Shown here piece after piece: positions 1-54,292 of a DNA stretch of 54,292 nucleotides. A program made the position numbers and the translations under genes. Source of the DNA: a virus. The stretch lies in IMG/VR virus record IMGVR_UViG_3300032093_000181, positions 1 to 54,292 of that record. One strand, given 5' to 3'. The first letter of the stretch is position 1, and every line of letters starts with the position of its first letter. The notes beneath the pieces were generated by a model that was given only the letters and a program-made list of their open reading frames with translations, had not been told where the DNA came from and searched no databases.

Positions 1-2
1 CT

Positions 3-662
3 ATTGCTGCGGAACGTGTTGCTCTTGCGAACCGTAATCAAGCACTTGCTGATGGAGATATTGCCACCGCAGGTAAAGAAGCCGAGGCGCTTCGCGCAGC
101 ACAGAACGCTAAATTGACGGCAGAAGCACAAATCCGCGCTAACTTTGCGCCTCAATTGCTGAAGGCAGAGACCGATGAAAAGCAAATGCGTTCTGCAGAA
201 ACAATAGCAGAACTCAACCACAAAGCGCAAAGAGAACTGGAAGAGTATCGTCGGCGGACTCAGATGATGAAGCCGCGTGAGCTTGAAGAAATCCATCGAG
301 TTGAAGGTCTCAAACTCAACGAGTTGACCGGGGGTAAACCGGGGACTGCTACTACTCAACAAAAACTTGAAGCCATTCAGTTTGCGCACGAATCAGTGAA
401 GGGCGCGCCCCGCGCAGAAAGTGTGCACACAAAGAATAGAGCGGAAGCCTATAAGCGGTATGCTGAGTGGGAAAAAGGTCCTGGCGAAATGTTAAGAATG
501 ACGAATATAAAGAATCCGAAAGTCTTTGAGGACGCTGCCAAAGCGAAGAAACGTGAGATCTATGAGTCGCTCGGTTTGGAAATACCCGGAATGGGTGGAG
601 GATCATCCGGGCAAGAGCCTCCGCCTAACATCAAAGCGATACTCAACAAGTACGGGTCATAA
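3..662 (+). CDS. Coiled-coil phage protein, 5' end outside the window
   Basis: The reading frame is open from the first bases of the window to a TAA at 660-662, so this is the C-terminal 219 residues of a longer gene. It is rich in Ala, Glu, Lys and Arg in a pattern typical of long alpha helices or coiled coil, followed by a Gly/Pro-rich tail. A TTG at 114 is in frame, but nothing suggests translation begins there because the same helical composition continues upstream. It ends 3 bases before the giant polyvalent gene, so both are probably co-expressed late. An internal virion or tail-associated role is possible from position only. I do not recognise the family. Confidence 0.6.
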   Translation: MAAERVALANRNQALADGDIATAGKEAEALRAAQNAKLTAEAQIRANFAPQLLKAETDEKQMRSAETIAELNHKAQRELEEYRRRTQMMKPRELEEIHRVEGLKLNELTGGKPGTATTQQKLEAIQFAHESVKGAPRAESVHTKNRAEAYKRYAEWEKGPGEMLRMTNIKNPKVFEDAAKAKKREIYESLGLEIPGMGGGSSGQEPPPNIKAILNKYGS

Positions 663-665
663 AAC

Positions 666-3600
666 ATGGCTGACCTGCAAAGTCTGTACAGAGCCCTCGA
701 AAAAGCCGATGCAGCGGGGGATACGCAGTCAGCTAAGCAATTAGCTGATTACATACGAGGGCTGTCAGGTTCGGTTTCTGCGCCTCCCCCTCCCCCGGAG
801 GGCGGGTTCGTCCCTGCTGTCAAGCGCGGGTTCTACCAGACTGGGGTTCTGCTAGGAGATGTCCTCCCGGCAATGGCGGCACGTGCCGTAGGCGCTGGCG
901 AATACGCGGAGAAGCAGTGGAAAGAAGCCGCCGCTACTCAGCAAAAGATTCAGCGGGAGATGCCCGCTGCGGTTCCTTCGTACACAGACGTTAAGAGTCT
1001 CGGTGACGCCTGGACTTACGCCAAGGAAGCCGTCGGGGAAAGCATTGCTTCCCTTCTACCTGCCATCCTTACGGGTGGACTTGCGGGTGTCGCTGGGCGC
1101 GGTGCGACCATCGCCGCCAAAGAAGCTGCTGAGCGGGTTCTACTGGCTGAAGCCGCAAAGATGGGACCGCCCACTAAGGCGGCAATCGACGCCGCTACTG
1201 CGGCGGGGGTCAAGGCTGCTCAGCGCGAAGCCCTGAAGTATCAGGCGGCGGGTGCGTTTGCGGGGTCTGCAGCGCAGAACATCCCTGAGGTCTACCAGAA
1301 TATTAAGGAAGCAACAGGCAAAGAAGACCTCGGTGCAGCCCTTGCGTTCGGTGGGTTCAATGCAGCGCTGGATGCTGTTATGCCTGTTACTTTACTTGCT
1401 AAAGTACGTAAGGCGGGTATTCCTGAAGAGCAGATCATGGGGGCGTGGTACAAGCGCTTCGCCAAGGGTGCTGGCAAGGGCTTCCTGATTGAAGGTGGGA
1501 CTGAAGCCGCCCAGGAAACTTCATCTGCCGCCGCCGAGAAGTTTGTTGATGAGAATCAGCAGTTCTTCAGCGAGAAGAACTTCAACCGCGTAGTGGATGC
1601 CTTCCTGAAGGGCGGTATCGGTGGAGGGGTTATCACTGGGACTACGGACGTAGCCACTGGGCGCAAAGAAGCGCCGAAGCAATTCCCAGGTATAACTACG
1701 CCTCCTCCCCCCGCTGGCACAACAGTTCAGGAAGAAGAGGAAGAAGCCCCACCCGCTCCCCCGGCACCTGCAGGTGCCCCAGCCCCTGCCCCCGCAACAC
1801 GCTCTGTGTCTCCCGACATGAGCGTGGAAGACTTACTGAAATCGCTGACTGGAGCCAAAGATGCTGGAGAAGCTATCACCCCGCCAAGTGGAGCAGGCGT
1901 TCAAGTGGCTGGCGAGCCCGGTGCAAAACCCGCCGCCGAAGGGGCTGGAACCACTGTCCCAGGTGGAGTGGTTCCTCCTGTCGAGGATGCTGGACAACCT
2001 GCTGGAGGAGAAGGAGCAAAGCCCCCTCCAGTAAGTAAAAGACAAGAAGAGCAAGACCGGTACAACGAACTCTTCACGATAAAGGCGCAGCGCGAACTCA
2101 CCCCCAAAGAGGCGGATGAATATGAGGACCTAGAGCTCACTGCTGCTATAGGTTTCTTGGATGAGCCCAAGCTCATTGAGTTGGGTAAGCCAAGTGCAGT
2201 AACGCCCTCGACACCCTCTGCTGCTGCACCGCCTGCTCCACCCCCACCGAGCCCTCCGTTAAAAGTGGAAGGGGCACCGCCTCCGGTGGTGGGTGGAGCA
2301 CCCGGTCTTAAGGAGAAGATCGGTAAGTTTGATGCGGCGTTCGGTGAAGATGAAGACTTCTTCACGAGAGGCGCTGCTGAACTTACCCCTGCTCAGAAAG
2401 AGCGTGAGAGAGAACTAGAAGCCGAAGGCAAACGCCTTGGCGTTGTGCGCAAAGACGGCGAGACTGCGCGTCAATACTGGGCGCGGGTCAAGCCCGCGAT
2501 GACCCTGGAGTCTGAGATTGCTGCCCCTGAAGTTGGTGGGCTGGCTACGCGGGCTGCTGACGTTGAACCGTCGCTGATTGCTGCGCAGGAGATCAAGCCT
2601 GAGCGACAGGTTGTCATCCCTGAAGAACAGAAGCTGCTGTACGAGGAGACTCGGCAGGCTTTCAATCAGACGACTGAATCAGATCAGGAGAACCTGCCTG
2701 AGTTCGACAAGCTGCGTCCTGAAGAAAAGCGTGTCTACTTCACGGAGCACATAAGAGATAACTCTCAGTTTGAGCACGACGAGGCTGCTCAAGCGCTGTC
2801 AGAGTACTTGCAATCCAAGAACGTGCAGGCCGAGGCTGAAGGCCGTCAGGCAGTGCGCGGAGTCACTGCTGGCCTGACGCCTGAAGAGAAGCAGGCTGAA
2901 GAGGTAAAGGCGAAAACGGAAGAAGCGAGAAAAGAAGCTCGCGCTAAGGCCAAGGAAGAAGTCTCTGCGCGGTACAGATACGAGCGGCAGCGCCCGGTCA
3001 TGGGCCAGAAGACGGGCCTTGCGTATTCCTTCCCGACCTGGGGTTCGCTCTCTGAAGCGTCGAGGAACCTCTTCACGACCATCAACAAGACAGACTCTGC
3101 AAACGAGCAGGACCTAGCGTTTCGCGCTATCCGCAAGCAGATTCAAACGGAGAAGGCAGAGCAGCAGCGGCGCGAAGCCCTGCAATCTGCTGAGTCCCAG
3201 GTCAAGAACGAGATAGTTCGCGCCGCTGAACGCGCTAGGAAAGCTCAGCCTGCCGGTAAGGGAGCGATCCTCCCTGATGAAATTCTCAGCAAGCTGCTGG
3301 CGGGTGATGTCAAAGCGGTGCTTAGGTATCTTGGTGGTGCTCCTGGCGAGGTATCGAAAGGAGAACCGTTTGGCAGATACAAGCCCAGCCAAAAAGAAGG
3401 CGGGGCGAAAGGCATCCTCTCTCGCACTAAAGAAGGAAATTGGTTCTCTCGTCAGGTCTACGAAGCGCTTGCCAATGCACTCCAGCGTATTGACAACTTC
3501 AACGTCAACATCGTGTTCGACGAAAACATGGTGTTCGATGAGATTGGCAAGTACGACGCTGCAACCAACACGATCTACCTGGGGCCGAACGGTCTTGATG

Positions 3601-6600
3601 AAGCTACGCTGCTGCACGAACTGACGCACGCAGCCACAGTCAAGATCATCAATCAGTATTTCTCTGACAAGACGAAGCTCGATGCTCGGTCGATCAAAGC
3701 TGTAGAGCACCTCATCGAGATTGCTGGTGCCGCAAAGAACAAGATTGGAAGCAAGTACCCCAACGCTTTTGAGAACCTCTACGAGTTCATCGCGTATGCA
3801 ATGACGGATGGGCCGTTCCAACAAGAACTCGCCAACATCAGCATCCCTCGGCTGGCTAAGGCCACGGCCAAGACGGGGCAAGCCCCACGTGTACTTCAGA
3901 CTGCACGGGAAGTCGGTGATCTGTACGACTCCATGTTCGATAACCTGTGGGATTACTTCACAGGCACTCTGGCGTATCTGTACCGTCTGTTTACGCCCTC
4001 TGCGAGTACTCAAAAGGTTTATCTGCCCACTGAGAAGTCTCGTGTCACCACGAAGACCGCGCAGCGTTTGCGTGAAGAAGAGCTAAAAGGAAAACTTGCC
4101 GCCCAGAAGAAAAAGGATCTGACGGCGGCGGAAGAGCGCCTTGCTGAAATTGAACTTGAGGAAGGCACTCTTACCCCAGCGGAGCGCAGGGAAGAACGAA
4201 AGCTGAGCGCGGCTGATGTAGAAGCGCTGCAGCCGGAGAAGCTATTTGCACAAGAGGGCGAAGGGATAACCCCCGAGGATGCCGCTGAAGCAAAGATAGC
4301 CCCTGTCAAAGGCGAACTTGTCACGCAACTGGGGATCACCAACCTCCGTCGCAGCATCCTCATTGAGCCTGGGTACAAGGGCAATCTGCTGCTGGAAATC
4401 TCGTCGGCGTTCCAAGACATCCTTGCCGCACCTGAAGGCGGCATCGAGCGGATTGCTGGTAAGGGAAGTATTGGGACAGAACTTCTTTCTAAATCCGCTG
4501 CGTGGGAAGACACTTCTTGGGTGCAAATGCTTGGGAGTGAGTCTGAGACTGGGCTGGCTATGGTGTTGCTGCAAGACTACGACAACGTAAACGCAAAAAT
4601 AGCTGAAACCGAATCAAAAGTTCAAAAAGAAAAAGAAAAAGCTGAAAAGTATCCCGATAAACGCGCAGTGCTGGAGGAACAAGCACAATGGCTCGGGAGA
4701 GATTTGCCTGAGCTTAAGCAAAAATTAGCTGACATTGAGGCACAGTTGACGTCTCTTAGGAGTAGCGCCTATCAGCAGAGAGACGCCGGAACGGAATTGC
4801 CTTCAAGGGGCAAAGCCGGTGTCACCAAGAAGGCACCCCCGAAGCTCGATAGAACCCCCGAAGAAATTCAGAAGGCACTGCCCCTTGCTGGTAAAGCTGA
4901 GCGTCCGACGATTGTGCAGGCGCTCAAGAGCCAAGGCTTCTGGCAGAACGTGGTGCGGAAGTTCCAGAACGCTCAGGAACCGTTGAAACGCGCCCAGGAA
5001 AAGTACGATGCCTTCGGCAAGATCATCTACACGGGCGACAAGATCAACAACGTCTGGTCACAAGCCACGTTGGCTACAGGCCGCGCATGGTGGAACTTCG
5101 TCAACAGGCTTGCTGGCAAGACCAATGATGTCCACAAGGCAATCGAGAACTTTGCCACCGTACACAAGCTGACAGTTGATGAGGCCCTGCAAGTTCTGCA
5201 TGGCTACTCCATCGTCATGCACGAGCCGGAGCGCCGCAAAGTCAAGTACATCAAGACAGTTCCGCTGGAACCAGCAGCAGACGCAGCGCGTAAGAAGATT
5301 CTGGAGAGTCTTGCTCATCCGACAACCAAAGAAGCAGATGCGGTCAAGTACCGTCAGATGCTGGACAAAATCGTCAACGACCCCAACAACCACGCCAAGT
5401 TTGTTGGACCTGCTGGCAAGGCCAAGCCCGTCACTCCGGAGATGGCGGCGAAGCTGTTTGATGAGAAGTCTGAGAAGTACAACGTAGCTGGTAACTACAC
5501 GACCAAAGAGCTTGCTGAGATGCGCAAGTTCTACACGGGCACGACCTCCGAGTTCAATCAGGACATGCTGAAGGATGTCTTTGACAAGCTCAAGGAAGTC
5601 CAGAAAGAAACTATTGAGCTGAACAAAGAGGCTAACTACTGGTCTCAAGGCGTCTCCAACATCGTCGCTTTCAATGGCTGGAAACACTACGTCCCTCTGA
5701 AGGGTCGCCCCGGTGCGCTAGAAGCCGATGAAGACCTCGATCCTCTGAAGTCCCGCAAGATTGGTGGCGAACTGCAAGAAAAAGAACTCGCTTTCGGTGG
5801 CCGGGAGTCTGACTCTGACAACCCCGTGTTGCAGTCTCTTGCTGACGGTGCCCGCGCTGCGATGCGGTTGGGGCGCAAAGACCTGACGCTCTCCATCAAG
5901 AATGCTGTGAACGACGGCATCCTCAAGGGTGATGCAAAGACGGTCATCAAGTTTGAAGAGCGGGCCAACAACCCAGATGCTTTGAAGGCAGCGCAGGGTG
6001 AGAAGGTCATCTTGCACTACGAGCCGAATGGTGACATCCGGGTGGTCAAGCTTCAGAGTAATCTGGAAGCAGAGGCTGTGCGCCGCACGTACCGTGAGGC
6101 AAACCCGTTGCTGGAAAAAGCAAATGCCATTACCAGCGGTATCGGGCAGCTCCACACCCGCTACAGCCTGCCGTTTGCCCCGATGAACTTTGTGCGTGAC
6201 TTGCTTACCAACGCCTACACGCTAGGAGCTGAACTTGGTCCGAAGGCTTCGTACCAACTGATCGCGGAGGTTTCGCGCCAAGTTGCTACAAACGGGGGCC
6301 TGTTCAAGTCTGCAAAGATTGCTTACCTGATGGCGAACAACAGGGTAGGCGAAGCCAAGGCTATGGCGGCGAAAGACCCCTACGTAGCCGACATGCTGGA
6401 GTATCTGGAGAAAGGCGGGCGTGTCTCGTACATCCAGGGTATCGCTGCCAAGGGGCAGATGCAGGAACTGCTGAAAGACGTGGGGCGCAACAACGTCCTG
6501 AAGACCAAGGATCAGGTCGAGAAGGTATTCGACTACTGGACCGATATGTTTGAGTTGGCAAGCCGCACTGCCTCGTATCGTGTCCTGAAGAAGAACATGC

Positions 6601-7958
6601 TGCAAGAGGGTAAGGGCAAGAACCTCTCCGGTGCTGAACTGGAAGACTACGCCTCCAACCGCGCTGCTGAGTACACCAAGAACCTCGCTAACTTTGAGCA
6701 AGTCGGTGAGTGGGGCAAGGCGATGGGCGCAGCCTTCATGTTCTTCCGCCCCGCTGCTACGGGCGCGGTTCGTGCGCTGGATGCTGTGTTGCCTGCTTTC
6801 ACCAACTACACGAATGCACAGAAGAAGGTAACCGCTGATCTGATGAAAGCCCGTGGTGGGGCGATGAAGGCATCAGCAGATGAGATCAACAAGGCAATCG
6901 CGGACGCTTACAAGAAGAGTTCCGATGCACGTGCGATGTCTGCCAGCCTGCTTGGCATGGGGATGGCTGTCTACGTGATGGCACTGATGCTGTCTGACGA
7001 CGATGATCAGGAACGCAATAAGGTTGCGACTGATGACCCCGCACGATGGACACGCAATGCGCGTTTCTTCCTTCCCGGAATGGATAACGCGATTCAAATC
7101 CCGTGGGGTTTCGGACTCGGTTCTTTTGCTGCTACAGGGGCACAGCTTGCTTCTACTATTGGTGGACACACTACGCCAAAGGAAGCGCTGTCTAACATCA
7201 TCAGCATCGGGCTCGACTCCTTCCTACCCCTGCCGTTCTCGCGCATCAGCCCAATCGATGAGCCTGCGGCGTTCTTGATGGATACGGCCACACCGTCAGC
7301 GTTCCGTCCGTTCCTTGAGTTCGTGATGAACAAGGACGGTTTGGGCCGAGAGATTTACAACAACCGGCAGTCTCGTGCCGGGGATGCCTACACGGGCGGG
7401 GACAACATCCCTGAGATGTACAAGCAGGCGGCTCGATTCCTTTTTGATGCCACAAACGGCGGCATCGACTGGAGCCCGAACACCATGTACTTCTTTGCCA
7501 ACAACTACGCTGACGGCATCATGCGTGGTATCTCCGGCGTCTCCGGACTGGCTATGTCGGCCACCGGGTTCAAGGAGTTTGATCCAAAGAGAGACTCGAT
7601 TGTTTTCGAGAGTTTCTTCGGGTCTCCGTCAAACTTTGATGCGCGGCAGTTCTCTAATGTTGAGAACAAGATCAAGGATATTGAGCGTCGGCTGAACACG
7701 CTCAAGAGCAACAACCCTGTGGGGTACTCTGAGTATTTACAAGACAACCCGACTCACAAGTACCTTGTTGACTACTACAACTCGCAGGTCAACGGACAGT
7801 TGCGTGACATCCGCAAGATGATGAACGACATCCGTATCAATCGGGAGTACACCCCGAAAGAACGTGGTGAGATGCTTGATAACTTGAAGCCCATTCAGAA
7901 CTTGGTCAAGCGCAACCTTCTCACCGCGTTTGAACAGATCAGTGAGTTGACACCCTAA
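666..7958 (+). CDS. Giant polyvalent protein with metallopeptidase motif and LPD38-like C-terminus
   Basis: This 2430-residue protein begins at an ATG 3 bases after the upstream stop. Visible parts in order: a helical N-terminus with Gly/Ala-rich stretches that could insert in membranes (about residues 45-75 and 130-165); a Pro/Ala-rich linker (about 340-560); charged helical segments; a zinc peptidase-type HELTH motif at residues 984-988 with a possible third ligand in LYEF (E1040); more coiled coil; and a C-terminal region (about 1830-2120) with FAPMNFVRDLLTN and MFFRPAATG segments resembling the large polyvalent protein domain LPD38. Polyvalent proteins of this type are thought to be packaged and injected with phage DNA, carrying effector enzymes into the host. 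A hydrophobic helix near 2090 precedes an acidic DDDD. The peptidase activity and its target are inference. Confidence 0.75.
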   Translation: MADLQSLYRALEKADAAGDTQSAKQLADYIRGLSGSVSAPPPPPEGGFVPAVKRGFYQTGVLLGDVLPAMAARAVGAGEYAEKQWKEAAATQQKIQREMPAAVPSYTDVKSLGDAWTYAKEAVGESIASLLPAILTGGLAGVAGRGATIAAKEAAERVLLAEAAKMGPPTKAAIDAATAAGVKAAQREALKYQAAGAFAGSAAQNIPEVYQNIKEATGKEDLGAALAFGGFNAALDAVMPVTLLAKVRKAGIPEEQIMGAWYKRFAKGAGKGFLIEGGTEAAQETSSAAAEKFVDENQQFFSEKNFNRVVDAFLKGGIGGGVITGTTDVATGRKEAPKQFPGITTPPPPAGTTVQEEEEEAPPAPPAPAGAPAPAPATRSVSPDMSVEDLLKSLTGAKDAGEAITPPSGAGVQVAGEPGAKPAAEGAGTTVPGGVVPPVEDAGQPAGGEGAKPPPVSKRQEEQDRYNELFTIKAQRELTPKEADEYEDLELTAAIGFLDEPKLIELGKPSAVTPSTPSAAAPPAPPPPSPPLKVEGAPPPVVGGAPGLKEKIGKFDAAFGEDEDFFTRGAAELTPAQKERERELEAEGKRLGVVRKDGETARQYWARVKPAMTLESEIAAPEVGGLATRAADVEPSLIAAQEIKPERQVVIPEEQKLLYEETRQAFNQTTESDQENLPEFDKLRPEEKRVYFTEHIRDNSQFEHDEAAQALSEYLQSKNVQAEAEGRQAVRGVTAGLTPEEKQAEEVKAKTEEARKEARAKAKEEVSARYRYERQRPVMGQKTGLAYSFPTWGSLSEASRNLFTTINKTDSANEQDLAFRAIRKQIQTEKAEQQRREALQSAESQVKNEIVRAAERARKAQPAGKGAILPDEILSKLLAGDVKAVLRYLGGAPGEVSKGEPFGRYKPSQKEGGAKGILSRTKEGNWFSRQVYEALANALQRIDNFNVNIVFDENMVFDEIGKYDAATNTIYLGPNGLDEATLLHELTHAATVKIINQYFSDKTKLDARSIKAVEHLIEIAGAAKNKIGSKYPNAFENLYEFIAYAMTDGPFQQELANISIPRLAKATAKTGQAPRVLQTAREVGDLYDSMFDNLWDYFTGTLAYLYRLFTPSASTQKVYLPTEKSRVTTKTAQRLREEELKGKLAAQKKKDLTAAEERLAEIELEEGTLTPAERREERKLSAADVEALQPEKLFAQEGEGITPEDAAEAKIAPVKGELVTQLGITNLRRSILIEPGYKGNLLLEISSAFQDILAAPEGGIERIAGKGSIGTELLSKSAAWEDTSWVQMLGSESETGLAMVLLQDYDNVNAKIAETESKVQKEKEKAEKYPDKRAVLEEQAQWLGRDLPELKQKLADIEAQLTSLRSSAYQQRDAGTELPSRGKAGVTKKAPPKLDRTPEEIQKALPLAGKAERPTIVQALKSQGFWQNVVRKFQNAQEPLKRAQEKYDAFGKIIYTGDKINNVWSQATLATGRAWWNFVNRLAGKTNDVHKAIENFATVHKLTVDEALQVLHGYSIVMHEPERRKVKYIKTVPLEPAADAARKKILESLAHPTTKEADAVKYRQMLDKIVNDPNNHAKFVGPAGKAKPVTPEMAAKLFDEKSEKYNVAGNYTTKELAEMRKFYTGTTSEFNQDMLKDVFDKLKEVQKETIELNKEANYWSQGVSNIVAFNGWKHYVPLKGRPGALEADEDLDPLKSRKIGGELQEKELAFGGRESDSDNPVLQSLADGARAAMRLGRKDLTLSIKNAVNDGILKGDAKTVIKFEERANNPDALKAAQGEKVILHYEPNGDIRVVKLQSNLEAEAVRRTYREANPLLEKANAITSGIGQLHTRYSLPFAPMNFVRDLLTNAYTLGAELGPKASYQLIAEVSRQVATNGGLFKSAKIAYLMANNRVGEAKAMAAKDPYVADMLEYLEKGGRVSYIQGIAAKGQMQELLKDVGRNNVLKTKDQVEKVFDYWTDMFELASRTASYRVLKKNMLQEGKGKNLSGAELEDYASNRAAEYTKNLANFEQVGEWGKAMGAAFMFFRPAATGAVRALDAVLPAFTNYTNAQKKVTADLMKARGGAMKASADEINKAIADAYKKSSDARAMSASLLGMGMAVYVMALMLSDDDDQERNKVATDDPARWTRNARFFLPGMDNAIQIPWGFGLGSFAATGAQLASTIGGHTTPKEALSNIISIGLDSFLPLPFSRISPIDEPAAFLMDTATPSAFRPFLEFVMNKDGLGREIYNNRQSRAGDAYTGGDNIPEMYKQAARFLFDATNGGIDWSPNTMYFFANNYADGIMRGISGVSGLAMSATGFKEFDPKRDSIVFESFFGSPSNFDARQFSNVENKIKDIERRLNTLKSNNPVGYSEYLQDNPTHKYLVDYYNSQVNGQLRDIRKMMNDIRINREYTPKERGEMLDNLKPIQNLVKRNLLTAFEQISELTP

Positions 7959-8182
7959 CCTGTACGCCAAACTCGGATGCCAAGCACTCCGTCTTTTGTC
8001 GTGGTGTAGACCTTGACTTTGACACGGGCGCGCTTGGCTCCGTTTTCTACCGAGTAAGTTAAGAACGCGGGTTTCATGGTGGGGACGAAGAAACTCTCCC
8101 CCACCTCCATCACTTCAAACGGGAAAATCCACAGCGGCTCGTCAAGCGGCGAGGGCGGAGGAGGCGTTTTCTCTGCTGCCAT
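7955..8182 (-). CDS. Small hypothetical protein (75 aa)
   Basis: A 75-residue basic protein read leftward, the last gene of the leftward block. I start it at the ATG at 8182 because GGAAG lies 6 bases upstream. A TTG seven codons earlier has no such site. It overlaps the end of the primase-helicase gene by 41 bases and its stop overlaps the stop of the convergent giant gene by 4 bases. The middle is rich in aromatic and beta-branched residues with a VKVKVY beta-strand pattern, suggesting a small beta-sheet fold. No family recognised and no function assigned. Confidence 0.6.
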   Translation of the reverse strand: MAAEKTPPPPSPLDEPLWIFPFEVMEVGESFFVPTMKPAFLTYSVENGAKRARVKVKVYTTTKDGVLGIRVWRTG

Positions 8183-11033
8183 AAATGTCTTCCGGTAGTG
8201 CAAAATCGGACGTAGGCATCTTGAAGTGGTACGCGAACAAGTTCACGTGGCCCAGCCCTGACCAGCCAGCGCCAAGTCGCTTCTTCACCTTGCCCTGAAG
8301 ATTACCGAGCATCTTCAGTTCGCGCTCAAACATACCCACAGACAACTGCCGTTCAGCCAGATACTGCTTCAGGGCAGTGACGGAGATGAAGACATCGCAG
8401 TCCTTCTGTCCGGTTGTAATCTCTACCCGAGCAGATAGCGCCCCTCGTGGTGTGACCGTGCCAATCTTGCCGTCCATCGCCAGCAGGATGTTTTGCGCAG
8501 AACTTGCCAAGAAGTCACCGAGAACCAGGGTGTTGTCTAGCTTGGACTCAGTAGTTTCCCTGAGTGTGCGGCCCAACTCACCGAACACTACGGCGCTGAT
8601 TCGCTCCAAATCGAATTCGCATATACCAACCTCTCGCGCAATTCGCTCTGCAGCAAACACCACACCTGCCAAGCCGATCAGGAAGCGGTACTCGCTCTTG
8701 CCAGTGAAGCGCTCTGTGACCCGAGTGGTTTCTTCGTTGACCATCTGGCTGAGTCTGGGTGCGCCAAGATCCATCAGGCGCGATACGTAGATCGGACCCG
8801 CATGGCCGTAGTTCCTCTTGAGGGAATCGAACATGGTCCGGCCACGAGGCTCAGTCAGGGTCTTGGGGCGATAGAGAGTCAACTCAAGCAGACGCATCTC
8901 TTCTGCTGACGCATCGGCTTTGAACTGCCCCACCTTGTCCTTCAAAGACTGGTTGACTGTGGCGATACAGATCAGCTTTGTGAGGTAGTCCTGGGGGCGC
9001 TCTGCGTTATTGGAGGCTTGCATTCGCAGTTTGGACCGACCGGCTGACACCTTGTAGAGCAGATCAGAGGCTTCCTTAGGCGACAAGTTCGACTGCTCGT
9101 CCAACGGGAACGGCAGGTTCTTCATGTTCACCATGCGCTGGATCAGGCCGTTGGCTGTACCGTCGTTGAGCGCCAGAGCATCGGGTCGGCCCCACACACT
9201 CATGGCGGCGTACATCGCGCCGGTCTTGCCACTACCAGATTCACCCATCGCTGAGACTGTCACGCCATTGACCGTACTGAACTCCATCAGGGGTGATGCC
9301 AAACCACAAAGAAAAATGAAAGCGTGAAGCTCGTAGCCTGGGTCATTGAGCATCTGGATGCTCTGCTTCCACTCCTCGTAGCTGCCGCCCATCGTCAGGT
9401 ACTTGGAGATGTTTCTTGACCAGATCGAAGGCGGCGAGGGGCGAGTACCCCGCGCTTCGTATTCCGTCGCGCCCAGTACGAATGACTGGCAGTTTTCAGT
9501 CCAACCTTGTTGCATGTACATCTTGTCTGCCTTTCCTGTGTTGATGAGGAACGACCCCCACTTCATCAAATAACTTGCTATCTGAGAGATTTTTAGAGGC
9601 TCAAACACAACCCCTTGTGTTGCCAGCGCCGCCTTCAGCTTCTCCTGTGACGCCACCTCTTTGAGCGGTAGAGTGAACTCTCTGATCCCGTCCATAGGAA
9701 GTTCAAGGTTCATCACCAAGCACTCCCCATCGTGAGGGCTGTACAGCCGTTTGATTGCGTACAGGTTATGGGCCAGGATCAAATGAGGATCATCTTGTAT
9801 GACTCTGCCATCCTTCAAGTGCTTCGGAGGCGGCAGGTAGTAGATGCCGCCATTAACGCCTTTTACAAAGGGTTTGAGGAAGTCGGGGAAGAACGTAGCA
9901 CGGGGACTCTCTTCTTTCCGAACTGACTCCTCTTCATCGGCCTCAACGGTTTCGGCGGGCTCAGGAACTCGTAAGACTTTTCCAAGAGAGATTGGACCCA
10001 TCTTTCCGAGTTTTCCTCGATAAGGGCATCCCTTGCATCCTTCGGCGTTGATTGATTCAAATGCTTCACAACTATGTGCTCCTGTAGCGTTGTCGAGCGA
10101 CTGCTGGGCTTTGCGCTCGGTTTCTTCTTTTGAGTACCCAGGATATTCTTCTGAAAGTTTGTGAACCGCCTCCATTCCCTCGGTGCAGCGTATAGCCACA
10201 GACACTGCGGCGTACCACTGGGGTTCAGGCAGTTTGTCTGCGTTGAGGATTGCTTCCTTTATCTGATTGCAGCCGCTGCCTTCAAGACTTTGGAGGGCGA
10301 TCTTGTCAAAACTGAATTCGAAGTTCTTGCGTTGCTCTTCCCAAATACGGCGGGTCTCTTCGTCGAGACCTTTCTCAGCGCCCGCCAAGACACTTGCTAC
10401 CTCTGTCAATACAGGCGGTGACTCTTCTGGCAAGGCCCCTATCAACTGTTCAAGCGGATACGTGAACACGTCCGTTAAAAGTTGCGCAGGCTCTGGCGGG
10501 TCATACCTGTAGTTCAACGTACCCGGTACACGCATCAGACGTGCAGCGTCTGCGGGTACGGCTTGGTCGATGACCATATTGCGGTCAATGCACAACTGCT
10601 TGAACCGCTCGGCGTAGACCTTCCACTCGTCGCCGGGGATGTCTTCGTCAAAGATCCAGTAGGCGTGGATACCACCACCAGAATCGACCAAGACAGGATG
10701 CGGCCACCCTATCTCATCGCAGAATCTTTTTGTGTCTGAGATTGCGGCTTCCTTGCTGACGTACACGAACTTGCCGTGCATGTAGTCAAGGTCAAGGAAG
10801 AAAGCCTTCATCGCAACGCATTCATCTGCGTTGCGCCTGAACCCTTCATAGGTTCCGGGGGTGAAGTACAGATTGGCACCGGGAACGGACAGTGCCTGCA
10901 AAATGTCGATAACCTTGTCCGCGTCCTCCGTGAATCGCGGAATGATGGTCTTGTCTTTCCCTGTTCCCTTTATTGACGCTACACAGTAGGTGCCCTGCGT
11001 CGGCAAAATTTTCTCAAAGAATTGTTGGTTCAT
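8142..11033 (-). CDS. PrimPol-like primase fused to a DUF927-like helicase ATPase
   Basis: A 963-residue protein counted from the ATG at 11033. The N-terminal part carries features of an archaeo-eukaryotic primase: a DLD pair (D81, D83), SGGGIH at 118-123 and an ARLMRVPGTLN segment near 164-174. A short region with CKGC-type cysteines follows near residue 340. The C-terminal part has a Walker A motif GESGSGKT (about 597-604) and a Walker B-like PLDEQ, resembling DUF927/D5-type helicase ATPases. The likely role is primer synthesis and unwinding at the phage fork. A TTG 16 codons upstream stays in frame, but those codons run through a terminator-like hairpin, so the ATG is preferred. The SF3-like versus DUF927 assignment of the ATPase is less sure than the primase. 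Confidence 0.82.
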   Translation of the reverse strand: MNQQFFEKILPTQGTYCVASIKGTGKDKTIIPRFTEDADKVIDILQALSVPGANLYFTPGTYEGFRRNADECVAMKAFFLDLDYMHGKFVYVSKEAAISDTKRFCDEIGWPHPVLVDSGGGIHAYWIFDEDIPGDEWKVYAERFKQLCIDRNMVIDQAVPADAARLMRVPGTLNYRYDPPEPAQLLTDVFTYPLEQLIGALPEESPPVLTEVASVLAGAEKGLDEETRRIWEEQRKNFEFSFDKIALQSLEGSGCNQIKEAILNADKLPEPQWYAAVSVAIRCTEGMEAVHKLSEEYPGYSKEETERKAQQSLDNATGAHSCEAFESINAEGCKGCPYRGKLGKMGPISLGKVLRVPEPAETVEADEEESVRKEESPRATFFPDFLKPFVKGVNGGIYYLPPPKHLKDGRVIQDDPHLILAHNLYAIKRLYSPHDGECLVMNLELPMDGIREFTLPLKEVASQEKLKAALATQGVVFEPLKISQIASYLMKWGSFLINTGKADKMYMQQGWTENCQSFVLGATEYEARGTRPSPPSIWSRNISKYLTMGGSYEEWKQSIQMLNDPGYELHAFIFLCGLASPLMEFSTVNGVTVSAMGESGSGKTGAMYAAMSVWGRPDALALNDGTANGLIQRMVNMKNLPFPLDEQSNLSPKEASDLLYKVSAGRSKLRMQASNNAERPQDYLTKLICIATVNQSLKDKVGQFKADASAEEMRLLELTLYRPKTLTEPRGRTMFDSLKRNYGHAGPIYVSRLMDLGAPRLSQMVNEETTRVTERFTGKSEYRFLIGLAGVVFAAERIAREVGICEFDLERISAVVFGELGRTLRETTESKLDNTLVLGDFLASSAQNILLAMDGKIGTVTPRGALSARVEITTGQKDCDVFISVTALKQYLAERQLSVGMFERELKMLGNLQGKVKKRLGAGWSGLGHVNLFAYHFKMPTSDFALPEDIYGSRENASSALAA

Positions 11034-11048
11034 GTTCGCAGAGACAAG

Positions 11049-11072
11049 AAAGGCGGGGTTTCCCCCGCCTTT
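11049..11072 (-). terminator. Hairpin terminator, leftward
   Basis: A perfect 10-base-pair stem (AAAGGCGGGG / CCCCGCCTTT) with a 4-base loop that reads GAAA on the minus strand. It lies between the stop of the HTH gene (11088) and the primase ATG (11033). The following T tract is short (TTTCTTGTC), so it may attenuate transcription or protect an RNA end instead of stopping transcription fully. Confidence 0.65.
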
Positions 11073-11087
11073 GTGGACCAAGTAAAG

Positions 11088-11411
11088 TTACTTGGAGCAG
11101 TCGATGCCGAGACCCTTGAGACCGTCGATGTACTCGCGGGCAGCGGTTAGATTTTTTGCTGGAAGTTCACCAGCACGAAGATCCCCTTCAAAGACTTGTA
11201 TGAGTGTTTCGACGACAGGCTGATGCTTGGGAGTTACGCCACCACCGGCATACCACCGCCCCACTGCATTGCGGGTCAGACCGAACATCTGTGCCAGATA
11301 CGTCATCGGAAGATTGGCGCGTAGCGCCGCCGAACCGAAACGCATACCGAGTTTGTCCCCGGTATACACAATCAACTCGGCAGCGCGGGCCTTGTCGTAG
11401 GGCCTAGCCAT
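11088..11411 (-). CDS. Small helix-turn-helix DNA-binding protein
   Basis: A 107-residue protein. Residues about 30-70 (MTYLAQMFGLTRNAVGRWY) have the spacing of a Cro/XRE-like helix-turn-helix: a short helix, a glycine turn and a recognition helix ending in RWY. Its ATG shares the A of the preceding stop (TAATG), so it is translationally coupled to the 277-residue gene upstream and precedes the primase. It could be a phage transcription regulator or a DNA-binding accessory to replication. It is a candidate reader of the repeated motifs in the control region, but nothing in the sequence proves this. Confidence 0.65.
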   Translation of the reverse strand: MARPYDKARAAELIVYTGDKLGMRFGSAALRANLPMTYLAQMFGLTRNAVGRWYAGGGVTPKHQPVVETLIQVFEGDLRAGELPAKNLTAAREYIDGLKGLGIDCSK

Positions 11412-12244
11412 TACTTCTTGGCCCAGCGCTTGATGACTTCAGACGCATCCGAAACCTGCTGAGTGTCTTCGCGCTTAGCCTCACGCCGCACGGGTTCACT
11501 GGGGGGTGCCTCCCCCTCATCCCCGCCATCTGTCTTATAGACAGTCAGCTTGATAGCGTTCTCAGCAGCGGGGGTCTTGCCCTGCCGCTTGATGGCTTCC
11601 CGGTACTGCGGGGGCACAGCCTCAACAGGAGAGAAAAGCAAACGCGGAACAGGCGAGTTGATGTCGAACTGCATCTTGGTCACGACACTGCCAGCGCTGA
11701 CGTTATTGTTTGCCAGCATCTGGATGTACGGACGGAACGGCCAGCGCCCGTTCTCTTCCTTGCCGAATGCAGAGGTAGCGGGCAACACGAGTTGGTAAAC
11801 ATCTCCCTCGGGATCATTCGCCAATACGACTGCAGTGCGCCACGACAGCTTGCAGGCTGTGCCTTGACCGCCTTGCCCTGAACCCTTCACAGAGTTGGGG
11901 CACTCCGAGCAGCTAGAAGCGCACGGGTTGGAAACGTCAGGACTCGGGACTTTGGAGTCTGCGGACCAGCAGACGGGGGAGACCTTGGAACCCTCCTTGT
12001 ACGTAGATGAGTAGAACGTGCGTGAAGCGTCATGGGACAGCTTCACGAAGATCACGTTCATGTGGTTGTCGGTGTTGACCGACTGTTCCTTACCAGAAAC
12101 GATCTTGCGGAAAACGCGCCCCTTGATGCTGATGCGCTTGTTGCCCATTACCGCATTGCCAGCAACGGCAAGGGTGTCTTCGTCGAGTCCGGTCTCAACG
12201 ATGGAGGGCAGGCTTTGGATGATGTTTGCGATTTCGTTTGACAT
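11411..12244 (-). CDS. Hypothetical protein, possible ssDNA-binding protein with cysteine cluster
   Basis: A 277-residue protein starting at ATG 12244 (an in-frame GTG lies three codons earlier). The N-terminal half is beta-rich with KRISIKGRVFRKI. A CASSCSECPNS cluster with a further Cys (TACKLSW) near residues 105-130 could bind zinc. A second beta-rich segment follows, and the tail is acidic and Pro-rich before a basic end. The position between a helicase-linked gene and the primase, and the beta-rich core with a disordered acidic tail, fit a phage single-stranded DNA-binding protein. I cannot name a family, so this role is inference. Confidence 0.5.
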   Translation of the reverse strand: MSNEIANIIQSLPSIVETGLDEDTLAVAGNAVMGNKRISIKGRVFRKIVSGKEQSVNTDNHMNVIFVKLSHDASRTFYSSTYKEGSKVSPVCWSADSKVPSPDVSNPCASSCSECPNSVKGSGQGGQGTACKLSWRTAVVLANDPEGDVYQLVLPATSAFGKEENGRWPFRPYIQMLANNNVSAGSVVTKMQFDINSPVPRLLFSPVEAVPPQYREAIKRQGKTPAAENAIKLTVYKTDGGDEGEAPPSEPVRREAKREDTQQVSDASEVIKRWAKK

Positions 12245-12259
12245 GGTGCTCACTGAAAG

Positions 12260-12664
12260 TTACTGGACGGTATTGCTTGCTTTACGTACTACGATGTCGT
12301 ATTCCCGTAGCACGTTCACGCCGGGTGGCAGACCGTCTTCCTGCCGCTCAGACATGAATTCCTTGAAGTTACGTTGGTGAATCCTTCGCTCCAGCAGGTC
12401 GATGTTCCCCTGCTGCTCGATGAACTTCTTGAGTTGCTCCCAATCGGTACAGAAGTACCGATCCTTGATGGTGCGAGTCACGGTGCCAAAGGCAGTGCGT
12501 AGCCCGTTGGTGTTGATTTCTCCACACATGGCGAGGAGCGCAGCTTCGATGGCGCTCATGTCGCCCTTCAGCTTGTCGTCCTCTGCTTCAAACTTGGCCT
12601 TGAGGTTTTCACGTTCGGCCCGGATCGTCAAATAGGTTTTGACTAACTGTTCTGCATCACTCAT
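12260..12664 (-). CDS. Conserved phage hypothetical protein in replication block
   Basis: A 134-residue protein. The first 50 residues form a charged coiled coil (RAERENLKAKFEAEDDKLKG). The rest has GTVTRTIKDRYF, a DWEQLKKFI helix and LLERRIHQRNFKEFM, a pattern I have seen in many phage proteins beside DNA polymerase or helicase genes. It overlaps the end of the helicase gene by 8 bases, so the two are co-translated. The function is unknown; a DNA-bound accessory factor is possible. Confidence 0.6.
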   Translation of the reverse strand: MSDAEQLVKTYLTIRAERENLKAKFEAEDDKLKGDMSAIEAALLAMCGEINTNGLRTAFGTVTRTIKDRYFCTDWEQLKKFIEQQGNIDLLERRIHQRNFKEFMSERQEDGLPPGVNVLREYDIVVRKASNTVQ

Positions 12665-14237
12665 TGGTTATTCCCATCTCATCACGGTAGAGGTCCACTA
12701 GTTTTTCGTGCAGGTCCACCTTGCCTTGCAGCAGGGAGTACATGCGCCGTTCCACCTCGGACCCTTCAAGGTGGATTACTGTCATCTTGTTCTTCTGCCC
12801 GACGCGATCTACGCGGGCGATGCACTGCAGGTAAGTCTCGACTGATGTCACAGGTGACCAGAAGACCACCGTGTCGGCAGCAGTCAGCGTGACCCCGTGC
12901 GAAGCGGCTTGTGGTTGGATCACGAGCACACGCGGATCAGCGACCGTCTGGAAACACTTGAAGATTTCTGCGCGCTGTCTTGCGCTCACATCTCCCTGAA
13001 TGGCTTCATTGGTGATACCACACTGATTGAGGAAGTCGCAGACGAGCCTGATCGTGTGGCTGTAGGGCACAAAGACGAGTAGCTTGTTGCTTGATTCCTC
13101 AATGACTTCTTTCAGGACGTTGAGGCGCGGGGAAATGTCAAACTCAAGGACGTTCCTGTCGTCGGTGTACACCGCGCCGCCCGACAACTGAAGAAGTTTC
13201 GTCAGTGCCGCAGCCGCGTTGACCGTCGTGATCTGCTCCCCCGCCGCCTTGATGAGCATCTGGTCCTTGAGTTCTTTGTAATATCGCTGGACTTGTGGCG
13301 TAAGAGGGATTTCCCTAGTCTGGTACATGACATCGGGCAAGTCCAGGCAGTCTGCTTTCTCGTAGCGTATCGCTGGCTGAAGCGTCTCAAAGACGATCTG
13401 CCGTGCATGGGGCTTGGGCTTCCACACGAAGCGGGAGTACTGCGTCATCACCCGCTCTTGCCACGCAGACATGCGCTTCGGAACCGCTTCCGGGTTGACC
13501 ATCTTGGCTAGTCCGTAAGCATCCATCGGGGACTGCGCAGCAGGTGTGCCCGTCATCATCCACAGGTAAGACTCAGGTCTTACCAGCTTTGCCAGGGTCT
13601 TCCAGCGCTTGGTGGTGGGATTCTTATAGGCGTTTGCTTCATCTACGATGATGAGATCAAAGTTGGACTCAGAGATGGCTTTCTCTACGGTCCCGACGCC
13701 GTCGAAGTTGATGATGACGAAGTTGTATGAGCCGCGTATGACCTTCTCGCGCTTGGAAATCGATCCATGCGCGATTGCGCTCGTTCGGTGCATCGCTGTT
13801 TTGAACAGGTCAGACTGCCAAGCCGCTTGCATGATGGACAGCGGGCAGATGACTAAACAGCGCTTCACCAGACCCTGACTCATTAAATAGTCAGCAGCCC
13901 AGATGGCAGCGGAAGTCTTTCCGGTTCCTGCTTCGTTGAAACAGAAGGCGCGTTTGTGCAGCGTGAGGAATCTGGCGGTGTCTTTCTGATGCTCAAACGG
14001 CGTGAACATCCCCGGCCAGTTGTAGTCCCGCTCGATGGGGGACGGTAGCTTCATGTGCAGGGGCGCGACTCGCGCCAACCGCTGCATCTCTTCCATCCCC
14101 CAATAGACCAACAACTCAGAGTCGCTGCCGCGTACTCCGATGATCTCGCTGCGGGGGATGCACTGCGTGACTGCTTGCGCAAAGTCATGCGGGCAAAGCA
14201 GCTTGACTGCCTGCTCTTCGACTACCTCGACTGTCAT
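12657..14237 (-). CDS. SNF2-family DEAD-like helicase/ATPase
   Basis: A 526-residue superfamily 2 ATPase. Seen in order: a PFEHQKDTARFL Q-motif-like segment, Walker A NEAGTGKTSAA, the Walker B/DEAH-like box IIVDEANAYKNP, MMTGTPA (motif III), and a C-terminal lobe with FVPYSHTIRLV, ASHGVTLTAAD and the motif VI region CIARVDRVGQKN. GVTLTAAD followed by RVGQ is typical of SNF2-type enzymes. In phages such proteins are thought to remodel or unwind DNA during replication or recombination. The length is close to phage relatives without extra domains. It is preceded by its own probable promoter (14280-14308). Confidence 0.88.
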   Translation of the reverse strand: MTVEVVEEQAVKLLCPHDFAQAVTQCIPRSEIIGVRGSDSELLVYWGMEEMQRLARVAPLHMKLPSPIERDYNWPGMFTPFEHQKDTARFLTLHKRAFCFNEAGTGKTSAAIWAADYLMSQGLVKRCLVICPLSIMQAAWQSDLFKTAMHRTSAIAHGSISKREKVIRGSYNFVIINFDGVGTVEKAISESNFDLIIVDEANAYKNPTTKRWKTLAKLVRPESYLWMMTGTPAAQSPMDAYGLAKMVNPEAVPKRMSAWQERVMTQYSRFVWKPKPHARQIVFETLQPAIRYEKADCLDLPDVMYQTREIPLTPQVQRYYKELKDQMLIKAAGEQITTVNAAAALTKLLQLSGGAVYTDDRNVLEFDISPRLNVLKEVIEESSNKLLVFVPYSHTIRLVCDFLNQCGITNEAIQGDVSARQRAEIFKCFQTVADPRVLVIQPQAASHGVTLTAADTVVFWSPVTSVETYLQCIARVDRVGQKNKMTVIHLEGSEVERRMYSLLQGKVDLHEKLVDLYRDEMGITNE

Positions 14238-14254
14238 TGACTGAATCCTACTGA

Positions 14255-14308
14255 GGGCTTCATCAGCCCGATGTGACGAATGATAGGGCCTTGTGACCTA
14301 TTCGTCAA
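14255..14308 (-). promoter_or_regulatory. Sigma70-like promoter and leader hairpin before the helicase gene
   Basis: On the minus strand TTGACG (14308-14303) and TATCAT (14285-14280) are separated by exactly 17 bases. GACGAAT and ATTCGTC arms flank the spacer and could form an operator. Downstream in the leader, GGGCT and AGCCC (14255-14269) form a small hairpin with a 5-base loop. The helicase ATG at 14237 lies about 35 bases beyond the predicted start. Confidence 0.55.
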
Positions 14309-14309
14309 G

Positions 14310-14564
14310 TCATTTCATCGACCCATCAGGGTTTCTCCTGAATGATCGGTTCTTGCTGGGGGCCTGAAGCTTGTAGCCGTCGTCGTTGCTGCCGCCCTTG
14401 GACAGCGCCTTGACGTGCGCAACGTCCTTGCCCTTGCGGCTCACGCCCTTCTTGTCCAGTTCCCTGCGGGCACGTTGCCGCTCCATGCGGTCCTCGTGCT
14501 CTCCGCGCTTCTTCTGCATCTCGTACTCGTGTTTGTACGGCCTAGGAGACTTCGTGTATGGCAT
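14310..14564 (-). CDS. Small HNH-like protein
   Basis: An 84-residue basic protein. The first half is a charged helix rich in Lys, Arg and Glu. The second half has KDVAHVKALSKGGSNDDG then PSKNRSFRRN, resembling the His-x-n-Asn core of short phage HNH nucleases (DxDHxxPLSKGG...N). The first residue of the usual Asp-His pair is replaced by Ala-His (AHV), so catalysis may be weakened. GGAG lies 7 bases before the ATG. It sits between the nuclease/polymerase genes and the helicase. DNA processing or packaging nicking is possible. Confidence 0.5.
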   Translation of the reverse strand: MPYTKSPRPYKHEYEMQKKRGEHEDRMERQRARRELDKKGVSRKGKDVAHVKALSKGGSNDDGYKLQAPSKNRSFRRNPDGSMK

Positions 14565-14745
14565 GGTCTTTCTCCTGCATCAAGACGATGGAGTTCAACG
14601 TCATTTTGACCTCAACCAGCGCTTTGTGAGCAGCTTCAATTGCTGCGCCGTGATCCTGGGCAAGCATGGCTAGATGTACTTCCTTCAGCGCCTTCTCTGC
14701 CATCATGCAGGGATAGGCGTAGTCAATCACTTCTGCGGTATCCAT
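14542..14745 (-). CDS. Small hypothetical phage protein (67 aa)
   Basis: A 67-residue, mostly helical protein with Ala-rich stretches (AIEAAHKALVEVKM). It starts three bases after the stop of the Cas4-like nuclease and overlaps the following HNH-like gene by 23 bases, so it is part of one translational unit. No domain is recognised. Its position suggests an accessory to replication, but nothing else supports that. Confidence 0.55.
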   Translation of the reverse strand: MDTAEVIDYAYPCMMAEKALKEVHLAMLAQDHGAAIEAAHKALVEVKMTLNSIVLMQEKDHAIHEVS

Positions 14746-14748
14746 AGG

Positions 14749-15414
14749 TTATTTCTCTCTGTGAAAGGAACAAGACTTGACAGGGCACCAGCCGCACAAG
14801 GGCGTCGGGTTCTCCTGCCACACTTGATTTCTGTGGGACAAACTCAAGCGTTCTAGGGTGGGCATGAAGTCAAGCCAGAGTTTGTCTTTGTCATCACGCT
14901 TGTACTCCGAGGTGACGAAGTGGTCGTGCATGACGAACAGCAAGCCTGCCTTGATCCCGTTGACTTCCGGAAAGTGTTCAAACGCCATGAGCGCCATCAA
15001 CTGCAACTGCTTCGGGTCAGGGTACTTGTTGCTGCCGGTTTTGTAGTCAACGATGAACGCAGTGTCGTCGTCAACCACCAGCAAGTCCGCGATTCCTCGC
15101 ACCCAGTAGTCAGCCGCGCCAAACGTACACGGGCGGCGGTCATGTGTCACCGCCATGCGATGTTCTGGATACTTTATCCCCGCCATCTCAGCCAGCGGAT
15201 CCAGCATGTGGCGGAACCGCTCGTAGTTCTTGGCTAAGGGTTTACCCGCTTTCACGTAGTCTTCAAGCGCCGAATGCACCTCCGTGCCATAAAGCATTTG
15301 CTTCGTGGGGCGCTTCTCGAAACGCTTCAGGACCTTGACTTCGTGATACTGCTTCGGACAGTTCTGGTAATCCTTCAACCCAGAATATGACCACTTGAGT
15401 TCGCTTACTTGCAT
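14749..15414 (-). CDS. Cas4/RecB-like PD-(D/E)XK nuclease with C-terminal cysteines
   Basis: A 221-residue protein from the ATG at 15414; an in-frame TTG ten codons earlier is an alternative. It shows the RecB-family pattern: GTEVHSALEDYV (motif with H), GIADLLVVDDDTAFIVDYKTG (the D and the D-x-K catalytic pair) and KQLQLMALM. A cysteine early on (NCPKQY) and three near the end (LCGWCPVKSC) are placed as in Cas4/AddB-type nucleases that bind an iron-sulphur cluster. Expected activity is DNA end resection or exonuclease action in replication or recombination. It sits directly after DNA polymerase. Confidence 0.82.
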   Translation of the reverse strand: MQVSELKWSYSGLKDYQNCPKQYHEVKVLKRFEKRPTKQMLYGTEVHSALEDYVKAGKPLAKNYERFRHMLDPLAEMAGIKYPEHRMAVTHDRRPCTFGAADYWVRGIADLLVVDDDTAFIVDYKTGSNKYPDPKQLQLMALMAFEHFPEVNGIKAGLLFVMHDHFVTSEYKRDDKDKLWLDFMPTLERLSLSHRNQVWQENPTPLCGWCPVKSCSFHREK

Positions 15415-15449
15415 GGCACTGATTGATTGTGTGAGGGGTTTCAATCGTA

Positions 15450-17321
15450 TCAGCAGTCGCCGTAGTTGGGGCCGAAAGTTGCCTTGCAGGCGATGGGTAG
15501 CCCTTCAGCCCAGGATGGGGTGGTAGACATGATGCCAGTGACTACCTGCAACGCTTGCTCTACCTCATCGGCGGGGGCGATACACACCACCGAGTCATGG
15601 ACGGTGAGCGCCACGTTGTAGTGCTTGGAGATGTTGACTAGCTGTTCTCCGACGATGCAACGCGCAAGCGCCTGGACCACGTTCTCCACGATGGTCCCGC
15701 CCCAGATCGACACCGGACCCTTGCGAGACTTATAGACGTACTTTGTTTTGTTGTTCTCAACCTCAGTCTTTAGCTCAGGGTAGCGGATACGGAACCCGTT
15801 GGGCAGGATGAACCCCTGCCGGTCATACTTCAAGCAATCCCTCTGCCCAAACGCATACCGATCCTCGGGTTGCTGCCACTGCACAAGGTCTCTGAGCACC
15901 AAGTCACCCTCGGCCCACAGTTCCTTGATCTTATTATTTGCCTCCCGATAAACGTCGATAATCTCCCGAGCCTGCGCCTCGGTAACCACTCGCGGAGGTG
16001 AGGCTACCGCCAACGTGGACTGGAGTTTCGCCCACCCGGTGCCGTAACCGCAGCCCAGGATCACGGTCTTCCCGATGAAGCGCTGCTCCTCTGTAACTTC
16101 CTCCGGCTTGCACTTGAAGATTTTGGACGCCATGATCCGGTAGACATCCTGCTTCTCCGCGAACATCTTCACCACGTCATCCTGACCTGCCAGCCACGCC
16201 AGCACCCGCGCCTCGATCTGCGAGGAGTCTGAGTTGATGACCACGTACCCTTCAGGCGGCACGATGGCATTCTTCAGTGCTTTCTTCTTCACATCCCGGC
16301 TCGGCAGGTTTTGGAAGTTCACCTTGTCGTACCCCGCCCAGCGCCCGGTGTGTGCGCCGTAATACTTCAACGGGATGGGGATGCGCCCAGCGTTGCGCCT
16401 ACCGATGTCGATGAATCTTTGGATACGCTTTTCTTCCAGAGTGGACTTCACACCCAGGCGTGCAGCGCACAAGTTCTGAATGAAGGTGTTCTCGTGGTCA
16501 CAAAGCGCCAAGAATCCCTCGTCCTTCTTTGCCAGGGCAGGGGCTTCCTTGCCTGTGACGGGGCTTGTCTTCATCGGAACTTGGACGTCAAAAGATGTCA
16601 GAACTTCTGCGAATTGTTTGTTGCTGGATAACTTCGCTGCAACCTCATCCTCGGTCTGGCATTGAAGTTGTTCTTTGAGTTTGCCCAACAGTTCGCTACG
16701 TTCCTCGTGCAGTGAGGCAAGGCGCTCGTGCAGCACGGGCTCATCGATATATAACTTTGGTTGTATAAACATCCGTAGAGTCTGGTTGATGAGGTCCATC
16801 TCCGACTCGGGGAATGAATTCGCGAAGCGGTTGTACAGGGTGTACGTCAACTCCACGTCATTGCAGCAGTAGCGTCCGTATTGCGCCAAGTCCTCGGGCG
16901 TGAACGCCTCCCGACGCTTGCCTTCCGCTGCAACTACCTCGTCGCCTTTGACTCCGATCTGGTACATCTGCGCCAAGTGAGCGAGTGACCCACCTACATC
17001 CACACCGTGAAGCGCCCGAGCCATACAAAGCGTGTCGCATAGGTAGGCGGGAGTGATACCGAAATACCACGCGAGGATTGCTCCGTCGAAGAGCATGTTG
17101 TGAGCCAGGACTGCGCTGTTCTTCCAGTCGAACTCTTTGCGCAAGAACTTAGTCAGGAACGCACGGTCTCCTGAAGTCCAAACTGCGGGGGCATCATCGA
17201 CTTTGACACCAACACCGATAACTTCAAACTGCTTTCCACGGACATACTCTTCGGTAGTCAGCCGCCTCAACGAGAACGACTTGTCGTAGAAAGTTTCAAA
17301 ATCCAACGTGATGAAACTCAT
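15450..17321 (-). CDS. Family A DNA polymerase with 3'-5' exonuclease
   Basis: A 623-residue replicative polymerase. The exonuclease domain has DFE (D7, E9), a motif II Asp in HNMLFDG (D79) and a motif III YCCND (D155). The polymerase domain has motif A DSSQIEAR (D365), motif B RFIGKTVILGCGYGTGW and motif C VHDSV (D576). Motif A carries Ser where Tyr is usual (DYSQIE) and motif C has Ser where Glu is usual (HDE), while both catalytic aspartates remain. The length fits phage single-subunit T7-like polymerases without a 5' nuclease domain. A terminator separates it from the upstream DUF3310 gene. Confidence 0.93.
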   Translation of the reverse strand: MSFITLDFETFYDKSFSLRRLTTEEYVRGKQFEVIGVGVKVDDAPAVWTSGDRAFLTKFLRKEFDWKNSAVLAHNMLFDGAILAWYFGITPAYLCDTLCMARALHGVDVGGSLAHLAQMYQIGVKGDEVVAAEGKRREAFTPEDLAQYGRYCCNDVELTYTLYNRFANSFPESEMDLINQTLRMFIQPKLYIDEPVLHERLASLHEERSELLGKLKEQLQCQTEDEVAAKLSSNKQFAEVLTSFDVQVPMKTSPVTGKEAPALAKKDEGFLALCDHENTFIQNLCAARLGVKSTLEEKRIQRFIDIGRRNAGRIPIPLKYYGAHTGRWAGYDKVNFQNLPSRDVKKKALKNAIVPPEGYVVINSDSSQIEARVLAWLAGQDDVVKMFAEKQDVYRIMASKIFKCKPEEVTEEQRFIGKTVILGCGYGTGWAKLQSTLAVASPPRVVTEAQAREIIDVYREANNKIKELWAEGDLVLRDLVQWQQPEDRYAFGQRDCLKYDRQGFILPNGFRIRYPELKTEVENNKTKYVYKSRKGPVSIWGGTIVENVVQALARCIVGEQLVNISKHYNVALTVHDSVVCIAPADEVEQALQVVTGIMSTTPSWAEGLPIACKATFGPNYGDC

Positions 17322-17359
17322 TCAGTACTCGCTAACTAGCGTGGTCAAAAGTGAAAATA

Positions 17360-17381
17360 AAACCGGGCCGGAGCCCGGTTT
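17360..17381 (-). terminator. Rho-independent terminator, leftward
   Basis: A 9-base-pair GC-rich stem (AAACCGGGC / GCCCGGTTT) with a 4-base loop, followed on the minus strand by a T-rich TTTTATTTTC. It lies between the stop of the DUF3310 gene (17398) and the polymerase start (17321). It should separate the upstream small-gene operon from the replication core or reduce read-through. Confidence 0.8.
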
Positions 17382-17397
17382 GTTGGAATGAGATGTA

Positions 17398-17787
17398 TCA
17401 GGATTGATCAATCTCACGTTGCAAGTACCACAACGCTTTCTGCAGGTCTTCCTTGCGGTTGCCCTTGTGCTCGGAGCGGGTGATGTACTTGATCACGTTG
17501 CCCAGGCGGTAGTTCAACCCCTTGGCTTCGATGAAGTCGATGGTCTCGATACCACCAGTCTTGTAGTGGGGCGGGTGATTGACCGGGTCGGCAGCGGGGG
17601 GTTCGGCAGGAGCCGGATCAGCGGCAACGGGGAACGGGGCTACCTCAAAGGTATTCTTCATCTTCTGGCGGGTCACGTACACGCTACCCGGCTTGACCTT
17701 CAACGCCTTGGCTACTTCCCCCGGCTTTGCGTTGGGGTGCTTCTCGTAGTACTCACGAATTCTTGCGGCGTCTGACTTCTTTTGCAT
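17398..17787 (-). CDS. DUF3310 protein with N-terminal helix-turn-helix
   Basis: A 129-residue protein of two parts. Residues about 5-40 resemble a winged or simple HTH (AKPGEVAKALKVKPGSVYVTR). After a Pro/Ala-rich linker, residues about 68-125 match the DUF3310 pattern widespread in phages: VNHPPHYKTGGIETIDFIE, then LGNVIKYITRSEHKG and a C-terminal helix. DUF3310 proteins are often annotated as nucleotide kinase-like, without experimental proof. The HTH plus DUF3310 arrangement suggests a DNA- or nucleotide-sensing function. Confidence 0.85.
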   Translation of the reverse strand: MQKKSDAARIREYYEKHPNAKPGEVAKALKVKPGSVYVTRQKMKNTFEVAPFPVAADPAPAEPPAADPVNHPPHYKTGGIETIDFIEAKGLNYRLGNVIKYITRSEHKGNRKEDLQKALWYLQREIDQS

Positions 17788-17868
17788 TTGGTTTTTCCAA
17801 TCGTTTTGACTGAGTTGATAGGTAGTGTTTCAGGGAACTGTGAAGACTTATTTACATGATTGCTTCTC

Positions 17869-18090
17869 CTACTTCAGTAGCTTGTTGGTAAGTCGTTTTC
17901 TTTGCTCCTCTATTGACACTAACGCTTCCGTCTTTTTGATAGCTGTAGAGGAAGGGCCAGGGGTTATGCGTTCCTCTGTCCAGAACTTGTGCAGGTTCCC
18001 GCACTGGTAACGACGGCGGCGCGATCCATCTGACCTCACTCGCGTGTCTATCACCTCCGTCCACACGTTGCACTCGGGGCATCTAAACAT
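17869..18090 (-). CDS. Small zinc-ribbon protein (73 aa)
   Basis: Starts at ATG 18090, which overlaps the previous gene by 8 bases. The protein has CPEC near its N-terminus, then a basic RRRRYQC and a His (GNLHKF), resembling the zinc ribbon of NrdR or Ogr-type DNA-binding proteins (CPxC...RRRRYxCxxxHxF). The second half is basic and helical. It is likely a nucleic acid-binding protein; regulation of a phage or host promoter is possible. Longer in-frame extension upstream crosses two other genes and is rejected. Confidence 0.6.
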   Translation of the reverse strand: MFRCPECNVWTEVIDTRVRSDGSRRRRYQCGNLHKFWTEERITPGPSSTAIKKTEALVSIEEQRKRLTNKLLK

Positions 18091-18271
18091 CCTCCTTCTT
18101 CTCCACAAAGCTAGGGCAGCGTTCATCTTCCATGATCCACGGCCCCATGTAGTACTGTCTCGTAGCCTCCGGGTGAACCGGAGAGTTCTTGAGGTTGCGT
18201 TTACATGCCTTGCAGTATTCAAAGCATGGGTTACCCGCACAGCGGGCGAAGTCTTGTGGTTGGTAGGTCAT
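18083..18271 (-). CDS. Small cysteine-rich protein (62 aa)
   Basis: ATG at 18271 with AAAGGAG 5 bases upstream. It has C...C..YCKAC spaced cysteines in the first 25 residues and one more near the end (ERCPSF), so a metal-binding fold is likely. It overlaps the upstream lipoprotein-like gene by 4 bases (ATGA) and the downstream zinc-ribbon gene by 8. The function is unknown. Confidence 0.6.
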   Translation of the reverse strand: MTYQPQDFARCAGNPCFEYCKACKRNLKNSPVHPEATRQYYMGPWIMEDERCPSFVEKKEDV

Positions 18272-18456
18272 TTCCGCTCCTTTGGCACTTCCACCAAGCA
18301 ATGCCCGCCCCTCAGTTGTAGGTCGCCCTCCACTCTCTTGACCGGACAGACGAGGATGATCTCTTTACCGTCCACCGTTCGCAAAGTGAAGCGCTCCATT
18401 TTTTGAACTGAGCAGGCCGACAGCAGTACTGCGCTGACGAGGGTTAGTTGTTTCAT
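18268..18456 (-). CDS. Small predicted lipoprotein (62 aa)
   Basis: The N-terminus MKQLTLVSAVLLSAC is a typical lipoprotein signal: a basic start, a hydrophobic stretch and a lipobox LSAC with the modified Cys at residue 15. The mature part is about 48 residues and beta-rich. If processed it would be anchored to the inner or outer membrane. Rz1-type spanins and superinfection exclusion proteins are phage lipoproteins of this size, but Rz1-like proline richness is absent and the gene is in the early operon. Exclusion or envelope modification is the better guess. Confidence 0.6.
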   Translation of the reverse strand: MKQLTLVSAVLLSACSVQKMERFTLRTVDGKEIILVCPVKRVEGDLQLRGGHCLVEVPKERK

Positions 18457-18710
18457 CCCTGCCCCCTTGCGCGGATGGCGGCGGCGCAGTCATACGCATC
18501 AGGTTCGTCCATCACGCGAGTGCTGTTCCAGTAGCTACGCTGTAGGTCATCACACACCTTCGCGCAGCTTTCACGCTCGGCAGCGGCGACAAGGGTGGCG
18601 AAGCGTTCAATGGCCTCGTCAGAGGCAATCGTGATGTCCCACATCTCTGGGCTATGGTGGGGTTTGAACCCAGACTCCCGCGCCATGCGGATGACGTCTT
18701 CCTTATTCAT
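18453..18710 (-). CDS. Phage hypothetical protein, ERESCAKVCD family copy 1
   Basis: An 85-residue protein from ATG 18710, chosen because GGGGG lies just upstream and it makes an ATGA overlap with the previous gene; an ATG four codons earlier lacks a binding site. Its C-terminal half, ERESCAKVCD...DEPDAYDCAAAIRAR, is shared with the gene at 20504-20725. This helical two-cysteine motif is common in small phage proteins of unknown role. The two copies flank the duplicated gene pair. Confidence 0.6.
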   Translation of the reverse strand: MNKEDVIRMARESGFKPHHSPEMWDITIASDEAIERFATLVAAAERESCAKVCDDLQRSYWNSTRVMDEPDAYDCAAAIRARGQG

Positions 18711-19048
18711 TGCTGCCCCCATGTAAACACTGAGTTCACCGCAACCTGCGGCACCTTTTTCTTCTCTCGGTATGCTTTCTTCCTCTCGTAGTCACTGATG
18801 ACCGGAGGTTTACTTGCGTTGCGTCTGTTGCCCACTGCGTAAACAGCACGGAGGTACTTCCTGCCGATACCCTCACGGGTCCATGAGTGGATGTAGATCT
18901 GCTTGGTCTGTACCCGTAACCGCATGGCAGAGAGCAGGCTGCTTACGTTTGGGTATGGATGGTCAGGAAAGTACGTAGCCACCTCACGCATGGTCATCGG
19001 CCCGCACTGCTCAAGCACACCCTTGACGTTTTCCCAGTTGAGTTTCAT
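18707..19048 (-). CDS. Winged-helix-like phage protein
   Basis: A 113-residue protein from ATG 19048, which overlaps the previous stop as ATGA. The first 60 residues look like a winged helix: a helix (ENVKGVLEQCGP), MTMREVATYF as a second helix, NVSSLLSAMRLRV as a recognition helix and then QIYIHSWTRE as a beta wing. The C-terminus is very basic (ERKKAYREKKKV). I recall similar phage proteins with the RYLRAVYAVG pattern. A DNA-binding regulator is likely; the target is unknown. Confidence 0.6.
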   Translation of the reverse strand: MKLNWENVKGVLEQCGPMTMREVATYFPDHPYPNVSSLLSAMRLRVQTKQIYIHSWTREGIGRKYLRAVYAVGNRRNASKPPVISDYERKKAYREKKKVPQVAVNSVFTWGQQ

Positions 19049-19437
19049 GTGATCCCATGCTGCTGCTCCGCAGCCCGCCAAGCCTCCATCCAGATCGTCA
19101 TCGGGTCATGCCCAAAGAACACCCCTTTGGGGGCCTTGTCCATGCGGTCGAACATCTCGTCAATGGTTGCTGGCGGCTTGCGCTGGGGTGGGGCGGTGTA
19201 GAGGGGCTCGATCTCGTTTGCCTGCTCCCGTGGGTAGTAGGTTGTTACCTTCCACGGCTGGACAAAACCCGGCGCGTCTGTAAGGTTTCGCATCCTCCAT
19301 CGCCACGCCACCGGCTCCTGCACCGGCTCTGCCAGCGCGGCCTCAAGAGCGGCAATCTCTGCGTATGTGTCGTAGTAACTGCTGGCGCGAACAAGTACCT
19401 CCAGCGCCTGCTGGGCGGCGGTTCGTAGGTCAGTCAT
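19045..19437 (-). CDS. Phage hypothetical protein, QQALEAL family copy 2
   Basis: A 130-residue protein. It starts with an amphipathic AAQQALEVL helix, has EPVAWRW and then IEPLYTAPP, a pattern of a large family of short phage proteins with variable centres. The gene at 19748-20101 has the same architecture (AQQALEAL, QEPVAS, LLYTHPP). Together with the neighbouring MTDRELLE genes it forms the second half of a tandem duplicated gene pair. ATGA overlaps join it on both sides. The function is unknown. Confidence 0.6.
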   Translation of the reverse strand: MTDLRTAAQQALEVLVRASSYYDTYAEIAALEAALAEPVQEPVAWRWRMRNLTDAPGFVQPWKVTTYYPREQANEIEPLYTAPPQRKPPATIDEMFDRMDKAPKGVFFGHDPMTIWMEAWRAAEQQHGIT

Positions 19438-19751
19438 GCCATGCTCCTTCCAATCTCTGATGCTGCCCTGACGATGGCGCGGCGATAGTCTTCGTCTGTG
19501 AAGTCAATGACAACTTCAGGCCATGCCCCCGCAACCACTCTGCGATCCATAAAGTCAATACACGCCTCCAACTTCACCGCCAGCCGCAGCGCATCGCCGT
19601 CGTCGGTGAGAGGGTTCCAGCAGGTTGAGCCGTTGACGATCCAAAGGCCGGAATTGGCGCACCCTTCCTCGTCGCGTTCAGCCTGTCGAGCGGCGTGAAT
19701 CTTCAGCCCCGCCGCCTTCGCAGCGGCCTCAAGCAGTTCGCGGTCAGTCAT
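19434..19751 (-). CDS. Phage hypothetical protein, MTDRELLE family copy 2
   Basis: A 105-residue protein. It shares its start (MTDRELLE.AAKAAG), its middle (CWNPLTDDGDALRLAVKL) and its end (RRAIVRAA.EIGRSM) with the equally long protein at 20098-20415. A 54-base block (19569-19622) is identical in DNA to 20248-20301, so the duplication is either recent or kept by gene conversion. The central parts differ. The function is unknown; the gene is ATGA-coupled on both sides. Confidence 0.65.
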   Translation of the reverse strand: MTDRELLEAAAKAAGLKIHAARQAERDEEGCANSGLWIVNGSTCWNPLTDDGDALRLAVKLEACIDFMDRRVVAGAWPEVVIDFTDEDYRRAIVRAASEIGRSMA

Positions 19752-20101
19752 GCGTTTCGCTCCTTCAGCTTATCTTCAAGCCATAACACAAGCCCTTCAA
19801 CGCCGACATGCCGACAGACGTGTCTGGCTTTCTCATGCTCCTCCTCCGTCAGCCCTCGCCACTCGCGGCGGGGTGGGTGGGTGTAGAGAAGATTTCCTCC
19901 TACAGGCAGCGGGCAGCGCCAGTCGTCAAACTCTCGATCTCCACCTATCGTCACGTAGATGGACGCCACCGGCTCCTGCTCCGGCTGCTCCAGCGCGGCG
20001 CGGAGGGCGTCTTGGGCTTTCAAGACATAGTAGGGTTCGCTTAAACCCTCCAACGCCTCCAGCGCCTGCTGGGCCACGGCTCGGTCGATGGTGATGGTCA
20101 T
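19748..20101 (-). CDS. Phage hypothetical protein, QQALEAL family copy 1
   Basis: A 117-residue protein with AQQALEAL at the start, EQPEQEPVASIYV in the middle, then LLYTHPPRREWRGLTEEE and a helical C-terminus. It is the paralogue of the gene at 19045-19437. The REWRGLTEEE segment also recurs as YREWRGLLKED in the protein at 21028-21312, so pieces of this family are shuffled within the operon. It is ATGA-coupled to both neighbours. The function is unknown. Confidence 0.6.
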   Translation of the reverse strand: MTITIDRAVAQQALEALEGLSEPYYVLKAQDALRAALEQPEQEPVASIYVTIGGDREFDDWRCPLPVGGNLLYTHPPRREWRGLTEEEHEKARHVCRHVGVEGLVLWLEDKLKERNA

Positions 20102-20415
20102 TTCATGCTCCTTCCAATCTCAGCCGCAGCCCTGACGATGGCGCGGCGGGTGGCTGCGTAGGGGTCGTTGTTGAAAGCCCGAAGAATCTTGACGCCAGTT
20201 TGGTGCCTAATGGCAATGCTCCTGCGATCCATGTCAATTTCAAACAGCAACTTCACCGCCAGCCGCAGCGCATCGCCGTCGTCGGTGAGAGGGTTCCAGC
20301 ACAACACTCCGTTGTCGCTCACCTTGTGCGTCAAGCCGTTGGTGAACACATCTTCGTGCCATAGCTCAATCCCCGCCGCCTTCGCAGCGAGTTCAAGGAG
20401 TTCGCGGTCAGTCAT
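20098..20415 (-). CDS. Phage hypothetical protein, MTDRELLE family copy 1
   Basis: A 105-residue protein starting at ATG 20415, where a GGGGTGGGT stretch precedes the ATG and the previous stop overlaps (ATGA). It is the paralogue of 19434-19751. A longer in-frame extension to 20688 exists but would overlap the genes at 20412-20507 and 20504-20725 and is rejected. Conserved parts are the N-terminal helix, CWNPLTDDGDALRLAVKL and RRAIVRAA. The function is unknown. Confidence 0.65.
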   Translation of the reverse strand: MTDRELLELAAKAAGIELWHEDVFTNGLTHKVSDNGVLCWNPLTDDGDALRLAVKLLFEIDMDRRSIAIRHQTGVKILRAFNNDPYAATRRAIVRAAAEIGRSMK

Positions 20416-20507
20416 ACCCACCCCATCATTTTGAAAGCAACCTCGGTCGGCACGATGGCCGTAACATACGCCCGAGACACCGGGCACCAGTAATGGATGC
20501 GGGTCAT
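20412..20507 (-). CDS. Very small ORF between duplicated genes (31 aa)
   Basis: A 31-codon frame that begins with an ATG overlapping the previous stop as ATGA (20504-20507) and ends with a TGA overlapping the next ATG the same way (20412-20415). It exactly fills what would otherwise be an 88-base gap in an unbroken chain of overlaps. The peptide has one Cys and several aromatic and hydrophobic residues (IHYWCPVSRAYVTAIV), so a small membrane-active or beta-hairpin peptide is possible. The support is architectural. Confidence 0.5.
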   Translation of the reverse strand: MTRIHYWCPVSRAYVTAIVPTEVAFKMMGWV

Positions 20508-20725
20508 TGCTTATCCTTCCTTGCGCGGATGGCGGCGGCGCAGATGCCAACGGCCAGCGCAGGACGCGGCTCATCAATCGCGTGCAGCCGCGCCACTTCA
20601 AAGTCACACACCTTCGCGCAGCTTTCACGCTCCTGCTCCATCGCCTTATCCAGCATCTCCCGCAGTGCCCTGCTGGGGGCGAAGCCAAAGGTATTGCAGA
20701 GTTCGCGGAACTGATCGTCAGTCAT
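20504..20725 (-). CDS. Phage hypothetical protein, ERESCAKVCD family copy 2
   Basis: A 73-residue protein with MTDDQFRELC at the N-terminus and QERESCAKVCD ... DEPRPA ... CAAAIRAR in the C-terminal half, shared with the gene at 18453-18710. ATGA overlaps on both sides. The function is unknown; the two paired cysteines could form a disulphide or bind a metal. Confidence 0.6.
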   Translation of the reverse strand: MTDDQFRELCNTFGFAPSRALREMLDKAMEQERESCAKVCDFEVARLHAIDEPRPALAVGICAAAIRARKDKQ

Positions 20726-20904
20726 GGCTGCTTCACCTCCATCAACATCATGATCTTTTTGATGGCTTCGTAGACTTCGATCCAGTCGTTCCAGCCGACG
20801 TATTGATTGATGTTGACCTTCACGGTGACCCCATCGACAAGCTCTACTGAGGCAACGACACCCATGTCATTGACTATGGATGCATGTGTAACTTCGATCT
20901 TCAT
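20722..20904 (-). CDS. Small hypothetical protein (60 aa)
   Basis: A 60-residue protein with an alternating beta pattern (GVVASVELVDGVTVKVNINQ) and a C-terminal helix rich in Ile and Met (YEAIKKIMMLMEV). Its ATG overlaps the stop of the 57-residue membrane protein upstream, and its stop overlaps the next ATG, so it is translationally coupled on both sides. No family recognised. Confidence 0.6.
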   Translation of the reverse strand: MKIEVTHASIVNDMGVVASVELVDGVTVKVNINQYVGWNDWIEVYEAIKKIMMLMEVKQP

Positions 20905-21074
20905 ACGAAATACCCCACAAGAACACCAGCACCGACAAGTGCCAGGAACCAGATAACTAACTTAGCTACAACCTCAAGACCGTTAAAGTCTTCAGGTGCC
21001 TCGCATGATTGAGGACACGGGCAAGGTTTATCCCCCTGTTGGCAGGGACCCGTGCAGTGTGGGAAGTCCTTCAT
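20901..21074 (-). CDS. Cysteine-rich single-span membrane protein (57 aa)
   Basis: A 57-codon frame starting at ATG 21074 with AGGAGG 6 bases upstream, one of the best ribosome binding sites in the operon. The N-terminal 25 residues hold five cysteines (HCTGPC, PCPCPQSC). Residues about 35-57 are a single hydrophobic span ending at the C-terminus (VVAKLVIWFLALVGAGVLV). It overlaps the previous gene by 47 bases in another frame and the next by 4. The design suggests a tail-anchored membrane protein with a metal-binding or disulphide-rich head; the function is unknown. Confidence 0.6.
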   Translation of the reverse strand: MKDFPHCTGPCQQGDKPCPCPQSCEAPEDFNGLEVVAKLVIWFLALVGAGVLVGYFV

Positions 21075-21312
21075 CTTCATCCTCCTTTAGCAACCCGCGC
21101 CATTCGCGGTACAGGGTCATGGTTGGGCCAAGCTCGGCAACGCGCATGGCGTCATCAGGTGAATACGTGCCGATATACCACTGCTTGCCATCCCAGTAGG
21201 AGTAAACAATCAGTTCATCACCGTTGTGATGGTTGTATAGCTTGCGTTCGTAGACACCCTCACGCACTGGGCATTCCAGAGCGCCGAACCACGGGGTTCG
21301 TTTCATATTCAT
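21028..21312 (-). CDS. Small hypothetical protein with YREWRGL motif (94 aa)
   Basis: A 94-residue protein. ATG 21312 overlaps the previous stop as ATGA; a second ATG two codons later is also possible. The middle is rich in Tyr and Trp (YSYWDGKQWYIGTYSPDD), and TLYREWRGLLKEDEDEG resembles the REWRGLTEEE of the gene at 19748-20101. Such YREWRGL endings are common in small phage proteins that carry a DUF551-like domain, although I cannot confirm that here. Its last 47 bases overlap the 57-residue membrane protein gene. Confidence 0.55.
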   Translation of the reverse strand: MNMKRTPWFGALECPVREGVYERKLYNHHNGDELIVYSYWDGKQWYIGTYSPDDAMRVAELGPTMTLYREWRGLLKEDEDEGLPTLHGSLPTGG

Positions 21313-22256
21313 TCCTTCACCGCGTAAGCGGCTCGTTTTCTAGGTTCACCAGAGCCGCGCACGAACGGGCTCCACCAATACACACCACTCTTTCGTTGCT
21401 TGAAGTGTCCACGGACATAGTGCGCGGCCATACCGACGTTGGAAGTGATCGTCCCATCGTCTGAGACTTTCTCCAGAGCTGACAGATGCACTACGGTGAA
21501 CGCTGCCGATGACATCTTCTTACGTAGTCTTGCACCGTAGGCTGAGTTCCTAAACTTCCTCTCCGCTACGTGCTTCTTCTCGACCCCGGTCTTGCAGTTG
21601 ATCAGCATGGCGCAGGCGAATGCAAGTACAGGAATCTCCACTGCTGACTCGTGTATGTGAGTCATCACAGAAGACCCGTCCGGTGCGCCACCGAAAGCAG
21701 CATTGAGATGTTCGTAAATCCGGTTAACGGGGATCTTCGCTGCCTCAAACCCACGTAAACCCGCTAACGACATGATGACGCCGGTCTCGATTGCTCCGTC
21801 TGCTGTCCCCTTTGTGTTCAGCAATATCCTGTGGATGTCGTACTCGTTCACCCCCAATGTGTAAGAGAAAAGGCTGTGCTGCATCGCGCCGCTGACGAAC
21901 CGCCAGTACGGAGTACATACAAACCTAGACTCCTTAGGTATCTCCCAAATGTGTACGCCGACGTGGGATATCTGCTGTGATCCGCTCGGGGCCAAAGAAC
22001 GGAACGCACGGATCTCAGGAGTTATCTCATATTCAATAGCCGTATGTTCATACGGCATATGGTGGTCCTTGAGGTCAGGGAACTTGAAAGACTCCGACCG
22101 CACAAGTTTCTCCGCAGCCAGCGCAACTTCCGGAGACAGCACAAAGATCTGCGTCTTGTCTGGTGGGGCAGAGTCAGCCAAGTCCACAGGGATACCGTGC
22201 TCACGGGTCGCGCCACGGTCCCAGAACAGATTGATGATGGGCTTATTAGCAACCAT
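21309..22256 (-). CDS. Hypothetical protein (315 aa), unknown family
   Basis: A 315-residue protein from ATG 22256 with GGGGGG 4 bases upstream. A longer in-frame start at 22409 would run through the small gene at 22246-22422 and has a biased Ser/Arg-rich composition, so it is rejected. Visible parts: an N-terminal PIINLFWDRGATREHGIP, a central mixed region with IHESAVEIPVLAFACAMLI as a possible hydrophobic helix, and a basic C-terminus. No catalytic motif is obvious. It follows the VRR-NUC gene and may be part of the same functional block. Confidence 0.6.
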   Translation of the reverse strand: MVANKPIINLFWDRGATREHGIPVDLADSAPPDKTQIFVLSPEVALAAEKLVRSESFKFPDLKDHHMPYEHTAIEYEITPEIRAFRSLAPSGSQQISHVGVHIWEIPKESRFVCTPYWRFVSGAMQHSLFSYTLGVNEYDIHRILLNTKGTADGAIETGVIMSLAGLRGFEAAKIPVNRIYEHLNAAFGGAPDGSSVMTHIHESAVEIPVLAFACAMLINCKTGVEKKHVAERKFRNSAYGARLRKKMSSAAFTVVHLSALEKVSDDGTITSNVGMAAHYVRGHFKQRKSGVYWWSPFVRGSGEPRKRAAYAVKE

Positions 22257-22422
22257 GCTGCCCCCCGAGGCGCTCCACCTTCTTAGCGAGGAGCCACTTG
22301 TCCCCGAGGCGCTCCACAGATGCCACCCACTTCCTCGCATTGGCCCGGTTGATTTCTTTCGGCACATGCGGGACGCTCCACAGCTTGACTGCATGACGTA
22401 GAAGTTCAATCCTGTTTTTCAC
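22246..22422 (-). CDS. Small hypothetical protein with GTG start (58 aa)
   Basis: A 58-codon frame starting at a GTG that overlaps the stop of the VRR-NUC gene (GTGA, 22419-22422), with GGAG 8 bases upstream. It ends 11 bases inside the start of the 315-residue gene. The protein is basic and helical (KNRIELLRHAVKLW) and contains VERLG twice (VERLGDKWLLAKKVERLG). The repeat is also visible in the DNA as two copies of CCCGAGGCGCTCCAC. I recall similar short VERLG...KWLLAK phage proteins. The function is unknown. Confidence 0.6.
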   Translation of the reverse strand: MKNRIELLRHAVKLWSVPHVPKEINRANARKWVASVERLGDKWLLAKKVERLGGQHGC

Positions 22423-22715
22423 TTCATGTTCTCCTGAATCAATAAACTGAGTTGATGTACGTTGAACTCATCGACCACAAGGGCGATGCCCCCAGCGCGT
22501 TTGATTTGCGCGAGGTTGTAATCCTGCAAGGCAGTGGTCTTGTTACCCTTTGCTTTGCACTCGATGCCCACAAACCTTCCGCGTACACACGCGAGGATGT
22601 CAGGCACCCCTGACGCCCCATACCCGCCCGTCATGGGCTTGCATGAGTACGCGCCAAGATCCTTCAGAACTTTGTCAACTTGCGCTTTGACTTTTGCTTC
22701 CGGAGTTTTAGACAT
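22419..22715 (-). CDS. VRR-NUC domain nuclease
   Basis: A 98-residue protein that is essentially one VRR-NUC module, a branch of the PD-(D/E)XK nucleases. Seen: an N-terminal helix (PEAKVKAQVDKVLKDLG), SGVPDILACVRG with the first acidic residue D39, VGIECKAKG with E52 and K54, Q64 in a helix, and GGIALVVDE as the closing strand. Stand-alone phage VRR-NUC proteins are thought to act as Holliday junction or flap nucleases in replication and recombination. All expected catalytic residues are present. Confidence 0.88.
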   Translation of the reverse strand: MSKTPEAKVKAQVDKVLKDLGAYSCKPMTGGYGASGVPDILACVRGRFVGIECKAKGNKTTALQDYNLAQIKRAGGIALVVDEFNVHQLSLLIQENMK

Positions 22716-22723
22716 GCGTACCC

Positions 22724-23131
22724 CTACAGTCCATTAGAGATTTCACTGAGTACGTCACGAGGCAGGATGATCACGTAGTAATACTCCTTGATGGGTTGGT
22801 ATACGTTGGGTGGTTCGAAATGAACGAGGTCCACTTTCCCTAGCCAACCTATACCGTCTAGCTTGGGGCTGTGGTTGTTCATGTACAGGTCCCCCGCTTG
22901 CGCCCAAGGGTTCGTGTTACGCGCCGGGATAGCCTTGATGAAACCCAACGCAATCTTTATGGGATCAGGCAGGGTCTCATCGGTGTAGTGCAACACCCGC
23001 TCTCGCGTTGTGTACAGTTTGTACATATCTCCTGACTGACACAGGACACAACGGTAGAGATCATCTTTCCGCCCATGCTTGTACGGCATGGGAGGGTAAC
23101 CTGCGAAGAAGCGATTGCTCCCACCGATCAT
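22724..23131 (-). CDS. Hypothetical protein (135 aa)
   Basis: Starts at ATG 23131, where the previous stop overlaps as ATGA; a longer in-frame start at 23185 would lie inside the upstream gene. The protein has one CVLCQSG pair of cysteines near the N-terminus, a middle rich in Asn and Pro, and a beta-rich C-terminus (KEYYYVIILPRDVL). It is coupled to the 314-residue gene, so the two products may act together. No family recognised. Confidence 0.55.
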   Translation of the reverse strand: MIGGSNRFFAGYPPMPYKHGRKDDLYRCVLCQSGDMYKLYTTRERVLHYTDETLPDPIKIALGFIKAIPARNTNPWAQAGDLYMNNHSPKLDGIGWLGKVDLVHFEPPNVYQPIKEYYYVIILPRDVLSEISNGL

Positions 23132-24072
23132 GCCCCCTCCTTTTTCTTGGGGATGACTACGTACATGAAACTGCTGATGTAGCACGTGCTCATGTCAAGT
23201 TCAGGGTAGTACTTGTCTGAGCGAGGGATGTGATACGGGTCCCGCACGTTGTAGTTGGTGACTTTCTCAAACTCTGTCTTGGCAAAGACCATATCGAGAT
23301 GGATAGGCTCGATGTCTTCTATCGTGGCGTAACGCTTGAGGTTTCTCGGGGCCTTCATTACATTGTGGATGGGCTCTTTCTCTGTCTCCCAGAAGTAGTA
23401 GATGGGATGCTCTACGGTAGATAGAGGAGACACCGCCAGGACATACACGCCCGCGTCGAAGCGAGCCTTGATTGCATTCTTGTCCTTGTCTTGTGCGACT
23501 TCAGCGTCGTAGTCACTCATCGCTGCGTTTAGCGTAACTATCACCTCATGTGGGAGGTAATCAGTCCGCTTGAGGGCGAACTGCGCCGCCGCCAATGCTG
23601 CTTGTGAAGGCACCCTGAATGTAATCTCCCTCGTGTCAGGTATCGCGTACTTGTACGAGGTCTGGAAGTCTTGGAAGAGAAAACTCTCTGCCCTGGATTG
23701 GCTGTATATCTCGTTGCACTTACGCAATGCAGCAAGCAGGCTGTGAATCTTCTTAGAAGACCGAGTGCTCTTGTCGCTGGAGTACTTGTCGCCGCGTGTC
23801 TTGTTGACAACGTGGTGCGTGTACCCGTAGATGTGGTCACCCCCATCTAACTGAACGGTGAGATAGCCAGCCTCGATGCCGCTGGGCAACACCAAATCTA
23901 CTGCCAACCTACCCCTGCGAGGGGTAGGATCGATGAGGAACCCTGTAGCAGTACAGAACTCTGCGGCAAGTACCGTCAGAGCGTTAGGGTACGAACTCAT
24001 CCGCAACTCAAACTTCTCGACGAGTGCGTCTGTTGGGTTATAGATGTAAGGACGAAGGTCAGATACTCGCAT
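23128..24072 (-). CDS. Hypothetical protein (314 aa) downstream of the VWA gene
   Basis: A 314-residue protein starting 27 bases after the VWA gene ends. It has an N-terminal YIYNPTDALVEKFE segment, a VDLVLPSGIEAGYLTVQLDGG beta region, a central Lys/Ser-rich helical part (KSTRSSKKIHSLLAAL), and a C-terminal half that is rich in Tyr and Pro. No nucleotide-binding or catalytic motif is visible. Its location next to the MoxR-VWA genes makes it a candidate client or adaptor of that module; this is inference. Confidence 0.55.
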   Translation of the reverse strand: MRVSDLRPYIYNPTDALVEKFELRMSSYPNALTVLAAEFCTATGFLIDPTPRRGRLAVDLVLPSGIEAGYLTVQLDGGDHIYGYTHHVVNKTRGDKYSSDKSTRSSKKIHSLLAALRKCNEIYSQSRAESFLFQDFQTSYKYAIPDTREITFRVPSQAALAAAQFALKRTDYLPHEVIVTLNAAMSDYDAEVAQDKDKNAIKARFDAGVYVLAVSPLSTVEHPIYYFWETEKEPIHNVMKAPRNLKRYATIEDIEPIHLDMVFAKTEFEKVTNYNVRDPYHIPRSDKYYPELDMSTCYISSFMYVVIPKKKEGA

Positions 24073-24099
24073 GATGACTTCCTTTGACTGATTGAAAAC

Positions 24100-25332
24100 T
24101 TACTTGTTGAACTTGACAAGCTTACCGCCCACGGGGACGCTCATCCTATCGTACTGAGTCACAAGCCACAAGGAGGGAATCGATATCCTCCAATCGATTT
24201 GTGCCTCGACGTAGCCGTCTGTAAATACAATCACAGCATCTGCTGAGATGTTATTTTTGATGATGTGATCGCTCACCGACCCGACGCGAGTGCCACCACC
24301 TCCACGGGGCTTGAGTAGAGTCTTGAGATTCTGATAGTCGCCTTCGAAGAGTTGCTCCCCGACCACCATCGTGCCCCACCACAAAACCCGGACACGCTCG
24401 GGAGTTACCATCTCACAGATAGATACCAGTTCTGAGACAAATAGTCCGAGTTCGCTGCCGCCGATAGAACCTGATGTGTCGATGGCAACAACAATCTCTC
24501 CTATCGTTTCATTCACGGTGGTAGGCAGGAGCATGGTGTCGATGACTCGACGGTTGTAGCGACGCCAGGAGTACTCATCCTTGCCTGATGTTGCATTGAC
24601 CACAAAGTCCATCAACTCTGCCCGCCAGTCAACCTGCGGTTCCAGCGACTCACCGATAGCGCGGGGGATATCAACCCCGAACCGACCAGCAATCAGGGCA
24701 CCCTCACGCAGCGCCCGGTCCACTGCCTCGCTCACCTTCTTTAGTTCCTCAGCGTCGGCTGGGCCACTGCTCAGGTCGTGCTCATCGAATCCACCGTATT
24801 CCGATGGATCATCCTTACCGGATTGAGACTGACCGGGCTGATTAGATGGATCGCCATTCTGTCCATTCTGGCATGGCTGTCCCGGCTGCTGCGGTTGAGA
24901 TTTCTTATTCTTCCTCAGGAGGCGATAGATTTCCCGCATCGACATGCCGTCGTACTGAGGCTCGTACAGCGCCCCTTGCGGAAGCTTGCACAGTCTCGTG
25001 TCCTTCAGCCCGTTGATGATCCCGTTGACCACATAGTCTGCTGCTATGTTTGCCGTGCGCCTATCTTCATTGAAGAGGTCACGGTTGTGGACCAGATGGC
25101 GCAGCGCCACGTGCAGGTTCTCGTGCAGCACGATGCCGTTGATCTCCTGATCGGAGAGTTTGGACATGAATGCTCTGCCGTAGAACTTGTCCAGTCCATT
25201 AGTCGCCGCAGTTATGGGCTCATCCGAGACTGAACTACTACCTGCCATCATCACGCCCGAGTACAGCGCAGTCTCGGGATGGCGCATGAGCGCCACGTGG
25301 GCCTTCTTGATTCTGATTTCGAGGTCAAGCAT
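24100..25332 (-). CDS. Metallopeptidase-like plus VWA domain protein (DUF2201 type)
   Basis: A 410-residue protein from ATG 25332 with AAGGAG 6 bases upstream. The N-terminal domain has VLHENLHVALRH, an HExxH zinc motif, as in the DUF2201_N putative metallopeptidase domain. A Gln/Pro/Asn/Gly-rich linker (about residues 145-190) follows. The C-terminal domain is a von Willebrand A fold: AIDTSGSIGGSE is the MIDAS DxSxS motif, then GGGGTRVG and VFTDGYVE. Known cellular relatives work with a MoxR-type AAA+ ATPase, which is encoded three genes upstream (25695-26768). The pair probably remodels or inserts a cofactor into a target protein. Confidence 0.85.
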   Translation of the reverse strand: MLDLEIRIKKAHVALMRHPETALYSGVMMAGSSSVSDEPITAATNGLDKFYGRAFMSKLSDQEINGIVLHENLHVALRHLVHNRDLFNEDRRTANIAADYVVNGIINGLKDTRLCKLPQGALYEPQYDGMSMREIYRLLRKNKKSQPQQPGQPCQNGQNGDPSNQPGQSQSGKDDPSEYGGFDEHDLSSGPADAEELKKVSEAVDRALREGALIAGRFGVDIPRAIGESLEPQVDWRAELMDFVVNATSGKDEYSWRRYNRRVIDTMLLPTTVNETIGEIVVAIDTSGSIGGSELGLFVSELVSICEMVTPERVRVLWWGTMVVGEQLFEGDYQNLKTLLKPRGGGGTRVGSVSDHIIKNNISADAVIVFTDGYVEAQIDWRISIPSLWLVTQYDRMSVPVGGKLVKFNK

Positions 25333-25504
25333 CGTAGACTCCTTGTTCTGATACGTCATACACCATAGGTTTTGCGTGGGCCCAGTGCCCGTCGTAGGCG
25401 AACCCCTCGCTGTCTTGTTTTGCTTTCTCAGCAGCTTGTTCTTCTGATTCAGCGTTGATGAGGACGTAGATGGTCTTCACCAGTTGGACGTAATAGGTTT
25501 TCAT
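25325..25504 (-). CDS. Small hypothetical protein (59 aa)
   Basis: Starts at ATG 25504, overlapping the previous stop as ATGA, and ends 8 bases inside the VWA gene. The protein has a beta start (KTYYVQLVKTIYVLI) and an acidic helix (NAESEEQAAEKAKQD), a compact ferredoxin-like pattern common in small phage proteins. It lies between the ATPase and VWA genes of the MoxR module and is tightly coupled to the latter. The function is unknown. Confidence 0.6.
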   Translation of the reverse strand: MKTYYVQLVKTIYVLINAESEEQAAEKAKQDSEGFAYDGHWAHAKPMVYDVSEQGVYDA

Positions 25505-25683
25505 ACACCCTCCGGGTTTTCCTGTTGCACTTCCACCTCTACCCCCATCTCTCTGATGAGAGATAAGACATGCGAGGTGAGCGTCTTGGTGCCAGCGATC
25601 TGGGCAAACAGCCCAGCCTTGCCACACACTGGGTAGTACACCCAGCTTCCGTACTGCTTCACGGCTTTGACTTTGATCTTCAT
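25501..25683 (-). CDS. Small hypothetical protein (60 aa)
   Basis: Starts at ATG 25683 with AAGGAG 7 bases upstream, 11 bases after the MoxR stop. An in-frame start at 25725 lies inside the MoxR gene and is rejected. It has an all-beta start (KIKVKAVKQYGSWVYYPVC), GLFAQIAGTKTLTSHVL and an acidic tail with VEVEVQQE. It is coupled by ATGA to the 59-residue gene. No family recognised; the position suggests an accessory of the MoxR-VWA module. Confidence 0.55.
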   Translation of the reverse strand: MKIKVKAVKQYGSWVYYPVCGKAGLFAQIAGTKTLTSHVLSLIREMGVEVEVQQENPEGV

Positions 25684-25694
25684 TTGCTTTCTCC

Positions 25695-26768
25695 TTACAC
25701 CAGCACGTAGTTCACACGCATCCACTCACGGATGGCTGAGTTGTTCTTTGCCAGCTTCATGCGTTGGTTTGCCATCATCGTGAAGAAGATAGCCTGCACC
25801 TCGGCTGACTTGATGCGGTTGACGAACTCCATGAACGCGGACAGTTCATCCTGCGTTTCGAGTACATCGACAGCCTGGAACATCATCATCACTTGGGCAG
25901 CGATATCCTCTGGCACTTCGATGCCCTTCGGATCAGCGAGCACGTCCTTGACATCACGTACCTTGTCGCTCATCGACACGAACGCTGACATCGACCGGGC
26001 AGCAGCCTCGCCAAGGATGCCAGCGAGCTGCGCTTGCAACTCGTCTTCGCTCAAGCGATCCTTACGGGAGATCGGCACGTTCGCCTTTGCCAGAGACCGG
26101 GGAGACACGAACTGTCCGGGCTTACCCGGCTTGAAGATATACGGGTTATCTTCTTGATTGCCGTCGAGGTAGGACGCCATGCACCGAGGATTCAGAGCAA
26201 CCCATGTGCGGATGACCCGTGAGATACCCACCTTGCTGGCCCATGCATTCCACTTGTCTGCCTTGTGCTTTCGCACGTGGATGACAGCCACGCGATTGCC
26301 CACGTGACCGAGGAGTGCATCGCCCACCCCGTCCGTCACGTTGTTGGATGTAGCGAAGACATATGACCCCTTGGGCAGCGGCACATCACCCACCATGCGC
26401 TCAAGGATGAGCCGCGTGAAGATGATCTGCATCAGCTTCGGAGCCTTCAAGAACTCGTCGAGCAGGATGACCTTGGGTCGGTTTGCGCCCGGTCCTGACA
26501 GCTTGAAGAGGCTGGCTGCGTAGTAGTCCAGGGTGCGGGTCTCGTGGTTCGGGATGTTGGCACCGATGTCCATCATGTCCTTGACGGGGCAGTCCACGTA
26601 GATGTAGTCATACCCATCACCCATGCGCTCTTCGAGCATCTTGAGGATGCTGGTCTTGCCGATACCCGGCTCGGCCACAAGGATGTTCGTCACCTCGTCT
26701 CCCGTCACCTCGATGAGGTTGGCTGCTTGGTCCAGGGTGACGGTGGTGGTGAAACTGATGTTTGCCAT
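25695..26768 (-). CDS. MoxR-type AAA+ ATPase
   Basis: A 357-residue AAA+ protein. Walker A is AEPGIGKTS (about residues 32-40), Walker B VILLDEF (about 100-106), sensor 1 ATSN near 143, and an arginine-rich GNRVAVIHVRKH segment follows. The N-terminal position of the AAA core and a helical C-terminal part resemble the MoxR/RavA/CobS group. A likely early promoter lies just upstream (26804-26845). Such ATPases act as ring-shaped chaperones together with VWA-domain proteins, here 24100-25332. The substrate in the infected cell is unknown. Confidence 0.85.
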   Translation of the reverse strand: MANISFTTTVTLDQAANLIEVTGDEVTNILVAEPGIGKTSILKMLEERMGDGYDYIYVDCPVKDMMDIGANIPNHETRTLDYYAASLFKLSGPGANRPKVILLDEFLKAPKLMQIIFTRLILERMVGDVPLPKGSYVFATSNNVTDGVGDALLGHVGNRVAVIHVRKHKADKWNAWASKVGISRVIRTWVALNPRCMASYLDGNQEDNPYIFKPGKPGQFVSPRSLAKANVPISRKDRLSEDELQAQLAGILGEAAARSMSAFVSMSDKVRDVKDVLADPKGIEVPEDIAAQVMMMFQAVDVLETQDELSAFMEFVNRIKSAEVQAIFFTMMANQRMKLAKNNSAIREWMRVNYVLV

Positions 26769-26803
26769 GATTAAGACTTCCTTACTGAATGAAGAACTGA
26801 TTG

Positions 26804-26845
26804 AGAGAAAAATGTCGCGTTAACTTTGTCAAGTTCTCAGGGGGA
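26804..26845 (-). promoter_or_regulatory. Leftward promoter-like region with conserved CCCCCTGAGAA element
   Basis: Directly after the stop of the DUF3150-like gene the minus strand reads CCCCCTGAGAA (26844-26834), then TTGACA (26832-26827). The hexamer at the conserved distance for a -10 is TTCTCT, which is a poor match. The same 11-base element precedes two other, better promoters at 24-base spacing from their -10 boxes. This one may be weaker or need an activator. It would drive the MoxR gene. Confidence 0.45.
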
Positions 26846-27802
26846 TCACTCGTCCCCGTCGTCCTCCTCGTCGCGCCCGATGCGCTTGAATGCTCCGAAC
26901 TGTGTGAGCAGGTCGTCCATCTCGTCCTTGACTGCCTTGCGCTTTGTTGCGTACTCGCGCAGGTCGTCCGTTGTCACGCCACGCAGCGCAGACTCCAGCT
27001 TTGCGCGGGCTTCCTCGATCTCCTCGTTGCCTGTCAGGTTGAAGTCCCGCAGGATGGCGCACATTTCCCGCGCCTGATCGAACGTAGCCTCGACGATCTT
27101 GGGCCTGCGTCCCTTCTTGACCGTGCCGTCCTCGGCCACGGTTTCCTCGGGCTCAGAGCAGGCGTGAGCCACACGCTCAGCCAGAGAGACCAACCGCGTT
27201 GCAGCTTTGTCCATTGCTGCCTTGACGATTGTCTCCGTCTGTTTCTGGTAGTGTGTATGCAGGTCGGACGCCAACTCCTCGCTGACCGCGTTGCGGAAGT
27301 CACCACGCGGCACGTCAGTGACCAGCAACCTCATGTTGAACTTAGCCAGGATAGTTTGCAGGTCAGGGTAGTCTGCCCTGTTAAACAGGTCGCCTTGTTC
27401 GAAGGCCATGTTCGCCACGATGCCGTTGTACTCGGCAGCGAACTTCTCCTTGAGCAGGTTGAACTGCGCCAAGTGCTGCTCGTACTCCTTCTGGAACTTC
27501 GGCAGTTGCATCATTGGTAACAGGCGAGACTTACCCGCCCAGTCATACGTGCATCTCTGCAGCCAGTTGTAGACCGTTTGACGATGATTCACCAGGGCTT
27601 TGTGCGTGGCGTTACCTGCCATCAGCATTTTGGTGAACTTGCCAGCATCGGCAGATGCCTTCTTCTGGGTTGTCACCTCGTTGGAGACCGTCTTGTCTTG
27701 CTTTGTGCCCACCCACGTGGACACCTCGACGGATACCACGTAGCAGGATGAGTGCAAAGAGGTGAGGTGCGAAGGGGCGGAGAGAGTTGTATCGATTGAC
27801 AT
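26846..27802 (-). CDS. DUF3150-like protein linked to MoxR ATPase
   Basis: A 318-residue protein. The first 70 residues are mixed, then a long mostly helical body with SRLLPMMQLPKFQKEYEQ, MAFEQGDLFNRADYP and DVPRGDFRNAVSEELA, a charged helix with KRKAVKDEMDDLLTQFG, and a very acidic C-terminus (RDEEDDGDE). Length, composition and its place immediately before a MoxR ATPase gene resemble proteins annotated as DUF3150, which I recall beside AAA ATPase and VWA genes. I cannot verify this family without a search. A third component of the MoxR-VWA module is the working hypothesis. Confidence 0.55.
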   Translation of the reverse strand: MSIDTTLSAPSHLTSLHSSCYVVSVEVSTWVGTKQDKTVSNEVTTQKKASADAGKFTKMLMAGNATHKALVNHRQTVYNWLQRCTYDWAGKSRLLPMMQLPKFQKEYEQHLAQFNLLKEKFAAEYNGIVANMAFEQGDLFNRADYPDLQTILAKFNMRLLVTDVPRGDFRNAVSEELASDLHTHYQKQTETIVKAAMDKAATRLVSLAERVAHACSEPEETVAEDGTVKKGRRPKIVEATFDQAREMCAILRDFNLTGNEEIEEARAKLESALRGVTTDDLREYATKRKAVKDEMDDLLTQFGAFKRIGRDEEDDGDE

Positions 27803-27815
27803 GATGTTTCCTTTG

Positions 27816-27974
27816 TCAGTTGATGTTATTCACGGGGGTGGGAGCACGAAGTTCATGGATGGTTGCAGCTTCGAAAGTCTGCTCATCCACCCAGGCGAAC
27901 GCCTGATCTTCAGTGTCGAATGGACCGTACAAGCGCATCGGCTCGTGGGCATGGAAAAGAACTGCGATGAACAT
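27816..27974 (-). CDS. Small hypothetical protein (52 aa)
   Basis: Starts at ATG 27974 with CGGAG 5 bases upstream. A longer frame to 28208 overlaps the zinc-ribbon gene and is rejected. The peptide has a beta start (FIAVLFHAHEPM), GPFDTEDQAFAWVDEQ and ends TIHELRAP. The GPF...A..W......ELR pattern is common in tiny phage proteins of unknown function. Confidence 0.6.
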   Translation of the reverse strand: MFIAVLFHAHEPMRLYGPFDTEDQAFAWVDEQTFEAATIHELRAPTPVNNIN

Positions 27975-28017
27975 AAGAACTCCGGTAGTGGTTAGTGGTT
28001 CAGTGTGTGGTGGGTTG

Positions 28018-28230
28018 TTATCTGTACAGCCCTCCCTTGTTGTTGATGCCAAGCAGGTCGTCCCTGTCCGTGATGAGCAGGTAGTTGGACTTGTGCATCG
28101 GCACGATGGTGTGACGGACGCTTCGCGCCCGGTCCTCGCCACATGGCAGGCAGAGTTGGTAGCCAGCCAGACGACGGGCGGCAGAGTAGGTGTCACCACA
28201 GGCGACACACAGGGGCTTCATGGGTTTCAC
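28018..28230 (-). CDS. Small double-CxxC zinc-binding protein (70 aa)
   Basis: I start it at the GTG at 28230, 6 bases after GAGGAG; an ATG two codons earlier (28236) is too close to that site, and an ATG three codons after the GTG is also possible. The protein has two CxxC pairs (CVACG and CLPCG) around a basic helix, then SVRHTIVPMHKSNYLLITDR and GINNKGG. This is a zinc ribbon followed by a short tail found in many phages. Nucleic acid binding is likely. Confidence 0.6.
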   Translation of the reverse strand: MKPMKPLCVACGDTYSAARRLAGYQLCLPCGEDRARSVRHTIVPMHKSNYLLITDRDDLLGINNKGGLYR

Positions 28231-28240
28231 GGGCATCTCC

Positions 28241-28555
28241 TCAGTTGTCGCAGGTGATGTGGCTGAATGACCACTCGCTGATCTCGCCACGCTCGACGAT
28301 GAACGAGCAGATCCACTCATCGATCTTGAACCGATGCATTTCCAACGGAGTTGCATCCACCGGGTCTTCCCAAGTGTGGGAAGTGCGGCAGTGAGGCTTG
28401 AGGATGGTGCGCAGGCGGCACCATTGCAGGAAACGGGCAGGGTCCCGTTGGAGGCGTAGCAGTGTGGAGTGACTCACACTGCGCTGAATGACTACCTCAG
28501 GGAAGACACGGAAGTTCATCTGGTCGTCGAAGACGAGGGATTTGATGCGAGACAT
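28241..28555 (-). CDS. Hypothetical early protein (104 aa)
   Basis: A 104-residue basic protein with GAGGAG 8 bases before the ATG. It has FRVFPEVVIQRSVSHSTLLRLQRDP in the N-terminal half and a Trp-rich end (DEWICSFIVE, SEWSFSHI). It is the second gene after the leftward promoter, a position where phages often place host-takeover proteins, but nothing in the sequence shows the role. Confidence 0.55.
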   Translation of the reverse strand: MSRIKSLVFDDQMNFRVFPEVVIQRSVSHSTLLRLQRDPARFLQWCRLRTILKPHCRTSHTWEDPVDATPLEMHRFKIDEWICSFIVERGEISEWSFSHITCDN

Positions 28556-28572
28556 GGCAGTTGCTCCTCAGA

Positions 28573-28899
28573 TCAAAGGACGCTGTAGCCCTGGAAGTCG
28601 TACTCCCAGGCATTGACGATGGTCAGGCCGTGCAGGTCTTCAGACCCGTCTGAATCGTTGAACTCTGCGGACCCGTCGAGGTCGAAGTCAGGATCGACCG
28701 TATTGGCCCGCAGGATGTGGGCATCGTCGGAGTCGCAGATGTCTGGGGTGTCTGCATCCCAGTTGGTGTAGGTCTGGGGGATTGCGGCAGGCTTCACTAC
28801 GCGCAGGGCCTTGCGGGTGGCTCTAGGTAGGAACTCATGCGTGGCTGGGCTGATAGATACGAACCCAGCAAGGATGGGGGAACGAGGACGAGCGTACAT
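28573..28899 (-). CDS. First gene of the leftward operon, hypothetical acidic protein (108 aa)
   Basis: I chose ATG 28899 because GGAG lies 6 bases upstream; ATG 28911 is a second option and longer starts would sit in the promoter. The N-terminal 40 residues are basic (PRATRKALRVVK). The C-terminal 60 are strongly acidic with many Asp (DPDFDLDGSAEFNDSDGSED), a DNA-mimic-like composition. It is about 75 bases from the predicted transcript start, the classic place for a phage early protein that blocks a host enzyme. This is inference. Confidence 0.55.
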   Translation of the reverse strand: MYARPRSPILAGFVSISPATHEFLPRATRKALRVVKPAAIPQTYTNWDADTPDICDSDDAHILRANTVDPDFDLDGSAEFNDSDGSEDLHGLTIVNAWEYDFQGYSVL

Positions 28900-28980
28900 G
28901 ACTGACTCCATAACTAGTACCTCAGGCAGAGGTGGGTGACTGAATAGGACTGTGTCAGAGCGCATTGCCCCAACACGCGC

Positions 28981-29009
28981 ATTATAGGGGGTTTTGTGAC
29001 GTATGTCAA
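28981..29009 (-). promoter_or_regulatory. Consensus sigma70 promoter for the leftward operon
   Basis: On the minus strand TTGACA (29009-29004) and TATAAT (28986-28981) are separated by exactly 17 bases, a perfect match to the sigma70 consensus. The spacer contains TACGTCAC, one of the repeated motifs of this region, so the promoter may be controlled by whatever binds it. The first gene starts about 75 bases downstream. Confidence 0.85.
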
Positions 29010-29044
29010 GACTTCTGGGCAACTTTGTTTATTAGAAGGCTCGG

Positions 29045-29092
29045 ATACGTCATTTGTGACGTATTATAGGGCACAAATGGGGGTTGTTCCAG
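29045..29092 (-). promoter_or_regulatory. Second leftward promoter overlapped by ATACGTCA/TGACGTAT palindrome
   Basis: ATACGTCA (29045-29052) and TGACGTAT (29057-29064) are perfect inverted copies 4 bases apart. A minus-strand TATAAT (29068-29063) overlaps the palindrome. The -35 position holds TGGAAC, a poor hexamer but part of the repeated GAACA motif, so this promoter may be activator-dependent and also repressible through the palindrome. Confidence 0.6.
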
Positions 29093-29447
29093 GATTTGTT
29101 CCAAGTGACGTAAAAAAATCTTGTGTAGAACGTGCAAGGAACGGTTGTAAGTGCTTGAATATAAAGAGAAAAATGATGTTTTGTTCTTGTTCTAAGTTTA
29201 GAGGGGGGAGGGCTCCTAGGAGACCATGTTTTTTTCTGTGGATAACTTCTTGCAAAACCTCGCTTGACCTCTCTGTTCCACCAAAAAATTCATGCCCTTT
29301 ACCGTCACCCCTCATTTTGGCTAGAACACTAGAACAGTGGGAACAAATCCGAATTTCCCTTGTGTGACAACAACTTACGTGTAAGGAACCACTAACTTTT
29401 TCTGGAACACGACTAGAACATTGGAACAAAAATAGGGGTAAAAAGGG

Positions 29448-29514
29448 CTTGACAAACGGGATTTTTTCTGGCAACATGCACATCCAGTGCATGTTGAAAT
29501 TAAACGTCACAAAT
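29448..29514 (+). repeat. Direct repeat unit 1: promoter-like box with perfect palindrome
   Basis: This 67-base unit is 62/67 identical to 29562-29628. On the plus strand it has TTGACA (29449-29454), a 17-base spacer ending in an extended TGG, and CAACAT (29472-29477). CAACATGCAC (29472-29481) and GTGCATGTTG (29487-29496) form a perfect 10-base inverted repeat with an ATCCA loop that would cover the -10 box and the start point. It ends with AACGTCACAAAT, related to the TACGTCA motif. Confidence 0.7.
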
Positions 29515-29519
29515 GAGCA

Positions 29520-29541
29520 AAATCCGCCTCCGGGCGGATTT
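29520..29541. terminator. Hairpin after repeat unit 1
   Basis: A 9-base-pair stem AAATCCGCC / GGCGGATTT with a TCCG loop, 6 bases after unit 1. The plus-strand T tract is only TTTCC, while the minus strand gives TTTTGC, so it could work weakly in either direction. Confidence 0.5.
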
Positions 29542-29561
29542 CCTACTTCTGAGTAGGGTTA

Positions 29562-29628
29562 CTTGACAAAACGGATTTTTTCTGGCAACATGCACATCCA
29601 GTGCATGTTGAAATTTTACGGCACAAAT
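29562..29628 (+). repeat. Direct repeat unit 2: promoter-like box with perfect palindrome
   Basis: The second copy begins 114 bases after the first. It has TTGACA (29563-29568), 17 bases, and CAACAT (29586-29591); the palindrome arms are 29586-29595 and 29601-29610. The spacer, palindrome and loop are unchanged; differences are only at two positions near the -35 and three near the end. It is followed by a strong plus-strand terminator at 29667-29694, giving a possible transcript of about 95 bases. Confidence 0.7.
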
Positions 29629-29666
29629 CGGGTTCAGTTGCGATCTCCCTCCTTGTCATCAAGGTT

Positions 29667-29694
29667 AGTCCACCTCAATAGGTGGACTTTTTTT
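29667..29694 (+). terminator. Strong rho-independent terminator, rightward
   Basis: A 9-base-pair stem AGTCCACCT / AGGTGGACT with a CAAT loop, followed by seven Ts. It has no coding gene upstream on the plus strand, so it most likely ends short transcripts from the two promoter-like repeat units. Confidence 0.85.
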
Positions 29695-29717
29695 ATCCAT
29701 AGTGGTTTTTGTTCCAG

Positions 29718-29791
29718 TGTTCTGGTTATACGTCATTGTTCCAGGGTGTAGTGTGACGTATTGGTTAGAACAATGACGTATAACCGGAACA
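29718..29791. repeat. 24-bp inverted repeat with 26-bp spacer
   Basis: 29718-29741 and 29768-29791 are inverted copies with one mismatch; the inner 18 bases of each arm are perfect. The arms contain TATACGTCATTGTTC and the spacer holds GTGACGTAT, so each copy carries both repeated motifs of the region. It could be an operator array, an origin element or an extrudable cruciform. Confidence 0.75.
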
Positions 29792-29959
29792 TCAGAACAA
29801 AATGACTGATTAGCAGTACATACAACACTGAATCGCTAATTAGCGGCTCAGCCGAGGCTGGCGTCCTAAATAACAACCTTGCGCGAAACCTTGCGCCCGC
29901 ACACGCGAGCACGCGCGCGACGATTAAGAACTGGTTTCAAATAGCGCGGACGAAAAAAA

Positions 29960-29988
29960 GCCCCACGATGCGCGGGGCATCGTGGGGC
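29960..29988 (-). terminator. Rho-independent terminator of the 207-aa gene
   Basis: A 12-base-pair stem GCCCCACGATGC / GCATCGTGGGGC with a 5-base loop, followed on the minus strand by seven Ts. It begins 7 bases after the stop of the gene at 29996-30619 and closes that cassette. Confidence 0.88.
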
Positions 29989-29995
29989 GTGGGGG

Positions 29996-30619
29996 TTAGC
30001 CTAAGGCTTTCCTGAAGGCATCAATTGCCATTCTGAGTTTGGCTTCGTCAGGGGCTGTTGCGTCTCCCCTGGACTTCGCAGTCTTTGCCCTGGACTTGAA
30101 TTCGTCCAATTGGCCAGAGAGCCAATCCGCGTAGTCTTTGGCCTGAACCCGTGTTCGGGGCTTGGCATCGTTGACGATGCGTTTGATCTGCGTCATCAGG
30201 TCAGCTACCCGATTAGCACAGTACTTTTGGAACTTCTCGCGTACCGGTTGCACTGCACCATACTTGCCGGGGTCAGTGCCCTTGAACTTGCCGAATTCTT
30301 GCTGGGTGAATGACATCGCGAAATGCACTGTCACCAGCATTTCACCCTCTTGCGCCGGGGCATCGGCAGGGAGCGGGTTCCATTCTTTGGTGTAACGCTG
30401 GCCGGGGTTAATCTCCCCATAACGCAACATCCAACCTTCCGCCAAGCCGGCTTTGTTTTCGGAAGAGAGACCATTCTCTGACACATCAGGCTGCAGCGTC
30501 ATCACGTAAGCAGCAATTGCTGCCAGCGTTTCGACACTTTGTGCACCCTTGTAACCCGCATCTTTGAGGGATGTAGGTTGATAGAACGGGGAAACCGGGG
30601 TCTTTTGCTTTGCACTCAT
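29996..30619 (-). CDS. Hypothetical protein (207 aa) in a stand-alone cassette
   Basis: A 207-residue protein with GGAG 7 bases before its ATG. It has a Pro-rich start, an ETLAAIAAYVMTLQ helix, GLAEGWMLRYGEINPG, a beta-rich VTVHFAMSFTQQEFG, and a basic helical second half with repeated Lys/Arg/Ala. No known domain is recognised. It has its own promoter (30683-30725) and terminator (29960-29988), separate from the leftward operon, so it is a moron-like or individually timed gene. Its Lys-rich C-terminus hints at nucleic acid contact. Confidence 0.65.
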   Translation of the reverse strand: MSAKQKTPVSPFYQPTSLKDAGYKGAQSVETLAAIAAYVMTLQPDVSENGLSSENKAGLAEGWMLRYGEINPGQRYTKEWNPLPADAPAQEGEMLVTVHFAMSFTQQEFGKFKGTDPGKYGAVQPVREKFQKYCANRVADLMTQIKRIVNDAKPRTRVQAKDYADWLSGQLDEFKSRAKTAKSRGDATAPDEAKLRMAIDAFRKALG

Positions 30620-30682
30620 GATTTTGCTCCAATAGTGCGTTGAAACATACGCGACGTCACCGCGACGTCGTTCTGTAGTGTT

Positions 30683-30723
30683 TGTATAGCTGATACTGGC
30701 CCGCTAATCAACTTCTCAGGGGG
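30683..30723 (-). promoter_or_regulatory. Leftward promoter with CCCCCTGAGAA element
   Basis: On the minus strand: CCCCCTGAGAA (30723-30713), then TTGATT (30711-30706), 17 bases, TATACA (30688-30683). The 11-base element starts right beside the -35 and is 24 bases from the -10. Downstream two CGCGACGTC direct repeats (30650-30658 and 30661-30669) lie around the start point and could be an operator. Confidence 0.7.
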
Positions 30724-30763
30724 AACTGAACCACTATCTAGCGCCCACGCCCGCGCCCAGACA

Positions 30764-30784
30764 CGCGCGACGACCAAGAACTGG
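30764..30784. repeat. 21-bp repeat shared by both stand-alone cassettes
   Basis: CGCGCGACGACCAAGAACTGG here matches 29914-29934 at 19 of 21 positions. Each copy lies 20-45 bases beyond the terminator of a stand-alone leftward gene (on the downstream side in the minus direction). Its role is unknown; it could be a boundary or recombination signal. Confidence 0.55.
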
Positions 30785-30803
30785 CATCGATGGGCCAAAA
30801 GAA

Positions 30804-30831
30804 AAGGCGCAGGGCCGGAGCCCTGCGCCTT
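30804..30831 (-). terminator. Rho-independent terminator of the 165-aa gene
   Basis: A 12-base-pair stem AAGGCGCAGGGC / GCCCTGCGCCTT with a 4-base loop, then TTTTCTTTT on the minus strand. It starts 14 bases after the gene at 30846-31343 ends. Confidence 0.87.
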
Positions 30832-30845
30832 GCAACCCTGTCGGG

Positions 30846-31343
30846 TCAGTCTGGACAGACGAACTTGTATTCGTCTTGCACGACTGTCTTTGTGCCGACT
30901 ATCACTCGCTGGCACGTGCTGTCTGACTTGACGTGTACCCCAATCCGAATGCTGAGATCTTCATTGCTGAATTGGTGCTCACGCTCGCCCCAGTCTTTTC
31001 CAACGTAGTCCCTCGACTTTGCGTTGGGGCAAACGTCGTTGGCGTAACCCAGCAAGTTACAAACCAAATCACTGTTGAGTGTGTCTTGGTTATACAGCGC
31101 CAACGTAATCTCAACTCTGCCGTAGTGACTCGAGACGCCGACGTGTCGGTCATTCTCTGGTACACCATCGAGGAGCATACAGAGCCGGGTCAGGACAGGT
31201 TGTACGACCGTATACCGCGCTTTGCGCAAATCACTTGCGCGGCGCTTCACTTCAGCAGCTTCACGCTTGAGACTCTCAAGCGTTGCCTTGATGATTCCAC
31301 GGGAAACCAGGACCGAACGGTCCACCTTTGTCGTCTTAGCCAT
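30846..31343 (-). CDS. Hypothetical protein (165 aa) in a stand-alone cassette
   Basis: A 165-residue protein with AGGAGG 5 bases before its ATG. The first 45 residues are a basic helix (KREAAEVKRRASDLRKA). The rest is mixed, with four Cys (RLCML, LVCNL, DVCPN, TCQRVIV) and a beta-rich end (VIVGTKTVVQDEYKFVC). No family recognised. It is the first gene left of the divergence point with the packaging genes and has its own promoter and terminator, as does the next cassette. Confidence 0.65.
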   Translation of the reverse strand: MAKTTKVDRSVLVSRGIIKATLESLKREAAEVKRRASDLRKARYTVVQPVLTRLCMLLDGVPENDRHVGVSSHYGRVEITLALYNQDTLNSDLVCNLLGYANDVCPNAKSRDYVGKDWGEREHQFSNEDLSIRIGVHVKSDSTCQRVIVGTKTVVQDEYKFVCPD

Positions 31344-31392
31344 GTTGGCCTCCTAGTAAACACTGAACAGCACCGCGCTGCCCAGTGATTTG

Positions 31393-31433
31393 TATATAGC
31401 ATGGTGCTGTTCCGAAAGCGAATTCTCAGGGGG
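31393..31433 (-). promoter_or_regulatory. Leftward promoter with CCCCCTGAGAA element and inverted repeat
   Basis: On the minus strand: CCCCCTGAGAA (31433-31423), 24 bases, TATATA (31398-31393). No good -35 hexamer is seen. A 10-base inverted repeat GAACAGCACC / GGTGCTGTTC brackets the -10 region. The exact 24-base spacing equals that of the promoter at 30683, which supports a shared activator-type mechanism. Confidence 0.65.
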
Positions 31434-31535
31434 ATTGACCCACCGCACCCGGACCCCCCTAGCTGGTAACGGGTCCCCCCGCGCACCCCACACCCCATGA
31501 TCTACACAAACAACTCCGCACTTTCCAAAACTCCA

Positions 31536-31592
31536 CTTCGTTTTATACGTCACTTCGTTCCATACGTCACTTGTCCTTCGTTCCATACGTCA
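31536..31592. repeat. Three CTTCGTTCCATACGTCA direct repeats
   Basis: Copies at 31536-31552 (with TTTTAT in place of TTCCAT), 31553-31569 and 31576-31592, each ending in ATACGTCA. They sit in the 338-base gap between the divergent 165-aa gene and the small terminase gene. They are probably binding sites of the same regulator as those at 29.0 and 29.7 kb, and could time rightward late expression. I see no other clear element in this gap except a CGCACT/AGTGCG hairpin (31656-31674). Confidence 0.65.
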
Positions 31593-31681
31593 CATCCTAG
31601 AAACACCCCCCGTCAGGGACTCCTACCTCCTTTTCAAAATACGTGCTACATTTCGCGCACTGTTTCATAGTGCGACTTCCT

Positions 31682-32245
31682 ATGGACCTCATACCAGACA
31701 TCGAAGACAGCATTCCCCTGCCCGCAAGCGCCCAAGAGGCGTATCCAGAGATGACTCCCCGCGAGGAGTTGGAAATGCGGGCTCGGACAATCAAAATGAT
31801 TGCCGATCTCACGGGTGCGATCATTGCGCCCGACGAGAGTTCACAGTCAGCAGCTAGAGAAATCGCTGCCGATCTCATCAAGGGCGGGCCTATCCGCCCG
31901 GATATGGCGGTTTACCCCAACGAGACCATTGCCTATCTTGCAGGGCTGGTTGCTCAGTACGACTCTCAGGTTGTACAAGAGCTTGCCAACCTCAAACGCT
32001 TCGTAGTCAACAAACTAATCGAAGAATCTGCCCATCCTGACGGAAAAGTACGCCTGCAAGCTATCAAAGCCTTGGGCGAAGTCGATGGCGTCGATGCCTT
32101 CAAGAAGCGCACCGAGATGACGGTCAAGAATCAGTCTCTGGAAGAGGTCGAACGCGAGCTTCTGGAGACTCTTTCCAAGCTGGAAGCCCGGACTGTGGAC
32201 GTACCGATGGTGGAAGTGGTCGAAAATGAGCCAACTAACGCCTGA
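31682..32245 (+). CDS. terS: Probable terminase small subunit
   Basis: A 187-residue protein from ATG 31682; an in-frame GTG thirteen codons earlier lies in a hairpin. It has an acidic start, helical MTPREELEMRARTIKMIADL, a central helical region (VVQELANLKRFVVNKLIEE) and a C-terminal coiled coil (SLEEVERELLETLSKLEA). The size, all-helical character and a 20-base overlap with the large terminase gene fit a small terminase subunit, which recognises phage DNA and starts packaging. No classic HTH was identified, so the call rests on context. Confidence 0.65.
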   Translation: MDLIPDIEDSIPLPASAQEAYPEMTPREELEMRARTIKMIADLTGAIIAPDESSQSAAREIAADLIKGGPIRPDMAVYPNETIAYLAGLVAQYDSQVVQELANLKRFVVNKLIEESAHPDGKVRLQAIKALGEVDGVDAFKKRTEMTVKNQSLEEVERELLETLSKLEARTVDVPMVEVVENEPTNA

Positions 32246-33737
32246 TAAGGTACTTCAGTTGAAGAAATCCCTTCCGTACATGACGGAAGCGGATAAAAGA
32301 AAGACGCTGGAACTGCTAAAACGCTGGGAAAGCGAATATATTCAGTCAAAAGGTAAAGATTCACTGCTGGATTTCGTCCAACACGTATATCCGGGGTATA
32401 AAGTAGGCCCCCACCACCGTAGATTGATCCAGATATTCGAAGATATTGCCAACGGCATCAAAAAACGGGTGATTGTGAATATCGCCCCCCGTCATGGCAA
32501 GTCAGAATTGATATCTTATCTCGCTCCCGCGTGGTTTTTAGGCAGATACCCCCACAAAAAGGTCATCATGTCCAGCCATACGGCGGATTTGGCAGTTAAT
32601 TTTGGCCGTAGAGTGCGTAATCTGGTGGGTTCGGACTCGTATAAGGACATATTCCCGCAGGTCGAACTACAAGCGGACAGTAAATCTGCCTCACGTTGGG
32701 GTACAAACTTCAATGGCGAGTACTTCGCTATTGGTGTAGGTGGCGCGTTGGCAGGTCGAGGCGCTGATCTGTTCATCATTGACGATCCACACAGCGAACA
32801 AGACGCAAAAACAGGGCGTCCGGACGTATTTTTACCTGCTTGGGAGTGGTTTCAGTCGGGCCCCATCCAGCGTTTGATGCCTGGAGGTGCCATTATTGTC
32901 GTGATGACGCGCTGGTCTAAACTGGATTTGACAGGTCAAATTGTCAATCAGATGCAACGCGAAGAAGGCGTTGACCAGTGGGAAGTGGTCGAATTCCCTG
33001 CAATTCTAAATGAAAAGCCACTTTGGGGGGAATTCTGGAGCCTTGACGAACTGCTTGCTAAAAAAGCGGGTATGGATATTCGGTACTGGGAAGCCCAGTA
33101 CATGCAGAACCCCGTATCTGAAGAAGGCGCACTGATTAAACGTGAGTGGTGGAAAATTTGGGAAAAAGAAGACCCTCCCAAATGTGAGTTCCTTATTATG
33201 TCGCTGGACGCTGCTCAAGAGGCAAATACCCGAGCGGACTACAATGCTTTGACTACCTGGGGGGTATTCTTCAATGAGGAAACAGACAACTTCAACATTA
33301 TATTGTTGAACGCCATCAAGAAGCGGATGGAGTTTCCTGAGCTTAAGAAACTCGTACTTGAAGAATATAACGAGTGGGAGCCCGATGCGTTCGTGGTGGA
33401 GAAGAAGTCCAACGGGGCGGCTCTCTATCAGGAGCTACGTCGCATGGGAGTGCCCATAGGAGAGTTCACTCCGGGTAAGGGCCAAGACAAGATTTCTCGT
33501 GTGAATGCTGTCTCTGATCTGTTTTCTTCAGGCATAGTGTGGGCACCTGACAGGCGGTGGGCGAGAGAGGTCATTGAAGAGTGCAACGACTTTCCTAGCG
33601 GTGCCAACGACGACCTCGTGGATTCGACAACTCAAGCGCTGTTGCGTTTCAGGCAAGGCGGTTTTATCCGATTGCCGACAGACGTAAAGGAAGAAGTGAC
33701 TTACTTCAAGAGTAGCCGCAGAGCGGCGTACTACTAA
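32226..33737 (+). CDS. terL: Terminase large subunit
   Basis: A 503-residue packaging motor. Walker A is APRHGKS (87-93), Walker B LFIIDDP (D186, D187), and a TRW segment near 228 fits motif III. The C-terminal RNase H-like nuclease has SLDAA (D328), VVEKK (E392) and a GANDDLVDS end (D462/D463, D466). It cuts concatemers and pumps DNA into the prohead through the portal. The length is typical. The first half of the gene is noticeably AT-richer than neighbouring late genes. Confidence 0.95.
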   Translation: MSQLTPDKVLQLKKSLPYMTEADKRKTLELLKRWESEYIQSKGKDSLLDFVQHVYPGYKVGPHHRRLIQIFEDIANGIKKRVIVNIAPRHGKSELISYLAPAWFLGRYPHKKVIMSSHTADLAVNFGRRVRNLVGSDSYKDIFPQVELQADSKSASRWGTNFNGEYFAIGVGGALAGRGADLFIIDDPHSEQDAKTGRPDVFLPAWEWFQSGPIQRLMPGGAIIVVMTRWSKLDLTGQIVNQMQREEGVDQWEVVEFPAILNEKPLWGEFWSLDELLAKKAGMDIRYWEAQYMQNPVSEEGALIKREWWKIWEKEDPPKCEFLIMSLDAAQEANTRADYNALTTWGVFFNEETDNFNIILLNAIKKRMEFPELKKLVLEEYNEWEPDAFVVEKKSNGAALYQELRRMGVPIGEFTPGKGQDKISRVNAVSDLFSSGIVWAPDRRWAREVIEECNDFPSGANDDLVDSTTQALLRFRQGGFIRLPTDVKEEVTYFKSSRRAAYY

Positions 33738-33746
33738 GGACACCAA

Positions 33747-36185
33747 ATGGCTACCAACATCGACCAAGCCCTCATGCCTTTCGACCCGATGCTCCTCACC
33801 GACGAGCCGGCCATCGAGATTGAAATTGAAGACCCGGAAGGCGTCAAGATAGGAATTGATGGCGTCGAAATCGATTTGATGCCGGAACCCGAGACCGCAG
33901 ATGATTTTGACGCAAACCTTGCGGAGTTCATGGACAAGAGTGAGATGCAGTCTCTTGCCTCAGAACTCGTTGATCTGGTGGACGCGGACATCAACAGTCG
34001 CAAAGACTGGACAGAGATGTTTGTCAAGGGACTGGAAGTCCTTGGCATGAAGTACGAAGAGCGCACCGAGCCTTGGTCTGGTGCTTGTGGCGTGTATTCG
34101 CCTCTCCTAACGGAGGCGGCGATACGGTTCCAGTCAGAAATGATCACGGAGACCTTCCCTGCTCAGGGGCCGGTCAAAACGCAGATCATTGGAGAGTCCA
34201 CCCGGCTAAACGAGGACGCGGCAGAGCGTGTTCGTGATGACATGAACTACATGCTGACCGAGCGGATGGTGGATTACCGCTCAGAGCATGAGCGGATGCT
34301 CTATAGCCTGGGTCTTGCGGGGGCGGCGTTTAAGAAGATCTACCCCAACCCAAGCACGGAACTGCCTGCTGCTCCGTTTGTGCCGGCTGAAGACTTGATC
34401 ATGCCCTATGGGGCAAGTAATGTTTACACCGCCGAGCGTGTCACGCATGTGATGCGTAAAACGGAGAACGAGATCAAGAAGCTGCAGGTCGCAGGGTTCT
34501 ACCGGGAGGTGGATCTGGGTGAGCCGACGCGCATCCTAACCGACGTTGAAAAGAAAAAGGCAGAAGAGCAAGGTTACTCCTTGACGGATGACGACCGGTA
34601 TCAGATCCTAGAGATCCATGTGGACTGGGATATGCCGGGGTACGAAGATGAAGTTCCGCTCCCGTATGTTGTTACGCTGGATCGTGGTACTCAGGAGATT
34701 CTGGCGATCCGCCGTAACTGGGACGAAGCGGACAAAAAGAAGCTCAAGCGACAGCACTTCGTCCAGTACACATATATTCCTGGCTTTGGTGCTTATGGTC
34801 TGGGCTATATCCATCTTATTGGTGGTTATGCTCGCGCTGGTACTTCCATCATCCGTCAGTTGGTGGATGCTGGAACCCTGTCCAACCTGCCCGGTGGTCT
34901 GAAAAGCCGGGGCCTGAGGATTAAGGGGGATGACACGCCCATCGCTCCGGGCGAGTTCCGTGACGTAGATGTGCCAAGCGGGTCGGTCAGGGACAACATC
35001 ATGCCCCTGCCGTACAAGGAGCCGAGCCAAGTTCTGGCTGCATTGCTCCAACAAATTACGGAAGACGGACGCAGGTTGGCTGCTATTGCTGACCTGAAGG
35101 TCTCGGACATGAGTGCCCAGGCTCCTGTGGGCACAACGCTGGCTATCCTTGAGCGCCAACTCAAGACGATGTCTGCTGTTCAGGCGCGTGTACACGCCAG
35201 CCTGCGGATGGAGTTCAAGCTGCTCAAGGAGATCATCCGCGACTTCCTGCCGCCTGACTACTCTTACACGCCTGAAGGCGGGGACCGTGCGGTCAAGCAG
35301 GCCGACTACGACCTTGTTGAGGTGATCCCGGTTAGCGATCCCAACGCAGCCACGATGGCGCAGCGGATCATGCAGTACCAAGCGGCACTGCAGTTGGCTC
35401 AAGGCGCTCCGCAGATCTACGACTTGCCGCAACTGCACCGACAGATGTTGGAAGTATTGGGGATTAAGAACGCAGAGAAGCTGGTGCCGATTGAAGATGA
35501 CCAGAAGCCGCGTGATCCTGTGTCAGAAAACATGAGTTTCCTGACTGGTAAACCCACCAAGGCGTTTATTTATCAGGACCATCAGGCGCATATCGCTACG
35601 CATATGTCGATGCTCCAAGACCCAACCATCATGCAAATGATGGGGCAGACGCCTATGGCGCAGCAGATGCAGGGTGCAATTTTGTCGCACATTGCTGAGC
35701 ACATGGCGTTTGCTTACCGGCAGCAGATCGAAGAGCAGCTTGGTGTTCCGATGACCGCGCCGGATCAGGAGCTTGATGAACAGACTGAAGTTCAGTTGTC
35801 CCGTCTGGTAGCCCAGGCAGCGCAGCAATTGCTGCAGGGCAACATGCAGAAGGCTCAACAGCAGCAAGCCCAGCAGATGGCGCAGAACCCTGAAGTGCAG
35901 ATGAAGCAGGCAGAACTGCAACTGAAGGCGCAAGAGCTTCAGCGCAAGGAAGCTGACAGCCAGCGGGACTTCCAAATCGCGCAGCAAAAGCTGCAGCTTG
36001 AACAAGCTCGACTGGCGCTAGATGCCCAAAAGAACCAAGGTGAAGACCCGAGACTCAAAGCGGCACGAGCACAGCAAGAACTTCAGCACAACGAGCAGAA
36101 GCATCAGCAGAAGATACGTCAGCAAATGCAGTCTGATGCGATGAAAGCCCGTCAGCAAATGCTGCGTCAACAACCTAAACAGTAA
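33747..36185 (+). CDS. Portal protein
   Basis: An 812-residue protein directly after terL. A helical N-terminus with acidic stretches leads to WSGACGVYSPLLTEAAIRFQ and ETFPAQGPVKTQI, segments typical of the podovirus/P22-like portal core. An EEAADKKKLKRQHFVQYTYI type beta region and GLGYIHLIGG follow. The last 150 residues are a very Gln-rich coiled coil (QQQAQQMAQNPEVQ), as in barrel-forming portals. The dodecameric portal would be the DNA channel and the tail attachment site. It is longer than most siphovirus portals, which supports a short-tailed particle. Confidence 0.88.
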   Translation: MATNIDQALMPFDPMLLTDEPAIEIEIEDPEGVKIGIDGVEIDLMPEPETADDFDANLAEFMDKSEMQSLASELVDLVDADINSRKDWTEMFVKGLEVLGMKYEERTEPWSGACGVYSPLLTEAAIRFQSEMITETFPAQGPVKTQIIGESTRLNEDAAERVRDDMNYMLTERMVDYRSEHERMLYSLGLAGAAFKKIYPNPSTELPAAPFVPAEDLIMPYGASNVYTAERVTHVMRKTENEIKKLQVAGFYREVDLGEPTRILTDVEKKKAEEQGYSLTDDDRYQILEIHVDWDMPGYEDEVPLPYVVTLDRGTQEILAIRRNWDEADKKKLKRQHFVQYTYIPGFGAYGLGYIHLIGGYARAGTSIIRQLVDAGTLSNLPGGLKSRGLRIKGDDTPIAPGEFRDVDVPSGSVRDNIMPLPYKEPSQVLAALLQQITEDGRRLAAIADLKVSDMSAQAPVGTTLAILERQLKTMSAVQARVHASLRMEFKLLKEIIRDFLPPDYSYTPEGGDRAVKQADYDLVEVIPVSDPNAATMAQRIMQYQAALQLAQGAPQIYDLPQLHRQMLEVLGIKNAEKLVPIEDDQKPRDPVSENMSFLTGKPTKAFIYQDHQAHIATHMSMLQDPTIMQMMGQTPMAQQMQGAILSHIAEHMAFAYRQQIEEQLGVPMTAPDQELDEQTEVQLSRLVAQAAQQLLQGNMQKAQQQQAQQMAQNPEVQMKQAELQLKAQELQRKEADSQRDFQIAQQKLQLEQARLALDAQKNQGEDPRLKAARAQQELQHNEQKHQQKIRQQMQSDAMKARQQMLRQQPKQ

Positions 36186-36194
36186 GGAACAAAC

Positions 36195-36389
36195 ATGGCG
36201 ACTACTGCGTTTACCGTAGTCATTAAAGAACTAGAGGAGCGCCGGGAGTCCATCGCCGCAGCGCTTGTCTCAGGATCGGCAAAAGACTTTGCTGAATACA
36301 AATTCATGACGGGTGAGGTCCAGGGTCTCTCACGCGCTCATGCTTTTATAACCGACCTTGTGCGAAAGATGGAAAACGACGATGAGTGA
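36195..36389 (+). CDS. Small hypothetical protein after portal (64 aa)
   Basis: A 64-residue helical protein with AAGGAAC just before the ATG. It contains VIKELEERRESIAAALVSGS and AHAFITDLVRKME, two helices that could dimerise. It overlaps the GroES-like gene by 8 bases. Proteins of this size at this place are frequent in related phages, but the function is not known to me. Confidence 0.6.
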   Translation: MATTAFTVVIKELEERRESIAAALVSGSAKDFAEYKFMTGEVQGLSRAHAFITDLVRKMENDDE

Positions 36390-36780
36390 ACTACTCCTGA
36401 GTGACGGTGAAAACACCACGGTGTTGCCGCAAACCGAAGCTGAAAAGGCCCGTCAGGTGCCTGACCCGGTGACATATCACTTGCTTTGTGTTCTGCCAAA
36501 AGCGGAAGAAGAGTATGAGAGCGGGCTTGCCAAGGCGGGCCAGACCATGCACTTTGAAGAGGTGATGAGCCCGGTGTTGTTTGTCGCCAAGATGGGGCCA
36601 GACTGCTACAAAGATCCGCTGCGCTTTCCCAGTGGGCCTTCATGCAAGGTGGGCGATTTTGTCCTTGTGCGCCCCAACACGGGTACGCGCCTGAAGATTC
36701 ACGGGCAAGAGTTCCGTTTGATCAACGATGACAGCGTCGAGGCGGTTGTACAAGACCCCCGTGGCATCAAGCGCGGCTAA
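36382..36780 (+). CDS. GroES-like (Cpn10-type) protein
   Basis: A 132-residue protein from ATG 36382. The second half reads CKVGDFVLVRPNTGTRLKIHGQEFRLINDDSVEAVV, close to the end of GroES-type co-chaperonins (KVGDxVLV...G..I.G.EY.I...D.I..V). An FEEVMSPVLFVAKMGPDCY region precedes it, where the mobile loop and GPG turn would be. A phage GroES substitute such as T4 gp31 changes the host GroEL cage to fit the capsid protein. Its place between portal and scaffold fits capsid folding. The N-terminal 40 residues are extra. Confidence 0.62.
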   Translation: MSELLLSDGENTTVLPQTEAEKARQVPDPVTYHLLCVLPKAEEEYESGLAKAGQTMHFEEVMSPVLFVAKMGPDCYKDPLRFPSGPSCKVGDFVLVRPNTGTRLKIHGQEFRLINDDSVEAVVQDPRGIKRG

Positions 36781-36790
36781 GGAGTAACTC

Positions 36791-37735
36791 ATGGCAAATG
36801 TACAGAACGACGAATTCAAGTTCCCTGACGAGACTCCTGTAGCCACCTCTGAAGAGAAGGTGGAGTATGAAGTTGAATCAGGGCCTGAGATTGAGGTTGT
36901 AGACGACACGCCCACAGCGGACAAGGGCCGCAAGCCCATGAAGGAGGCCCCGGCAGAGGTCACCGACGACGAGCTTGAGCAGTATTCCGAAGGCGTTAAG
37001 AAGCGCATCCAGCATTTCTCTAAGGGTTATCACGAGGAGCGCAGGGCCAAGGAAGCGGCTTTCCGGGAGCGCGAAGAGGCACTGCGCCTTGCTCAAGCGC
37101 TGGTTGAAGAGAACAAAAAGCTTCAAGGTAGCCTGGGTCAGGGCCAACAAGTATTGCTTGAGCAAGCCAAGAAGGTTGTTGCCAACGAGGTAGAGCAGGC
37201 CAAGCAGAAGTACAAGCAGGCATATGAATCAGGAGATTCGGACGCCCTTGTTTCTGCGCAAGAAGAGTTAACGTCAGCAAAAATACGTGCTGAACGGGTA
37301 AACAATTTCAAGCCGCAAGTTGCACAGTCTCAAGAAACTGTGATACAACCCGCTCCACGACCTGTTGAACAACCGGTACAAGTCGATACCAGAGCCCGTG
37401 CGTGGCAAGATGCCAATCCGTGGTTTGGGTCAGACGACGAAATGACCGCAGTTGCTTTGACAGTTCACAAAAAACTTGTTGAAAGCGGGGTGGATACAGC
37501 CAGCGATGAGTACTACGAGAAGATTAACTCTCGTGTACGGCAAATTTTCCCAGATGCGTTCTCCTCGGGAAAGACAGCAAAAAAGTCGTCAGTTGTAGCA
37601 CCAGCAACACGCAGCACAGCGCCCAGAAAGATCGTGCTGACACAATCACAAGTCAATATCGCCAAGCGTCTTGGGGTTCCTTTGGAAGCCTATGCGCGTC
37701 AGGTTGCGGAAGATATGAGGAAACAAAATGGCTGA
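36791..37735 (+). CDS. Capsid scaffolding protein
   Basis: A 314-residue protein with an acidic N-terminus, long coiled coil (EERRAKEAAFREREEALRLA to about residue 175), a Pro/Gln linker, and a basic C-terminal helix (KIVLTQSQVNIAKRLGVPLEAYARQ). The acidic, helical composition with a basic tail that binds capsid protein is typical of phage scaffolds. It lies between portal and major capsid genes. It probably templates prohead assembly and leaves before DNA enters. Confidence 0.82.
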   Translation: MANVQNDEFKFPDETPVATSEEKVEYEVESGPEIEVVDDTPTADKGRKPMKEAPAEVTDDELEQYSEGVKKRIQHFSKGYHEERRAKEAAFREREEALRLAQALVEENKKLQGSLGQGQQVLLEQAKKVVANEVEQAKQKYKQAYESGDSDALVSAQEELTSAKIRAERVNNFKPQVAQSQETVIQPAPRPVEQPVQVDTRARAWQDANPWFGSDDEMTAVALTVHKKLVESGVDTASDEYYEKINSRVRQIFPDAFSSGKTAKKSSVVAPATRSTAPRKIVLTQSQVNIAKRLGVPLEAYARQVAEDMRKQNG

Positions 37736-38177
37736 GAACCGAATTTCACGCGAAGCAGATTCCCGAGCAAAGGCTGAGAGGCCCAAGCAGTGGATGCCGC
37801 CGCAGTTGCTTCCTGATGTGAACCCAGAGCCTGGATACTCCATGCGATGGATTCGTGTCAGCACTCTCGGTGTTGATGATCCTCGTAATGTCTCCGTCAA
37901 GCTGCAAGAGGGCTGGGAGCCCGTTAAAGCTAGCGACCATCCAGAAGCGCATGTGTCAGGAGGCGGCGCGGGCCGGTTCCCAGACAGCATTCAAATCGGT
38001 GGCTTGATGCTTTGCAAAACACCTTCGGAGTTCATTGAGCAGCGTTCTACCTACTTCCAGCGTCAAGCTGACGGGCAGATGCAATCAGTGGACAACAACT
38101 TCATGCGCGAGAATGATCCTCGGATGCCTCTGTTTAAGGAGCGCCGCTCGGAGGTTTCGTTCGGACGCGGCTCGTAA
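37728..38177 (+). CDS. Conserved head-region hypothetical protein (149 aa)
   Basis: A 149-residue basic protein whose ATG overlaps the scaffold gene by 8 bases. Visible parts are a Pro-rich start, YSMRWIRVSTLGVDDPRNV, EGWEPVKASDHPE and IGGLMLCKTPSEFIEQR, then a polar tail. I recall proteins of this pattern between scaffold and capsid genes in aquatic podoviruses. A minor head or head-completion function is likely but not shown. Confidence 0.6.
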   Translation: MAENRISREADSRAKAERPKQWMPPQLLPDVNPEPGYSMRWIRVSTLGVDDPRNVSVKLQEGWEPVKASDHPEAHVSGGGAGRFPDSIQIGGLMLCKTPSEFIEQRSTYFQRQADGQMQSVDNNFMRENDPRMPLFKERRSEVSFGRGS

Positions 38178-38193
38178 ATTCAAGGAGTCTTAA

Positions 38194-39048
38194 ATGGCTT
38201 ACCCTACCGTAGAAGGACCGTACGGTCTAATTCCGGTTAACCTGATTGGTGGTCAGGTCTTCGCGGGTTCCACGCGAATGATCCCGATTGCTAGCGGGTA
38301 TACCTCTTCCCTGTACTTTGGTGACCCCGTAAAGTTCACCTCTGACGGTACGCTGATCACTTCTGGTCTGGCGTACAACTCTGCTGCGGCAGAAACTGGC
38401 GGTACGCTGGGCGTCTTCCTGGGTTGTGAATACACCCCGGCTGGCGGTCCTCTGTTTGGCAAGCAACGCTATCAAAGCTGGGCTGCTAACACCGTTGCTC
38501 CTGATGCTGTGGCCTACGTCAGCGATGACCCGGACATTGTCATCAAGGCTGCGATCATCCAGTACAACGCTTCTGGCACCCCTGTGCTGGGCTGCGTACC
38601 CGCTGCTGCTCTGGGCACGAACCTGACTTCGATGGCTACCGCCACCGCAAACACGGGTTCGGGTTCCAACTTCAGCGGCAACTCCAACGTCGGTCTGATG
38701 CTGGCTTCGGGCAACGTGCGCCGCACGGCTACCGCTCCGTTCCGTATCGTTCAGATGGTTCCGGAGACCCAGTTGCTGGTGACGCAGACCGCTACCACTG
38801 GTAACGCAAGCACCTCGGTGACGCTGGCCGCTGCAAACGCTTCGATCAAGACCGGCATGCTGGTCACGGGTCTGAACGTCCAAGCCGGTACGTTTGTGGC
38901 GGCTGTCAGTGGCACTACGGTGACGCTGTCGCAAGCTACTGCTGCTACCACCGGGCAAACGGGTACTCTCACCTTCAACGGCTTCCAAGAGGTGCTGGTG
39001 AAGTGGAATGCCGGTTACCACGCCTATGATGTCGCAGTTGCGATCTAA
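38194..39048 (+). CDS. Probable capsid-associated structural protein (284 aa)
   Basis: A 284-residue protein rich in Ala, Gly, Thr and Ser, with little Lys or charged helix, a typical beta-rich virion composition. The N-terminal half has PYGLIPVNLIGGQVFAG and PVKFTSDGTLITSG; a central low-complexity TATANTGSGSNFSGNSN loop; and a C-terminal beta part. It directly precedes the major capsid gene. It could be a decoration, head fibre or stabilising protein. The codon choice is strongly optimised like the capsid gene, which suggests high expression. Confidence 0.65.
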   Translation: MAYPTVEGPYGLIPVNLIGGQVFAGSTRMIPIASGYTSSLYFGDPVKFTSDGTLITSGLAYNSAAAETGGTLGVFLGCEYTPAGGPLFGKQRYQSWAANTVAPDAVAYVSDDPDIVIKAAIIQYNASGTPVLGCVPAAALGTNLTSMATATANTGSGSNFSGNSNVGLMLASGNVRRTATAPFRIVQMVPETQLLVTQTATTGNASTSVTLAAANASIKTGMLVTGLNVQAGTFVAAVSGTTVTLSQATAATTGQTGTLTFNGFQEVLVKWNAGYHAYDVAVAI

Positions 39049-39061
39049 GGAGTAACACAAA

Positions 39062-39970
39062 ATGGCAATTTCACGCGCCCAACTACTCAAGGAACTGCTC
39101 CCTGGTCTGAACGCTCTGTTCGGTATGGAGTACAAGCGCTACGGCGAAGAGCACAAGGAAATCTACGAGACCGAGTCCTCAGAGCGCTCGTTCGAAGAAG
39201 AAACCAAGCTCTCCGGCTTCAGCGCTGCTCCGGTGAAGAACGAAGGTCAAGCAATTTCCTACGACAACGCGCAGGAAGCCTGGACCGCTCGTTACAACCA
39301 CGAGACCATCGCTATGGGTTTCTCCGTCACCGAAGAGGCGATGGAAGACAACCTGTACGACAGTCTGTCGGCCCGCTACACGAAGGCCCTGGCTCGCGCT
39401 ATGGCTTACACGAAGCAGGTCAAAGCTGCTGCCATCCTGAACAACGGTTTCAACAGCGCTGTTACCTACGGCGACGGACAAGCCCTGTTCTCGACCGCTC
39501 ACCCGCTGGTCTCTGGTGGCACCAACAGCAACCGCCCGACGACCGCCGCCGACCTGAACGAGACTTCCCTGGAAGCCGCCGTCATTCAGATCGCTGGTTG
39601 GACGGATGAGCGTGGTCTGCTGATCGCTGCTAAGCCGCGTAAGCTGGTTGTTCCCCCGGCCCTGATGTTCACGGCAACCCGCCTGCTGGAAACCAGCCTG
39701 CGTGTGGGCACCGCCGACAACGACATCAACGCACTGAAGAACAACGGTTCTATCCCTGAGGGATATACCGTTAACCACTTCTTGACCGACACCAATGCGT
39801 GGTTCCTGACCACGGATGTGCCCAACGGTCTGAAGCACTTCGTGCGCGTGCCTATGGCTACGTCAATGGATGCCGACTTCGACACGGGCAACGCTCGTTA
39901 CAAGGCACGAGAGCGGTATTCGTTCGGAGTGAGCGACCCGTTGGGCATCTACGGGTCTCCCGGAGCCTAA
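39062..39970 (+). CDS. Major capsid protein
   Basis: A 302-residue protein with AAGGAG at the ideal distance. The N-terminal helix (ISRAQLLKELLPGLNALFG), the FSAAPVKNEGQAI/ETIAMGFSVTEEAMEDN region, the long spine-like helix SARYTKALARAMAYTKQVKAAAILNNGF and the C-terminal ARERYSFGVSDPLGIYGSPGA match HK97-fold major capsid proteins of the Mu-like/aquatic phage group. It would form most of the icosahedral shell. A strong terminator follows. Confidence 0.9.
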   Translation: MAISRAQLLKELLPGLNALFGMEYKRYGEEHKEIYETESSERSFEEETKLSGFSAAPVKNEGQAISYDNAQEAWTARYNHETIAMGFSVTEEAMEDNLYDSLSARYTKALARAMAYTKQVKAAAILNNGFNSAVTYGDGQALFSTAHPLVSGGTNSNRPTTAADLNETSLEAAVIQIAGWTDERGLLIAAKPRKLVVPPALMFTATRLLETSLRVGTADNDINALKNNGSIPEGYTVNHFLTDTNAWFLTTDVPNGLKHFVRVPMATSMDADFDTGNARYKARERYSFGVSDPLGIYGSPGA

Positions 39971-39998
39971 GCAAAAAGTCCTTGTAAATCAAGCACTT

Positions 39999-40023
39999 AA
40001 GGCCCCTTCGGGGGCCTTTTCTT
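39999..40023 (+). terminator. Strong rho-independent terminator after the capsid gene
   Basis: An 8-base-pair stem AAGGCCCC / GGGGCCTT with a TTCG tetraloop, followed by TTTTCTTTT. It ends the head-gene transcript and separates it from the homing endonuclease gene. Confidence 0.92.
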
Positions 40024-40030
40024 TTGTCCG

Positions 40031-40059
40031 TTGACTTTGCCTTGTACCACTGGTACATT
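40031..40059 (+). promoter_or_regulatory. Promoter of the GIY-YIG gene
   Basis: TTGACT (40031-40036), 17 bases and TACATT (40054-40059). A TGTACC/GGTACA inverted repeat (about 40043-40057) surrounds the -10 and may be an operator. It comes right after the capsid terminator, so the endonuclease is expressed separately. Confidence 0.6.
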
Positions 40060-40092
40060 AAGGTCTAGGCTTTGTACCGTAAGGAGCGGACC

Positions 40093-40932
40093 TTGACACA
40101 GGTAATCTACAAGATCGTTAATTTGGTCAACGACAAGTTTTACGTTGGAAGCACGATCCACAAGAAGGTTCGATTTCGTCAACATCGAAAATTGTTGCGC
40201 GGTAATCGGCACCACTGCAAACACCTTCAGGCGGCGTGGAATAAGTATGGAGAGGAGAAGTTTGACTTCCGTGTGGTTGAAGAAGTTCCTGACGCTGTGT
40301 CTTTGCAAGGAGTAGAAGATCGTTGGCTTAAAGAGCATGTTGGGCAAACATACTGCTACAACACTGGGCACTCTTCTGCAGCACCGTGGCGAAACGCGCC
40401 CGCGTATAAAACACCAAACTTTGGTAAAACGGTTTCTGAAGAACAGCGACAACAAATCTCCCAGACGTTAAAAGACTTCTACGCTCAGGACTACTTTAAT
40501 CATCCTCGTGTTGGCAAGCAGCACACAGAAGAAACCAAAGCCAAAATTAGTGTAGCCAAGATGGCAAATCCTGTCGCTCCTTGGGAAGGCCGGCAGCGTA
40601 GCGAAGAAACCAAAGCCAAAATTGGCGACACCCAACGCGGCAAGCCCAAAGGCCCAGGCCGGAAAGTTTCAGAAGAAGGTCGCGCCAAGATCCGCGCAAA
40701 CATTGAAGCAGGGCGCAGTCATATGCACTGGCTTGGCAGAACTCACACAGAAGAAGCCAAGGAGAAGATGCGCAAGAAAGTTTTGGAGCAAACCTCTGGG
40801 CAAATTTTTGACAGCTTGACTGCTGTGCTGACGCACTACCAAATGACAATGCCCACACTGCGCCGCGCTCTGCTCTCTGGTAAACCAATTGGCAAGGGCA
40901 AATTTACTGGGCTGGTGTTTGTTTACGCTTGA
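40093..40932 (+). CDS. GIY-YIG homing endonuclease with repeated DNA-binding motifs
   Basis: A 279-residue protein from TTG 40093, chosen because AAGGAG lies 6 bases upstream. Residues 1-80 are a GIY-YIG-type nuclease: VIYKIVNLVNDKFYVGST (the GIY/YIG strands), RFRQHRKLL with the catalytic Arg, and a Glu in the EDRW segment. The central part has three NUMOD3-like repeats (HTEETKAKIS, RSEETKAKIG, SEEGRAKI) and a further HTEEAKEKM, which bind DNA. The C-terminus resembles a helix-turn-helix (YQMTMPTLRRALLSG). It is a selfish free-standing endonuclease inserted between capsid and downstream virion genes. Confidence 0.9.
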   Translation: MTQVIYKIVNLVNDKFYVGSTIHKKVRFRQHRKLLRGNRHHCKHLQAAWNKYGEEKFDFRVVEEVPDAVSLQGVEDRWLKEHVGQTYCYNTGHSSAAPWRNAPAYKTPNFGKTVSEEQRQQISQTLKDFYAQDYFNHPRVGKQHTEETKAKISVAKMANPVAPWEGRQRSEETKAKIGDTQRGKPKGPGRKVSEEGRAKIRANIEAGRSHMHWLGRTHTEEAKEKMRKKVLEQTSGQIFDSLTAVLTHYQMTMPTLRRALLSGKPIGKGKFTGLVFVYA

Positions 40933-40957
40933 CCCAGTTTCAACACTATGCTACCCT
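40929..40957 (+). promoter_or_regulatory. Weak promoter candidate before the 119-aa gene
   Basis: TTGACC (40929-40934), 17 bases, TACCCT (40952-40957), immediately after the endonuclease gene. The following leader has GCCTGCTG/CAGCAGGC arms (40981-40988 and 41016-41023). It could restart transcription of the virion genes. The -10 is poor. Confidence 0.35.
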
Positions 40958-41042
40958 GCTCACAGTCCAAGATTCACCTTGCCTGCTGACCGACTTGGCG
41001 GACTGACCTCACAGACAGCAGGCGCAAACTGAGGAGCCTCTC

Positions 41043-41402
41043 ATGGCAAATACCAGCTTTAACGGCCCGGTGCGGTCGCAAAACGGTTTCCAAACTATCT
41101 CTGTTGACGCCACGACCGGCGCGGTCACCACGACGGCTACCATTGGCCCCGCCACGGTGGTTGATTCTGTTGCTGCTACCGGCAACGTCACCGCTGATAG
41201 CGGCACTGCTCCTGCTGCAGGCGGCATGGCTGCGTTCCTGGCTTCGTCCACGGCCAACTTTGGCATCTTCGTGGGTTCTGGTGCGCCGAGCATTACTGCT
41301 GCTCAAGGGTCTCTGTACCTGCGCACGGATGGCACAACCACCAACGACCGCCTGTATGTGCGCGGCTCGTCTGCTTGGATTGCTGTTACCACCGCTACCT
41401 AA
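41043..41402 (+). CDS. Virion-associated hypothetical protein (119 aa)
   Basis: A 119-residue protein with GAGGAG before the ATG. It is a Thr/Ala/Gly-rich beta-type sequence ending with LYLRTDGTTTNDRLYVRG and AWIAVTT, a segment also found at the ends of phage fibre and head decoration proteins. A role as a small head fibre or capsid surface protein is likely. It lies next to the homing endonuclease insertion. Confidence 0.6.
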   Translation: MANTSFNGPVRSQNGFQTISVDATTGAVTTTATIGPATVVDSVAATGNVTADSGTAPAAGGMAAFLASSTANFGIFVGSGAPSITAAQGSLYLRTDGTTTNDRLYVRGSSAWIAVTTAT

Positions 41403-41414
41403 TAGGAGCGCATC

Positions 41415-41693
41415 ATGTCGATGCAAACCGACGTTAAGTCAGCCGCCTGTGCGGCTGGCGCGGCAACAGCAGTCACGGCTAATCGGACTCGTCTCAAGGC
41501 GTTGACGATCAGCTACACCACCAGCGGTACGGTGTCTGTAACGAACGGGATCAGTGTCACGCTGTTTTCGTTTACGGCACCTGCTGCTGTGGGCGCTATC
41601 CACATCATCATTCCCGGCGAAGGCATCCTTGCTGAACAAGGTTTGACGGTGACCTGTGGAGCCAGCACCACTGCTGTGGCTTACTATGGCTAA
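41415..41693 (+). CDS. Virion-associated hypothetical protein (92 aa)
   Basis: A 92-residue hydrophobic, beta-rich protein (ALTISYTTSGTVSVTNGISV, IHIIIPGEGILAEQGLTVT). It lacks a signal peptide and has an immunoglobulin-like or jelly-roll-like strand pattern. It follows the 119-aa protein at 12 bases and overlaps the next gene by 8 bases. A capsid decoration protein is possible. Confidence 0.55.
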   Translation: MSMQTDVKSAACAAGAATAVTANRTRLKALTISYTTSGTVSVTNGISVTLFSFTAPAAVGAIHIIIPGEGILAEQGLTVTCGASTTAVAYYG

Positions 41694-41931
41694 GTCGCCT
41701 GCATGGACGCGGAAGGAAGGCAAGAACCCCAAAGGGGGTTTGAATGCCAAGGGCCGTGCATCTGCTAAAGCGCAGGGCATGAACCTCAAGCCTCCGCAGC
41801 CTGAAGGTGGCTCTCGCCGTGACTCATTCTGTGCCCGGATGTCGGGCATGAAGAAGAAGCTCACCAGCGAGAAAACAGCCAAAGATCCGAATTCCCGTAT
41901 CAACAAAAGCCTGCGGGCATGGAATTGCTGA
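41686..41931 (+). CDS. DUF6321-like basic protein
   Basis: An 81-residue protein from ATG 41686, overlapping the previous gene by 8 bases. The sequence PAWTRKEGKNPKGGLNAKGR, then NLKPPQPEGGSRRDSFCARM and SRINKSLRAWNC is a pattern I recall as DUF6321, common in aquatic phages and found next to head genes. It is very basic with a Cys near each end. It could be a DNA-associated head protein; the role is not established. Confidence 0.7.
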   Translation: MAKSPAWTRKEGKNPKGGLNAKGRASAKAQGMNLKPPQPEGGSRRDSFCARMSGMKKKLTSEKTAKDPNSRINKSLRAWNC

Positions 41932-41941
41932 GTGGTAGGCG

Positions 41942-42196
41942 ATGGAAGCGACGGTATTGTGGAACCTCGTCCTGACTGTCCTTTTGGGCGCAGTGGCATT
42001 CTTCATGTCATCCAAGTTCAAGGAGCTTGATAGATTGTCTATCCTGCTCAACCGCACACGGGAAGAGATTGCCCGAGATCACATCACGCGGTCTGAATTT
42101 CGGGCGGACATGAAAGAGTTGTTAGAGCGCTTTGACAGGATAGAGGCCAAACTGGATACTCTGCGGAGTAAACAAAGTGCCGGTCAAGTCGGATAA
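41942..42196 (+). CDS. Single-span membrane protein with coiled coil (84 aa)
   Basis: Residues about 5-25 are a membrane span (LWNLVLTVLLGAVAFFM), followed by a charged coiled coil (KFKELDRLSILLNRTREE, MKELLERFDRIEAKLDTL). The arrangement resembles inner-membrane lysis or spanin-like proteins, or phage membrane-anchored coiled-coil proteins. It overlaps the next gene by 20 bases. Because no holin or endolysin is otherwise recognised here, a lysis role is worth considering, but it lies among virion genes. Confidence 0.55.
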   Translation: MEATVLWNLVLTVLLGAVAFFMSSKFKELDRLSILLNRTREEIARDHITRSEFRADMKELLERFDRIEAKLDTLRSKQSAGQVG

Positions 42197-42560
42197 ACAA
42201 CGTCGGTTCATGTATGCGTCTCTCGCTGGCAAGACGGATGTCCCGCCGAGCGTAGCGAAGAAGTTTGTCGGGCCTAAAGCCCATGCCGAAGGAGGCGAAA
42301 TTATGCGTTCTACTGGAATTGGCGGACCAACCGCCCAAGAGATGCAGGCGTATCACGCCTCACGTAAACCCAAGGATAAGCCCCCTGCTGGCATCCGCGC
42401 TGAGTTGGATGCCATGAAGCAGGAAAAGGCAAATGAGGCTGGTATGAAAGCTCATGAGGGCCGCAAGCTTGCCAAGGGGGGTTCTTGCTACGTCTCCGGC
42501 GGTTCTGTTAAGGGTGCAGGCTGCGCCCAACGTGGCGTAAGAAAGTGCAAGGTGGTGTGA
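42177..42560 (+). CDS. Hypothetical basic protein with GCAxRG tail motif (127 aa)
   Basis: A 127-residue protein with a GTG start overlapping the previous gene by 20 bases. The N-terminal PVKSDKQRRFMYASLAGK is a common start of small phage proteins. The protein is basic, with a Lys-rich middle and a C-terminal GGSVKGAGCAQRGVRKCKVV. That tail matches the GxGCAxRGxxKG motif found in three other small proteins in the next 4 kb. Role unknown; virion-associated by position. Confidence 0.6.
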   Translation: MPVKSDKQRRFMYASLAGKTDVPPSVAKKFVGPKAHAEGGEIMRSTGIGGPTAQEMQAYHASRKPKDKPPAGIRAELDAMKQEKANEAGMKAHEGRKLAKGGSCYVSGGSVKGAGCAQRGVRKCKVV

Positions 42561-42561
42561 C

Positions 42562-43119
42562 ATGAAGAAGCGTAAATTCCGCTACGACGAAGGTGGCGAA
42601 GTCAATTACGGCGAGGACGAGCGTCCCGCAGCCACGGGCATGTCTGAGGCAGCGGAGTTGATGCCGGAAAAGCCCAAGCCCAAGCCTGCTCCGAAGCCTA
42701 AACCCAAAGCTGCTTCTCCCTCTCCAAGCCCCTCTCCTAGCCCCGCGCCATCTCCTTCGCCCCAACGTGTTGAAGTAACGGGTAAGCGTCTTCCTAAAGA
42801 CGACGAATCCAAGTCTGTTTCTGAGCGCATGAAAGCTGCGCGGGAGCGGGCAAGGGCTGGTGGCACCAGCACTGACGACCGTTCTGTCACTGAACGTATG
42901 GGTGGCTCTGAGCGCAAGAGTTCTTCCGGCTCTACGGATACCCGCTCTATTTCTGACCGCATGAAGGCCATGCGCGAGAGCGCGAGGTCTAGCAGCACCG
43001 GCACCGATACTCGCTCGGTTGGTGAGCGCATTCGTGGGGCTCTGGGCTTCGCCAAAGGCGGCGTAACCCGCGCTGATGGCTGCGCTAAGAAGGGCCACAC
43101 CAAGGGGAAGATGCGGTGA
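42562..43119 (+). CDS. Repetitive low-complexity protein with GCAxKG tail motif (185 aa)
   Basis: A 185-residue protein. The first 25 residues are mixed, then PKPKPAPKPKPKA and SPSPSPSPSPAPSPSP low-complexity segments, then four imperfect repeats built on S(V/I)(S/T)ERM/DRM (SVSERMKAARERA, SVTERM, SISDRMKAMRESA, SVGERIRG). It ends with FAKGGVTRADGCAKKGHTKG. It is probably unstructured. The end motif and genomic place suggest a virion protein. The HNH gene starts within its last codons. Confidence 0.6.
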   Translation: MKKRKFRYDEGGEVNYGEDERPAATGMSEAAELMPEKPKPKPAPKPKPKAASPSPSPSPSPAPSPSPQRVEVTGKRLPKDDESKSVSERMKAARERARAGGTSTDDRSVTERMGGSERKSSSGSTDTRSISDRMKAMRESARSSSTGTDTRSVGERIRGALGFAKGGVTRADGCAKKGHTKGKMR

Positions 43120-43604
43120 GCGGTAAGGCCGTTCCTTTGGAAACACGTTTTTGGCCTAAAGTTGCCAAAGGCGATGATAGTGTTTGCTGGGAGTGGCAAG
43201 GCGCACGCATAAGTAAAGGGTATGGCTGGGTAAAAACACCTATTGGTAACCGCACAGCGTCCCGTGTAGCTGCGTATTTATCTGGTGTACTTGACAGTCT
43301 GTCAAGCCCGCTGTGTGTTTTGCATCGTTGCGATAACCCGCCGTGTTGCAATCCTGCGCATTTGTTTACTGGCACCAACGTAGATAATGTTGCTGACAGG
43401 GTTGCAAAAGGCAGAAGTGGAAGTAAAGCGCTTCATGGGCAATCAAACGGCGCATCTAAGTTGACCGATATCCAGGTAAAACAAGTGCGTGGCATGTATA
43501 AGTTTGCACAGTACAGTCAATCGCAACTTGCTAGGATGTTTAATGTGCACCAACCGCACATTAGTCGAATTGTTAACGGGCTTAGGTGTGGAGGTGTGCT
43601 TTGA
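43116..43604 (+). CDS. HNH homing endonuclease
   Basis: A 162-residue protein whose GTG start overlaps the previous stop (GTGA). It has an N-terminal CWEWQGARISKGYGWVK segment, LCVLHRCDNPPCCNPAHLF (the HNH core with paired zinc-type cysteines) and a C-terminal helix-turn-helix (YSQSQLARMFNVHQPHISRIV). This is the usual layout of free-standing phage HNH endonucleases. It lies exactly between two small virion genes and is AT-richer than they are, so it looks like a mobile insertion. Confidence 0.88.
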   Translation: MSGKAVPLETRFWPKVAKGDDSVCWEWQGARISKGYGWVKTPIGNRTASRVAAYLSGVLDSLSSPLCVLHRCDNPPCCNPAHLFTGTNVDNVADRVAKGRSGSKALHGQSNGASKLTDIQVKQVRGMYKFAQYSQSQLARMFNVHQPHISRIVNGLRCGGVL

Positions 43605-43843
43605 GAAGTAGCCGTGGCATGGGTGCCGTAAACCCCAAGAAGCTACCCAAAGCAGTGATGCGGAAAGACGCTAATGTCCCAACCGAACTCTATGCAGAGG
43701 GTGGCCCCACGGGGCTTTACGCCAACATCCATGCCAAGCGCAAACGCATTGCCGCAGGATCGGGTGAAACAATGCGCAAGCCGGGTACTTCCGGCGCTCC
43801 TACTGCCAAAGCGTTCAAACGCTCCGCAATGACGGCGAAGTAA
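43601..43843 (+). CDS. Hypothetical basic protein (80 aa) after the HNH gene
   Basis: I start it at TTG 43601, since GGAGG lies 6 bases upstream and it overlaps the HNH stop; ATG 43619 is the alternative. The protein has RSSRGMGAVNPKKLP, an ELYAEGGPTGLYANIHAKRKRIAAGSGE segment and GAPTAKAFKRSAMTAK. It is basic, Gly-rich and probably unstructured. I recall similar GLYANIHAKRKRI proteins beside tail adaptors of aquatic phages. The function is unknown. Confidence 0.6.
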   Translation: MRSSRGMGAVNPKKLPKAVMRKDANVPTELYAEGGPTGLYANIHAKRKRIAAGSGETMRKPGTSGAPTAKAFKRSAMTAK

Positions 43844-43844
43844 T

Positions 43845-44540
43845 ATGGCAACCTCTGGAACCACCACGTTTGACCTTGACCTCAACGAATACGTTGAGGA
43901 AGCCTTTGAGCGCTGTGGTGCAGAGCTTCGCACGGGCTATGACCTGAAGACCGCACGGCGGTCAATGAACCTGCTGTTTGCAGACTGGGCCAACCGGGGC
44001 ATCAATCTCTGGACGGTTGAGCAGGGGTCTATCCCGCTCGTGCAAGGCACAGCTACGTACAACCTGCCAAGTGACACGGTAGACCTCATTGAGCATGTGA
44101 TTCGCACGGGGGCGGGCAACGTCAGCACCCAGGTCGATCTGACCATCACACGCATTTCCGTTTCCACCTACTCCAGCATTCCCAACAAGCTGCAGCAAGC
44201 CCGTCCGATTCAGGTCTGGATCAACCGCCAAGCCCCCACGCCGACTGTGACGGTATGGCCTGTGCCGGATCAGACGAACAACTATCAGTTCATCTACTGG
44301 AGACTGCGCCGCATTCAAGACGCTGGCGCCGGGGGTACGTACACGCAGGATGTCCCGTTCCGCTTCATCCCCTGCTTGGTGGCAGGGTTGGCGTACTACC
44401 TGTCAATGAAGATCCCTGGCGCGATGGAGCGCATGCAGGTGTTGAAACAGCAGTATGACGAGGCTTGGGATCTCGCATCGACGGAAGACCGTGAAAAGGC
44501 AGCGGTGCGGTTCGTGCCGCGCCAGATGTTCATAAGCTGA
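43845..44540 (+). CDS. Tail adaptor / head-tail connector protein I
   Basis: A 231-residue protein. Helical N-terminus (EEAFERCGAELRTGYDLKTARRS), ADWANRGINLWT, a beta part with TYNLPSDTVDLIEHVI, TVWPVPDQTNNYQFIYWRLRRI, and a C-terminal helix (LKQQYDEAWDLA). This pattern matches T7-like tail tubular protein A/adaptor families that bind the portal. It would form the ring between portal and tail nozzle. The second adaptor-like protein is at 45928-46578. Confidence 0.75.
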   Translation: MATSGTTTFDLDLNEYVEEAFERCGAELRTGYDLKTARRSMNLLFADWANRGINLWTVEQGSIPLVQGTATYNLPSDTVDLIEHVIRTGAGNVSTQVDLTITRISVSTYSSIPNKLQQARPIQVWINRQAPTPTVTVWPVPDQTNNYQFIYWRLRRIQDAGAGGTYTQDVPFRFIPCLVAGLAYYLSMKIPGAMERMQVLKQQYDEAWDLASTEDREKAAVRFVPRQMFIS

Positions 44541-44548
44541 GGTTTACG

Positions 44549-45118
44549 ATGCCTGCTCCCTACCGCGACAAAAACATCCTTGAAATGAGTGACCGTGAGC
44601 GGGAAGCTCGGCGGGTTGAAGCGCTTATGCGGCCTGGGCGGGATGCGGTTGAAGGCGTATACCCAGAAGAGTTTTTGGTTCCCGCAGCACGAGCCGCAAG
44701 CAAAGCGGTACAAACAGCACTTCAACGGACTCCAAAAGTTGCCCCAAAAGTGGCGATGCCTGGAGAAGTAAAGCCAAACGTACCAGCGCGTCCGTACTGG
44801 ATGAGTAGGAATAATTTATCTGAAAACTACAACCCAAAGAACTATACCCCGGCCAAAATGGAGAAGATTAGAGAGGATCTGGCTCGAAAGGCAAAGCTGT
44901 CTGAGCAAGAAAAAAGACTAGAGCGGATGCGCGAATACGACCAAGAAATGGATGTGTTTGATGCAAAGAAAGCGTTGTTAGACAGGTCGATGCTGTCTGC
45001 GGGAGTTAATGCTTCGCAAAACGAACAAGAATACAAGCGCGGGGGCTCGGTCAAGGTAAAGTCTCATCGTGGTGACGGCATCGCGCAGCGCGGCAAGACC
45101 AAGGGTCGGATGATCTGA
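44549..45118 (+). CDS. Hypothetical protein with GIAQRG tail motif (189 aa)
   Basis: A 189-residue protein, mostly charged helix (NILEMSDREREARRVEALM; RKAKLSEQEKRLERMREYD), with a Pro-rich middle. It ends with the tail motif GDGIAQRGKTKGRMI. GAGG lies close to the ATG. A role as minor virion or assembly protein is inferred from its position between adaptor genes and from the shared tail motif. Confidence 0.58.
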   Translation: MPAPYRDKNILEMSDREREARRVEALMRPGRDAVEGVYPEEFLVPAARAASKAVQTALQRTPKVAPKVAMPGEVKPNVPARPYWMSRNNLSENYNPKNYTPAKMEKIREDLARKAKLSEQEKRLERMREYDQEMDVFDAKKALLDRSMLSAGVNASQNEQEYKRGGSVKVKSHRGDGIAQRGKTKGRMI

Positions 45119-45119
45119 C

Positions 45120-45551
45120 ATGGCAAATAGGTTTGCCAATGGGGCTAAAAGTTTTGGCTTCTGCGACCTGTGTGGGTTCCGTTTCGACCTGAAGAAGCTC
45201 AAGAACCTGACGGTCAAGACCAAGCAGACGCAGACCAAAGCCTGCCCCCAGTGCTGGACACCGGATCAGCCGCAGTTGCAGCTTGGCATGTATCCAATCT
45301 CAGACCCGCAGGCCATAAGAGATCCTCGTCCGGATACAAATACTTGGTATCAGTCCGGCACAAACGGTTTGCAGACCAACCCAGTATCTGGAACTGGCCC
45401 TGACCAAGAGGGTTATCCAGGTGAGGGCAGCAGAGTGATTGAGTGGGGCTGGAACCCCGTGGGTGGAGCCAGAAGTTTCGACGTTGGGCTGACCCCCAAT
45501 GCCTTGGCCCCAATAGGATATGTTGGTACAGTAACGGTCGTAACGACCTAA
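45120..45551 (+). CDS. Zinc-ribbon virion-region protein (143 aa)
   Basis: A 143-residue protein. Two CxxC pairs (FCDLCGFRF and ACPQCW) in the first 45 residues form a zinc ribbon, then Pro/Gly/Asn-rich loops (YQSGTNGLQTNPVSGTGP) and a beta end (PIGYVGTVTV). It starts one base after the previous stop. I recall similar proteins in aquatic phage head-tail regions. Function unknown; a small structural connector is possible. Confidence 0.6.
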   Translation: MANRFANGAKSFGFCDLCGFRFDLKKLKNLTVKTKQTQTKACPQCWTPDQPQLQLGMYPISDPQAIRDPRPDTNTWYQSGTNGLQTNPVSGTGPDQEGYPGEGSRVIEWGWNPVGGARSFDVGLTPNALAPIGYVGTVTVVTT

Positions 45552-45560
45552 GGAGCAGAC

Positions 45561-45728
45561 ATGGAAAAAATGCGCGACATCGCCAAACAAGAAGTTGGTA
45601 AGCACGTTGCAGCCATGCACAAAGGCAAAGGTTTCTACAAAGGTGGCAAGACCGACGCGGACATGCTAAAGATGGGCCGTGGTCTTGCTAAGGTTCAGAA
45701 CCAGAAGACTGGGATGAAGAAGCCATGA
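45561..45728 (+). CDS. Small basic protein (55 aa)
   Basis: A 55-codon frame with AAGGAG 5 bases before the ATG. The protein is basic (KQEVGKHVAAMHKGKGFYKGG) and ends KTGMKKP. It overlaps the next gene as ATGA. The GFYKGGKTDADMLKMGRG segment is familiar from small genes in aquatic phages. Its ribosome binding site and coupling give good support. The function is unknown. Confidence 0.65.
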   Translation: MEKMRDIAKQEVGKHVAAMHKGKGFYKGGKTDADMLKMGRGLAKVQNQKTGMKKP

Positions 45729-45919
45729 TGAAGACCAAGAAACTTGCTCCGGCCAAGCCGGGTCAGCCCCAAGCCATTGAATCTTTGAGGGATGAAAGTT
45801 GCATGGTGATTGGCAATATTGCCGCCAATCCTGCTCCGGGCATCAAAACTTCAGGTATCCGCACCCGTGGTAATGGCTGTGCGACCAAGGGCACGATGGC
45901 CCGTGGGCCGATGGCGTGA
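45725..45919 (+). CDS. Small basic protein with GCATKG tail motif (64 aa)
   Basis: A 64-residue protein joined to the previous gene by an ATGA overlap. It has a Lys/Pro-rich start and a TRGNGCATKGTMARGPMA end that belongs to the GxGCAxKGxxxG motif set. No domain is recognised. It lies just before the second adaptor gene. Confidence 0.6.
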   Translation: MMKTKKLAPAKPGQPQAIESLRDESCMVIGNIAANPAPGIKTSGIRTRGNGCATKGTMARGPMA

Positions 45920-45927
45920 GGTAACCC

Positions 45928-46578
45928 GTGGATTACGCTGCCCTCAAACAAAATGTAGAGGATTACACCGAGAACACTTTCTCGGCAACTGACTTCGCCA
46001 CGATGACGAAGTTGGCTGAGCAGCGTATCTACAACGCCGTCCAGCTTCCAGCACTTCGGAAGAATGTCACAGGCACGTTGACTCAGGGTAATGCCTACCT
46101 TTCTGCGCCGACAGATTTCTTGTCTGTCTTCAGCCTTGCAGTGATTGATGGGTCTGGAAACTACGAGTATCTGCTGAACAAGGATGTGAACTTCATCCGC
46201 TCAGCGTTTCCAAACCCGTCATCGCAGGGTACGCCCAAGTATTACGCGCTCTTTGGCCCGGATAGCAGCAATCCTGATGAGTTGACGCTAATCCTTGGCC
46301 CGACGCCCTCTGCTGCACTGACGGCAGAACTGCACTACTTCTACTACCCAGAGAGCATCGTGACTGCCACCAATACGTGGCTGAGCGACAACTTTGACTC
46401 TGTGCTGTTTAACGCAGTGATGGTGGAAGCAGCCCGGTTCATGAAGCAAGAGCAGGACATTGTGGCCGAGATGGATAAGCAGTTTGTCCAGTCCCTGACA
46501 TTGCTGAAGAATCTTGGTGATGGCAAGAACCGCCAGGACGCCTACCGCAGTGGGCAGGTTAGAACTCAGGTTATTTAA
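45928..46578 (+). CDS. Tail adaptor / head-tail connector protein II
   Basis: A 216-residue protein with a GTG start preceded by GAGG. It has a helical N-terminus (FATMTKLAEQRIYNAVQLPALRK), a beta middle with NAYLSAPTDFLSVFSLAVID, a KYYALFGPDSSNPDELTLIL segment, and a C-terminal helix with MVEAARFMKQEQDIVAEMD. Composition and pattern resemble phage adaptor proteins of the same superfamily as the 43845 gene. It probably adds to the connector or nozzle of a short tail. Confidence 0.7.
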   Translation: MDYAALKQNVEDYTENTFSATDFATMTKLAEQRIYNAVQLPALRKNVTGTLTQGNAYLSAPTDFLSVFSLAVIDGSGNYEYLLNKDVNFIRSAFPNPSSQGTPKYYALFGPDSSNPDELTLILGPTPSAALTAELHYFYYPESIVTATNTWLSDNFDSVLFNAVMVEAARFMKQEQDIVAEMDKQFVQSLTLLKNLGDGKNRQDAYRSGQVRTQVI

Positions 46579-46587
46579 GGAGCCATC

Positions 46588-47007
46588 ATGGCAATCACCC
46601 AAGCAATGTGCAGTTCTTTCAAGCAGCAGATTCTGCTTGGCGAACATGATATGGACACTGATGTCCTCAAAATTGCGTTGTATACGTCTCTGGCTACGTT
46701 GAGCGCAGCAACGACCGTTTACTCCACCTCTGACGAGGTAGTAGGTGCGGGTTACACGGCGGGTGGCAACACACTTGCCGGGGCCACGGTGTCTTTGTCT
46801 GGGACCACAGCGTTTGTGGACTTCACTGATACCTCGTGGACGACGGCAACCATTACGGCCCGTGGTGCGCTGATCTACAACAGCAGCAAGTCCAATAAGG
46901 CCGTCGCGGTGCTGGACTTCGGATCTGACAAGACCTCGACCGCTGGCACGTTCACGGTTCAGTTCCCTGCTAACACGGCGTCTGATGCGGTTGTGCGGAT
47001 TGCGTAA
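46588..47007 (+). CDS. Structural hypothetical protein (139 aa)
   Basis: A 139-residue protein with AAGGAG upstream of the ATG. It begins AITQAMCSSFKQQILLGEHD and then is beta-rich with many Thr/Ala/Ser (TTVYSTSDEVVGAGYTAGGN). TITARGALIYNSSKSNKAVAVLDFGSD is a strand-turn-strand pattern found in small phage tail-associated proteins. Its stop overlaps the next start (TAATG). A tail or fibre-base protein is likely. Confidence 0.62.
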   Translation: MAITQAMCSSFKQQILLGEHDMDTDVLKIALYTSLATLSAATTVYSTSDEVVGAGYTAGGNTLAGATVSLSGTTAFVDFTDTSWTTATITARGALIYNSSKSNKAVAVLDFGSDKTSTAGTFTVQFPANTASDAVVRIA

Positions 47008-49325
47008 TGACGGCGCTGTATCACGCCTATACGCAGACGGTTGCGGATGGGACAGCGACATCTGTCGTTCGTCCCAGTGACTGGAACTCTGCACACGTTC
47101 AAGGCCAGACCCTCTCCGGTAATACGGCGGGGGTGTCGTCTTTTACAGGGACAAATTTTGTCCTCCAAGGCGGGAATAACGTCACACTGAGCGCCGCCAC
47201 AGCGGCAGGCGCAGCCACGATCATCATCAGTGGTGCCAACACGGTTGCACAGACCGTGCAGACCCAGGCGTCTGGGGCTATCGCAGGCACAGGGTTTACC
47301 AGCACAACGACTGCTGGAACCGCCATCACGGCGGCTATGGGAACTAACGGCCTTTCGATGGCCGTCCCGGCGTACATCACCACATACGTTGCTCAGACAA
47401 CCCAGACCCAGGCATCAGGCGCTATTGCTGGCACGGGATTCACCTCTACGACGACCGCTGGAACTGCGGTTGTGGCGACTCAGGGCACAAACGGTCTGTC
47501 GATGGCCGTGCCTGCGTTCATAACGACCTACGTTAATGATCTGACTTCAGGTCGGGCGGGGACGGGCTACACCAGCACCACGCAGGCGGGATCGACGGTA
47601 GGTGTCACGCTAAACACCAACGGCTTGTCAGCCGCTTGGCCTCCGTTCATCACGACAGCTACCCAGTCTGTTCAAACCCAGGCGTCAGGCGCTATTGCAG
47701 GGACCGGGTTTACAAGCACGACCACGGCAGGTACTGCAGTCACAGCGGCGCTGGGTACGAATGGCCTGAGCATGGCCGTTCCAGCGTATATCACCACGTT
47801 TGCCGCCCAGACGACACAGACGCAACCCGCAGGCAACATTGCTGGGGTAGGCACCACGCTCGCCCTAACAAACATTACCGGCACGTTGAACGTCGGCACC
47901 AATGGTGTAGCTTTGTCGTTGAGTGGCAATGCTGCTGGTGGTGGCGGTGGTGCAGCGTTGCAAGGCTCTGGAACCTACACCCAGAACACGGGCACGATCC
48001 AGTTTGCCAACAGCAACGGCGTCACGTTTGGTCTGAGCACCAACCAGATGACTGCATCCGTGAAGACGGACTACGCTGGTACGGGGTATACGAGTACAAC
48101 CCAGGCTGGCAGCACTGTTGGGCTTACCAACAACACGGCAGGGATCTCGGCAGCTTGGCCCGCCTTCATCACCACGGCAACGCAGTCCACACAGACTCAA
48201 GCCTCGGGCGCTATCGCTGGTACTGGGTTTACAAGCACGACAACTGCGGGCACCGCAATCACTGCGGCCCTTGGGACAAACGGACTGTCAATGGCAGTCC
48301 CGGCCTATATCACAACCTATGTCAATGACCTGACCTCTGGGCGGGCCGGTACGGGCACAACGCTTGCCCTGACCAATCTCAGCGGCACCCTGAGCGTCAA
48401 CACCAATGGCGTGGCGCTGTCGTTAAACAACTCTGATGATCATTTCTATGGCTGGAATCTTGTCGGCAACACCGCAGGGACAACCAGCATTTCGCTGACC
48501 ACGGAAGCTCCCATCTACTTCTCGGGGGGCAACAACATTACCCTGAGCGGCAACTCCAACACCATCGTTATTCAAGGCGCTGCTGGCGGCGCGGGCGGAG
48601 GGGTTGCGGTTGCAGCAGGTGCTTCAACAGTTTCAAACAACACCGTCGTCTTTGGCAACTCCAACGGTGTAAGTTTTGGCCTGAACGGCAGCACCCTAAC
48701 GGCATCCATCATCGCCAACAACACCTATGATGGTTGGCCTCCGTATGCTGACTTGATGATGGTTGCAGGCCAGCAGGGGCAAGGCACCCTGTATATCGAG
48801 CCGGAACATTGCCCGTACTACTTCCAAGACCGGGTTGGTATTCCCATCGCGTACACAAACGCCTCTAACTCTAACGGCACGTTGACGTTGAGTTACTGGG
48901 TCGCGTTTTACACGCAGAATGCCAGCACTCTGTCTCTGGCAAGCAGCACATCAATCAGCACTGCGTTTACTTTCAACGGAACGACAGGTACGCACTGGTC
49001 AATCTTTTCGGGGATGCGCTTGCTGACCATCCCTTGGTCGCTGACGGTTGCCGAGCAAGAAATCTACATTGCCCAGCTTTCTAGAACGTCAACTGGCGGC
49101 GCAAACGCATCCATTTCGCAAATGCTGGTCAGCAACGTCAACAGCAACTTTGTGGGCTTCTTTGGGCAATCACACAACACGACTCAGCAGTGGACACAGG
49201 GTCAGGGGGTTTACACCGCAACGACTTCTGGTATGCCCGTCAGCATCGCCTTCAGTCAGATTCGCGGATCTGATTCATTGAATCTTCGTGCCCCTGCGAT
49301 CATGTTCATTAACAGCACGGTATAA
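47007..49325 (+). CDS. Repetitive tail fibre protein (772 aa)
   Basis: A 772-residue protein. The N-terminal 70 residues (LYHAYTQTVADGTATSVVRPSDWN) look like a fibre attachment domain. Residues about 84-470 consist of repeats: four near-identical QASGAIAGTGFTSTTTAGTA copies each followed by GTNGLSMAVPA(Y/F)ITT, with two TSTTQAGSTVG variants between. A unique C-terminal region (about 570-772) with aromatic and Cys residues follows and may bind the receptor. It is Thr/Gly/Ala-rich, as in fibrous trimeric beta proteins. Confidence 0.78.
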   Translation: MTALYHAYTQTVADGTATSVVRPSDWNSAHVQGQTLSGNTAGVSSFTGTNFVLQGGNNVTLSAATAAGAATIIISGANTVAQTVQTQASGAIAGTGFTSTTTAGTAITAAMGTNGLSMAVPAYITTYVAQTTQTQASGAIAGTGFTSTTTAGTAVVATQGTNGLSMAVPAFITTYVNDLTSGRAGTGYTSTTQAGSTVGVTLNTNGLSAAWPPFITTATQSVQTQASGAIAGTGFTSTTTAGTAVTAALGTNGLSMAVPAYITTFAAQTTQTQPAGNIAGVGTTLALTNITGTLNVGTNGVALSLSGNAAGGGGGAALQGSGTYTQNTGTIQFANSNGVTFGLSTNQMTASVKTDYAGTGYTSTTQAGSTVGLTNNTAGISAAWPAFITTATQSTQTQASGAIAGTGFTSTTTAGTAITAALGTNGLSMAVPAYITTYVNDLTSGRAGTGTTLALTNLSGTLSVNTNGVALSLNNSDDHFYGWNLVGNTAGTTSISLTTEAPIYFSGGNNITLSGNSNTIVIQGAAGGAGGGVAVAAGASTVSNNTVVFGNSNGVSFGLNGSTLTASIIANNTYDGWPPYADLMMVAGQQGQGTLYIEPEHCPYYFQDRVGIPIAYTNASNSNGTLTLSYWVAFYTQNASTLSLASSTSISTAFTFNGTTGTHWSIFSGMRLLTIPWSLTVAEQEIYIAQLSRTSTGGANASISQMLVSNVNSNFVGFFGQSHNTTQQWTQGQGVYTATTSGMPVSIAFSQIRGSDSLNLRAPAIMFINSTV
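47257..48420 (+). repeat. Internal DNA/protein repeats in the fibre gene
   Basis: Tandem and interspersed copies of a module of about 45-48 codons; starts near 47257, 47400, 47668 and 48187. Copies differ mostly at third codon positions, so selection keeps the protein while the DNA drifts. Confidence 0.75.
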
Positions 49326-49327
49326 GC

Positions 49328-49489
49328 ATGGACATCAATGATTTTGATGGTTGCCAGCGAATTACGTCAGACGACATTGTTTACATTGTCCTGACTATCC
49401 CGGTTCCAAGAATTGCTCTGTGCGTTCGGGAGTCTGATGTAACTTTTGGTGCGCCCTATGTGGCTACTGTGATTGTTGAGATGCCCTGA
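49328..49489 (+). CDS. Small hypothetical protein (53 aa)
   Basis: A 53-codon frame two bases after the fibre stop, ending in TGATG overlap with the glycosyltransferase start. The peptide has an acidic start (MDINDFDG) and hydrophobic beta strands (DIVYIVLTIPVPRIAL, VATVIVEM). It fills the gap between two genes. No clear ribosome binding site is seen, so coupling to the fibre gene would be needed. Confidence 0.5.
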   Translation: MDINDFDGCQRITSDDIVYIVLTIPVPRIALCVRESDVTFGAPYVATVIVEMP

Positions 49490-50223
49490 TGCAGCCACAA
49501 ATCATCTCCTCCTACGACGGCGGCGCACACAACGCTGATCTGGAAAAGACCATCTCGCGGCTCACGCAGGACAAGGCGTACAAAGACCTATCTTGCATCC
49601 AGATCGTGCCGTGCTTCGGGCAGATTCCTACCCGTGCGGTGGCGTCATGGATGAATATGTACGCCCCTCCCAACGCCAAGTTCACTCGTCTGTGGGCTGT
49701 AGGCATGGAGGTAGGCAAGGCGTTTACGTCTGCCATTGAGAGCATCCTGGCTCATCCAGACTTGAGCAAGTGGAAGTACGTCATCACACTGGAGCACGAC
49801 AATATCCCTCCTCCTGATGGGATGGTCAAGCTGCTTACTCAGATGGAGAACCATCCAGAGTACGCCTGTATCGGTGGGCTGTACTTCACGCAAGGCCCAG
49901 GCGGCGTGGCTCAGATCTGGGGCGATCCCAAAGACCCGGTGGTAAATTTCCGCCCCCAGCGACCTGATCCTGCTGGTGGTTTGGTTGAGTGCTGCGGCAC
50001 CGGGATGGGCTTCAACGTCTGGCGTCTTGATATGTTCAAGGACGAGCGCCTACGCAAGCCTTGGTTTGTAACTCAGACTGAAGGTGGCGTTGCCACGCAA
50101 GACCTCTACTTTTGGGGTGATGCCCGAAAGTACGGCTATCGTTGTGCTATTGATTGCTCGGTAAAGGTTGGACACTATGACCTTGAAGGCAAGCGTGGCG
50201 GAATTCCAGACTACGTGTGGTGA
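49489..50223 (+). CDS. GT-A type glycosyltransferase
   Basis: A 244-residue protein. It has an N-terminal strand and helix (SCIQIVPCFGQIPTRAV), WKYVITLEHDNIPPPDGMV with a DxD-like metal motif (LEHDN), GGLYFTQGPGGVA, and CCGTGMGFNVWRLD typical of GT-A fold enzymes. It has no membrane segment. Located among fibre genes with a methyltransferase next to it, it may modify virion proteins or a host surface sugar, or another target. Substrate unknown. Confidence 0.75.
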   Translation: MQPQIISSYDGGAHNADLEKTISRLTQDKAYKDLSCIQIVPCFGQIPTRAVASWMNMYAPPNAKFTRLWAVGMEVGKAFTSAIESILAHPDLSKWKYVITLEHDNIPPPDGMVKLLTQMENHPEYACIGGLYFTQGPGGVAQIWGDPKDPVVNFRPQRPDPAGGLVECCGTGMGFNVWRLDMFKDERLRKPWFVTQTEGGVATQDLYFWGDARKYGYRCAIDCSVKVGHYDLEGKRGGIPDYVW

Positions 50224-50226
50224 TGC

Positions 50227-50769
50227 ATGAAACTTGATCTCGGATGTGGTGGCAAGAAGCGCGAAGGCTTCCTCGGCGTAGATCAGTACGCGATGGAAGG
50301 GGTTGATGTCGTCCTGAACATCGGCGTTGACCCCTGGCCCTGGGAAGACGGCACCGTGGAGGAGATCCATGCCAGCCATTTCCTTGAGCATCTGACTGCG
50401 CCACAGCGGGTTCACTTCATGAATGAAGCCTTCCGAGTAATGAAGGAAGGTGCCAAGGCTACGGTGATCACGCCTCACTGGGCCTCAAACCGGGCTTACG
50501 GGGACTTCACGCACCAGTGGCCCCCGGTGTCAGAGATGTTCTACTACTATCTAAGCCAGGAGTGGCGTAACACCAACGCTCCGCACACGGACAAGAAGTG
50601 GAATCCGGCGGGCTACTCATGTAATTTTGCTGCCACCTGGGGCTATTCTTTCTCCCCGGAGCTTGGCGCTAGGCATCCTGACCATGTCCAGTTCGCCCTG
50701 CAGAACTACAAAGAAGCCGCCCTTGACACCCACGCAACCCTCGTCAAACCTGTAAAAAAAGTGGACTAA
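50227..50769 (+). CDS. SAM-dependent methyltransferase (class I)
   Basis: A 180-residue protein beginning KLDLGCGGKKREGFLGVD, a glycine-rich SAM-binding loop with a following acidic residue. EEIHASHFLEHLT and EAFRVMKEGAKATVITPH are the next conserved segments of class I methyltransferases. The start is 3 bases after the glycosyltransferase stop, so they are co-translated. The C-terminus differs from the usual fold ends (YSFSPELGARHPDH). Its target is unknown; sugar or fibre modification is possible. Confidence 0.82.
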   Translation: MKLDLGCGGKKREGFLGVDQYAMEGVDVVLNIGVDPWPWEDGTVEEIHASHFLEHLTAPQRVHFMNEAFRVMKEGAKATVITPHWASNRAYGDFTHQWPPVSEMFYYYLSQEWRNTNAPHTDKKWNPAGYSCNFAATWGYSFSPELGARHPDHVQFALQNYKEAALDTHATLVKPVKKVD

Positions 50770-50772
50770 CCC

Positions 50773-51939
50773 ATGACGGCGGCGTTTCAGAGTAATGCGT
50801 TTCAGAATGACGCATTCCAAACAGTCGCTGCCGTCAATGTAACGGTCCTTGTTTCCGGCGTTGAGGCAACCGGCTTTGTCGGTTCTGTCTCCGTCTTTGG
50901 TGACTCTAACTACGAAGTTACCGGAGTCCAGGCCACTGGACAGGTTGGCAACGTCACCGTCAGCATCAGCACTACGGCTGATGTCACTGGGGTTCAAGCT
51001 ACAGGCGAGACCGGCACCGTCTCTGTCACTGGCACTGCCGTTGTTGCACTCACAGGCGTAGAAGCCACGGGGCAGACGGGCACCGTCACGGTTCTGGCGG
51101 GTGCGATTGCTGCCGTCACAGGCGTTGAAGCTACCGGACAGACCGGCACTGTTACCGTCACTGGCACAGCGGTTGTAGATGTCACCGGGGTAGAAGCTAC
51201 CGGACAGATTGGCACTGTTTCTGTCTCAGGCGATGCCAATACAAGCGTCACCGGAGTTCAAGCCACCGGCCAAGTTGGCACGGTCACAGTCCTGCTTGAT
51301 CAGCTTGTTCTGGTCACAGGCGTTGAGGCTACAGGCCAGACCGGCACGGTCACGGTCACAGGTACGGCGAACGTCTTCCCCACGGGCGTACAGGCCACTG
51401 GGCAGGTTGGCACGGTCAATGCCTTCACGGACATTGATGTCCCTGTCACAGGGGTTCAGGCTACCGGCCAAACGGGCACCGTCACGGTCACGGGCAACAC
51501 AGACATCCCAGTCACGGGGGTCGAAGCTACAGGTGCAATAGGCACAGTTTCGGTCACTGGCACGGCAAATGTGTACCCAACGGGCGTCTCAGCCACGGGT
51601 GAGATTGGTACGGTCACTGTCGAACTGCGGCAGGATGTTCCGGTCACCGGGGTGCAGGCCACTGGGTTTGTCGGGACAGTTACCGTCACGGGCGGCGCTA
51701 CCATACTTCCTACTGGCGTTCAAGCCTTGGGGCTGGTAGGATCGGTAAACGTATGGGGGTTGGTTCCTGACACGCAGAATCCGAACTGGCAAGACATTGT
51801 TGACGGACAGACATCAGCCTGGGGCGTCATCTCCAACACACAGACCCCCGGTTGGAATCAAGTGCCTGACACGCAGACGCCTGCATGGGCTATCCCCACA
51901 AATACACAGAGCCCCAACTGGGGGCCGGTAATCAACTGA
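50773..51939 (+). CDS. 22-residue tandem-repeat beta protein (388 aa)
   Basis: A 388-residue protein. A 19-residue head is followed by 14 consecutive repeats of exactly 22 residues, each containing VTGVEATGQTGTV or close variants (residues 20-327), then a C-terminal block with WG repeats built on NTQTPxW. The fixed 22-residue period and the alternating Val/Thr pattern suggest a beta-solenoid or stacked beta rod. It is probably a virion rod or adhesin, between the methyltransferase and the next fibre. Confidence 0.75.
   Translation: MTAAFQSNAFQNDAFQTVAAVNVTVLVSGVEATGFVGSVSVFGDSNYEVTGVQATGQVGNVTVSISTTADVTGVQATGETGTVSVTGTAVVALTGVEATGQTGTVTVLAGAIAAVTGVEATGQTGTVTVTGTAVVDVTGVEATGQIGTVSVSGDANTSVTGVQATGQVGTVTVLLDQLVLVTGVEATGQTGTVTVTGTANVFPTGVQATGQVGTVNAFTDIDVPVTGVQATGQTGTVTVTGNTDIPVTGVEATGAIGTVSVTGTANVYPTGVSATGEIGTVTVELRQDVPVTGVQATGFVGTVTVTGGATILPTGVQALGLVGSVNVWGLVPDTQNPNWQDIVDGQTSAWGVISNTQTPGWNQVPDTQTPAWAIPTNTQSPNWGPVIN
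50830..51753 (+). repeat. 14 tandem 66-base repeats
   Basis: The DNA repeat is 66 bases (22 codons) repeated 14 times without a gap. The consensus protein core is TGVEATGQTGTVTV. Unit-to-unit differences are both silent and at variable loop positions 1-7. Confidence 0.85.
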
Positions 51940-51946
51940 GGTTTAC

Positions 51947-53440
51947 ATGGCCGTATATACCACCAGCCTTCGTCTAGTCCAGCCTGCTACCGGAGAGTAC
52001 TCTGGCACCTGGGGCACGCAGGTAAACAACGGCATCACTGCACTGGTAGACACCTCGGTCGCAGGCACGGCCACAATCACCATGACGGCAGCGAACTACA
52101 CGCTGTCTACGGCCAACGGCGCAACCGATGAAGCGCGGGCGGCAATTCTTAGCCTAGGTGGAACCCCAGGCGGTTCGTACAACGTCATCGTCCCTGCGGT
52201 CAGCAAGCTGTATGTGGTTGTGAATGCTACGGGCAGCGCTCAAACAGTCAAGACTGCAGCGGGCACAGGGATTTCAGTCCCTAACGGTGCAACTGCTTAT
52301 CTGCGATGCAACGGCACTGACGTTGTTGCTGCGCTGAACTACTTTGGGTCTTTGACTCTCGGGGCTGCTTTGCCGGTGTCCTCTGGGGGTACGGGTGCAA
52401 CAACGCTAACTGGCGTTGTCAAAGGAACCGGCACCTCGGCGCTCACTGCAGGTACGGTAAGTCTTACTACTGAAGTGTCTGGCACACTGCCTACTGCCAA
52501 CGGTGGGACCGGATCAACATCTACTACGTATTGTTCTCTTACAACCAATGTCACGGGGACTTTGCCTGTTGGCAACGGTGGTACTGGTGGGACGACATTT
52601 ACGGTCAATAACGTATTGCTTGGTAACGGAACTTCTTCGTTTCAAGTGGTCGCCCCTGGGTCATCTGGAAACTTATTGACCTCCAACGGAACAACATGGC
52701 AATCTACCGCGCCATCTTTTCCTGTACTTAGCGCTAATAACGCATTTACTGGAGCCAACACTTTTTATAACGCTACTGGGCAGACATTTGGAACAGCCAC
52801 ATCTACCCAAGACGGCATCATCATTACGGGTAGAGCAGGAGGTTCAACAAGCCTGCGTGTAACGCTTAGCCCCGGAACACTGACTGCATCTCGTGCGGTT
52901 ACTTTTCCAGACGCGGCAGGTGCGGTTGTTTTAGATACTGCAACTCAAACAGTAACGAATAAAACTTTTGGTAGCAGCACGACATTTCTTGCGTCTACCA
53001 CTACAACGCAAGACGGTATTGCCGTAACGGGACGTGCGGGCGGTAGTTCTTCTTTTAGGGCAACAATACAACCTACAACGTTAACGGCATCAAGAACCGT
53101 TACGCTGCCTAATGAGACATTTACGGTTGGCTTTAGAAACATCCCTGCCGTTGGAACTCAGACTGGATCTTATTCACTTACCACATCCGATGTGGGCAAG
53201 TATGTGCAGGTTGGCACGGGCGGAAGCATAACTATCCCAGATGCAACTTTTGCTGAAGGGGACGTTGTAATGATATTCAACAACACCAGCGGCAACATCA
53301 CGATCACTTGCACGATTACTACCGCGTACATCGGTGGAACGGACGCTGACAAAGCAACTGTTACTGTAGCTACACGCGGTGTTGCAAACATCATGTTTAT
53401 CAGCGGCACCGTCTGCGTGATCACAGGGAACGTGTCATGA
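51947..53440 (+). CDS. Tail fibre protein with GGTGAT repeats (497 aa)
   Basis: A 497-residue protein. The N-terminal 130 residues (SLRLVQPATGEYSGTWGTQV) match a common fibre head domain. SSGGTGATTLTG, ANGGTGSTS and GNGGTGGTT repeats with GNGTSSFQ are typical of phage fibre shafts. The C-terminal part has two homologous TQDGI(I/A)(I/V)TGRAGGS repeats and a beta end. The last 900 bases are AT-richer than the first, which suggests horizontal exchange of receptor-binding parts. Confidence 0.82.
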   Translation: MAVYTTSLRLVQPATGEYSGTWGTQVNNGITALVDTSVAGTATITMTAANYTLSTANGATDEARAAILSLGGTPGGSYNVIVPAVSKLYVVVNATGSAQTVKTAAGTGISVPNGATAYLRCNGTDVVAALNYFGSLTLGAALPVSSGGTGATTLTGVVKGTGTSALTAGTVSLTTEVSGTLPTANGGTGSTSTTYCSLTTNVTGTLPVGNGGTGGTTFTVNNVLLGNGTSSFQVVAPGSSGNLLTSNGTTWQSTAPSFPVLSANNAFTGANTFYNATGQTFGTATSTQDGIIITGRAGGSTSLRVTLSPGTLTASRAVTFPDAAGAVVLDTATQTVTNKTFGSSTTFLASTTTTQDGIAVTGRAGGSSSFRATIQPTTLTASRTVTLPNETFTVGFRNIPAVGTQTGSYSLTTSDVGKYVQVGTGGSITIPDATFAEGDVVMIFNNTSGNITITCTITTAYIGGTDADKATVTVATRGVANIMFISGTVCVITGNVS

Positions 53441-54240
53441 GTGGAATAGTGTTGTCAGTGGTTGGGGCGACATATGTCACGCCACCTGGGCAAGTTTTGT
53501 TTACGTCATCTACCTCTTGGACAGTACCAACAGGCATTACATCAATTTGTGCTATAGCTGTTGGTGGCGGCGCGGGAGGGAACAGTGCTTATTCAGGTGC
53601 GGGTGGAAAGCTTCGATATGTAAATAGTATCTCTGTTACGCCTGGGGAATCTTTAACAATAACAGTTGGAGCCGGTGGCACAGGCAGCAATGGTACTAGC
53701 TCTGTCGCAATTCCAGGCAGCGGCTCGGGAGTCGCTCGTGGCGGAACTAATTTGGTTTTTGCGCCTGCAACAGACACAACTACTGGTTCTGTTGGAACAG
53801 GTGGAGACGGCGGGGCAAGGGGTACAACTGCAGGTGGCCCAGGCGGTGGCGGCGGTGCTGGGGGGTATTCTGGAGCAGGAGGGGCAGGGGGAGCAGGAGC
53901 AATTTCTCCATCACTCGGTGCCGCAGGTAGCAGTGGATCAGGTGGTGGCGGTGGCGGCGGTGGTGGCGGCACTGTAATTGACGCTAACACTACAAGTTCA
54001 GGCGGCAGTGGGGGTGGTGTTGGGTTGTTAGGAGAAGGATCAAACGGCACGGGCGGTGCATCGGGTGCAGATGGGGTAGCAGGTTCTGGTGGTAGTGGGC
54101 AAACCTATGGTGGTGGAGCCGGTGCGGGCGGAAGAACAGGTGGCGTAAATAACACTGGCGAAAATGGTGGTCCAGGGGCAGTTCGCATCATCTGGGGCGC
54201 AGGTCGTGCATTCCCGAGCACCAACACCGGAAACGTTTAA
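53437..54240 (+). CDS. Glycine-rich adhesin-type tail tip protein (267 aa)
   Basis: A 267-residue protein whose ATG overlaps the previous stop (ATGA). A 30-residue start is followed by SSTSWTVPTGITSICAIAVGGGAGG, typical of glycine-rich phage tip proteins. Residues about 45-250 are over 40% Gly with GGGGGGGGG tracts and polar turns, the composition of the polyglycine-sandwich adhesins of the T4-like gp38 type. It would bind to host receptors at the fibre end. Confidence 0.75.
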   Translation: MSGIVLSVVGATYVTPPGQVLFTSSTSWTVPTGITSICAIAVGGGAGGNSAYSGAGGKLRYVNSISVTPGESLTITVGAGGTGSNGTSSVAIPGSGSGVARGGTNLVFAPATDTTTGSVGTGGDGGARGTTAGGPGGGGGAGGYSGAGGAGGAGAISPSLGAAGSSGSGGGGGGGGGGTVIDANTTSSGGSGGGVGLLGEGSNGTGGASGADGVAGSGGSGQTYGGGAGAGGRTGGVNNTGENGGPGAVRIIWGAGRAFPSTNTGNV

Positions 54241-54249
54241 GGAGTAACC

Positions 54250-54292
54250 ATGAAGCCTTACATTCTTCTATGTTCAGTGGCTTTGACGGGCT
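54250..54292 (+). CDS. Start of a further gene, truncated by window end
   Basis: ATG at 54250 with AAGGAG at the right distance. Only 14 codons are in the window: a basic start and a hydrophobic run (KPYILLCSVALTG), as in a signal peptide or membrane anchor. A lysis or exported virion protein is possible; no more can be said. Confidence 0.5.
   Translation, partial: MKPYILLCSVALTG

Follow-up and report, generated by a model that had tools for sequence, protein, structure and literature searches.

Encapsulin cargo-loading peptides are short, C-terminal and characterized by small residues, are carried behind a flexible linker by unrelated proteins, and serve an HK97-fold shell, whose inner face they bind. 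The capsid-targeting sequence of the internal proteins of phage T4 is N-terminal and is removed by the prohead protease. The virion RNA polymerase of phage N4 has a C-terminal region that is required for encapsidation (cited in PMC5512222).

Here we describe a C-terminal tag of phage proteins that would resemble the encapsulin peptides most closely in its working and the T4 sequence in its purpose, and that, judged by sequence and position, appears to belong to neither system. As with encapsulin cargo, the tag closes several dissimilar proteins, but it differs in sequence and length, and the shell would be a DNA-packaging phage head. Encapsulin cargo consists of folded enzymes encoded next to the shell gene in a cell genome, whereas the carriers of the tag are disordered basic proteins, putatively docking to the shell, whose genes lie in a phage terminase/portal/adaptor cassette. 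The T4 sequence has the same would-be purpose of bringing small, mutually unrelated proteins into a phage head; it is N-terminal and protease-cleaved, in contrast to the C-terminal phage tag. In N4, the C-terminal part of a phage protein is likewise needed for entry into the virion, but that region comprises about 1,400 residues of one giant protein, and the tag is 16 residues common to many.

The proteins encoded by four genes of one phage ended in variants of a single 16-17 residue peptide. The window, that is, the whole stretch of DNA that we analysed, is a linear virus record from IMG/VR, 54,292 bases long. A first-pass annotation had reported four open reading frames with a common tail on otherwise unrelated proteins. 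All four were confirmed, on the + strand, and comparison of the bodies without their last 24 residues left no convincing similarity. The genes and their tails (classes are defined below) are:

42177..42560, + strand: tagged protein 1, 127 aa, pI 10.0, with a KQRRFM N-terminal domain (phrog_16759-like) and the most divergent tail
42510..42557, + strand: tail KGAGCAQRGVRKCKVV of tagged protein 1, class A, divergent, without T-K-G
42562..43119, + strand: tagged protein 2, 185 aa, pI 10.2, with a low-complexity body
43069..43116, + strand: tail RADGCAKKGHTKGKMR of tagged protein 2, class A, R-A-D-G variant (Ala replaces the first Gly)
44549..45118, + strand: tagged protein 3, 189 aa, pI 9.9, flanked by adaptor 1 and the zinc-ribbon-like gene
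45068..45115, + strand: tail RGDGIAQRGKTKGRMI of tagged protein 3, class A, near consensus
45725..45919, + strand: tagged protein 4, 64 aa, class B family, immediately 5' of adaptor 2, with a low-confidence AlphaFold2 model
45866..45916, + strand: tail RGNGCATKGTMARGPMA of tagged protein 4, class B, the second class, longer by one residue

The end of the core was 7, 7, 7 and 8 residues from the stop in the four tails. The strict core pattern at a spacing of 7 or 8 matched three of the four and was found in none of 60 windows simulated with third-order Markov composition. Family and PDB searches with tagged protein 3 gave no match.

The tag had at least three forms that share a core and a register. 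Class A, with a 7-residue tail, reads R-G-D-G-C-A-x-[KR]-G-x-T-K-G-x-[MF]-x, and class B, with an 8-residue tail, R-G-x-G-A-A-T-K-G-x-M-A-R-G-P-M-A. Class C, collected with its own separate pattern, reads R-G-x-G-A-A-x-[KR]-G-x-K-F-x-G-V-x (also seen as RGxGAAxRGxKFxGVx); among the matches listed, the stop was exactly four residues past the Phe in 130 of 132, and its core therefore shares the class A register. Gly-15, Gly-13, Ala-11 and Gly-8 were nearly or fully invariant, and charged positions were partly exchangeable. The Cys of class A was present in about 88% of tails; Ala stands in its place in classes B and C. The net charge of the tail was about +3 to +5, and the linker ahead of it was flexible and rich in Lys and Gly, often with KKGG. 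In a minority (about 13 distinct cases, mostly the R-A-D-G variant), 14-22 extra residues, often Gly-rich, followed the tag. Such Gly-rich extensions on R-A-D-G variants (L111, L237, L238, L246, L316 and others) had ends such as MCGGGMYKKGK or GGKAYC, which may represent another C-terminal motif.

The tagged genes lie in a head-neck cassette. Its order is terL, portal, a GroES-like gene, a scaffold-like gene, two small genes, the major capsid protein (MCP), small genes including one for a DUF6321 protein, and adaptor 1, followed by a gene for a zinc-ribbon-like protein, the class B gene and adaptor 2. As in phages with an SU10-type head-neck cassette, the window has SU10_adaptor-family proteins beside the head genes. 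Phages of that type have a short tail that lengthens on attachment. The structural genes of interest are:

33747..36185, + strand: portal protein, candidate docking partner, 812 aa, phrog_1216, pI 4.9
36791-37735: scaffold-like gene, pI 5.3
39062..39970, + strand: major capsid protein, candidate docking partner, PF25209, phrog_371, pI 5.2
43845..44540, + strand: adaptor 1, candidate docking partner, SU10_adaptor family (PF24175, E 3.3e-11)
45928..46578, + strand: adaptor 2, candidate docking partner, SU10_adaptor family (PF24175, E 1.2e-20)

The portal, scaffold, MCP and adaptors of the window had pI values of 4.6-5.5, versus 9.9-10.3 for the tagged proteins.

Several neighbouring genes encode other small modules or look like nucleases. 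The DUF6321 protein (PF19846; 41686-41931) has 81 aa and a pI of 10.9. DUF6321 also matches the C-terminal end of the larger PHROG families phrog_3477, 727, 30733, 28131 and 10346, and so may be a further shared C-terminal module. The gene at 43586-43843 contains, at 43712-43840, the 43-aa module GLYANIHAKRKRIAAGSGE (GLYANIH; phrog_16028), which we found in 125 phage records, T7-like cyanophages and pelagiphages among them, near head genes where inspected. The annotation of a GLYANIH-module gene of S-B28 as a ribonucleotide reductase concerns a 49-aa ORF, and we take it to be an error. Both modules are, like the tag, small and basic and occur in many phages in the same cassette, but they span about 45-80 residues, and the tag is a peptide in its own right, which DUF6321 can carry as an addition. 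An ORF at 43116-43604 has a putative HNH-endonuclease-like look; its GTG start overlaps the stop of the tagged gene at 42562-43119, and it is possibly an insertion right behind the tag. Between the MCP gene and the small genes, a 286-aa ORF (40072-40932) has by eye a putative GIY-YIG-nuclease-like N-terminus (VIYKIVNLVNDKFYVGST).

The tag is widespread among phages with this cassette. We pooled 328 loci (2.8 Mb), 80 of them through similarity to adaptor 2 and most others through degenerate DNA patterns. These patterns held no stop codon, so the C-terminal placement of the tag was not selected for. The core G-x-G-[CIAVLMS]-A-x-[KR]-G occurred in at least 523 copies in the 328 listed loci, tag and locus numbers from pattern scans of viral collections being lower bounds. 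Among the matches listed, it was exactly 7 or 8 residues from the stop in 503 of 523 (302 at 7, 201 at 8). The listed loci held at least 407 distinct carriers that fell into 117 body clusters, and two carriers within one listed locus belonged to different clusters in 191 of 200 pairs and to the same cluster in 9 of 200. The possibility raised at the outset against a docking role, that the tail is not conserved in other phages, is excluded. Loci found through the adaptor were not chosen by motif, and at least one tag was present in 48 of the 53 that had both adaptors.

The tag is restricted to one cassette. A recognisable piece of it was present in 232 of 235 listed class A loci, the remaining three being shorter than 2.2 kb, and at least one cassette profile matched in all 120 listed class C loci. 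With a single exception among 196 mapped cases, class A carriers lay upstream of adaptor 2; class B carriers (short proteins, mostly 45-108 aa) were encoded directly 5' of adaptor 2, and class C carriers chiefly adjoined the portal or preceded adaptor 1. When 84,980 species genomes were scanned with one strict pattern, which divergent copies would escape, the only match lay in an uncultured bin.

Selection acts on the peptide. The codons of the invariant residues were mixed in the class A tails (n=245 listed), and third-base identity at shared four-fold residues was 0.48 within and 0.37 between contigs. Synonymous sites have thus been free to vary, and the tails are not recent copies; nor are they an element conserved as DNA or RNA.

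The tag is a module that is gained or lost on one and the same protein, as sequence comparisons of DUF6321 loci and of one pair of near twins indicate. DUF6321 proteins usually end in ...RAWNC; in L186 (and L107), L226 and L248 this end is followed by a linker and by a tag that is complete or nearly so. Relatives of the 42177 protein had a divergent tail or lacked a tag; one of them, in L279, differs from its near twin in L287 by a long extension that closes in a canonical tag. Two loci (L115 and L194) had one internal and one terminal copy within a single ORF, as if two tagged genes had fused.

The carrier proteins are basic and apparently disordered. Class A bodies had a median pI of 9.9 and 20% order-promoting residues, versus 30-36% in core virion proteins; the median pI of class C bodies was also 9.9. 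AlphaFold2 models of two carriers had mean pLDDT values of 55.4 and 54.5, with low confidence throughout the class B protein and only modest-confidence helices near the N-terminus of the 42177 protein. Scanning 96 carriers with Pfam, PHROGs and NCBIfam revealed no common profile: each family matched one or two members, in the body and outside the tag where the match was located, with DUF6321 found once and a few other single matches such as phrog_16759. The N-terminal end of PHROGs that bear the label virion structural protein is matched by the phrog_16759 domain as well. A search of solved structures for relatives of tagged proteins found none, and in PMC the motif strings had no relevant use in any paper found. 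The tag thus appears to be described by no family model, solved structure or paper that these searches found. The N-terminal parts of carriers in six loci (L039, L140, L150, L240, L249 and L280) shared FxxxFxxAxxxxxxxFxFxGKxYxx, and the bodies therefore seem partly assembled from recurring pieces. The number and identity of carriers differed widely from genome to genome.

The tag occurs in cultured phages. A tblastn search of the phage collection with short tail peptides, for which the method is too weak, matched only the Pag-Yong1 group: Planktothrix phage Pag-Yong1 (UMO75986.1, 308 aa, ending in GRDGCAKRGRTKGRFI), with the same match in MinM2 and Pra-JY27. A longer query gave one true match, Pelagibacter phage HTVC023P, in which two proteins carry class C tags: gp32 (245 aa), encoded after the portal, and gp51 (127 aa), encoded before adaptor 1. 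In the stretches of HTVC027P and CRP-901 that we examined, the cassette was present and no tag was detected, indicating that the tag is unnecessary for such a virion type and that the tagged proteins look accessory. A literature search for virion proteomics of these isolates found none.

We compared the form of the tag with the phylogeny of head genes. Changes of form numbered 4 on the MCP tree, 3 on the adaptor 1 tree and 3 on the portal tree, against shuffle minima of 14, 13 and 18, with the reservation that these were quick trees and that the pattern-based collection of loci may sharpen the contrast. This tracking fits co-evolution with a structural partner and also fits plain vertical descent.

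Our preferred reading, which we put close to even probability, is that the tag is a C-terminal docking peptide that brings accessory basic proteins to the assembling head or neck, for loading into the virion. The C-terminal register, the dissimilar carriers in one cassette, the synonymous divergence, the gain and loss of tags, the contrast of basic carriers with acidic structural proteins, and the tracking of the MCP, adaptor and portal trees all point this way. Small, basic, largely disordered accessory proteins would end in a flexible linker followed by R-G-x-G-[CA]-A-x-[KR]-G and 7-8 further residues, for which there are at least three sub-forms (xTKGxM-, xMARGPMA and xKFxGVx). The invariant small residues (Gly -13, Ala -11, Gly -8) would lodge in a groove of an acidic structural protein of the head or neck, for which the portal, an adaptor or the inner capsid are candidates. 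The docked tail would keep the carriers at the assembling particle, so that they would be packaged along with the DNA and might also leave with it at ejection. The first-pass annotation had likewise proposed a docking peptide. A C-terminal peptide on dissimilar carriers, beside head and neck genes and in many phages, has strong support; packaging is what we infer, so the idea is partly supported. We count against the docking reading that no tag was detected beside the cassette of HTVC027P and CRP-901, in the stretches examined, and that the likeliest injected protein of the window, a 2430-aa protein (666-7958), has no tag at its end. The LPD38 domain (PF18857) of this protein is one found in phage polyvalent proteins, which are presumed to be injected. 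A tag on large injected proteins was considered and rejected, as this protein and that at 114-662 both lack one.

A transient role in assembly would call for the same docking tail: the carriers would be scaffold-like helpers or chaperones of portal and adaptor that leave before maturation. Binding to coat by a terminal segment is common among scaffolding proteins, and disordered bodies encoded beside portal and adaptor genes would suit such helpers. However, a scaffold-like gene (36791-37735) is part of the cassette as it stands, and its product is acidic (pI 5.3) and not basic like the carriers, and the highly variable number and identity of carriers are unlike those of an essential helper; we regard this explanation as unlikely. 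The charge of the tails and the basic bodies would also suit a basic, Gly-rich tail that binds phage DNA or RNA for condensation or packaging, with no protein partner. Such charge-driven contact needs no fixed distance from the C-terminus, and it is the charged positions that are partly exchangeable, whereas the Gly and Ala positions are nearly invariant, so we rank nucleic-acid binding lower again.

Short C-terminal signals are also read by cellular proteases, and the Cys common in class A would be compatible with a signal for a cellular process, for instance one that marks the protein for degradation or one on which a protease or modifying enzyme acts. But the tag is tied to one head-neck cassette, classes B and C have Ala instead of Cys, and the ends GRMV, GPMA and KGVF are unlike ssrA-type tails, which makes a cellular signal improbable. 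The least probable explanation is that the tails are functionless leftovers of recently copied genes. Small genes with alike 3' ends do neighbour each other, and L115 and L194 carry two copies in one ORF, but the low third-base identity, while residues stay the same, disfavours recent duplication as the source of the tails, as does the rarity of within-locus pairs from one body cluster.

The docking reading can be extended to a broader claim, possible but held more tentatively: that a large group of aquatic phages, HTVC023P-type pelagiphages included, encodes a C-terminal address tag, in at least three sub-forms, by which small basic proteins, an open-ended assortment that changes fast, are loaded into the virion. 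If so, a DNA-packaging HK97-fold head would have a natural code for cargo loading, and the tag would offer a natural peptide with which to direct proteins into phage heads. Most small proteins in the cassettes of tagged phages have no family match, and a 16-residue sequence that flags virion accessory or effector proteins in widespread aquatic phages would be useful there, since the genome would then offer a way to tell what these phages bring into cells. Even without a role in loading, the tag is plainly a peptide kept for its function while the proteins ahead of it change past recognition.
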